From: Rhabdophis nuchalis
Lineage: Eukaryota > Chordata > Lepidosauria > Squamata > Natricidae
Direction of reading: 5' to 3'
DNA: 64,000 nt
Assembly (NCBI GenBank): GCA_039707465.1
Contig: CM077652.1
Location: 37,353,118-37,417,117, forward strand
The translations under genes were made by a program, and so were the position numbers. Each line of letters starts with the position of its first letter. Positions within the stretch are counted from its first letter, which is position 1. Shown piece by piece: positions 1 to 64,000 of the stretch. The notes below the pieces were generated by a model that made no database searches, had not been told where the DNA came from, and was given only the letters and a program-made list of their open reading frames with translations.

Positions 1-250
1 CCTCAGGGGTGAAATCCAGCAGGTTCTGACCGGTTCTGGAGAACCGGTAGCAGAAATTTTGAGTAGTTCGGAGAACCGGCAAATGCCACCTCTGGCTGGC
101 CCTGCCCCCATCTATTCTCTGCCTCCCGAGTCCCAGTTTTGGGACTTTGCAATATCCTTTCCCCAGGAGTGGGGAGGGAATGGGGATTTTGCAGTATCCT
201 TCCCCTGCCACGCCCAAGAAGCCCCAGGTAGTAAAAAAAATGGAACTTTT
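1..250. repeat. Interspersed repeat fragment at the left edge
   Basis: Contains GGTTCTGACCGGTTCTGGAG and TTCGGAGAACCGGC, a pattern I associate with a dispersed squamate element. It is cut by the window edge. The rest of 251-1228 is COG7 intron with a G15 run (810-824). Confidence 0.35.
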
Positions 251-1228
251 TTGCCCTGGCTGGTGACGATCGTGACGCCTTCAAAGGGCCAAGGGTTGGC
301 CTCGTCCGCCACATCCCACCACACAGAGAACGGGGTGCTGGGGTGCTTCGTGGCAGTGAATGTGGGATGTAGGTGGGTGTCTTTTTTCTGTGCCCCCCTC
401 AAAAGGCAGCATCCAGTGTGGCTTGAAAGGCCTGCTCAGGAAGTCTGCCTTGAGACGGACCCCCAAGCCCAGCTCCCTGGCTCTCCTGCCCAGTTCCGCC
501 GGGAGCCACCAGGGGTCCCTCCAGGCCTGTGTGGGCAGCGGCTGGGGCAAATGGAAAAGGAGCGAATTTGGCACCTTTTCCCTTTAAGCCCTAAAACTGC
601 GCAAGTTTGGAAAGAAGCAGATTGAGAAACCGCCCTTCCTCCTCCTCTCCCCCTCCTTCCTTTCCAGGCCCTGAGTCTTGCCACGCACTTTGGGCCTTGG
701 CCCATGACTTAAGCAACACTCCTGGCCAAGCGAGAGGCGGGTTCCGGGCAGGACGCTGGTCCCCTGCGGGCCAACCCAGCCTGGCCCTCCTCACTCTTCC
801 TCATTGCCTGGGGGGGGGGGGGGGATGCAGGAGAAGGCCCAGGTGTTGCGTCAGGAATCCCTGGGCGCCCAAGAGCCCTTGTGGTGTGTTCACAGGTGGC
901 TCTGAGGAGGCTCCTGAATCCCCAGGGGATACGTGTCAGTCGGAAGACAGAGGTTGCAAGGGAGATGATGAGGTTGTTGGATGTGGTTTCTCAACTTCTC
1001 CTCAAAGACTTTAGGCCTCCAGTCCTTATGGCAGCCCTGTGCCTTGCCCCCCCCCGGGGGGGGAGTTAAATGAGGACATCCTGGGGCCCATCGGACAGTG
1101 GGGTCAGTTTCCTCCCATTCCCCCCTCCCCCCGTTTTCTGTGCTCCTTGGCAAGAACCAGCATCCTCTCAGTGCCACCCTCAATGGCTTGACCCTGGCCA
1201 TGACCCTGGCCCTCTTCCTTGCTCCCAG

Positions 1229-14650
<13,422 letters not shown>

Positions 14651-14799
14651 GCGGTTGATTTCTTGGCCCAAGAGGGGCCCCCGTTGCCGCACCTGTGGCA
14701 GAGACACACTCTAAGGGCCCCGGGGTGCGCCTGGCGGAGTTCTCCCTTCCTTGGGGGAGAGGAAGGAGGCCAGAGAAAACTCGGGTTTTGTAAGGACTC

Positions 14800-14805
14800 A
14801 ATAAA
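14800..14805 (+). terminator. COG7 polyadenylation signal AATAAA
   Basis: AATAAA lies 150 bases after the COG7 stop codon and is the first canonical hexamer in the 3' UTR. The surrounding sequence is unique and not LINE-like. Confidence 0.75.
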
Positions 14806-14819
14806 TCTCTTTTTAAAAG

Positions 14820-15488
14820 GTCTCTCTTCCTGGTAGCTGGTCAAGAAGGGCATTTGCAGCTCGCCTGGCCCTCCTTCTGGAATCGGCTCGGAGGGCAGGA
14901 GGATGGGAGGGGGGTCCTGGCTGGGGCAGCCTCAGAATTGGGCTTCAACCAGGGCCCTGCAGAGGTTGACCAGGCTGGCTTAAGAAGGGTGGTGGGGGAC
15001 GGTGGACCGTTGCTCCTCTGCTGTTTCTTCCTGGGGGGCTGGCCGCCTTCAGAGCACGGGGTCTCCAGGGGCCCAGAGAAAGGCCCCTCGCTCAAAGGCA
15101 GAGAGCCGGCGTGGCCTCCAGGTGATGCCAGGAACCGGTCGGGAGGCTGAGTGAACTCTGTACAGCCAGGCTCTCGCGCTCCTTCCTCCCTCCCTTCCTT
15201 CCTTCCTCCGGAGCAATCCAGCTTTGCCGGGAGGGCAGCTCTGGGTTCTCCAAAGCCCTAATTAACTCTTGCCTTGCTGAATGTGGGACATTCAGCCCTC
15301 CTGGCTGCTCATCTGCCAGCCCAGGCAAGGAACGGAGCGTCCAGCCTCAAGCCGAGGAAAGGCCCCCTGGGAGCCATTTGGGGGAGAGGACTGAGCCTGA
15401 CCTGGCCAGAGGCAGCTTTGGGTGGGTGGGGGGAGCTCCTGGGCTCAGCCAAAAAAAGAATGGATTCACACACACATCCTGCCCCCAA
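14820..15488. other. Gap after COG7: nothing recognised
   Basis: Unique-looking GC-rich sequence with a short (CCTT)n tract near 15190-15205. No gene, RNA or repeat family identified. Confidence 0.5.
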
Positions 15489-18466
15489 TTTTTATTTTTA
15501 TTTTATTTTATTAAATTTATACCCCGCCCTTCTCCTTGTTAGGACCCAGGGCGGCGCACAGGCATTATATAAAACCATAAATACAATATACATCAATTAA
15601 AAATATATTAAATTAATTTACCCGTGCTAAAACCCATTATTAAAACCGTAACCAAATTATAATTTATATTTAAAAGTCAGACGCGGGGGGCTATCCTAGG
15701 CCGGCTTGTTGGAATAAGTACGTCTTAAGACGTTGGCAGAAGAGACGGAGGTCCGAGGTAGTGCGAAGGTCGGGGGGTATGTCGTTCCAGAGGGCCGGGC
15801 CCACCACAGAGAAGGCTCTTTCCCTGGGTGTCGCCAGCCGGCATTGCCCGGCCGACGGCACCCGGAGTAGGCCCGCTCTGTGGGAGCGGACCGGACGAAG
15901 GGATGTATGGGGCAGGAGGCGGTCTCGTATATAGCTAGGCCCCGAGCCATGGAGCGATTTAAAGATTGTGGTCAACACCTTGAAGCGCACTCAAAAGGCC
16001 ACAGGCAGCCAGTGCAGCTCGCGCAGGAGAGGTGTTACGTGGGCTTGCCTTGAGGCACCCATAACCACCCGCGGGGCCGCATTCTGCACTAACTGCAGCT
16101 TTCGAGTGCACCTCAAGGGGAGCCCCATGTAGAGAGCGTTACAGTAATCCAGCTGAGATGTCACGAGCGCTTGAGTGACTGTGCGAAGGGCCCCCCGGTC
16201 TAGTAAGGGGCGCAACTGGCGTATCAGGCGAACCTGATAGAACGCCCCCCTGGCCACGGCCGCCACATGGTCCTCCATGGACAGCCGGGAATCCAGAAGG
16301 ACGCCCAAGTTGCGCGCCCTCTCCACGGGGGCAAAATGTTCGCCCCCAATGGCCAGTGTTGGATTTATCTGGCTAAACCGGGGTGCCGGAAACCACAGCC
16401 ACTCGGTCTTGGACGGGTTGAGTTTGAGTTTGTTACTACCCATCCAGACCCGTACGGCCTCCAGACACCGGGACAGCACCTCGACGGCATCGTTGGGGTG
16501 GTTTGGGGTGGATATGTAGAGCTGAGTATCATCAGCGTACAGATGGTACTCCACCCCAAAACCACGGATGATCTCGCCCAGTGACTTCATGTAGGTGTTG
16601 AACAGAAGTGGCGAGAGGACCGACCCCTGAGGAACCCCACATGTGAGGGGCCTCGGGGCTGACCTCTGCCCTCCTGCCAACACCCATTGCGACCGACGAG
16701 AGAGGTAGGATGAGAACCACCGTAAAACGGTGCCTCTCAGCCCCAACCCCCCCAATCGGTGCAATAAGATACCATGGTCGATGGTATCGAAAGCCGCTGA
16801 GAGGTCTAACAGGACCAGGATAGAGGAGCAACCTCTATCCCGAGCCCTCCAGAGATCATCCACCAACGCGACCAATGCCGTCTCGGTACTGTGACCGGGC
16901 CGGAAGCCGGACTGGCGCGGGTCTAGATAATCAACTTCCTCCAGATGTCGAGGGAACTGTTGAGCCACCACACTCTCAACAACCTTCACTAAAAAGTGAA
17001 GGTTGGAGACGGGACGATAGTTCTCTAATAAAGCCGGGTCCAGGGATGGCTTCTTGAGGAGGGGCCTCACCACCGCCTCTTTCAAGACGGTAGGCAAGAA
17101 CCCCTCACTCAGAGATGAATTCACAATACCCTGGAGCCAGCCTCGTGTCACCTCCCAGGATGCCAGTACAAGCCAGGAGGGGCACGGGTCCAATAAACGT
17201 GGTGGCTCTAAGGTTCCTCCGCAACCTGTCCATATCCTCGGTAGTAACAAAGTCGAACTCCTCCCAAGGTGTTATCTCAAGACCAGCACCGGGCACCTCG
17301 ACCGGACCACTAGTGGAGGGCAGCTCGTTCCGAATCTGAGTGATTTTGTCCTGCAGGAAAACTCCAAATTCCTCTGCTCGACCCTGCAAAGGGGCTTCCC
17401 GCGGCCTCAGATGAAGGAGGGAGCGGGTCACCCCAAACAGGGCGGCAGGGCGGTTTTCCGCGGACGCGATAAGGGTGGCACAATACTCACGTTTGGCCAC
17501 TCTTAGCGCCACTAAGTAAGTCCTAATATGGTCTCTCACTAGTGTTCGGTCAGCTTCGGATCGAGAAGATCTCCACCTACTCTCTAGGCATCTCTTGCGG
17601 CGTTTCATCTCCCGAAGCTCCTCGGTAAACCAAGGAGCCTGGGTGACTCGACGCCGCATGAGAGGCCGCAAGGGCGCGACTCGGTCCAAGGCCCCCGTGG
17701 CCGCACTATACCATGCGGCCACTAGATCCTCAGTCGAGCCGCGGGGCAGGGATACAGGTACTGGCCCAAGCTCCCTCTGGAACCTTTCCGGGTCCATCAG
17801 GCGCCTGGGGCAGAACCAACTTAGTGTTTCCGGTTCCGCCTCCCCGCGGTGGGGTGTGACGGTTGGAAAGTCTATCCGAAGGAGAGAGTGATCTGTCCAT
17901 GACAAGGGTAAGATGACTAAATCCCCTGTTCCGAGATCACTAATCCAGTGTCCAGAGACAAAAATCAGATCCAACGTGTGTCCTCCCTCGTGAGTGGGGC
18001 CCTGAACTACTTGGGTCAGGTCCATGGCCGTCATGGAAGCCATGAACTCCCGAGCCGCCTCGGATGTTCCGCCCGCCGATGGCAGGTTAAAGTCCCCCAT
18101 GACTATAAGTCTGGGGGTCTCCACCGCCATCGCAGCGATCACCTCAAGTAGCTCGGGCAGGGCTGCTGTTACATAGCGGGGAGCCAGGTATACAATCAGC
18201 AAGCCCAACTGCCTCCCTAGGCCCCACTTCATGAAGAGGGACTCACAGCCGGTCGTCTGAGGCACAGTGGTCTCCTTCGGCTCCAGACTTTCCTTAACAA
18301 TAACCGCCACCCCCCCACCCCTGCTAAGGGCCCTAGGCCGATGAAATGCACGGTAGCCTGGTGGGCACATTTCCACAAGGGGTAAACCCCCCTCGAGGCC
18401 CAACCAGGTTTCCGTGATTCCCACCAGGTCCGGGTCCCCCTCTGACACAAGGTCATTAATTCACCC
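15489..18466 (-). mobile_element. CR1/L3-type LINE, 5'-truncated, nearly intact ORF2
   Basis: On the minus strand a 5'-truncated endonuclease domain (MGDFNLPSAGG, SWTDHSLL) runs from ~18450 to ~17190. Reverse transcriptase follows, with NYRPVSNL, SGFRPGHSTETALVAL, GVPQGSVLSPLLF and the catalytic YADDTQLY. The C-terminal part ends at 15691. Only two lesions were seen: one frameshift near 17190-17250 and one nonsense codon at 15991-15993 (TGA in place of an expected CGR Arg codon). The 3' UTR ends in an A/T-rich tail near 15489. It occupies much of the COG7-SCNN1B gap. Confidence 0.8.
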
Positions 18467-20134
18467 CAGGGCTCCTCCAGGGATAGCCTGGACCTTCCCT
18501 CCTTCAAGGCTGGGCCTGGCATTCTTCATGGGGCCCCCAAGAAGGCATGGGAAGGTCTGCTGCTCTTCTCTCCTGGCAAGGGGGGGCTGGCCCAGGCTGA
18601 AACCCCGCCTTCTTCCCCAAAGTGCAGCTTGTGGGCCCAGAGGGAGGGGCCCCCACACCGCAGGCGAAGCTGCCTGAGCTGGATCCGGCTGCCCAGAACA
18701 GCTTCCCTTGGCTAGGCCCTTCTTCCCTTTTGCTCCCAGGTTTATGGGCTTCTTCACAGCGGGACAGTTTGCAGTTGTTCAAGATGCCCCCCCCTTGGAG
18801 AGCCTCATCCCTGCAGCCCCCCCTGGCTTGCCTATCCTTTCACCCAGGACAGAAGCTCCAGGCCAGCCAGGCTTCTACACGAGCGGCCAGTGGCCCTGGG
18901 GGTGGGGGCGCTTCTCAGCAGCTGATCATGCCTCCCCCTCCCGACCTCTCGGTGTCTTCTCTGCATCGGCCAGTCCAAGAGCCTTTGGCTTCCCCAAGCC
19001 CTTCCTCTGCAACCCTCCCCTTCTGTAGATGATGCCCCTTATTGCTCTCTGTATGTTTTTCCCTTCCAGTCCAGGTAGCTTTCCTTCTTTTACTTCCTGT
19101 TCCTCAGGCGCTCAAGGCAATGCACGGAAGCCCCCTCCCCCCCAATTCTCCTCACGGAAACCTCTGGGGGGCAGACGTGGCTGGGAGGAGGAGCCGGGCC
19201 CAAGGTGCTGGGGGTGATGCTTGTGACTCTTCTCTGCGGGTGGGGGAGGTGTTTGGGCCTCATCAGGTAGGGCATCTGGCATCAGAAGGTGACGGCTCTT
19301 TCAAAGCCCTGGCACTGGGGGCAGAGCAGCTGCCCCTTCTGGCCCAGCAAGAGGCAATGCAGGATGCCATCTGGGTCGGTCCCCAGGAGGTTTCTTCTTC
19401 CAAGCTTTCAGCCGTGCCGGAGCCCATCCTGGGGGAAGTCCTCCCTAGCAGGGTGTGTGCTTTGGGCTGTGGTGTGTGTGATATTGTGTAATGCCTGGTT
19501 GTACGTGGCTTTTTAGTTGTTGATTAGGCTGTTGCTGGCTGGCAGGCAGTGCCTTCATGTGCCCACTGCATTAGCTACTGTCCCAGCTTGGGACGGGGCC
19601 TTTACCAAAGTCCATGCCAAGTGCCCGTCTGCCAAGAGGGTGGGCATCCCTTCATTTCACTTCCCCAGTTAGCCCAAGCCTTTCCCTCCACGTCCTCCAG
19701 AGCGTTTTTGGCAGTTCTGAGCCAGAAACGCTTTTGGAAAGGTAAAAGCCAGGAGGTTTTGCCTCCCATACACCAGAAGAGTCCTGCTTTCCACAAACTG
19801 TAAGAGCAACATGGCAGGTTTCTGGCCCCACAGCAGCACTGGGTCTCTAGGAGCTACCTAGAGATGTGGCAGCGGTGCAGCGTCCCAAGGGCTGTGCTGC
19901 AGGTGGGTGTGCACCGCTTCAAACATGTGTTCCCCGAGTGTGCCTGAGCTGCAAGGACTGGAAAGGCAGCATTTTTGCCTCCACACTCACTCTGGAGGAG
20001 AACACAAGTGTGCAGCATTTCAAGAGGCGGATTTCCTCTCCCCCCACAGCATGGAACAGCATTGTTCTGAAGGTTGCAATGGCCAGAGATGCAAAAGAGA
20101 TCCAGGCCACTGAGCCAGGAACAGCTGGGCTGAT
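18467..20134. other. COG7-SCNN1B gap, right of the LINE: nothing recognised
   Basis: GC-rich sequence without a homologous ORF or a convincing splice-linked exon. Short open frames here look like chance. Confidence 0.45.
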
Positions 20135-20355
20135 CAAAATGAACAGAATAGAGCTGGAAGGGACTTTGGAGGTCTTCTAGTCCAGCCCCCTGCTCAAGCA
20201 GGAGACCCTAGACCATTTCAGACAAGACTCTTCTTAAAATCCTCCAGTAATGGAGCCCCCACAACCTCTGAAGGGAAGCCTTTCCACCGTGTAACTCTTC
20301 CCACTTTTAGGAAGAAGTTTCTCCTTAGTTCTAGGTTGCTTCTCTCCTTGATTTC
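20135..20355 (-). mobile_element. CR1 LINE, short 3' fragment
   Basis: Minus-strand CR1 3' end (GGGGGCTGGACTAGAAGACC read in reverse) with remnants of the ORF2 C-terminus (RSNLELRRNFF). It lies between COG7 and SCNN1B. Confidence 0.65.
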
Positions 20356-21079
20356 CATCCATGAAGCCCAGCGATTCTGGCATTCAGGTCCCCCGCCAGG
20401 ATTCTGCAGCTGCTCGGGCATCCGAGGGACCAGGAAGCTGCCCCCCTTCCCCCCACCCAGAAGTTGCTGAGCTCAGGGCCCCTTCTACACCAAACAGCAA
20501 ACCCAATTTCAACCGTGCAGCCTCTTTCCTGCGTGCTACTGGAGGCGACCGGGGGGGGGGGGGACCCTGCAGGGCCCCAATCCTTTGGGGGAGAGAGAAT
20601 GAACAAGCCCTGCCCGATGCTCGGCTCCTTTCCCCACTCTGGCTCTGCACCCCCAACCAGGGACGCCTCTCCCCCTCTGGGCGCTGCCTGCGGGTGGATC
20701 CTTTGACTGCCTTTTTTTGCACATTGTCCCCTCTGGGACATCTTGGTTTGGGAAACTGTCTTGGGCCTCACAGGTTGGCAAGGGTGAAGATGCTGGCATC
20801 CCCTTTGAGGGGCACTGGGTGTGATTTCCAGCTCGGATTCGGCCTAGGCTGATGGGCACCAAGCCAACCAGTGACAATCTGCCGCCCCAGCTTTTCACCA
20901 CGACTCCTCCTGCCCACAAGCACCGAACTGACTCTCTCAAAGGCAGCTGGCCCCTTTCTCCCCGACCCCTGTGACCTCCTGGGAGGAGAAGAGTTTTGGG
21001 GCAAGGAGAGGGCAAGGAGAGGCGGGGGGGGGAATGGCGGCACACGTATATGCAGCGGCTCCATGCTCCAGAGACGGGT

Positions 21080-21870
21080 GTTTTTTAATTAAGGAAGTAC
21101 AAGGGCTGACATTGTGGGGTAAAGAAAATAATCTTACATTTAACACCAAAAAAACGAAAGAACTTATAATTGACTTCAGGAAGAAGAGAGATGTACATTT
21201 ACCATTGAACATAAATGGCGAGGAGGTGGAGAGGGTTGGTCGTTTTAAATTTCTGGGCATTTATATCTCAGAGGACCTCTCATGGACCACGAAGGCTTGT
21301 GAAGAAGGCACAGAAGAGGCGGTACTTCCTGAGAATGCTAAGGAAGATACATCTATCTCAGCATCTACTTCTGTCCTACTATCGCAGTACTATTGAGAGC
21401 AGCTCTGCAGCCGACAAAAAAGCTCTACAGAGAATCATTAAAGCTGCCCAGAATATCACTGGACTCCAGCTGCCAGCCCTGGGTGACATCGTCGCATCTC
21501 GCTGTTTGAGGAAGTTGCATAACATTCTCAGAGACTCTTCCCATCCGGCTTACAACCTTTTTAGACTGTCGCCTTCTGGCAGAAGATGCAGAACAATTCA
21601 AACTCGGACCCCGCGTCTTCTGAATGGCTTTTATCCCAGAGTTAGAATTGCACTCAGCAATGAACTACAGGGCCACCATCAGTGAGCTATTGGACAGTAC
21701 TACTTGGTCTGTTGTGGGGATGCTTGGGTGGTTTAGGGGCTGGGAGTTTTTGGTGGGGGGGTGGGGGGTGTTTTGGGGATTGTTATGAGTGTTGGGCCTG
21801 GTCTCTGGGCGTTATGTGAATTTCGTTGTATATGTAAACTGTATATACGTAGAATGACAATAAAGTAAAG
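21080..21870 (+). mobile_element. Rex1-like LINE, 3' fragment
   Basis: Decayed reverse-transcriptase C-terminus in two frames: KTKELIIDFRKKR, FKFLGIYISEDLSW, then ADKKALQRIIKAAQNITG, LPALGDIVASRC, SHPAYNLFRLSPSGRR. The order and spacing match Rex1-type elements of fish and squamates. The 3' UTR ends GACAATAAAG (AATAAA 21859-21864). It lies past the SCNN1B 3' end. Confidence 0.65.
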
Positions 21871-22007
21871 CAGTGAAGGTGACAGAGGGAGTGTGATTCT
21901 CACCCGAACTGTGTTCATTCTGTGACGAAGCTTTGCAACTTCCATAAGGGCCCATTTCTTCTCCCTTCCTCTCCCAGATCAGCCTTTTCCCCCCAAGGTT
22001 TTGATTT

Positions 22008-22013
22008 TTTATT
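22008..22013 (-). terminator. Candidate SCNN1B polyadenylation signal
   Basis: TTTATT on the plus strand reads AATAAA on the minus strand, about 600 bases past the SCNN1B stop. I saw no nearer canonical hexamer. The flanking AT-rich sequence could itself be a repeat tail, so the assignment is tentative. Confidence 0.4.
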
Positions 22014-22607
22014 GCAAATGTTTACATATTTTATGAACAAAGTATTGTCCGGATCTTTTCTTTCACATCCTCTCCTATATCACCTCCTGTCTCCATTTCC
22101 AATTTCAGCCATATTATTCCCTTTCCATATTTCTTATCTTGATCTTCTTCTTGGTACAGATCAGCCTTTTGATCAGCTCCCATGAAGTCCCTGATGGGAC
22201 GTTGGCCCCTCCGGGCAGCTGCCCACCCACCAGGCGCCTTTGCCCTAAAGCAGCAGCCGCCGGTCAGACAGGGCCAAGGAGGGCTCCGTTATCACAGAAG
22301 GCCTTGCCCTGGCTGCCCCCCTCCCCAGGCCCCCTCCCCAGGTTAAGATCTACCACCACTATCAAGCGTTCCCCATGATTGGCTGTAAGCACATCCCCCC
22401 CCCTTCAGAGGGCTTACGCCAACCTCTTGACCTGCCAGATTTATGCCCAGAGAGAAATGCATTGAGCAGCCGATGAGGGCGATCCAGCTGCTCCCCAAGT
22501 CTCTGCTGTGTTGAGCGGAGCTGGAGGACGGCTGTGCTGCCCAAGAGGGAGGGGAAGGATGCCCTGCAGGTGCCTGGGGGAGCAGGGAGGACCTGGCCTT
22601 CCTGGCC

Positions 22608-23030
22608 TCACTCGCCCTTGGTGCCCACTCCAGGAGCTTCTTCCTCGTCGTCGCTCTCTAGCTCCAGCAGATCCACAGAGAGCACACGGAGCGAGTCGTA
22701 CTTGGGGGGCGGAGTGCCCGGCTCAGAGCCAGCCCCTGGAGCAACCGGGTCCCCGTCCCCCGGCTCCTCAGCCACTGCCGCCGCCTTCTTCTCCTCCTCC
22801 CCGCAGAAGCCCAGGTTGGTGTAGGCCTCCACTTTCTGGCAAACGGACGGGAGGGCATCTGGGGGCCTGGGGGCCGGCTTCCACTTCAGCCCCTTGCCCC
22901 AGGAGATCAGCTTCAGCACGGTGATCCAGACGAAGTCGATCAGGATCTCCCCGAACTCGATGAGGCACAAGACGGAGCCCCCCATCCAGAAGCCGAACTG
23001 ACCACCCAGGCTGGAGAGGAGCCAGACAAT
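22608..23030 (-). other. SCNN1B: SCNN1B last coding exon: pore, TM2 and PY motif
   Basis: Encodes 140 residues, starting [20 protein letters not shown]. The pre-TM2/TM2 region holds the selectivity residues GGS. The cytosolic tail carries PPPKYDSL (PPPxYxxL), the binding site of NEDD4-type ligases and an endocytic signal whose loss causes Liddle syndrome in humans. The end is strongly acidic ([10 protein letters not shown]). The stop is TGA at 22610-22608. Confidence 0.93.
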
Positions 23031-26000
23031 CTGCCGTGGAGAGCGAGGCCGGGGTGAGGGCAGGCCGGCTCAGGCGTCACCGGAGCAGAGATGCAGGGAT
23101 CGGCCTCGCGGCTTGGCCAAACTCTCCTGGCCAGAGGGGGGCTGGAGCTCTCGTGGTCGCACACGAGGCTAACATGGAGGTGAGGATCACTCACCAAATC
23201 CAGCTCCTGAAGCCAGATCCAGACTTCAGGTACTGAAACTGGACTCTCTCCTCGCTTGCAAGGAGCTTTGAGCGGTCGCCTGCCGTTTCCTCGTGGCTTG
23301 CCAAGCAACCCCGTCACCCCAGAGACTCCCGTCAGCCTCTCCCAGTTTTCCCAGATGCTGACATTGTTCCTGCCACATGCAAAGCAGGGCTTGCTGCTAA
23401 GCATGAGCAGAGGACACACCCTCCTCCCACACGGCATTCCACATCCGGGGAGGCACCTGCCATTGCGTTGCCCATCCCTGCTTAGCCATGGACTCGGCCT
23501 CCTCTGTGGGGGACGAGCCTTCTCAGGGGCCTCTGGGGAAGGAGGAAGGGGGCCGAGGACCAGGCCTCTTGCCATCTCCAAGGGGCCACTTACCGTTGTT
23601 GCTGCAGACTCTGAGATGGTGCGGTAGTTGTACTCCTGGAAGTAGATGCTGAGCTTGATGATTCCATTTCTGTGACGGGAAAATAAGGACCATTGAGGAT
23701 TCCTGCAAGTGTGAGGCGAGACCTCCCTCCTCTTTCTCCACACAAGAGTTTGAAGGTGCCTCAAAGGACCTGAGCGCAAGATCTGCTCCAGCATCCCACA
23801 CGGGGGACCCTCCGACCTCCAGCCGGCCCCTCGGCAAGGAGCAGGCTACTTCATGCATGGACTCCATTGCTCCTTTGGCTGAGAGCTCATACAATCAGGA
23901 TCCTCCTGACATCCTAGTCTGAGCCTCCTTCCCTGTGCTTCTGCTTCCATCACGCAAGGCAATAGGGAGGAGGTCCACTCCCTCCTGCCTTGGGGTTCTG
24001 AAGAACAGTGTCCCATCTTGCCCTCAGGATGGGCCAGACCCACAGAGCCTGATCAAGACACCCGGAGTGAACCCATTGCTTCCCATCATCTGCACTCTGT
24101 GATCCTAGTGATGCAAACAGTATTTGCCCTTCTAGCACCCATGGATGGTGGTGGCTGAGAATGACAGCCTGAGGCTTTCGTGCGGATTATCGGCTGTCTC
24201 CCATCCGATACTCGCCTTTCCTTTTTCCTAAACAGACACAGAACCTCACGTGATGTCCCCATCCAGTCAGTCTTGACCATAGAGATCAGGGGGCCCCAAC
24301 CCTGTTGGCAACTGGGCCGTGCAAGCGATGGGCGAGCACTCATGTGCGGAGCTCCATTTATACGCCCCACCCTCAGTGCCGGGCCAGGCCACCAAGGGGG
24401 GAAGGTTGGGGACCGCTGACATTGATACGAGGCTGATCCGTCCCTGACCTTCAGCCCCTTCAGGGCTTTCAATTCCCAAGTCTTCTCCTTCAACGCTTAC
24501 TGGGCTCTCTCAGCTGGTCTTCTGCACATTTTTAACGTGTCTCCTCAGCTCCCTTGGTCCCTTGATCAAAGCACTGAATGGCCAAGAGCCCTCTGGCCCT
24601 CCAGACGGCCGTCCAGACCGGAGGACTTGGGATGGGACAATTCAGCCAAGTAGGAGTAGATCAACAGCCTTGTTGTCTAGTCTCCATTTCATTCCTTTTC
24701 GAAGGAGGCCATCCTCAGTTCCTCTACTGAAGCCCCGCCCTGAGGTCCGGGGGGCCTAGGTCTGTGCCTGGTCTCCTCCTCTCTCACTGCAGGGGGCTGA
24801 CTCACATCCAGCCGGCAGGTTGAAAGGTCAGGCTGGGCTGCTGAAGTCTCAGAAGCCAAATGGGGGGGGGAGGGCTCTGGTGGGCTTTCCTCTGCCCCTG
24901 CCAGGCACGCCCACCCTCAAAGCTCAGAGGGGACAGGCACAGCCGGGGCAACGGGCTGGAAGAAACCAGTGGAACTTCACAGGGAGAGGTGCAGCGATTC
25001 GAACCAGGAGGCGAGAGCTGTGACAAAACGGGCTTGAGGAAAGTTTGCGGGAAGAGGGAGGCTTGGACAAAGGCATGCAGAAGAAGGAAAAGGGGCTTGG
25101 TTACTGCAGGGACTGAGAAGAGCTGTAGGATTGGGGCCCCCTGTGCAGAGACACAAAGGAGCAGGCAGTTGGGATGGGCAAGGAAGCAGAACCGGCTAGG
25201 CCCACTCCTCCCGGCTGACCCACAAGGGGGCCCAGGACAGAAGCCCCTCTCCGCCTCCCAAGGGACCTTTCCCCTCTCTTTCTACATTCAGGGCCGGCCG
25301 AGCGAGTGTGGGGACTCAGGGCCACTCGGTCCACTTCTCTCCCTCACGGTCCAGCCTCTCCCCACCCCCGGCCCTCAGGTAGGGAGGCTGCCCCTCCACC
25401 CAGGAGCTGCGACCGAGGTTTCCTGCGGCATTCGATGGGGGAAGCACAGATGTACCCACCTGTCCAGGGTGACTTTGGTTGAGGTGTCTCTTTCGTAAGA
25501 TAAAATATGGAAAATCCAGTCCTAGCAAGAGGGAAGCCAAGGTCACAAGCAGGACACGGCAGGTGAGAGATGCTCTCACGGGGACCAAGCAGGGGGACTT
25601 TTCTGCTTAAATACCCTCTTTAGAACGATTGAACAGGGTCCCCGAAGGAGGAGCCCCCACCAAGGGAAGTGTCAAATGGCTGCCCAGCCTCCCTTGTCCG
25701 GCCCTTGGAGAGGCAGGTGAGGAGCCGGCCACAGGGACCCTGTTTCCCTGAAAAGAAGACCTCCCTGGATAATAAGCCCACTTGGGCTTTTGAGCGCATG
25801 CGCTAAAATAAGCCCTCCCCCCAAAATAAGCTCTTGCATCGCAGCAGCAGCCATGAGGTGACCACGCTCACCACCTCCTGCATCCCCAAAATAATAAGAC
25901 CTCTCTGAAAATAAGGCCAAGCGCTTATTTCGGGGCTCAAAAGAAAATAAGACCCTGTCTTATTTTGGGGGAAACACAGTAGGCCTCACCTCTGAGGCTT

Positions 26001-29000
26001 CGGAGGGCCAGTCAGCCATGGAGATGGTCATCTTGTACTGGGTGTTGCTGTGGGAAAAGACGAAAGGTCAGGCTCTTCCCCTGGATCCCCTCAGTCCCCC
26101 CCCGGCTCTGCTTGACCGCTCGTCCACTCTTACTTGCAGGTCTCCTTGCAAGATTGGATGCACATCTGCCGTTGCTCCTGGCTCATGCGCAGGATGGAGT
26201 AACAGTAGGCTGTGGGGAGGGAAAGACCGTCTTGGCACAAGGCTGTTAATCTGAGCTTCCATGTTACCTTTAATTCTGGGGGAGAAACGCCTCGGAGCCC
26301 CGTTTCCTCTGAGGATTAAGGGGCGCTTGTCTCTTTCTGTTGGGAGCAGCACAGCTGGCCGTCTAGGCAGGGGCTTCGGCTGCAATTAGCTGCGCTTTCA
26401 GATTCCCCCCTCCCCCCCCACCAGTCCAGGAACCTCCGGGGGGCTCTGCAGCTCCCTTGCCTTGTGGGGTCTCTACAGCTGGGGGGCAGCTCCGGAGTCC
26501 CCCCTGTGGGGCCGTTCCTTCCATTTCCTCACCCCAGTCGGGATAATCCTCGTTGTTGCAGTAACGGGCTCCTTCGGGCAGCGGGTAGGAATAGTGGGCA
26601 CACCGGCAGATCTTCACCATCTTGGCTTGGACGCAGGAGCGCAGGCAGGCCTGGGAGAGGACGGGGTCCCGCTGGTCATGTGCTCCCCAAGAGCAGACCC
26701 CAGCCCCAGCCCCTGGGCACTACCACCTCCCCCTTGCCAGTTCTTAGCCAAATTCCACCAAGAGGCCCCCACAGAGGGGCCACAAGGGCTCCTGAGAATG
26801 GGACCACCGCAGCCTCCCACCCCCCGGCTGGCACCCAGAGGGGCTTCTGGCCTGGGGGAGGGGCAGCAGCACTGCTCACCTGGATGGAGTACATGGTTTT
26901 GTACTGGCTTCGGAAGGGGGCCACCTTGCTGCCAGGGTGGGTGCAGTTGGCACAGGCGCCCAGCTCCTTGGCCTGCCAAGAGGAAACACCAGAGAGCCCA
27001 TCTTAGTGACTCTCCCTAGAGCTGGAGAACAGCCCTTTCCAACTGGGCTCCCCCCACCCCTCCCCTCCCAGGGCTCTTCCCATGGGGCAGGGTAGAGGAG
27101 GGGAGCCCGGAGACGAAAGACCCTCTCTTCCCCAAACGCCTTGGCCCTCCTTGCTCTGCCCAGCTGCAAAGGGCGGCTCCTTCCAGAGCTCTGAGCTGGC
27201 CTCTTGCAGGAATCAGGCCAAGGGCCACCGCACGTGGCCAACTGCCCCCTCCCCCATTTTCAAGAGAGACTGGCTAGAAAAGGGCCCCACCCGGGGGGGG
27301 GGGGGGGGAGGGAGGCTGCCAGTGCAAAGTGTTCCCGCATGGCAGCTCCTTCTAAGGAAAGGCACAAAGGGTACCTGAAAGAAAGGAGGGGCCTGTGCAA
27401 CCAGAGGCTTATCTGGAGCCACCCAGCAACCCGGAAAAAAGGGGGCCACCCAGAGACCAGGAAGTGCCCTTGTTCCCTCTCAAGGACAAGGCGGCCCTGA
27501 GGACTTTGGAGACTTCCTCCGCAGTTTCGGGAGGGGACTGGGGCAGATTCAGAAACCGGGGCCCCTTTTGCCCACTTCTTCCCCATTTTGGGTGGGGGTC
27601 CTCTCCCCCCTTCAGACCCAGGGCAGCTCTGTTCCTTCTGGGCAGCCCCACAGCTCCCCTCCCTTGCCCAGCAGGCTCAAGAGGGCTCAGCTTTCAAGAG
27701 GCTGCAGCTGCTCTGCACCTGGCCGGGGGGCGTGTGCGTGTGTGTGAGTCCCCCAGGTGGGTAAAGGGCTCTGCCCACGGAGCAGGAGGGTGGGGCTGGG
27801 GCAAAGCGAGCAGAGCAGGGAGAGAAGGCCTGGCCCTCTAAGGGGAGCCCAAAATCCCCCCCCCCAACAGAATCACACCCAGAGGCACCCTGCAGTCCCC
27901 ACGCCTTGCTTGGCCTGGCAGAGGCCTCGTAGCAGACAGAGGGCCGGTCACTGAAGGCAGCCAGGCCAGGAGGAGAGCCCCTTCCCCCAGTTGCCCATTG
28001 ACGGGAAAAGGGCGTTAAGGGCCCCGGTGCCCCCCCTGCAAGGCCACAGGACTCTGGCCACAAAGACCAGGCAAGGGGGCTGACAGCCAGGGACCCTCCC
28101 TTCACCCACCCCCAGCGCTCCTCCTCCGGCCGTACTGCAGAGTCCCCCAGTGACATGAAAGGGGGGGCCTTGCAGAAAGCCAGGGAGCCCAACTGGAACC
28201 CCCCACCACCTGGGAAGCAGTGTAGTCCTCGTAGAGGTTCTTCACGGGAACGTCGGATCCGTTGATGGTGCAGTCACTGTAGGGGGAGCCCATCCGCTCC
28301 AGTTCATCCTGGGAAGGAAGGCCCGGAGAGGCGGCAATTGTTGCTTCCGGTATCCGGGCACGGATGGTGTGATTCCCCCCCCCCCAAACTGGGCTCCCTG
28401 TCCCCGTTCACATCTCTGGGGAGTGGAAGTCACGCAGGGGTCGCAGTCCTCTTGGGAACCCCTGCAAGAAGGGGAAAGCAACACACACACGTCCCGATGC
28501 AGGAGACCCCCGGGTTGCCTTCCCCCTCCTGGCTGGGCCCCTGTTCCCTCCAGGGGGTCAGCTCAGAGGGGCCCACCTACCACCAGGACGCCGATGGAGG
28601 TCTCGGTCCCTGACATGGCGTAGATGCCCTGGTCCTTCAGGAAAGGGAAGCTGCCCTGCTCGTGCAGCATCAGCCGGGCGCCAGCCGTGGTGGTGAGGAA
28701 GGGGATGTAGTCCTTCTGGCTGATGTCCAGGATGAGCTTCAGCCCTGCAGAGGCAGAGCCCCACAGGCGTCAGCTGAGGGTCCCGGGAGGGGAAGGGGCC
28801 CAGCCTGTCTTCATTCTCTTTGTCGGGGGTCTCGTCTTGGCAGCCAGGCCCACTCAGCCACACCCTGGAGAAGGGCAGGCCACAAGCGGGGTCTCTGAGC
28901 TTGCCACGGGGTCCTTCTGTGGGTCTCCCTGCTCCCGTTTGCTTTGGGATTGGTGTGCCCAGTCTTTGGGAGGGGGCTTGGCATCCACACCCACACAAAC

Positions 29001-32000
29001 TCGGCCTGGAAGAGCAATGCCCGCCTAAGGACGGTTTCCCCCCTGTCTCCAGACCCAGAAGTGGCACTGCAGGACCCCGAGGCCCTTTCTCCCTCCCGTG
29101 GCACCCAGTCTACTTTGAAGTGGGGAGGGGCGTGGGGTCCCCGCCAGCTCTGCAGAGCCCTCCCCCACCTCCAGCTGGAGCCCAGCCAGGCCTTGAGAGA
29201 CCCCGCCCCCCCAGGTACCCACCAAACTCTGCCCCCGGATTGGAGGAGACGAGGGGCTGCTTCTCCACCCCCCAGTTGAAGACGTAGCAGTTGCCGTGGT
29301 CCGGGTGGTAGAGGTGGGTGAAGTTTCTGCGGAAGCCAAGCAGCGAAGAGATTATTCTCACGGGGGGGTCGGGAGGGTGTCCTGGCACCCCTCAGAGACT
29401 GGCCCTCCCCAACCCTTGAGAGGGGGGGGGCAGAAAGTCCTCTTTCTGGCGCTGCCCTGGGGGTCTTCCAGGGAAACCCTCCCCCAAACCCTGAGCTGCC
29501 CTGAGAAGTCAGACAATTCAGACAAGGCAAGTATCTCCGCCTGATGTGGCTTCCCAGGGAAGGTCATTCACGCACTGCCCACGTTCCCACAACCCAAGAG
29601 GCCTAAACTACGAACAGGAAGGTGCCCCAAGGCAGCCAGCCAGCCCCTCTCTTGCCGGAGGTTCCTCTTGAAAGAAGCTGCCACCTCCCCCCCACCCCCC
29701 TGGGAGCCACAGGCGCCCGGCCTTTGGAGGAGGCCCTGAGCCATGAAAGGCCCTGGAGCAGCCAGCTGTTAACTGACCCTGTGAGGCCTCAGGGCTCCTT
29801 GACCAGGGCCTGGGTTTGGCACCCAGAAGAAAGGGGGCCTCTCTTTAACAGATTAACAGAGTTGGAAGGGACCTTGCAGATCATCTAGTCCAACCCCCTG
29901 CCCAGGCAGGAGACCTTACATGTGCCTCTACTTAGGATCGAACTCACAACCTCCTGCTTGTGAGGCAAGAGATCTACCTCTAGGCCACAGCAGCTTCCGT
30001 TTCCCTGCCACTGCCCGGCCTGCCCCACAGGGCTGGGGCTATGATGAGAAGGGCAGGGAGCGTAGAACTCCAGGAAATCCCCTGGTGAAAGGAACGGACT
30101 CTCCTATTGCCCAATGCTTTTTTTCCAGAAGCAAAGGGGCCCAGGTGGGCCTAAGCAAAAGAGCCTTTTTGGCCAGAAACCTTCAAGCAGCTGATGAGGC
30201 TCCGGGCATCTCCGGAAGGCCAAGGGGGCAACGCTGTCCTGGGCCCTGGGGTGACTTAGGGGGGATGTGTAGTCCAGGGCGGCAGCCATTGGGGATCAGC
30301 GAACTATGGCCGGAGGGCAAAGCAAGACAAGGGACTTGTGGCCGATGGCTGCCTGGTGAGACAATGGAGGGAATTTGGCTTTCAACAGAAAAACCCAACG
30401 GTTTGGTGAAGAGGGTCGGCTGCCTCCTTTGCAACAGGAGTTAAAATGATGGATTGATCAATTGACCGATGGATTGATCGCTCCTGGCAAAGCCATGGCC
30501 GGAAGGACAGCCGGCTGCCCTGTGAGCCCAGTCGGGGGACAAGTGGGGTGCAGCCAAGGCCCAGAGAGGTTGTGCAGGGGACGGCCAGGAGGCGGCCAGG
30601 GAAGGGCCAGGGGCAGCGGGACCCCCGGTGGCCTTCGCACCAGAGAAGCACGGCCGGCTCAGCCTCGCTGGGGCTTCATCAGGTCCACCTCAGCCGAACC
30701 TTCACAGGGAACCTGCCGAGGGATGGGTGACTGCTGCCCCCAAAGGTTTCTGGCTCCCCAAAGCACAGGCCTCTTGGCCGGGACCATCCATGGGGGTGAG
30801 CACCCCAAGCCTCGTCTGGCCCTTCTCTGCCTCCTTGGTTTTGGCTTTAAGCTTCTTCTCCGGATCTGGGACGGAAGCTTTTGCAAAGTCTTATTTCAGT
30901 GCGCAGGATCTTCTTTCTCCCAGGGAAATCCACCCTCCGTGGCCGGACTGGGCTGGCAAGGGAATTAAAGCAGCAGGAAGTGGAGGAAGGGCAGCCACGG
31001 TGCTCTTAGCTCAAAGGCCGAGAAGGCAGCACCCTCGTCCCTCCTTGGACATCCCCCCCCCTACCCAGACTGGGGGCAGAGCTTGCGTCACCAAAGGGAG
31101 CGTCTCTGCAGGCCACACACACACACACATAGACACACATTGTGGCTTGTGGTTGTCACCACCCTTGGTGGTGCCAAGGGCCTTCACTTCCTGCTGCATC
31201 TTTCACTCCACCCTCAGTTCAGAGTCTGCAGATGGGCAGCCACGAACTCGCTGGTGGAGTCCTTTATGGGAAGCTCGGGCACTAGATCTCTGCCTTTGCC
31301 TTGGCTTAACCCAGGCTGACCTCTATATCCTGCAGGCCGCAGCAGGGGGGTTCCCAGACAGAGCCTGAAGAGCCGTGGAAGGCTCTGCAGTTAAAGGAGG
31401 TCAAAGGAGGTCCAATGCCCAGGGAATTCCCCTGTGCACGCACCTGTGGTTGCAAGGCTCAGCTCCGTACAGGCAGGCCAAGATCATGTCCTCTGCCTGG
31501 TAGCCCATCTCGATCCGTTGGCTCAGGGGCACTTTGGACAGGATGCTGGTAGACTGCAGGACGTACCACTCGGCCACCGCCTGGGCGGCGCTGGTGAACT
31601 TCCGGTAGAAGCAGTGGGGGGTGAGGTGTGTGCACTGAGGAGGCAAACGGGAGGGAAGGGAGGAGGCGTTGGGAAGGGAAGGCAGGCAGCTGTGAGGAGG
31701 CCTTGGCCTTTTCCGGTGCAGAACACCTTGCTGGTGGGCTGGCCCAGGAATAAAGAGCTCTTGCACAGCTGAGCAAGTGACCTGATGGGCTTCCTAAACG
31801 GATCTACCATTTGGCCCAGTTACCAGCAGAACTGCCAGAGAAATGTCTAGCTGGATGGAATGGGACAATTCATTGTGCCCACCTCACCATGGCCATTTTG
31901 ACACAGCCAACTTGCCATGGGTAACTCAAGGAAATAATCTGCCACTGGTATCCACCACAGTTTCTTTGACATAATTTACATTTTTGAGTTATGCCACATG

Positions 32001-33361
32001 GAATTTTCTGAGTCGAGCTGTCCCACAGCAAGTTGTCCACAGTGAGATGGCCCTGGTGAGTTGGCCATTGCAAGATGGCCATGATGAAATGTTGAGTTGG
32101 TTGCGGTGAATTGTCCTAGACCCCTAGCCAGAAGCTCAGAGCTGTCGGGACCACCCTGTGGGGAAGGTCTGCAGGTGCACCATCTGGCGGGGCTGCCGGG
32201 GGGAGGGGCATTGGAGCAGGGGATGAGTTCCTCCTCTGGGAGGGGAGCATGGGGGAAATCCTCCTCCTCCCCTGCTTACCAGTTTCAGAGCCAGCTTGTA
32301 CCTCCTGGCTTCCGGATTGCCAAAAGAGGAGACGTTGTGGTGCCCTCCAAGAGCAAGAGAGCCGTTGCCAAGGATGTCATGGATGACTGGATGAGCTGCG
32401 TCACTCTCGTCAATCAAGACCAGGGGCATCTGGTTCCAGAGCTGCAAGTTGAGCTTCTCGCTTAGATTTGCTGCAGGGGTGGCCGATGCATTTTCCTGAA
32501 GAGGCTGCAGGATCCTTTCAAGGGCTGCCTCAATCAGCTCATCCAAATCCTTCAGGAAGGGCTTCACCTTAGAATACCTGAGAGATGAGCCAAAGAAAGT
32601 TCTCACCAGGTTTGGTCATCCCAAGTGGAAAAGGCAGATGGGATCCTGTGCAACCAAACAATAACTGGGCACTGGGCCAGGTAGGGAGCCAAAGCAAGGG
32701 CCATGTCAAAATCCTAAGATGCCATCCTTCTTGCTTCCTTGCTTCTCTAGCATCTGCAAGGTAACCTGTCAGCATCTCCTGCCCAATACCTTCTCTGCTA
32801 GGTCAAGGTCAATCAAGAGCCTGGTTCTTACCATGGGTACCAACTGCCCTGCCATTTGGGCCAAGCCAAGCTTTTACAGAAGGAAGTGAGGAGAGCAGCC
32901 TCTGAGCGTTCATGTCCTCAGTCAAAATCTCTGGCTTGGCCTTTATGGAATCCCATCAAATTTTATCAGGAATATTAGGTAGAGTTGATGAATGCCAGGT
33001 TGTCCAGAGACACCCTCCCACCCACCCCCAATACCAGTCTGGAAACTCACCGGAAAGGACTTGCATTGCAGATGGTAACAGCGGGGAAGGTCATGGTCTT
33101 GAAGCCGATGGCCAGAGAGGCTGTAACGTTGTAGGACAGGTAGGTGTTGATGAGGATGCCCCACTGCCAGAACACCAGCGAAGCGAACAGTAGAGTCAGG
33201 AAGAACCAGATCAGCTTCTTCTTCGGACCCTCACAAATGATGCGCTTGGGCCCATGGGTGTTGGTGTTGTCGCAGTACCAGACCAGCAGCTCCTGGTAGG
33301 TGTATCCAGGGCCCTTCTGGAGGCGATGGAGAGCCTTCACAAAGTACTTCTTCAGAGTCAT
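22608..33361 (-). CDS. SCNN1B: SCNN1B, epithelial sodium channel beta subunit (all coding exons)
   Basis: Beta subunit of ENaC, the amiloride-sensitive apical Na+ channel of salt-absorbing epithelia. Coding exons on the minus strand: 33361-33051, 32577-32280, 31634-31444, 29326-29223, 28744-28581, 28308-28210, 26972-26880, 26650-26533, 26209-26134, 26047-25990, 25521-25460, 23669-23594, 23030-22608. All phases join into 690 residues if every exon is used (human about 640). The ATG at 33361 gives MTLKKYF, matching the family start; an acceptor lies 11 bases upstream, so the true exon begins in 5' UTR. Visible parts: gating His36-Gly37, TM1 about 50-70, cysteine-rich extracellular domain, selectivity segment MGGS at 566-569 in TM2, PY motif PPPKYDSL at 657-664, acidic tail. 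From memory, human has 12 coding exons; 13 are seen here (see the exon pair at 28308/26972). Confidence 0.95.
24287..24418. mobile_element. Short hAT-like remnant
   Basis: Ends CAGGGGGCCCCAACC and GGTTGGGGACCGCTG form a terminal inverted repeat typical of a widespread hAT-type family. No clean target duplication was seen. In an SCNN1B intron. Confidence 0.4.
25738..25981. mobile_element. TIR-bearing non-autonomous DNA transposon
   Basis: Ends CCCTGTTTCCCTGAAAA and (reversed) ACTGTGTTTCCCCCAAAA, with repeated AAAATAAG blocks facing each other across a GC-rich middle. It lies just downstream of the SCNN1B exon at 25990-26047, so it sits close to a splice donor. Confidence 0.5.
26880..26972 (-). 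other. SCNN1B: SCNN1B exon 8: extra 31-codon exon
   Basis: A 93-base phase 0-0 exon between TTGGCAG and CAG|GTGAGC, with strong splice signals. It encodes [16 protein letters not shown] then [15 protein letters not shown]. The final YKTMYSIQ matches the conserved lead-in to ACLRSC in the next exon; the rest adds two cysteines (CANC) and a sequon (NCT). A second in-frame acceptor, AAGCCAG|TAC, would shorten it to 24 bases (26880-26903). It may be a duplicate of the preceding exon or the far half of a split exon. Confidence 0.75.
28210..28308 (-). other. SCNN1B: SCNN1B exon 7: first of an unusual exon pair
   Basis: A 99-base phase 0-0 exon encoding 33 residues, [11 protein letters not shown]...[11 protein letters not shown]. 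It has the same length and position as the SCNN1G exon at 63722-63820 (ends NLYNKSYSLQ). The front half is a strong match to beta and gamma ENaC, but the end reads TASQ rather than the usual YSIQ/YSLQ. The donor is CAG|GTGGTG, weaker than the others in the gene. Confidence 0.8.
29849..29994 (-). mobile_element. tRNA-derived SINE with CR1-type 3' tail
   Basis: On the minus strand the head has an A box (TGGCCTAGAGGTAGA, 29987-29973), an anticodon-arm-like TTGCCTCACAAG resembling tRNA-Val(CAC), and a B box AGTTCGATCC (29944-29935). It continues into a CR1-like 3' end (GGGGGTTGGACTAGATGATC). The tail implies mobilisation by CR1. It lies in an SCNN1B intron. Confidence 0.65.
31864..32118. repeat. 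TIR element with GGACAATTCA ends
   Basis: Left GGACAATTCATTGTG and right (reversed) GGACAATTCACCGCAACC form inverted ends; the interior repeats CCATGGCCA/TGGCCAACT-like blocks. A related copy lies at 38070-38304. In an SCNN1B intron. Confidence 0.45.
32280..32577 (-). other. SCNN1B: SCNN1B ectodomain exon (exon 3, finger region)
   Basis: Encodes 99 residues from [14 protein letters not shown] to LALKL. It has several N-glycosylation sequons (NAS, NLS, NGS, NVS). The segment just before the exon end, which in human beta carries a CxxxxC pair (as I recall it), is cysteine-free here and reads [13 protein letters not shown]. The donor is CTG|GTAAGC, phase 0, and the next exon opens with Cys. Confidence 0.85.
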
Positions 33362-33372
33362 AGCAGAAGCTT
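33051..33372 (-). other. SCNN1B: SCNN1B first coding exon (exon 2)
   Basis: The acceptor TTTTGCAG precedes 11 bases of 5' UTR and the ATG at 33361-33359. The exon encodes the cytosolic N-terminus with His-Gly at residues 36-37 (needed for ENaC gating), TM1, and the start of the ectodomain ending NASPF. The donor is CG|GTGAGT, phase 2, completed by G of the next exon. Because an acceptor sits just before the ATG, at least one non-coding exon must lie upstream. Confidence 0.9.
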
Positions 33373-33769
33373 CTGCAAAAGAACAGAAAAAGCCTGAGAC
33401 ATCGGTGGAATAAGAAAAAATCCCCAATCTCTCATTGGTTGGAATAAGCAGCAGCTGGAGAATAAGAAGCCCCAGAGGAGCCAGAGGCAGGTAGGGTGGT
33501 GGCAGCGGCAACAGCAGCAGTGGGGGTGTGTCTCATAATCTTCGACGTTGCTAAATCAGAGCCCTGAATAGGGGAGCAGAGAGGCAGAACCTAGAACACT
33601 AACCCAGGGGGACAAATGTGGCATTATGGGCATCACCAGAACTTGATGGCACACTGGGCAGAGTTAGGTTCCCAACATATATTAAGACAGCTGAACTCCC
33701 CCCTCCCCCCCATAATTACTTGTGCCTCTTTGAAAGTCTGGTCATGTGACACGGGACAGGAGTGAAGGA

Positions 33770-34240
33770 GCACAACTAAATTATGAGGAAGCCCACTTCT
33801 TCCTCTGCAGGCTGATCTTCCCCATCTATCAATTGGCAGACCTAAATCCAGGAAGCCCCCTCTGGCACTCGCCCAACAGCTGTCTGACAACTTTGACATC
33901 AACACACAGTGGAAAGACAAATGGGCTGCTGGACGCCCAGACACACAGAGTGACGTGGATGACCCTAGACAGAAGGTGCCAGGTTTTGACCTTCCTCGCC
34001 AGCTTTGGTCAACTCTGAACAGGATCCGCACTCAACGTGGTGTCTGCCAAGACTCATTGTTTAAGTGGGGTCTTGTCTCTGTCCCTCAGTGTGACTGTAG
34101 TGCTCCTCGACAAAATACCCACCACCTTGTGTCCAAAGGTCCATCAAGAACTTAGACCGGCCAATGTCTGATCACACCACCCGGTCCTTGAATGGCTGGG
34201 CGTTAACATTTAAACCACTAGAAGTCCATGTATTTGTCCT
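33770..34240 (+). mobile_element. Decayed LINE reverse-transcriptase C-terminus, family uncertain
   Basis: Shifted frames encode KVPGFDLPRQLWSTLNRIRT and KWGLVSVPQCDC, a tail with a CDC motif seen in several non-LTR elements. It is broken by frameshifts and a short 3' remnant follows. It lies in the presumed SCNN1B intron 1. Confidence 0.5.
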
Positions 34241-34349
34241 ACATTAAATAAATGACATGGAGCAGCCTCGCCCAAATGCTCTACCTGTCCAGGTAGTTTA
34301 TCATAAGCTCCTGCAACAATGTCAACTACACTTCTTCTTCCTTTTGTTG

Positions 34350-36290
34350 TTACACACAACCATCATCAGGATTTCCATGCTCTGATTCCGTGAATTTCTG
34401 TGCAAGTGTATTTTCTCCTTTACATACATTACTACGTTTCCCCTCGTTTCTCTCCTCCCGAGTAAACTGTCGCCTTCCAGGGCTTCTTGCCAAGCGATTC
34501 CTGATCTCTTTTGATGACGGCTCCATTGGTCCGAAGGTAGAAGAAGGAGCTATGCTGCGTCTAATCTTTAGCAACAGGGAAGAACTGGGGAAAGGAAAGA
34601 AGGTGACTGATACTTTGGGAGGAAGGGACCGTGGTATTCTGGAGTTCAGGATATGAAGAGGAGGAAGAGAGCCAGGCTTGTATGCAGATTCCAGAAAAGG
34701 GAATTAGGATGCCAAGCAGATCAATTCCAGTGGAGGAGAAAAGGCTGGGAGATCCTGCAAAGGAGTATTCTTGGAATCCCTCAATCGCAAAACTCCAGCA
34801 GAAAGTACATGGAAGACATCCAAACATTCCAGCAAAGATCAGCAGCAGCTTCCTCAATGCTGAAGAGCCGTGTGGAGAATACGAAAGGCTGGAGAAATGC
34901 CCGTTTGAACCATGGGTCCAGGTCCCCCATGCCAGGTGGGTTACATCCCAGCCATCTGAAAGGACCGGGGAAGAACAAGGAGCGTTTCAGCAATTTCAGG
35001 AGCCCCAAGAACCGGAGGCCCCTCAGATGGATCTCCGTGTTCGCTGTGGTCCTCAAAGGCCCTTTGAGCAGCTTCTTGCTCTCGCCTGCCTCAGAGCAAA
35101 TGCTCTCCTGGCCACCGGAACAGGGCACAGGATGGCCCACCAGAGCCCGGTTCGTCTTGTGGCAGCTTCCGGGAGAAGCCAGGATGCATCTCTGCAGAAG
35201 CATATGGGATGTGTAGTCCAGGAGGTTCCCAGGCAGCTCCCTCACCATGACCCCCCCTCCCCAGGTTTAACATTGACCTAAAGCAGCCACGTCCTGCAAG
35301 GGCTGGACCCAGGGAACGCCTGGAGGAAGCAAGTCAGGGGAAGGAAAGCGGGGCCATTTCTGGGGCTGAAGGATGAGGGGCCAGAAGGATTGGATGCAGG
35401 TGGCTTTTCTACTGCTTTGGTCTTCAAGATACGCTTCCTTCTGTTGAGCGAAGTCAAGGCGGAGCTTAAGGGCCGGCCGTGCTCATCTCTAGGGTAGCAA
35501 GGACAGGACAGGCATGTCCGAGTGCCTCAGTCCTGCGGGGGGGATTCCCCACTGAGAAGCAGGACTCTGCCCCGAAGAGGAAGCCTTGCGGGAAAGAAGG
35601 AAGCCCAGCGTGGCCAGAGGTGGGCGGCTAGAAAAGGCTCCTGGCAGCCCTTTCTCCCCCACTGGAGGCTCCAGCATCTGCTGGGGTTGCAGGCCTGGAA
35701 CCCCAGATCTGCAACCTCCCTAGGAGGACCGACCAGGCTGAGTACCAGAGACTGTTTTGCATCCCAAGGAAAAGATTTTCAATCCACAACCTATGCAGGA
35801 GGTCAGATCACGTGAGCTGTAAAATTAAGGCCTCCCCCATAAAGCCCCAGAGACTGAAGGGAGCCCCACCAGCTGCCTGTCCCACTGAAAGTTTCCCCTC
35901 CCGTCATCCTAGAAGGCTCTCTGGCATTTAAAGCCTGCCGTATGCAGTGGAGAGCAACAGGCGTCTCCGGACCTTTTCTGGGAGGTCTTAACTGGAAGTG
36001 GACCTTCGGCCCTCCACCTAGCCTCTCCCGAAGTCCCGTTCTACTCCTCCGATCCCCCTTGTGATCCTCCTCTGGACCAGCCCTGCTTTCTCCCAATCCT
36101 CCTTTGTGGGTTGGGGGGACCCAGGCCTAACTTCCAAAGGGGCTCTGACTAATGCAGAAGATGCCAGGCGTGTTGGGGAAGAGGAGACCGAACAAGGAGC
36201 TACCTTCATTTACCTGAAAGGGAGTCATCCATGGGACAGTGCAAGGCATAAGGAATTGAAGTTACATGAAGCCAAATTCTTTTGAATGGG
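34350..36290. other. SCNN1B intron 1 segment: nothing recognised
   Basis: One 216-codon plus-strand open frame (34631-35281) has no recognisable domain and uses no conserved pattern; treated as chance. No repeat family named. Confidence 0.4.
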
Positions 36291-36294
36291 TCAT

Positions 36295-36735
36295 AAATAA
36301 AGAGTTCAGAGAAGAGCAACAAAAAATGATCAGAAGCTAAATCATACAAAGAATAATTGCAGGAGGTAGAATCTAGTGAAAAGAAGGATGGGTGTGTGTG
36401 TGTGTGACATGATAGCAGCCTTCCAATTCTTGAAAGGCTGCCACAGGGAAGAAGGGGCCAATTCACTTACCAAAGCATCTGAAGGCAGGACAAGAAACAT
36501 GGAATCTAGCCGAGGAGAGGAGAGGAGCAACCTAGAAATAAGGAGAAACTTCCCAACAGTGAGAACAACCAACCCATGGAACAGAAGTTGCCTTCAGAGG
36601 TTGTGGGGGCTCCATCACTGGAGGCTTTCAAGAAGAGACTGGACAGCCACTTGTCTGAAATGGTAGAGGGTCTCCTGCAAGGGCGGGGTGGTGGACTGGA
36701 TGACCTCCAAGGTCCTTTCCAGCTCTGATACCGTT
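36295..36735 (+). mobile_element. CR1 LINE, diverged 3' fragment
   Basis: Frameshifted CR1 ORF2 C-terminus (MIAAFQFLKGCHREEGANSL, ERSNLEIRRNFPTVRTTN) and a CR1 3' end with GGACTGGATGACCTCCAAGG. A (TG)n tract at 36393-36407 has expanded inside it. Confidence 0.7.
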
Positions 36736-38069
36736 AAATAAAGTTTAGACGCACCTGGCACAAGCACCCACTCCAGGGAGATGGTGGGCACCTCCTCAGC
36801 CGGGGCAGGGGATGTCCAAGCAGAAACCACCTGCCTTGGGATGCGCTCATTTGAAGCAGCAGCAGCAGCAGCAACCTAAATGGCCCCTTTCATCAGTGAT
36901 TTGTAAGCTACACTTTTATTGATGTGGTTTAAAATTACATGCACATTTTTAAATTTATTAGATTATTCCACTGTCTCCCCAAACCTCCTGGTAATTTATA
37001 ATAAAAGCATAAGAAGCCATTATGCTAGAACAATTGCAATCTCTCATAGCGAAATTCCTCTTGAAAAAGATAAGCTCTAAAGGTCAACTGCAAAGGGGCA
37101 CATTCCGAAGTGGGGCAGAAAACTCCGCCTGAGTCACCTGCAGGAAGTCCAGGCAAAGTTCAGGAGGACCAGGACGGGGAAGGGGTCCTCCTCCTCCTCC
37201 TCCTCCAAGCCCTCTGGAGCTCTCAAAAGCATAACCAGCCTTTTGTCTCTTGCCTGAAACAGTTTGAGGGGCCAATGTGGTTTCTCCACAGGCCGACCGA
37301 CGGAGGTTTCTGGACTAGACACCAATGCTCTTGAGTAGAACCAGATAGAACAGCCTCCCACAAAGAAGCTTTTAGCAGCAGATTCTCCATTTTAAAGCCA
37401 CTTTCTTCCAAGAAAGGAGACAGGTCAACAGAGTCTATTAGGAAGAGTCATGATCTCAAAACTGGAAAAGCAGAGAAAGGCCCAGACCTTGAAGGACATC
37501 TACACCAGAGCTGCTTTTTCCAAGAGAAAGACAGAAGGATTCCATGTTCCCAATGTTTATTAGGAGACACATTTCCTTCTAGGAAATTCCAGACTTTTCG
37601 AGTGGAAACTTTCTCCTTCAGAAGACGGAAGGTGTAAGGGAATATCTTGCACCTGACTAGGCAACAAAGACAAGATAGAAGATACTTGGGGAAGAAGGAG
37701 CACCAGGGACCTTGGAGGAAAAGGTCACTTCGTGTAATCGTCCTGATCAGAAGCAAAACTTGAATCTCTTTCTTGGGCTTCACCCAGGCTGATCTGAACA
37801 AACTCTGAGCGGTGAGGAAACATGGACGACAAAAGGAGCCAAGCAGAAGGAGAGTTTCTCCACCAGGAAGTATCAATAGCACAATTGCAAATAATTCCCA
37901 AGAGAAAATCAAAGAAAGAAGAATGCCAGTCAATGTGGCTGCAGGAGAGATTAACAAACCTTTTAAGGCAACAAAGAAATGGATGCACCAGCTTTTCCTG
38001 GGAGGTGGCAGGTAACAAGGAAAAGGCTGGAACTCCTATTCTGATGCCTCCACTTTGTTCCTGGGTCTG
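36736..38069. other. SCNN1B intron 1 segment: nothing recognised
   Basis: Includes a short CAG run near 36857-36873 and a CTC run near 37187-37205. No gene or named element. Confidence 0.4.
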
Positions 38070-38304
38070 GGACAACTCACCATGGCCAACTCGCCTGGAA
38101 CAAATTGTGGGGGGACAATTCAAGGCTGTCTTAATCATTTCCTTCAGTTACTTTTAGAATCGGTGACTACGTTTTCATCAAAATCGTTATAAATCTTGTA
38201 TTTCTGGATTGACTTTCTTTATTTTATTATTATTGGCCACCCTTCTGTCAAAATTAATGCAACTTTTGTATTTGTTGAATTGTTCCGGGGTGAATCGTCC
38301 ACTT
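38070..38304. repeat. TIR element, second copy of the GGACAATTCA family
   Basis: Left GGACAACTCACCATGGCCAA, right GGTGAATCGTCC. It shares CACCATGGCCA with the copy at 31864. No coding capacity. Confidence 0.4.
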
Positions 38305-38457
38305 GCATTCCTGAAAGCCCAGCCGAGACTTTCTCCATCATTCCTGAGAATGAAGGAAGGGCAGGGAGCCCTTGACTTCCAGGGACCCCAGAGACCCCCC
38401 TCCACGGACTGCCTCTGCCGCTCCCCTCTGGGAGGAGCCCTCGAGGTGTCTCTAGCA

Positions 38458-38861
38458 CCTTGATGGCGAACCTATGGCACAGCTGCTGAAGCCCCGGAAA
38501 ACGGCATGAAAACAGCCAAAACGCCCCCCAAACAGGCTGCTTGTGGCTGTTTTCCGGGCCCTTTCTGGGCTGTTTTCAGGACATTTGGGGACATTTTGCA
38601 GGCCATTTTTAGGCTGCTTTTGGCCCTCTGGTGGAAAGACAAAAAATGGCCCAAAAATGGTATGAAGAACGGCTTGAAAACCAGCCTAAAATGGCCCAAA
38701 GAATGGCATTAAAACAGCCCAAAAGACACCCCCCAAACCAGCCAAAAAACAGCCATGCGCACACCGGCCAGCTGGCCTTCAAGTTTCCAGCACTCTGGCG
38801 CCCATGCATGCCTGTGTGTTCTGGTTTGGGCACTCGGTGCTGAAAAGGTTTGCCATCACTG
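38458..38861. mobile_element. Non-autonomous hAT-like element, 404 bp
   Basis: Terminal inverted repeats are CCTTGATGGCGAACCT on the left and CAGTGATGGCAAACCT read from the right. The 8-base target CTCTAGCA is duplicated exactly (38450-38457, 38862-38869). The interior has no ORF of note and many GGCCCAAAA/TTTTGGGC-type runs. Confidence 0.75.
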
Positions 38862-39192
38862 CTCTAGCAGGACAACCAGATTCTGGAAGAGCTTTGTTCC
38901 CTCTGCCGTCCGTTTCTCTCGCCATGCACTGTGTACCTCCAGAATAGACTGTATTGTTTCTCTGTGTCACATAATATATGAGGGCATCTGTATACTTTTG
39001 TATTTATTTATTTTGTCATGTTTATGTAGTGTCTATTGGAGGGGATGTCCCTTGGAGAGCTTTGTGCAATGAAATTTCACTTTAATGCATGCCGATTAGT
39101 GTACATTCAAAGGGACAATGAAGATATTCTACTGTTTATCCTCCCTCCCCCTCCCTCCCTCTCCCTCCCTCTCCATCTCTCTCTCTCTCTAC

Positions 39193-39490
39193 AATCATTC
39201 ATTTAGTGACAGTTTGAAGTGACAGCGGCACTGACCATTGCAGCCTCCCTGGGGTCACCTATTCAGGCGCTGGGCAAGGGCTCAGGTGTTTCCCATTTGC
39301 CACCTTCTAGCACACAAAGTCCATGGAGAAGCCAGGTTCCCTTAACAACTGTGTAACTGACATAACAACCGCGGTGATTCACTTAACAAATGTGGCAAGA
39401 AAGGTCGTAAAGCAGAGCAAAGCTCACTTAACAGCTGTTTTGCTTAAAAACAGAAATTTGGAGCTCAGTTGAAGTCAAGGACTGAATGTA
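39193..39490. repeat. Palindromic DNA-transposon-like repeat
   Basis: Repeated CTTAACAAC, TTCACTTAACAAATG and GAAGTCAAGGACTG motifs; the right end is the reverse of the left end of 10196-10775. No ORF. In SCNN1B intron 1. Confidence 0.4.
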
Positions 39491-40111
39491 TCAGGGCTGC
39501 AAAGGCTGCCCTAGCTTCAAAAAGGGAGGAAAGAAAGACCTGGTTGGGGGAGGGGGGGTACAGACAGGCAGTCAGAGCCCCCCCTCCCCCCCCCCAAAAG
39601 AAGAAGAGAATCAAGTTTATCTAGTTCTTTGAACGTAAAGTTATTTGCCTAGGAAATGCATCAAAGGCACAGATATGGAATGGGGACTTAAAAATTGAGG
39701 GCTATAAAAATGGCAGAAACAAATAAATAAATTCAGTGTTTGTCAATGCACATAAGAAACAAGTGGAATTACCATCTCAGCCACCTGCTGAGATTTTTGA
39801 TGCCTCCCCCCAGGGAGACAGCCCCCCGCCTGCAGGGATTGGGGGAGGGGGCAATCTCAAACATCAGTGAAGAATTGCTTCTCGTCCCACCCTCTGCGGA
39901 GCCTTTTGCGTGCCTGCATAGCCATGCCTGGGAGCTGTGTGGCCTTTCGCCTCCCCATCCACACACTGGAGAAACGTGATCTGCATTCTTTACAAAAACT
40001 CTTCCTGAATGTGGCTAAGCAGGGCTGATGGACCAGAAGGGAGATAAGCCTGCAGAAGAGGTGCTCCCTTTCTATCATTTCTACTCAGGTGGGTATTGAG
40101 CAGGGGGGAGA

Positions 40112-40570
40112 CTCTAGAAAGAGTGCAGAGAAGAGCCATAAAGATGATCAGGGGACTGGAGACTAAAACATATGAAGAACGGTTGCAGGAACTGGGCAGG
40201 TCCAGTTTAATGAAAAGAAGGACTAGGGGAGACATGATAGCAGTGTTCCAATATCTCAGGGGTTGCCACAAAGAAGAGGGAGTCCAGCTATTCTCCAAAG
40301 CACCTGAGGGCAGAACAAGAAGCAATGGGTGGAAACTAATCAAGGAGAGAAGCAACTTAGAACTAAGGAAGAATTTCCTGACAGTGGGAACAATTAATCA
40401 GTGGAACAGAAGTTGCCTCCAGAAGTCGTGAATGCCCCAACACTGGAAGTCTTCAAGAAGATGTTGGATAGCCATTTGTCTGAAACGGCATAGGGCTCCT
40501 GCCTAGGCAGAGGGTTGGACTAGAAGACCTCCAAGGTCCCTTCCAACTCTGCTATTGTATTGTATTGAAA
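40112..40570 (+). mobile_element. CR1 LINE, 3' fragment
   Basis: ORF2 C-terminus RVQRRAIKMIRGLETKTYEE followed by GDMIAVFQYLRGCHKEEGVQ, with one late frameshift, then the CR1 3' end and TATTGTATTG. Closely related to the copy at 3727-4279. Confidence 0.78.
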
Positions 40571-43272
40571 CCTCCCAGGTCCTTTCCAATTCTGTAATCC
40601 TGCAATTTATCAATAAATTTCTACTGAGCAATTTGTCCCTAGGCACAATTTCTTTACCGATTAATCTGCTTTAGCCATTTGTATGAATCCCGTTATCCTT
40701 TTGGCAAATGAAACTTTCTTTCCTGGTTAGAAAACATAGGGATATTAAGACAGAAAGACCGAGAATAAGATCACTTCGGAATTCTACAATTAAACAATAG
40801 AATTTTTATCGGGGGGGAAGAAAAGTGTGGCCTCTGTGCATTTTCACAACTATGATTGTGCTTTGGAAGAGTAAACAGCACTGGATGGGAGTGAAGAGCG
40901 GGTGGATGGTGGAAGTGAAATATGTAGAAATCTAAATAGATTCTGTTGGGATCTAGTTAAGGTTTCCCTCATTGCATGGATTGCAGTTTTTTGCAAGTTA
41001 GAAAAGACTGGCAAACAAAACCTAAAGTCATAGAAAATGCACATCTGGTCACACCCATATTGGGTCTGCAATCTATGCACACCAGGGAATAACCCCCATT
41101 TGGAAGGCATGTGTAGGGTATGTGGCAAACTGATAGTTGCAACGGATTAACACTGGACACATATTTGAAAAAGAGCAGTCAACATACAGCCAGAGTTTTT
41201 TGGGTTGGTAGATTGTACAATTCTGTCCCTTTTGTTTAGATCAAGATTCAGCCCAGATGAAAACCCAGCTGGAAAATTAATTCAACCATGTGAATCAGCT
41301 CCAAATATTTTATGGATGCAAAGTGCTTTATTGACTTCCCATTGGCTGCACTAAAGATGCTTTTTCTTTTATGGCAGTCAGATTTAAAGAACAGAGGTTC
41401 TAATGGTTGCAAAAGCACACTTCCAAATTTGACATCAGGCTTGGCTATAAATGCTCTATTAAAATAATAATAAAACACGCCTAAGCTAAGCCCAGCAAAG
41501 CACACCTTTCTCTCTGATAATTTAATGCTGTGAACATGGAGGACGGATTCTCATCTCTGCACCATAAAGAAAGATGGAAGACAGAAACGTTTTGCAAATC
41601 CAGAACTAAACAGATAAGAACATTTTAGATTTTGAACATTGGAATTTTCAAATATTTAGCATCGAGCATCTTTGAAAATGTTTATTGTACTATTACTCTA
41701 GGTTAGAATGAAGAACTGATACAACTTGCACAAAATGTGATCCAATTCTGGAACACATAGAAAGTTCTCTGAATATAAATTTGCAAGAAAAATAGGGAAA
41801 AAAGGGCTATGATGATGTTTAAAAGATATCCTGGGAGCAAAAGTGAAACCTTTGGAAATGAACCAAGGAATTTGATTTATTTATTTTTTTTAGCAGATGT
41901 GATGGTATACTTGTCTGGCCCCGAAACTGGCCAACATGTAGCCTGGATTAAAAACAGGCACATCCAAGAGATATCTGTAGATCTGACCTCGGAGTGGTAG
42001 CGCTTGGTGCCTGATTCCGGCATTTGAGCAGAAATAGTGGACTGGATCCAAGCAAAGAAAAGGTTGAATTTGAAAAACCAAAGAAATGGATAGTTAGCAA
42101 TAGAGAAAGTGCCTCAGCCTTGGTCCATGTTGCCTGCATCAAACGAGGCTCTGCAGGGTTGCCACAAAGGCCCTGCCCACAGGAGTCAGGGTCTCTTGGC
42201 TGGCTGTACCTGGGCACCCAAGCCAGCCTCCCTCCCGACCCCCCAGCAGCCCCACAACGGCCCTTCCATTTCCTGTGCCAGGAGGTATGGAAAAAGAAGC
42301 ACCTTCCTGGGTCTCCAGAAGTCAGGAAAATCCAGGGGGAGATGAGGGGGGAAGAAGGGGGCTTCACATTGGAAGGTTTTGCTGACGTTCCTCCCTTCTA
42401 ATGCCAGCCCCCCTTCACTGAGCAGGGCTCCAAGTGCCCAACTGGGCATGGCCCCAGGACTGCTCATTTAGGGATTTTCACAAGGAACTGGTACAAAGTC
42501 AGGGAACTCCCTTAACCCAGCCTGCCCTTCCTTTCCCTGGCAAGCTCTGAACTTCTCCTGAAATCATCTGAGGGGCTCCCTGGCCACCACAGATGCCACC
42601 AAGGGCAGAAGTAGCACCACAAAGAAGGAGACACCCTTGGCCCAGGAAAGTAAATCTGGGGTCTAGGAAAGCTCACCAACAGGGGCAGGTGGTCCATGAG
42701 ACATGGTAAATAAAAGGCAGCTCTCCCTTTCGTTATGGGCCCTGGACACCTCTGTACACTAGAAGGAGGGATGGAGAGGGAGGGAGGGAGGGAGGGAGGG
42801 AGGGGAAGGACCGCCAAGGACGTCAGTAGAAGGGAGGAGATGGTTTCACTGGTTTGTTTGAACCAGGAACTGGGAGAGGGAACCCAGTCCCCTTGGCACA
42901 CTTGGGCACAAGATCCTGTTTCTCTTGCACAAGCGGCCTGCCTGGCTGGCAGCTGGCCTGGTGGCACAGTGCCCAAAATCCGCCATTTGGAAAGAGCAAA
43001 TAGTTTGAGCCACTTGAGATTTCTGCTGAGCTTCTTGAACTTGAACTGCCATTGAAAAGGGCCGAGTGCTTGCCAGAGATCCGCGATAGGCTGTTCCGGT
43101 GGGTGCTCTTGACCCCCTGGCTGGGGGCTTCTCTGAGCGAAGGCAGGGAAGGTCACCAGGAACGTCCGTCCATCCATCGGTCCTTTTTTTCAGCTGATAA
43201 ACATCAGTCGCTCTCTGCTTAAATTAATCCCCAGTAGAGAGAGGCTTAAAAAACAGTGTGATTCCCCCCACC
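40571..43272. other. Start of AT-rich block: nothing recognised
   Basis: AT-rich to about 42000, then GC-richer. No ORF with a recognisable motif. Position within SCNN1B intron 1 is inferred from the CpG island. Confidence 0.4.
42766..42806 (+). repeat. (GGGA)n microsatellite
   Basis: About nine tandem GGGA units in the presumed SCNN1B intron 1. Confidence 0.7.
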
Positions 43273-43280
43273 CCTCAGAG

Positions 43281-43700
43281 CCGTGATGGGGAACCTATGG
43301 CAGGGGGGCCACAGGGGGCACGCGGAGCCATTTCTGAGGGCAAGCGAGGTGTCGCCCTGTCAGCTCCAGCACGCATGCACACGCTGGCCAGCTGATTTTC
43401 GGCCTTGATTTTCAGCAGTTTTTCATCCTCTGGAGGCTTCCGGAAAACCTCCTGAAGCTTCCAGAGAGTGAAAAATGGACTTAACAGGCCCACCGGAAGT
43501 TGGGAAATGGGCCGTTTTCACCCTCCCCAGGCTCCAAGAAAGTTGTGCATGCATGCGTGGGGCAGCATGGCGGGGTGTCACGCATGCACGCACAGGGGGC
43601 ATGGCAGGGGGGGATTAAATTATGGGGGTGGGCACCCGAGTGCGTGCAATAGTGTGCAAGTGCTTTTGGCCCCTGAGGCAAAAAAGGTCCGCCCTCCCTG
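43281..43700. mobile_element. Non-autonomous hAT-like element, second copy, 420 bp
   Basis: Same family as 38458-38861: left end CCGTGATGGGGAACCTATGG, right end (reversed) CAGGGAGGGCGGACCT. The 8-base target CCTCAGAG is duplicated exactly (43273-43280, 43701-43708). The interior is diverged. Confidence 0.7.
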
Positions 43701-43708
43701 CCTCAGAG

Positions 43709-45399
43709 GGTCCTTTGGAGCAAAGGTTCGCTAAGAGAGAAAGAGAAATAAAACCCTTTGCTCAAAGCCAGCAAGTTTTGCTCTGCCTGTCTCTGTTTGT
43801 ACATTTGTTCTTGCCAAGCAGCTGGTTGCCCACTTGTGGTCATTTGAGCAGCCAGCGCAACACACGGAGTTCTACCACCGGACTTGAGCAGGACCCACCC
43901 TGCAGCTCTTCTGGGTCACACGCCACAAAGGGCAGCAGTTTTGGAAACCACAAATCCTCCTCGACAGGCCCGTAATCCCTCCGGGTGTGGCATGTGCTGG
44001 TTCCCAGTGGGAGCTGAGGGACAAACCTCAGGGAAGAAGGAAGTGCTGGCGAGGCCTGGGGTTACGGGTGAGTAAGAAAGCACAAAGGCTCCAGCCAATG
44101 CTATCTGTAAACGTGGAAAAAGCCAATTCTCTCAGAAATGAAACTGCTCCTGGCTACGAATGCCTGGGAGGAAGCACAGAGAGACCGCCTGGGTCTTTTT
44201 TCTCGCTATTTTGCTTTTCCTGGAAGTTTCACCAACTTCGGTCATTTTAAAGGAAGCCCTTTCCCTGACCTGCTCCATCGGGAGATCCAGGATAGTTGTG
44301 GTGCAGAGAGCCCCTCCTTGCCCCAAGGACCATCAGGTGACACGGATCTCCCAGGAGAGGGTCACTGAAGAGGCTGGAACTTCTCTCCGGTGGTCCATGA
44401 ACTGACTCCCGTGTCACGTACCCTGAGAGCGCAAAAGGTTGTGTGGAGCCAGAGCTGAGGCTCTTCTGCTGCCAGAGGAGCCACCAAATGCCGGAAGAAG
44501 TCGAAAGAGCAACAGGCATGCAACTTCACCTTCCTCCTGGCATGTTCTCGCCTGCAATTCTCAGGGGTTCAGGTAGAAGGCGAGGAGCAATGGATGACCT
44601 TCTCTCTCCAGGATTGCTTGCCCACCAGGTGTTAATTTTCAGAAAATTAACAGTAAAAATAAGGTCTCTGCAAGGTCAGAAGAATCGTACTTAGGCAGTA
44701 TTGTGGGGCAGCTGTTTGACATTTTCATATGTTAGGTGTTTAAGGCACCTGGAAATCTACAGAGTAAGTGGCACATACATTTTGTACAAATAAATACTTG
44801 ATTACGGTAGTTTTATACTTCCAGTAATGGGCTTTGAGAACAACCTTGGGAGACATTAAGAAGGCGCTGCAACTGGGATAGCGGTCAGAAAGAGATAATC
44901 TCAACCCAGAAAGACCCAGTAGTGCAATATTGTAAAAATAAATGTAAATACATTTTTGAAAATAACATAGATAAAGGCACTGATTTAAAAATAGTTTAGG
45001 ATGTAAGTAAACTTTTATTGGACATTATTTTATGCACTCTAATAGTGAACTTAAAAAGAAGAGTCAAGAGAAAACACAAATTATTTTGAATAAAATAGAG
45101 GAAAGAAGAACTAGAGAAATGTCCCAAGAAGATAAATGTGGATCAATAAACTAAGCTTTTACAATGGTACCTATTTATGTTAATAATAGAATTGGAAATA
45201 ATACTGACTTATGTAAAGCCAAAAATGAGTTTGTAAATGAACTGGGTATGGCGGAATAAGAGTTAAGAAAGAGACTGCTTTTGCTAATGCCTTGGTGCTG
45301 TCTGTAGAATATCTTTTAAAGGTAATTGAAATATTAATGGGCAAAGAACTTGGTCATAAATATTAGGACCAAGTTCATGATCAAGATTAATAATCAGAA
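43709..45399. other. SCNN1B intron 1 segment, probably partly old L1
   Basis: From about 44700 the sequence is AT-rich and leads into the decayed L1 ORF2; it may be the 5' part of the same remnant. 43709-44700 shows nothing recognised. Confidence 0.35.
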
Positions 45400-46560
45400 G
45401 ATGAAAATATTAACAAAAATATGAAGGTAAGAAATCAAACAGAATTGATGAATAAAATGAGTTGATTGAAAAGATCTGGGTATCACTACAAAAAATACTA
45501 ACTGCACGTTATTCCAAAATACTGTAACTGTTACGACAAGAATGAATGAAGTTAAAAAAGATACGTTAAGATGGGAGAAACCACAATTGTCATTGCTGGG
45601 GAGAATCTCTGTGATAAAATGAATTCTTCCTTTTGTTTCTTTCAGGCAATAACTCTTTTGACCGCTGATGTATCATTTAAAGTGGCAGGGGGATATATCT
45701 GTGGGTCGGGGGAAAACCCAGGAGTTAAATCTAAGGTGTTGCAAGATGCAAAGGCAAGAGACAGATTAAGGTTCACCTGACTGGAAAGGGTATTTGGCAG
45801 CTTGCTCTTTGGCTTCTAGGAAAGAGCGAGTGTTGCTGAGAAACAAAAGCCTCTCGGAGTTAGAAGGGCAGGACCTGAGATTTGGGTGGCAGGGATGTTT
45901 GTGGTGCGATACAATCAAGGTCATCACAAGAAGCATTTTTAAATGAGAAATAGCAGGTAGAACACAAGTAGCTAACGTATTGAGAGATACTAGAATTTAT
46001 CAAGGGAAATGTAAAATCAAATCAAAAGAGGAACTGGTAGCAGAGGGATATAATTCCCTTATTTCCAATTATTAGAAAGATTTAAAGAAGACAACAGAAA
46101 TTATGGTTTTAAATATTGTTAGACTGAATTTGAAATAGAATTACTTATAAATGATGAGCATGTAATTGTTAAAATATATACAAATTTACTGAACTTTGAA
46201 AGAAGAACAACTGAAGGAATATATAATAAAGTGGCTTAAATTTTTAATTATAATATATAGATGGAACAGTGGGAAATTTGAGGCTTAAAGAATTAAAATA
46301 TACATTATTTTAAGATAAAATGTTCATAAAAGGATATACCATCAGTATATGTCATTAGAGAAATTGTTTGGAATATATAAAGCCACTTCAAACATGTTGG
46401 AAATGCGAAAAGGGACATTTTACCACATTTGGTGAAGGTGTAAAAAGCTAGAAAATTCTGGATTCAAATATTTGGACAGCTTCTGAGGATCTTAAAGATT
46501 AACCTACAATTGGGATCAGAGGTTTTTCATGTCGGATTGATGGAGAGCTTTTTTTAAAAA
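45400..46560 (+). mobile_element. Decayed L1 ORF2 fragment
   Basis: AT-rich sequence with L1 ORF2 C-terminal landmarks in several frames: IKMNSSFCFFQAITLLTADV, then GGYI followed by a GGENPGVKSKVLQDAK-like block, and near 46390-46460 CWKCEKGHF, the conserved cysteine/histidine motif. Many stops and indels. It is older than, and separate from, the ORF1-only element at 47409. Confidence 0.6.
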
Positions 46561-46589
46561 ATTATTTATTTATTCATTCATTTAATCAA

Positions 46590-46960
46590 GCGGATATTAG
46601 ATAGCATATATAAGTATAAACGTGATTTTGAATACATGAAATGGATATGAATAAAAAGGAAATATTAGGACAGGGATGGTAGGCACTCTGGTGTGCTTAT
46701 GCACGCCCCTTAAAGACCTCTTAGGAATTGGGGTGAGGTCGACAGTAGAAAGTCCGGCATTAAAGTTTTGGGGGTTTGGGGGAGAAACCACAGAGCCAGG
46801 GAGAGCATTCCAGGCATTGATCCCTCTGTGGCTGAAGTCGTATTTTCTGCAATTGAGTTTGGAGTGGTTTACCTTGAGTTTGTATCTATTGTGTGCTTGC
46901 ATATTGTTGTGGTTGAAGCTGAAGTAGCTGACATTAATCTTGCAAACCTGAAATTGCTTC
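46590..46960 (-). mobile_element. LINE 3' fragment, minus strand
   Basis: Encodes LNCRKYDFSHRGINAWNALP and PNPQNFNAGLSTVDLTPI, a typical LINE ORF2 C-terminus. The exact clade is not determined. Confidence 0.5.
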
Positions 46961-47211
46961 TCCATCTCCCTTGCCTTTTCTTGCCCCAGAAGTAGGGAGG
47001 GTCCCTTCTGAGATGCTTTCTTCTGCCCTATTCCTTCCGTGGAGATCTCCCTTGTCTGACCCTGCAGCTCTTTCTCTGGTCTCCCCAGCTTATTCTTACT
47101 GCCCATTACAGCTCCCTATGTCCAAGGGAGTGTTTCTGGTGGACTGCACATATCCCGTGGCCAAGGGTGTGCTTCATATGACCAAGTATCCGAGTGGACG
47201 ATCACTTAAAA

Positions 47212-47315
47212 CAAGAGGTCCCCAAACTTGACAACTTTAAAGACTTGTGGACTTCAACTCCCAGAATTCTCCAGCCAGCCACAAGTCTTAAAGTTGACAA
47301 GTTTGGGGACCTCTG
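47212..47315. mobile_element. Palindromic hAT-like MITE, copy 2
   Basis: A 104-base inverted repeat, CAAGAGGTCCCCAAAC...GTTTGGGGACCTCTG, flanked by ACTTAAAA (47204-47211) and ACTTAATA (47316-47323), an 8-base duplication with one mismatch. Its inner part matches the copies at 5870, 51042 and 55841. It is inserted in a CR1. Confidence 0.7.
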
Positions 47316-47408
47316 ACTTAATACATGAGCCAGCAGTGTGCAGCTACCCAAAAAAACCAATACCATCCTAGGCTGCATTAATATAGGGATAGACTCAAGA
47401 TCACATGA

Positions 47409-48798
47409 GTCTAATTACGGATGATTGCTGACATTCCCCTGTGAACAGGACTGCCTCTCCTTTCTTTTACTTATGATTGTTTTAACTGATTAATTGATCC
47501 TTTCCCTGAAGTGCCTTCTTTTTTTTTACATGATTGTTACAATTTAGATTCTCTCAGGACTTTGATTCGGTAACAACAACACCTTTGTTTATTGGATCTT
47601 GCTCTTTCCTGCTCCGCTAACACCTCTCCAGCAGGCGCCATCTTACTGACACAGACATAACCTTTTCACCATGGCTTCGAAAAAGCAAACCCACCAGCCT
47701 AAAATTACTTCGATGTTATCTGAAAAACCTGATACAGATGCTAGACTAACAGCTGCCGAAGAAACTCTTGCAACCTTGGTGAGAGAAATTAAAGAAATGA
47801 GGAAGGATCAAGTCAGTTCTAAATTAGAACTTTTGGAGGTACAGAAGAAATTAATGGAAAATTCACAAAAGACTGATGTGCTGGAGGTGGGGTTGGATGG
47901 GGCAAAGGGGGAGCTTAAAAGTATTAATAATGAAATTGGTGATTTGACTGGTCATATGTCTAGAATGGATTTTGAAAGAATGTCATATTTTTTAAGATTT
48001 CAGAACATTCCTGAGGAGAGTGGGGAAGATTTACCTGATTTAATGAGTACAATTTTAGCAGACTACCTACACAAACCTAAGGAGGAATTAAGGGGTGACA
48101 TTGATCTGATATATAGAATAAATTCAGCATATGCCAGGATAAATGAAGTACCTAGAGAGATACATATTAAATTTGTTAGAAGGTCGACTAGGGAAAGGAT
48201 ATTGAGGGCACAGAGAGACAGTCCCCTGGTTTATCAACAGACAGAGATCGCTATCTTGAAACAGGTCCCGAAGAAGATTAGAGAGATAAGAAGGAAGTAT
48301 TCCTTCTTGTCCAAAAGATTATTTAAAAAGGGGGTCTGGTTCAAGTGGGTGATGCCGGAGGGAATGTTGGTGTTTTGGGAGGGGGGAAGAGTAAGAATTA
48401 AAACAATTGCAGAGGCGCAAGCCTTTCTTGAAAAACATTCCTCAATCCTTGAGGATGAACCTGGGGGAGCAGAGGCGGCCGCGGCTCCGCCCACTGGGGG
48501 CCAGGGAAAAGAAGATACTCAAAAGTGACTTTGTTTTATTACATTATAATTTTGTTTGGATGTTTGAACAAGTTTGCTAGCATAGTTTTTTTTTTCTATT
48601 ACATTGATATATTTGCATTTCTTTCCACTTTGTAGTACAAATGTATGTTAAATGAAATATCTATTTTATGTATGAAGACTCGGAGGGAATCAACGACCTC
48701 GACGAAAAAGTTCTCAAAATGTCTTTTCACAATTTACCCTTTACCTTACTTGTAAAAAATTTATAAAACCCAATAAAACTTTTCATAAAAAAAAAAAA
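47409..48798 (+). mobile_element. L1-derived element with ORF1 only (HAL1-like), bounded by target duplications
   Basis: The direct repeat AAGATCACATGA at 47397-47408 and 48799-48810 brackets a ~1390-base unit: a ~260-base 5' UTR, one intact ORF (47671-48528), a ~270-base 3' UTR with AATAAA and a terminal A-run. No reverse transcriptase or endonuclease is present. It matches the layout of mammalian HAL1 ('half-L1') elements, which carry ORF1 only and are mobilised in trans. The host sequence on both sides is a CR1, rejoined exactly at the duplication. Confidence 0.8.
47671..48528 (+). CDS. L1 ORF1p-like RNA-binding protein (285 aa, intact)
   Basis: A 285-residue protein without stops or frameshifts. 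Residues ~20-100 form a heptad-rich coiled coil (RLTAAEETLATLVREIKEM). Next comes an RRM-like segment with the L1 ORF1 signature RMSYFLRFQNIPE, LPDLMSTILADYL, and a C-terminal domain with IHIKFVRRSTRERILRA and KKIREIRRKYSFLSKRLFKKG. This is the trimeric nucleic-acid chaperone of L1 elements. The ATG lies in a good context (CACCATGG). The tail is Ala/Gly/Pro-rich. It belongs to the mobile element, not to a host gene. Confidence 0.85.
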   Translation: MASKKQTHQPKITSMLSEKPDTDARLTAAEETLATLVREIKEMRKDQVSSKLELLEVQKKLMENSQKTDVLEVGLDGAKGELKSINNEIGDLTGHMSRMDFERMSYFLRFQNIPEESGEDLPDLMSTILADYLHKPKEELRGDIDLIYRINSAYARINEVPREIHIKFVRRSTRERILRAQRDSPLVYQQTEIAILKQVPKKIREIRRKYSFLSKRLFKKGVWFKWVMPEGMLVFWEGGRVRIKTIAEAQAFLEKHSSILEDEPGGAEAAAAPPTGGQGKEDTQK

Positions 48799-49499
48799 AA
48801 GATCACATGAAGTGTTAACGCCACTTTATAAGGCCTTGGTACGGCCACACCTGGAATCCTGCATCCAGTTTTGGTCACCATGATGCAAAAAAGATCTTGA
48901 GACTCTAGAAAGCGTGTAGAGAAGAGCAACACGGATACATAGGGGAATGGAGGCTAAAACATGTAAAGAACACTTGCTGGAATTGAATATGTCTAATTTA
49001 ATGAAAAGAAGGACTAGGCTAGGATGTGACATGAGAACAGTATCTCAATATCTAAGGGGCTGCCCTAAAAAGGCAGGGTCAATCTATTTTCTAAAGCACC
49101 TGACAAGAAGCAATGGAGGGGAACTAATCAAGGAGAGAAGCAACTTAGAACGAAGGAGGATTTTCCTGACAGAACAATTAATCAGTGGAAGGACTTGTTT
49201 CCAGAAGGTGGGGGTGCTCCAATACTTCAAGTTTTAACAGATTGTAATGTTATAGGGCTTCCTGCCTGAGCAGGGGGTTGGACTAGAAGACCTCCAAGGT
49301 CACTTCCAACTCTTTTATTCTATTAAGGATTTATTTCAGATACTCTAGAAGGTACATAAGACATCCAATGAGCAAGTAAACAGATATCTGAAAACAGCAC
49401 AGTGGGTGAGTTTAAATAGAATTCTCCAAACTAATTTCCTTTTTGGCACACATATTCTATTGCAAGTGGATAGGGCAGGTATACTTTCTTAACATCCGT

Positions 49500-50215
49500 G
49501 GCCAGGGAGGCTTTCTATCAGGTTCGCCTGATACGCCAGTTCTGGGCACGGTCACCCAAGCACTCGTCATTTCCCGTCTGGACTACTGCAATGCTCTCTA
49601 CATGGGGCTTCCCTTAAGGTGCACCCGGAGATTCCAGTTAGTTCAGAATGCGGCCGCGTGGGGGATTCTGGGAGCGTCTAGATGCTGCCACGTGACACCT
49701 CTCCTGCGCGAGCTGCACTGGCTGCCTGTGGCTTTCCGGGTGCGCTTCAAGGTATTAGTAACCACCTTCAAAGCGCTCCATGGCAAGGGACCTGGTTATC
49801 TGCAAGACCGCCTCCTGCTACCAAATACCTCCCACCGACCAGTCCGCTCCCACAGAGAGGGCCTCCTCAGGGTGCTGTCAGCCAGGCAATGTCGGCTGGC
49901 AACCCCCAGGGGGAGAGCCTTCTCTGTGGCAGCTCCTGCCCTCTGGAATGACCTTCCCCCTGACCTACAGACAATCACGGACCTGCGCCAGTTCCGTCGG
50001 GCCTTGAAGACCCATTTGTTTCGTGTGGCCGGCCTGGCATAGTTTTTAAAATCGTTTTAATAAGGGTTTTTAACAGGATTTTAGTCAGGCTAGCTGTTTA
50101 ATAGACTTTTAACTGTATTTTATGTTTTATATCATTGCCTTTTATTAGTGCCTGTACACCGCCCTGAGTCCTGGAAGGGAGACGGGCGGTATAAAAATTT
50201 AATAAATATATATAA
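49500..50215 (+). mobile_element. CR1/L3-type LINE, 3' fragment
   Basis: An open stretch encodes the ORF2 C-terminus (SRLDYCNALYMGLPLRCTRR, LLRELHWLPVAFRVRFKVLV, PALWNDLPPDLQTI) and the 3' UTR ends CCGCCCTGAGTCC...GGGCGGTATAAAAATTTAAT. Same family as 15489-18466, opposite strand. Confidence 0.75.
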
Positions 50216-51033
50216 ATATAAACCCGTGAGGCTGAAAAGAACATAAGAGAAAGCAAAGGTGTTCCACTAGTAATTATAATGTAGGCCAGAACGAGTAGAA
50301 TGTAGCCCAGTGGGACACGACAATTAGGAAGTGGCCTTAAAAGAGCACTGTGTGCGCATGCAGCCAGGGCATGTTTCTAGTGGTGCTTGAACAAAGGTAA
50401 AACAATAGCAACTGCATTTGTTGATGCTTGAATGCTTCCAAAGATAAAAATTTACCGGATCGAGCTCAAGTGGTACCATAGCTGAGGTCAGCTCAAACAA
50501 AATTCACAAGGCTATGAGATAGAGGAAAAGGCTGCAGGAAACTCATAGGGTTGACACCATCAGAAAGTTGAAATATGCTGGGAGCAGGAGAGAGGGCACT
50601 CTTATCTATGGGGAAATACGTGGGCACATATATGATGACGGCATTAAACCACCAGTGCAATGCCCTGCTGAGAGCAATTGAGGTTCACCTGACTAATGGC
50701 TGCTTGAACACATCCAGCCTTGCATTTTAAAATCTTTTTCAGAAGAATTAGCTTCTATCCCATCATTGCTTCTTCTGAACCTGTTTTAATTTGTACAAGT
50801 TCTTGCTAAAATGTGCAACTTAGAACTGGACACAATAATTGATTCAAGATGGGCCATGATCAACGCAGGTTAAAATGGAACTATTGTGTGCTACTGCTGT
50901 GAAACAGCAATAACTGTTGCCTCAGCTTTGAAGTTCTAGGAAGAAACTCAGGAATTTGTGATCCAGATAATGTTCTCATCCCTTCTTCCAGGCAACCGAG
51001 AAGGACCAGCTATGGAAGTAGCATCAGAGTTTG
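50216..51033. other. SCNN1B intron 1 segment: nothing recognised
   Basis: Moderately AT-rich, no open frame of note, no repeat pattern seen. Confidence 0.4.
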
Positions 51034-51041
51034 GGTTAGAG

Positions 51042-51181
51042 CAAGGGTCTCCAACCTTTGCAACTTTAAGTCTGAAGGACTTCAGCTCCCAGAATTCTCC
51101 AGCCAGCTTTGCTTTGCTGGCTGGAGAATTCTGGCAGCTGAAGTCCTTCAGACTTAAAGTTGCAAAGGTTGGAGACCCCTG
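51042..51181. mobile_element. Palindromic hAT-like MITE, copy 3 (perfect 8-bp target duplication)
   Basis: A 140-base near-perfect palindrome whose arms begin CAAGGGTCTCCAACC and CAGGGGTCTCCAACC (other strand). GGTTAGAG occurs on both sides (51034-51041 and 51182-51189). The 8-base duplication and short terminal repeats fit the hAT superfamily. It has no coding capacity. Confidence 0.8.
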
Positions 51182-51352
51182 GGTTAGAGGACACTTAGGG
51201 ATAAAGGAAAGGAAGGAAACTTAAGCTGGAACCTGCATCCTGTGAGACTGTGAGATAAGAAGTTAGCGTAAACATTTCAAATTGATATGTGATAGGCATG
51301 AATGACAGAATAATTATACCAGGCTATCCTGCAAAAAATCTAGCATCAGCCC

Positions 51353-51503
51353 ATCAAGCCCCAATGCCATATTATGGTTACCATATCAGCATGAAAAAAA
51401 ACAGAACCACCACTAGATGGCAGTCTTTGGGATTTTTGCTGCCATCTAGTAGTGGTTCCAAGTTTTGTATGCAAATATGGTATCCATAATATTGGGGCTT
51501 GAT
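51353..51503. mobile_element. Palindromic MITE with two CTCF-like motifs
   Basis: The ends share ATCAAGCCCCAAT in inverted orientation, and the arms pair through ATTATGG.TACCATAT to the centre, leaving a ~14-base loop (51424-51437). Near the loop each arm has a CTCF-type core: CCACTAGATGGCAG at 51410-51423 (+) and CTACTAGATGGCAG at 51452-51439 (-). I could not define a target duplication. Confidence 0.65.
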
Positions 51504-52299
51504 TAAATGATTCCCTAATTTGAATATAACAGATTTATTCCAACAGAAAACATGCAGCTGAGAGAGGAGGGTTGAATTGGACTATATGCTAAGCCTACAC
51601 TTTGTCCTGCTAGTGAGAGTCCTTGATTAAAGTAAGAGGAACAATTACTGGAAGCGCTTCTTCTTCTATTGCACTTCAGTCCACCTTTTCTCCTGGGATG
51701 AAAGGAAACAGCCGATCCTTCCAAGAGATATGAAATAGTCCCGGTATAGGACTTGGATTGTCCCAACCCCTGCTGGGAGACACACTCTGCTACCTGCAAT
51801 CCCTCCAGGAAACCTCAGGCTTCTAGCAACTCCCTCTAGAGAACTCTCTCATCCATGTGCAAGACTGAGTGGAAGACGTGCAAGTAGCAGATGGGGCACA
51901 TTGGGATTGTAGGAGCTAAGTCCCCCCAAGCAGCCTCCTTAGACTTGAAAAAAAAGAACCATTTAAATAAATTTGGAGAAACAATATTGCTCAGAGGTAA
52001 ATAAGAAAGGAGAAAGGGGTCAACTAGGGGAATTGGGTGGGTGCTCTTTAAAGGCCTGTACTGAAAACTCAACTGCAAACCACCCCGATAACAAAACGAG
52101 GACAAGGAAGATGAAGAGAATTATAGTTCAATTTGACAACCGATGAGAGCCTCGACTCTGCAGGAACCTTCACATGGCAGCAACTGGGAGACATCAGCAG
52201 GGATTTCTCAAAAGCCAGACTTGCCCCCTTAATCTCAGAGTCCTGGTTGGGAAACGGGGGGATTTGGCTGGAGCAAAAGTCCGACCAACGCCTGGAGCG

Positions 52300-53300
52300 C
52301 AGAGGCTGCGCGGAACTGCGGCTCATTCTGCCAGGCGCAGGGAGGGGCTGCGCTCGCCCCAAACGGCCCCCGGACGGCTGCAGCTGAGGGGCCGGGAGGG
52401 GAGGCCAGGAGGCTCCTGAGGCTGGGAGAGCCTGAGCCCATTGACGTCAAAGCGGCGCCCGAGAAGCTGCCCCGGGGAGGCCGAAGCTGCTGGGAAACGG
52501 GCGCCGACGGCCAGAGAGGCTGCCAGTCGAGGGCAGGTGGCGGCTGCTCGGCCTCGCTCCGCCCGCCAAAGACTCCGGCCGTCCAGTTCCAGGGAGGCCG
52601 CCTGGACGTCAGGCAAAGGCCAGGCTTGGCCGCCCCCGAGAGCCCCGCCTCAGCGGACACCTGCCCGGGAGCCCCGCAGAGCCGCCCGGCTGAGGACCTT
52701 CCTCCGCTCGCGCCCCTCGGACTCGGACCCGGGCAGAGGCGGCGGCGGCGGAGCGCGGCCGCCGGGCACGAGGAGGAGGAGGAGAGAGAGAGGGAGAGCC
52801 GCCGCCTCACCTGTCGGCGCCGCGCGCTTCTCTCCCGGGGCGCCGGGCTTTCCTCGACGGGGCGGGCGGTGGCGGTGGCGGTGGCGGCGCTCCTAGTGCG
52901 GGAAAGCGGGCGGCGGCGGCCCTCCTCTGCTGCTGCCTCCGCCCGCCGCGCCCGCGCTCCTTTCGCCGCTGCGCCGCTCTCGGCCGGGCGCTTGTGCCGT
53001 CCCGGGAATTGCCCAGCGCAGCCGGCGGAGGAGGCGCGCCAGCCACCCCCGTCGGGAGGGCGCGGCTGTCCGGGCGCTCCCGCCCCTGCCCGCCCTCTTT
53101 GGCCGGCCCCGCAGGGGCTCCCGGCCCGCTGCCCCGGGGCCGCCTGGGTCTCGCGCCGGCTCAGCGGACCGGAGGCGAGGGACCCTCCTGCCCGGGAGCC
53201 TCCCGAGGGCCGGCCGGAGAAGCGCAGAGGACGGGTGGCGGGTGGCGGCTGCGCCCTCTCAGAGGAAGGAGAGCGGGGACGGCGGGGCTCCGGGCAGCCC
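52300..53300 (-). promoter_or_regulatory. CpG island, candidate SCNN1B promoter and non-coding exon 1
   Basis: About 1 kb of very GC- and CpG-rich sequence, by far the strongest island in the window. On the minus strand it holds a near-perfect splice donor, GACAG|GTGAGG, at 52811/52810. It lies upstream of the SCNN1B start exon, which needs a non-coding partner, and downstream of the SCNN1G 3' end. Intron 1 would be about 19 kb; human SCNN1B also has a long first intron and non-coding exon 1 (from memory). GGGCGG boxes are present and no TATA box was seen. An unrelated gene using the island from the plus strand is not excluded. Confidence 0.5.
52442..52449. promoter_or_regulatory. Perfect palindromic CRE (TGACGTCA)
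   Basis: The full 8-base cAMP response element sits at the left edge of the CpG island, about 360 bases from the candidate exon 1 donor. ENaC subunits are known to respond to vasopressin/cAMP, so a CREB-family site would be sensible here; use is inferred. Confidence 0.45.
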
Positions 53301-54040
53301 ACCCAATGGGCTTTCCACGCAGAGGACCCTGTCCGAGCCCCCCCCTCCCGCCCCCGTTCTGCCCCCGATCCGCCAGTTCATGACAAGTTGACCGGCTTGG
53401 CTTCCACCTGCTGATAAGACGATGTCATCCTTCCTGCCATTGGATGGTGGCATCTGGGGAAGCCAAAGGCCTTTCAGCTTTTGGGGTCAATCTGGGGCCT
53501 TAGTTGAGCTTCCCTGCCAGATGTTCTCCTTCCAGGCAATGGGGCAAGGGGAGCTCCCCCCCCCAGCTTCTCCTGCCCTCCCCCTTCTGGAAGTCCTGGC
53601 TGGGGGGAGGCTCCTGTCAGTCCCTGCCCCAACCTCCCTGCCTCCCTGCCCACCCTGCCAATCAGCTGGCAGGGAGGGGCCCTCGAGACCCGCCTGGAGG
53701 AGGAGGAGGAGGAGGAGGGGGGGGGAGGAGGAAGGCAACATTCTGGGAAGTGGCAGGATACAGGTTTTGTTTCAGAGTGGTGGCCTGGCCCTGGCACCTG
53801 CTTATCCATTTCTGCCCTGGACACAGACTGGTTGCCGAGCACAGCTCTTTTGTTCCTGTGCTGAGCTGCAGCTGGAGTGCCACCATCTTTTTCAGACTCC
53901 TTTGCCCTCGGCAGCTGCCCACAATGGCATTGCAAGGCCCTGGCACAGCCCTCCTGCTGGCCAAGGATCACGAAGGCCCTTCTGTGAGGGAGTCACAAAG
54001 GTTTTGCAGGAGTGACGGGCAGCACGGAGGCTTGTATCCC

Positions 54041-54212
54041 TCTCCGTAGGGCTTTACAGCCGGCTGAGTGGTTTGCCAATGTTTACCCACAATCCGGGTC
54101 TTCATTTTACCAACCTCAGAAGAATGGAAGGATGAGTCAATCTTGAGCCAGTCAGGATCGAACTCCTGGCAGTGAGCAGAGTCAGCCCGCAGTGCTGCAC
54201 CCCAACTGGCTC
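54041..54212 (-). mobile_element. Sauria-type tRNA SINE
   Basis: The minus strand reads CCAGGAGTTCGATCCTGACT (B box) followed by GACTCATCCTTCCATTCTTC and a GGTAAAATGAAGACC body, the squamate Sauria SINE pattern. The 3' end is degraded and the A box is weak. Confidence 0.6.
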
Positions 54213-55840
54213 AGGTGGTCCCCATCATGCCTTTCCAGCAGTGCAGAAGCAGAGCTTGGAATCCAGGGCTTGCTGTGAACCAAAGTCAGGAGCCTCGGCT
54301 GGATGGATGGAGGAGCGCAGCCTGGATCAGCCGCGTGGTGTCTGGCCAAGGGCTGGCACTGCCGCTGAGGGCCGGGCTGGCCTCCCTCCCCACGTCACTG
54401 CACCTTTCATCCATTTCAGCTTCGGATGTCACCAAGGGAGGCCCCAGAAGGAAACCCCACCTTTGCCTGTGGCTTCAGCTGAGCTTCCTTTCCTGCCAAC
54501 TGCTGTGCCTCCCTCCCTTCCCGGGACTGCCGGCGCCTCAGGTTGAGCAGGTTTAGAGGAGAGGTGGGGCTGTTCCTTCAGAGGGGATGGAGGCTCTTGG
54601 GGAGCTTCCCAGCCCATCGGCTCTTAGGTTAATTGGGGGAGTCCAATCACAGCTTGATTCTTCTTAGCATGTCTTCCTTAGTCATAGACTTTGGATCCTG
54701 CGCCTTCTTCCTTCTCCAAAACCAGACAGGGGAGTGTGTAACTCTGACAGGGAAGGAGCTTTTCTGGATCCTTTATGTTCTAGTACTAGAAAAAATACTT
54801 GTTCAATTATAGCAGCACTACAATGACAGTGTGGGGAATTGGATTTGAGCCCTCAGCTCTTCTGGAGACATGCTGATCCCTGCAGGGAAGGTCAGGGGGT
54901 CCCACATGGGACAGTGTGGTGTCGGGGGAAGCTCCCCCTTGACGGGACTGGAAGAGGCAGGAAAGCATCTAAAAGGCGGCATTGCCAGCTGATATCCAGC
55001 GCTTGAACCTTTGGGTCAAGCAGACCCTCCTCACTGAGCAGCCTCTTGGCCAGCTGGGTCCAGCTCATGTGACGCCTGAGATTTGGGCCTCTCCCATCCA
55101 GCAGCCTGGTTTCAGGGCTGCCCACTTCTGGTTTCTTGAGATCTTCCCTCAGAAAGGTTGCACCCCTCGTCCTGGAGGAATAGCAGCCATGGAAGCCACT
55201 GCGGGCATTTCACGGGGTCGGTATTCCCCAAAGAAGCAGGAAGCAGCCGGGCTTTCCTGCCCATGAGGAGTGGGATTAGCTGCGGAGCCCGTCTCCCATT
55301 GTTGTTACGCACTCAGGTGAGCCTCCTTGTAAGGCACAGGCCTGTTCTCCTCCTGGTTCCTGAGAAGGACAGAAACACCCAGGAGGCCAGGAGCATCGTC
55401 AAGGAAGGGACCCGAAGCTCCAGGCTCTTCTCGACATTGTTGGAAAGTTTTCTCTCCGGTCCTTTCAGCTCTTCCAGGAGCAGAGCTTGTGCTTGTAGCC
55501 GATGGAGGTCAGGAGGGAAGATGGCCCGTCCTTTTCAAGTCCTTTGAGAACAGGTCCCTCCGTCTCTGCATTCCTCAAGTGAACAAGACAGCAATTAAAA
55601 TGTCCCTCCCGTTGACCTCCCTTGCCTGGCTCAGGCCTGCTTGCTGGCTTCCTCAGATGTCCTCTCAGCTACGTCACCAGCTCATCCACCTGAGCCATCA
55701 GCACCGCCTTAGCAATTGGTCATCCGATTCTTCCCTCTCTTTCATTCACGTCCTCTGCCTCCTCCCTCGGTGAAATCATTGGCCTGCTCAGTGGTTCTTC
55801 CTTTGTTCACTGGGGACCTCATCTGTTGCACCAATTGGTT

Positions 55841-55955
55841 CAGGGGTCTCCAATCTTGGCAACCTTAAGACTTGTGGACTTCAACTCCCAGCCAAGCTGG
55901 CTGAGGAATTCTGGGAGTCCATAAGTCTTAAAGTGGCCAAGGTTGGAGACCCCTG
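55841..55955. mobile_element. Palindromic hAT-like MITE, copy 4
   Basis: Ends CAGGGGTCTCCAATC and GGTTGGAGACCCCTG with the family's GACTTGTGGACTTCAAC core. The flanks are too diverged (AATTGGTT, AACTAGAT) to call a target duplication. It is intergenic between SCNN1G and SCNN1B. Confidence 0.6.
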
Positions 55956-57284
55956 AACTAGATGACAGGAAGTCATTCTTTGGGTGCCCATTTGTCCCTT
56001 CTGGTGCACGAAATGAAGCCACCCTCGGCTCTATTGCATCCTTCCCTTTCTCTGAGACTCAGAGGCACCTGACGTTGTTTCTCCTTTCCTTCCATTGGTC
56101 AACTCACACGCTCTATAACTGTCTCCCTCCACATTCACACAACATTCACACACACACCCCCGCCAAGGGGTCAAAATTTTGAATTGCATGTTAGAATTAC
56201 TCGTGTGAACCACCAGCTGCTGGAAACCTTTTAAATGATATCAGTAAATCTGATCAACAGTGTCTGAATAAGCTAAGAACGCTACAGGAATGTTTCCATA
56301 ACACAAGTTTTAATTGCATCAAATACAATGGTGGAGTGACAGGCAGCTGTGTTTACAGCTCAGGCTGAGCTGTTTGGAGGCAGCGCATGACAAGCTTCCT
56401 CCTCCTCCTCCTCCTTCATTTTCCCAGCTCATCGCAGACTCTCCAGGACAGGGAGGCTGATGCACCTCTCACGAAGCCAGCCCAAGCTAAGGGAGTTGCA
56501 CAAACATTTCAAAACTAACTTTGAAGAGGACTCACAAAGCGAGTGGAGTCACTAGCAGGAAGTGTAGTCAGCGTGTCTCCCCTTTCCTCTCTCTCCTCTC
56601 TGGAGGCGGCAAACCTTGGTGTCCCTATTTGGGGAGGGAAGGCAGAGGGCAGCGACCACACCCATAACGCCACTCTTTCAGCCTTGTGACAAATCACGCA
56701 GGGAGCCGTCTATCAACTACTGGCTGAGTGTCGCCATTTAGGGAGGTGGCTGTCTAGAGGGTTGAGGGCTGGAAGAGGCTCCTCATCAGTTGGACATGAT
56801 CCACAAGGGCCTCTCTGACCTGCCGGCTGATGCTTGCCCAAGTCTGCCACCGCTGCAAAGGGCGATGGAGAGCAGAAGAGCTACTCTTGGTTTCAGGGCG
56901 CAGGGCAACCCCCTCCTCTGAGGCTGCCAAAGAGGGGAAGGCAATGCCATGAGAACATGGCAGAAAAAAGGGTGCCAGGCCAGGTTTTCACCATGACCGG
57001 GGGAAAGTGGGGGAAAGCCCCCATAGCAAAAGCTCAGAGCAGCCTCTGCTTCCAAGCACAGCTTGATGCCCTTCCACTGTGGGGCTGAGGGAAGCAGGGC
57101 TAGGCTGCTTGGGAAGCTGAAGGAGGGATGTGGCATCACCCTTGAACTGCCCTGAGTGAACTGGTGGGAAATGGCCTCGCTGGTATGGCTGGTAGACATC
57201 AGACGAAACCCAGAGCTGGTGGAAATGGTGCCTCTTTCACTTGGGTGAATGCATAAAATCTATGGGAAAGAAGCATCAAACAGA

Positions 57285-57640
57285 ATAACAGAATAGAGTT
57301 GGAAGGGACCTTGGAGGTCTTCTAGTCCCAGTTGAAGCAGGAGACCCTATACCATTTTTTACAGTTGTCCAGTCCCTTCTTAAAAGCCTCCAGTGTTGGC
57401 GCACCCACAATTTCTGAAGGCACTCTATTCCATTGGCTGATTCTTTCCATTGGTCGGGAAGTTTCTCCTTAGTTCTAGGTTGCTTCTCTCTTTGTTCAGC
57501 TTCGACTCATTGCTTCTTGTCCTGCCTTCTGGGGCTTTGGAAAATAGGTTGACCTTCTCTTCTTTGTGGCAGCCCCTCAAATATTGGAACACTGTTATCA
57601 TGTCACCCCAGTTCTCCTTTTCACTAGACTAGACATACCC
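57285..57640 (-). mobile_element. CR1 LINE, 3' fragment
   Basis: Minus-strand copy; the plus strand reads GAGTTGGAAGGGACCTTGG, the reverse of the CR1 3' end, followed by the ORF2 C-terminus remnant up to about 57640. Confidence 0.7.
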
Positions 57641-58751
57641 AATGAAAAGAAGAGGGCCTGGCTAGCATTTCCGGTCCCTTGTCCCATGAAGAGGTGCTAC
57701 AAGTGGTTGGCTTTGCAAAGCCAGAGGTTCTACTGATGATTTATGCTTAATACTCGAAATGACCTGTAAGACCAGCCGAAGGTCAGGATGGTTCATTTGC
57801 CTGTCCCATCCAAAGTCCTGCTGCGGCCATGCTAGTGGCTTGGAGAAACACCTCGGAACTTCTTCCAACTGACCCAGCCGGGGTCAGCTCCTAATGTCAC
57901 CTGCAGTAGGTAGTCAGATGGTGCATCTCGACTCCTGGGGGGGGAGGGGGGGGGAGGAGGAATCCAGCTATCCAGCAAATGTGGGTGACTGGAAGCTGCA
58001 TCCCCCAGCAGGGCACAGCCAGCTTCCTTTCCCGAGGGTCCTTCAGGGCCAACTGAAGGTCCATCTCTACCTCCAGGGTCTGGCTTTGTCAATGGGTCCA
58101 ACCCTTTGGTTGGGATATTTGGGCCCCTGGAAGAGGAGGGGGCACTGTCCTTTCTCTGGCCCAAGTGGGCCTTGTGGGCAAGGGTGGCCACCACCTGTCC
58201 CAGGAACTGCCTCCTGGTCTCTGACTGGCAACCCCCCCTCAGATCGTCTGGTGTGATTTTGCTGCCAGGCCTGGGGTGAGCTAGGATGGCCTCATCCTGT
58301 CACATGCAAAAGGGCCCTTGCTTCTCTCCTCCAGTTCATTCTCTGGGCTGCTTCCAGCGCCCTCCGCCCTTCCCAAGGCTACCTTCTCACCCAGGCTCCT
58401 TCCTCAGCCTCGGAGGGCAACCCCCGCAGAGAAGACCAGCAGAGTCAGGGCTGAGTCACGTCCCGAGGATTTCTCAAGGTGGCCCCACAGAGATGAGGTC
58501 ACCTTGGCTGCAGGTTGCGCCTAGGAGGGAGAGCCTGTGGGACGTTCCCCTGCCCTGGGCGGAGTGGGCCTTTTGTCCCTCAGGAACTGCCGGTAGCCGC
58601 CACGGCAGTCAGGCCCAGGTCAGGCCTTTGCCCAGGAGGAAACCACCATGAGATCAGGCCCTGGCGGGGGAAGCGAAGGCCACTCCAGGAGCTTACTGAC
58701 CCCTGGCTGGAAATGGGGATGTGCTGCTACTGGGGATAGAAAGAGGGGTCT

Positions 58752-58835
58752 TTGGTGGTCTCAGAGCTTGGCTGTTTTCCTGCAGACGTTTCATCACCCA
58801 ATTAGGTAACATCATCAGTGCTAGTGCAGAAAAGC
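58752..58835. repeat. Dispersed squamate repeat fragment
   Basis: GTTTTCCTGCAGACGTTTCA and AGGTAACATCATCAGTGCTA are a motif pair I recognise as multi-copy in squamates. Class uncertain, possibly a LINE end. Confidence 0.35.
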
Positions 58836-59872
58836 TCGATCAGCCTCTTCCCCCCCCCCCTTCAGGCCTCCCCCCTCCCCCAGCACAACTTTGGGTGCAG
58901 AGCTCTGCCCTTTGACCCCTGGGAGGGCTGGAAATTAAGAAGACAAAACAGCATGAAACACAAGGGGGACAAAACAGGCATGGCCACCTGAAATACTATT
59001 GACTGGGAAGCCCCTCGACCTTCACCTGGGGCTGCCAGCTAATCCTTCCCCAAAAGACGCCCCATGGACAGGGCACCTGGGTGGGTGTGTCTCTGTTCTG
59101 CGGGAGGCTCCTGTTGGTTTACAGAAGAGATTAAGGGGGGGGGCAATGGAGGGGTCAGGGAGTGCCAAGGGATGGCTGCCTTTCTCAAAGTAGAGAGGTG
59201 GTGGGTAAATGTGGCGAGATGGAAGCTGGGCGGGGCTTGGGCTTTTCTTCCCAGGGAGGGCTTCCTGCTTTGCAGGGGGGAGGAGTCCCTCCACATTTGG
59301 CTGGCAGCAAAGAAGGGGGGCCCTTTCCTGGGTGGGGGAGCCTCTGGGGCTGCTTCCCGAGGGCTTTTGCCACAAGTGGCTGCTGGCAGCTGGGGAGTGG
59401 CCAGGCCCACCAGGCCCTCCTCGCCCGTCTCAGCCCTCGGCAAAGGGACGCTGGCCTTGGGAGAGGGAGCCGCTCTTCCTGGCTTGCCCACAACCTTCCC
59501 TGGTGAGTGTTTGACGTCATTACCTCCTTCAAGATGGGCAGCCGTGGCTTTTGGTGCCCCTCCCCAGTCCACCACAAATGCCATCAAGTGGGGCCCAACA
59601 CCAACTTCGTTGCCATCAAAGTTTGTCTCCTTTCTGCTTGGGACACCATGGCAGCTTCCTTGGCTGTGTGATGCTCTGGTGCATTGAGCAGAACATGATC
59701 AACCCAGAGACCCAGGAGGAAGGACCTGGCCAACTTGATCCAGAGGGCATTGAGCTGGATTCTGAATCCACTGGATTTACGTGGCACCTGACCCTTGAAG
59801 AGGATGCCGGTGGGTGGATCTTTCAGAGCTGATGGCTCTTTCTGAGAGATATGGGGGAGGAGCATCTGCAGG

Positions 59873-59904
<32 letters not shown>

Positions 59905-60531
59905 AAAAGAGATCTTGCAATTGGCTGTGACCTCTGAGCTTCCATCATAGGTCCTGATGTAAATGCATCATTGTGGTTTCTATGGGATTACAAGTGTTGT
60001 GCAAGTCTTGCCCTTCCGGGTTCTTGTGGTTTGCCAAGGGGGCTGCTGTGGGGCTGCGTGGGAGAAGCGGTTCCTCCTGTGAGGTTCAGCCCTTTGGACA
60101 GGAAGGGAAGCACCTGCCTTCGATGCGTGGGGGAGGGGCAGGCAGAGATGGCTGGGCCACCCGAGGGGCCTCCTGTGGTCCAGGAAAGCAGCTGACCAGG
60201 GAACTGCTGAGGCCAGGGGGCAGCCTTACCCACTTGCCCAGCCCCGCCCCTCCTAGCCTGGACATGGCTGCTTGTCTCCGTGGCCATAAAGGGGACCCAA
60301 AGCAACATCTCCCCCCCCCCATTGCTCTGCGAAAGGAGAAGCCCTTTGGAGGGGGGGCATTTCCCCTGGGATCCCCCCCCCCAACATCCTTTGGGAAGGC
60401 TGAACACCAGGGCAGCTCTGACAGGAGGGAAGGCCCTGCTGGATTAGGAGGGGCTGGTGAAATCCCCCCCCCCTCCAATCCCTTGTAGGAGGACCCGAGA
60501 GACACACACACACTGCTCCGTCAAGGACAAT

Positions 60532-60537
60532 TTTATT
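60532..60537 (-). terminator. SCNN1G polyadenylation signal
   Basis: TTTATT on the plus strand is AATAAA on the minus strand, about 645 bases after the SCNN1G stop. The 3' UTR therefore spans roughly 61180 to 60515. A CA-rich tract sits just past the likely cleavage point. Confidence 0.6.
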
Positions 60538-61180
60538 AGCCTTCAGCCTCGGCTGCCCTCCTCTGCAGGGGCCGCTGTTGAGGCACCCGAGGAGTGCTCC
60601 AGGCACCTCCCCTGTCGGCTGCACAGGGACCGGCCCCTCACACCCCTCTGGCTTGCGCTCAGTCGCAGGGTTTGGGGGCTGCTGCAGGAGGGGCAGGAGA
60701 GTCTCCTTCTGAATGCAGCCGGCCGGTGCAGGTTTCCAGGACCAGCCGAAATGTAGCCGGTCAGGCAGAGGCCTTAAGGTCAGCCAACTGCTCTCCACCT
60801 CAGGAACTGGCCTCCCCCCTCCCCACAGCCAATGAGCCAGCCTTAGATGCCCATACCTTGGCTGCCCCCCAGAGGTGCCTGGAGCACCCCCTGGCCTCCA
60901 GGATGGGTCAGTTTGGCCACCAGTGGGGCTGCCCGACTGAGAGAGAAGGCAGCTCCTGTCCAGAGTTCAAGGCCACGGAATGGGTGCCACTTGGCCTGAG
61001 TGCCCCGCCTGCCATCCTCACACGTGGTAACAGCAGCCCCCGCTCCCCAAGGGCAGAGATGAAGGGGGAGCACGCACCCGAGTGAGCCTCTTGCGCAGGG
61101 GATGGCTGTGTTGCTGGCGTGTGGCTTCAGGCCTCCAGTGGCGCCCCAAGTCCCGGGGCTTTCCATGGAGACCGCTGGCC

Positions 61181-61564
61181 TCACTGGGCCCTGACCTCCA
61201 GGGTGTCCTCTAGCTGCTCCGAAAAGGGGCTGATGTGCTGCAGAGTGTTGTAGTTGGGTGGGGGCGTTTGGGGTGGGGAGAGCCGCATGGCCGTGTTGAA
61301 GGTGGGGGGGTCATCGTCTTCCTGGCCGCAGGCTGCATTGTGATACCCTTGCTCTGGGCCAGTTGGGGGGGCCCCCTCGGCCTCTTCTTGGTCCTTCGTG
61401 CTGGAGTGGCCCTTCCACCACCGCTTGGCCTTCTGCCACTGATGGCGCAGGACAATGCAGAAGGCATCCAGGAAGAAGACCTCCAGAATCTCAATGACAC
61501 AGACCACCGAGCAGCTCATCCACAGCCCCAGCTGGCCCCCGAAGTTGGACAGGAGCAGGACAAT
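61181..61564 (-). other. SCNN1G: SCNN1G last coding exon with PY motif
   Basis: 127 residues: pre-TM2 and TM2 (LWMSCSVVCVIEILEVFF), a basic stretch (HQWQKAKRWWK), an acidic linker (QEDDDPPTFN) and PPPNYNTL near the end, followed by a short tail. The stop is TGA at 61183-61181. Confidence 0.93.
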
Positions 61565-63820
61565 CTGGGGGAGGGAGGCAAGTGTGACTCCCGTGGTCAC
61601 CAGAGGGTGACCGCCAAGGTCCTGGCTGAGAAGGGCAGGCAGGCTTTCCCCTCACTCCTCAGCCAGATGCAGGTGGGGCCAAGGCCCCCGGTCCCCTGCC
61701 TCAGCTGGGAGATGCCTGTTGCTTGGAGGGCAGATGGATAGGATGCCCTGCCCTGACTCTCTCAAGAAGGGCCATCCGTGTGTGTGTGTGTGTGTGTCAG
61801 GGCTTCTGGGCATCCGGGCAGCAAGGGACCCAGCTTCTGAGGCGAATTGGATCCCACCAAGCAGGAACTTAGTCAAAAGGGAAAACTCACATTGTTGGCT
61901 GGGTTTTCGGTGATGAACCTCTCGTTCAGATCTTTGTAGAACACCACGAGATTCGCCAGGTCTGTCCTGGGAGGGAGGGGAGAAGTCAGGCCTGGGGAGC
62001 AGGAAGAGGGACAGGAATGGCCTGAGGGCCAAGGGCTTCTGACCGTTAGAGAGGCAGCGGGAAACTTACTTGTTTAACCTCTTGGGGCCATTGAGGCCTT
62101 TGTCCCAAGAGAGAAGACGAAGAATCCATTCCTTCCAGGAGGAGGAAGAGAGAGAGGGGAGGTTAGTGGGATGTCTTTGCATGGTTCTCCCACCTCTCAA
62201 GGCCCCCTCAACCCTCCCAGCCAGAGGCAGGGCCTGTGCCCCCTCCTGGCTTGGCCTCCTCAGAATGGTCACTCCCAGCCTGGGGTGGGCAATGGAGCTG
62301 ACTGTCCCGGCAGCCCCCAACCCAATTCCCACTGGTTGCTTCCCCTCTGAAGACGGAAGGCGGAGGCTGGCAAGGTGGCGCCCTCTGGGCGTCTGGCACA
62401 ACCTCCTTTCCCCCACCCACTTGGCTGGGGGCGCCCAAGGCCTCTTGAGCTGCCGCTGAGTGTGGAAGGGTGGCGCCTGGTGGGCATCCCTCGGCCAAGC
62501 AGGGACTTGCCTCGGACGCGCTGGACGGCCACTGGGCCAGGCTGGTGGTGAGAGTCCACTCTTTCAGTCTGCGGAGAGAGGCAGCGGCTGAGGAGCTGGG
62601 AGCAAGGGGGCTCCGGAATGCCTCCCAGCCCCCTCCCCAGTTTTTACATGCTCCCTGCTGAGCGCATCCACCCGGTTCGGTGCTTAGAAGCCCAGGGGTC
62701 TAAAGGGTTCCAAGCAGCATAGAAGTGACCCTGATGACGCCCAGCCTGACAGGAACAGAACCCTGGGGGCTCCCCTGCGCCTGAATGGGGGCTTCCAGCA
62801 AGGACTTACTTGCAAGCTTCTCTGCAGATTTGCTGGCAGCCCAGCTGCTCTTTCACAAACTGTTCGTGCAGCTTATAGTAGCAGTACACTGCAGGGGAAG
62901 AGGAAGGAGCGTGAGGGGGGGGCGAAGCTTCAACTGGGCCTCGGAGGAGAAGGCCTCTGGGGGGAGACTCGCCTGGGGGAGGGCAGGGGGACCTCGGAGC
63001 CTTCTTCCCAAAGCTTGGGCAGGGAAAGAGAAGCCGAGGTGGGCCGGCCAGAGGCAAAACGGGAAGAGCCTGGCTGCCATTTCCCAGGGACCTCAAAGGG
63101 GACCCTAAAGGAGCCTTTCGCCACCTCAGCCGCTTTAAGCGGGGGGGGGGGGGGGGGCGTCAGCTGGGGAATTCCGGAAGTTGAAGTCCAGGCGCCTTGA
63201 AGTGGCCGAGGGTGAGAACTCTGCTCTAAGGCCAGCTGCCCACAGCCCCCCCCACCCAAAGGCCTCCTGGGGAGACTCACTCCAGTTGGGGTATTTTTTA
63301 TAGTTGCAGAATTCGGCTCCAGCAGGCAGGGGCTGAGCGTACTGAGCACAGCCGCAGGTTTTCACCATCGAATTCTGGAAGCAGGAATGCAGGCAGATCT
63401 GCAGGGGGGAAGGAGAGAAATCAAGCCCTGGGGAAATCTGGTGAGCTGTGCACCATGGACTTCTTCCTCATAAGCCCTAGCAGCTGGGGGAGGGCGGGGG
63501 GGAGGGCCCACAGGGGCTCAAGGCACAGCGTTGCTGCTTGGAGACGCTGAAGCAGCCACACTCACGGCTGGGCTGGTGCCCAAGGAAGGCAGCCTCGATG
63601 TGCTGCAGTGTTGGGAAGGGGTGGCCCAGGGCCCTTGCGGAATGGGGGTAGCCCTGATGGGTCCCACTTCCAGGGCAGCCGCAGGGAAGGCCACGGCCAG
63701 AGGCGATCAAGAGGGACTCACCTGCAGGGAGTAGCTCTTGTTGTAGAGGTTCTGCACAGGAACATCAGCTCCATCCTCCGTGCAGTTGCTGTAGGGCCGG
63801 CTGAGACGGTGGGACGTGGC
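61181..63820 (-). CDS. SCNN1G: SCNN1G, epithelial sodium channel gamma subunit (last 7 coding exons)
   Basis: Gamma subunit of ENaC. Minus-strand exons: 63820-63722, 63398-63281, 62888-62810, 62568-62511, 62131-62070, 61966-61891, 61564-61181. Phases join without a break; the 5' exons, including the protease-cleaved finger region, lie right of the window. Diagnostic residues: CTEDGADVPVQNLYN, ICLHSCFQ, CGCAQY.QPLP, the split Met in NW-M-YCYY, KEWTLTTSLAQWPS, FYKDLN, then LLSNFGGQLGLWMSCSVVCVIE with selectivity triplet SCS. The C-tail ends with PPPNYNTL, the gamma PY motif. The fourth intron seen here starts with GC. Introns are short (about 80-530 bases), unlike SCNN1B. The gene lies upstream of SCNN1B on the same strand, in the order I recall for mammals. 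Confidence 0.95.
62505..62512 (-). other. GC-AG intron donor in SCNN1G
   Basis: The exon encoding SASE ends GAG|GCAAGT. The usual GT is GC, but all other donor positions fit the consensus, as is typical of genuine GC-AG introns. Reading frame and homology (SASE followed by EWILRLLSWD) fix the junction. Confidence 0.8.
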
Positions 63821-64000
63821 CTGCAGCGGGACAAAGGGGGTCTCTGTTGGGGAGACGCCTGGGGGAACCCAGGGGAAGGGGCTTGGGACCACCGGGGGAA
63901 CACCCTTGCGCCAAGGGCTCCACTGCTGCAAGGGGGCCTCTTTTTGCCCTGCCCAGGAGACGCAGCTTTGAGCAGGGCAAGGAAGGGGCCAAAGAGCCTC

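Follow-up and report, generated by a model that had tools for sequence, protein, structure and literature searches.

An extra exon in SCNN1B of squamates, probably a tandem copy of exon 7, would lengthen the loop ahead of thumb helix alpha4 in the ENaC beta subunit

The SCNN1 genes have 12 coding exons, numbered 2-13, and the part of PMC8662647 that deals with their structure reports no alternative splicing in this core. A departure from the layout is described there for SCNN1D of hystricognath rodents, in which exons 11 and 12 are fused (PMC8662647), and the COE/EBF genes carry a tandem-duplicated exon that is obligatorily included in vertebrates (PMC2394523). Obligatory inclusion of a tandem exon and a clade-specific change of an SCNN1 layout are thus each already known, and SCNN1B of squamates has likenesses to both. 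As in COE/EBF, we would have an in-frame tandem exon duplication that was fixed in one clade with both copies included; the COE/EBF case, however, concerns a helix of a transcription factor and dates from early in vertebrates, whereas that of SCNN1B concerns an extracellular loop of a channel, would date from the squamate stem and involves a complementary decay of the copies. As in SCNN1D of the hystricognaths, a single clade has altered an otherwise constant set of 12 exons, and the change affects a flexible part of the extracellular protein; there, however, two exons of the delta subunit gene were fused and took up intron DNA, while in beta one exon and one intron have been added. Mutually exclusive tandem duplicated exons (PMC9741552) have the same kind of origin as we propose for the two exons here called 7a and 7b, but they substitute for each other, whereas 7a and 7b both appear to be included. 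Compared by sequence with the canonical amniote ENaC beta (PDB 6BQN and 6WTH), the squamate subunit is the same protein with all other exons collinear, but it has about 28 extra residues at human Y377-T379, has lost the sequon of the exon tail and has gained a CxxC pair. We found no report of this exon in the open-access literature that was searched, a scope outside which most subscription papers fall, and a term search in the main text of two papers on ENaC evolution (PMC11331422, PMC8791634) gave no mention of squamates, snakes or an insertion.

The window analysed here is a stretch of 64,000 nucleotides from the snake Rhabdophis nuchalis, and all positions refer to it unless stated otherwise. 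On its reverse strand SCNN1B forms a model of 13 coding exons (22608..33361) that is open for 690 codons, with introns that start in GT and end in AG. Coding exons 1-5 lie at 33361-33051, 32577-32280, 31634-31444, 29326-29223 and 28744-28581, the last of these being the upstream neighbour of the pair (exon 6), which ends in phase 0 with ...SIGVLV. Exon 7a (coding exon 6, 28308-28210) has 99 nt or 33 codons and exon 7b (coding exon 7, 26972-26880) has 93 nt or 31 codons; both are of phase 0-0 with AG/GT borders, and the intron between them (26973..28209, reverse strand) is 1,237 bp long, with the donor CAG/gtggtg and the acceptor ggcag/GCC. Coding exons 8-13 follow at 26650-26533, 26209-26134, 26047-25990, 25521-25460, 23669-23594 and 23030-22608, beginning with exon 8, which starts in phase 0 with ACLRSC and encodes thumb helix alpha4. 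The gene thus holds the 12 canonical coding exons in their order and a single extra one, 7b, between exons 7 and 8. That it is SCNN1B, encoding the ENaC beta subunit, is not in doubt in spite of the departure from 12 coding exons: the best PDB match of its protein is the human ENaC beta chains (E 7.9e-282), the identity to the beta subunit of Ahaetulla is 95%, and with the 7a/7b region cut out it is 96% identical to Ahaetulla prasina over 616 columns and is placed inside the snakes, closest to Ahaetulla of the species listed.

Exon 7a retains the front of the ancestral exon and lacks its YSIQ end, while 7b retains the ancestral tail YxTxYSIQ, lacks the front, and holds a CxxC (CANC) and an NCT sequon. 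No other internal exon of SCNN1B begins and ends in phase 0 as these two do, and any choice between them keeps the frame. A preliminary description of this DNA had given the same positions, lengths, phases and motifs, had placed a CT pair 21 and 22 residues from the ends of the two exons, and had counted 13 coding exons against an expected 12; all of this agrees with our analysis and with the vertebrate norm as given in the gene structure part of PMC8662647. It had also pointed to SCNN1G, which lies head to tail with SCNN1B and upstream of it, and whose exon 7 (63820-63722, reverse strand) indeed has 99 nt and phase 0-0 and ends in SYSLQ. This exon is single and serves both as a control within the window and as a possible donor; no 7b-like match was found between it and the next exon of SCNN1G within the window. 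An alpha/delta-type ENaC gene elsewhere in the same genome (positions 1251-1617, reverse strand, of locus L003, which lies on contig C2) likewise has a single exon 7, with the next exon about 150 bp further on.

The distribution of the insert was followed in 143 different proteins, brought together from three protein searches (the best 120 of 323, 120 of 152 and 120 of 352 matches), in which it was scored as the number of residues between NLY and CLRSC. The proteins were clustered at 90% identity, which could hide one-exon or minor isoforms, and outside the window the border of 7a and 7b is drawn from proteins and not from DNA. Among the non-squamate proteins listed the spacing is 11 residues in 116 of 117, turtles, crocodilians and birds included, the remaining one being a fused shark model with a spacing of 8. 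The tuatara (P0125) has a single short form, NLYEEYNTSYSMQ followed directly by ACLHSC, and in human beta, which has no insert, the region runs uninterrupted through the PDB chains (...NFYSDYNTTYSIQACLRSC). Tuatara, turtles, crocodilians, birds and human all have the one ancestral exon here. The 26 squamate proteins listed, P0028 and P0109 being counted among them by their place in the tree, fall into 22 with both exons and a spacing of 33-53, three with neither exon, one with a single fused exon, and none with only one complete copy. Those with the insert reach from geckos to snakes and comprise five snakes, Elgaria, Varanus, Sceloporus, Anolis, Pogona, Phrynocephalus, Salvator, Zootoca, Rhineura, Hemicordylus, Lerista, two sequences that group with skinks, and four geckos, and the extra exon is therefore not a peculiarity of this genome but squamate-wide among the proteins listed. 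In P0109, P0121 and P0028, all of the skink group, a Q stands seven residues past the final Tyr of NLYxxY, as in the ancestral exon, and 7a may be longer in skinks.

The four squamate proteins without the complete pair are of two kinds. In Naja (P0007), Pseudonaja (P0006) and isoform X2 of Tiliqua (P0116) exon 6 is joined directly to exon 8, in frame, which may be either a gap in the model or an isoform that skips the pair. Heteronotia binoei (P0143) has one exon in which the front of 7a is joined to a tail of the 7b type, NLYEDYRTAYSIQ; it is nested with high tree support among geckos that have the insert, and where the ancestral tail has N it shares the R of squamates. For these two reasons it is likelier to reflect a secondary loss or a bridged gene model than to be a relic of the ancestral state. 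Since the insert is present in geckos as well as in other squamates and is absent in tuatara, the origin of 7b is placed on the squamate stem, although the base of the tree, in which the geckos join the outgroups at only 87/75 under a midpoint root, is too weak to date the event.

The exons differ strongly in how well they are conserved. Mean pairwise identity among 22 squamates is 34% in the body of 7b (7b without its tail), against 70% in 7a, 76% in the tail and 71% in exon 8. The CxxC is nevertheless found in 21 of the 22 insert-bearing squamates listed; the exception, P0028, has no cysteine, and a single cysteine occurs in none of the 22. That the cysteines are present both or not at all fits a pair that is bonded to itself, even if a single loss would amount to one event, and the two may form a disulfide with each other. 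The preliminary description had counted the NCT as an added glycosylation site. The motif is there, and N-C-S/T is found in the 7b body of 17 of the 22, but there is no net gain, for the sequon just before YSIQ, which all of 116 non-squamates listed have, is missing in every one of the 22 insert-bearing squamates; if the NCT carries a glycan, as is probable, the glycan would have been moved rather than added. P0028, which groups with skinks, is without both 7b cysteines and without the sequon.

When the window protein is aligned with the PDB beta chains (6BQN, 6WTH) the alignment splits in two and query residues 387-408 are left unmatched. The approximately 28 extra residues sit between human Y377 and T379. 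PMC6197857, which also describes the thumb-palm-wrist junction, locates here the stretch that connects palm strand beta9 with alpha4. In human ENaC the response to the activator S3969 at the beta/gamma interface is shaped by R388 and F391 in alpha4 (PMC11065748). These residues are about 10 positions downstream of the insert site. The insert would lie next to the site in the beta/gamma thumb at which S3969 acts. A structure prediction for Ahaetulla P0001 from a 42-row alignment, with a mean pLDDT of 46.8, is too poor to place the loop: residues 380-417 are below 50, and a helix at 419-435 reaches about 76-84.

The preliminary description had left two origins open, a duplicated exon or an ancestral exon broken by an insertion that became an intron. 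Had foreign DNA entered exon 7 between Y and NTSYSIQ, with its middle turned into intron and its ends remaining coding, one ancestral exon would have its front in 7a and its tail in 7b, as is seen, and the poor conservation of the 7b body would be expected. The same goes for the 11 of 23 insert-bearing sequences in which a profile built from 15 insert-free proteins picks up again no earlier than the tail. A search of the 64-kb window with a turtle-type exon 7 does reach 7b (E 0.028), but in part through the tail, which both origins share. We therefore took the 7b body without the tail and permuted its columns jointly across species. When 21 of the 23 sequences were used (all but Python P0005 and P0028), the score was reached by 0 of 3000 permutations against tuatara exon 7 and by 4 of 3000 against turtle; with a hand-picked set of 13 lineages by 0 of 3000 against each; with the CxNC block kept whole by 0 of 3000 against tuatara in both sequence sets; and in a later test with all 23 sequences by 0 and 1 of 2000. 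The exon 7 stretch is also the best of all 28-residue windows in the tuatara protein (337 versus 268), the same profile re-uses exon 7 positions in the other 12 of the 23 sequences, and a Tyr stands on both sides of the 7b interior in 17 of 22 species. Taken together the permutations, the window ranking and the profile favour a copied ENaC exon over foreign DNA, and a foreign insertion with an interior unrelated to the host exon, the interior being in fact exon-7-like and set almost as far from the tail as in exon 7, is disfavoured to the point of being very improbable. The body of 7b supports the duplicate named in the preliminary description, and the neighbouring exons have two of the features by which tandem duplicated exons are recognised, a likeness beyond chance and symmetric phases, both 0-0; as to a third, a source in the adjacent exon of the same gene, beta and gamma exon 7 both fit. 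The exon 7 of the neighbouring SCNN1G could have given beta the exon of a paralogue. Scored against gamma exon 7, the 7b body gives 626 for this snake and 580 for human, whereas beta outgroups give 490-515 (498 and 490 among the values) and human alpha 452. Gamma is also ahead for the entire exon, tail included (825 against 728 and 779 for beta), and the permutation z is 8.8 for gamma against 5.6 and 6.0 for beta. Much of this gap is due to one residue, however, since masking the N before the second Cys (13 lineages) brings the bodies nearly level, at 329 for gamma and 317 and 306 for beta, and the alpha/delta-type exon of the same genome also reads CTEDG, which shows that the site is labile. 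The tail alone favours beta (356-388 versus 294), and a local copy takes fewer steps. We consider a gamma donor unlikely and a duplication within beta, the simplest history, the more probable source, while the higher full-exon score of gamma has lowered our confidence to the level at which we call the whole reading, a tandem duplication of SCNN1B exon 7 on the squamate stem with co-spliced copies, a divided job and a longer beta9-alpha4 loop, probable.

How the exons are used can be weighed along the same lines. The preliminary description had thought them possibly mutually exclusive, and one could also imagine a regulated second isoform that skips the pair; any choice of exons is in frame, the models of Naja, Pseudonaja and Tiliqua X2 omit both, and the 7a donor agrees with the consensus in only 6 of 9 positions. 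Three other SCNN1B donors also have 6 of 9, so that nothing about regulated splicing follows from the weak donor. Mutual exclusion we reject, as very unlikely, on the 22 of 26 listed squamate proteins with both exons and none with one complete copy, and on what each exon lacks. Both exons are present, moreover, in P0028 (695 residues) and P0109 (683 residues), open reading frames whose contigs have 2,551 and 2,513 bases; such contigs of 2.5 kb are too short for an unspliced gene, the coding region here spanning 10.8 kb, and are presumably spliced. Alternative use as a whole we hold to be very unlikely, pair skipping less clearly so than mutual exclusion, and inclusion of both exons in most mRNA would be the rule. 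Profile scores of the window isoforms (both 1199.3, 7a alone 1195.7, 7b alone 1143.4, neither 1104.1) cannot separate both exons from 7a alone, because a profile without the insert cannot reward it. A search of the snake's own genome (1,917,733,297 bases in 348 contigs, 1.92 Gb) with the joined 7a+7b peptide gave three places, beta 7a, beta 7b and the alpha/delta-type exon, and among them no processed copy that shows the 7a-7b junction. As for function, the loop connects palm and thumb close to the beta/gamma interface, so that an effect on gating or maturation is likely; it would tune one of these rather than create a new activity. Nearly as likely is a spacer that is tolerated, almost neutral and of no consequence for gating. 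Such a spacer would fit the 34% identity of the 7b body, the variable spacing of 33-53, the apparent loss in Heteronotia, and P0028, which does without cysteines and sequon; that the insert is kept in 22 of 26 listed proteins across the squamates, and the CxxC in 21 of 22, speaks against it, and we rate its chances as appreciable but somewhat below even. Much bolder would be to join everything into a gating element peculiar to squamates. At the base of the beta/gamma thumb a loop closed by a disulfide and bearing a glycan would set Na+ self-inhibition or open probability anew; it would be made from a gamma exon 7 copied into beta and removable by in-frame skipping of the pair, as in the models of Tiliqua X2, Naja and Pseudonaja, to give a second form of the channel. 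Such a combination is in our opinion very unlikely.

With a tandem copy of the beta exon as the probable origin, we hypothesize the following history. Among the internal exons of SCNN1B, exon 7 and its copy alone start and finish in phase 0, which allowed exon 7 to be copied without a frameshift. On the squamate stem it would have been duplicated in tandem, and the mRNA would then have come to include the two copies side by side. Exon 7a would then have retained the front, the PYS.C segment at the thumb base, and lost the YSIQ end, while 7b would have retained the YSIQ end that leads into alpha4 and let its own front turn into a fast-evolving spacer with a C-x-x-C pair and, in most species, an N-C-T/S sequon. 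The outcome would be a beta9-alpha4 loop longer by about 28 residues, probably pinned by a small disulfide, with the glycan probably moved away from alpha4. If this is right, it is a clean case of two exon copies sharing out the job of one exon, in which a whole vertebrate order departs from the shared 12-exon SCNN1 layout, in a loop adjoining alpha4. Squamates with the insert, the tuatara without it and a gecko with an apparent loss would also make up a natural experiment on the role of the loop in gating.

Two elements were noted by eye in the gene. One, at 29870-30010 on the reverse strand in SCNN1B intron 4, we take to be a tRNA-derived SINE-like element of the squamate type. The other is a MITE-like element of about 250 bp with inverted ends, which lies at 25735-25985 on the reverse strand, just after SCNN1B exon 10.
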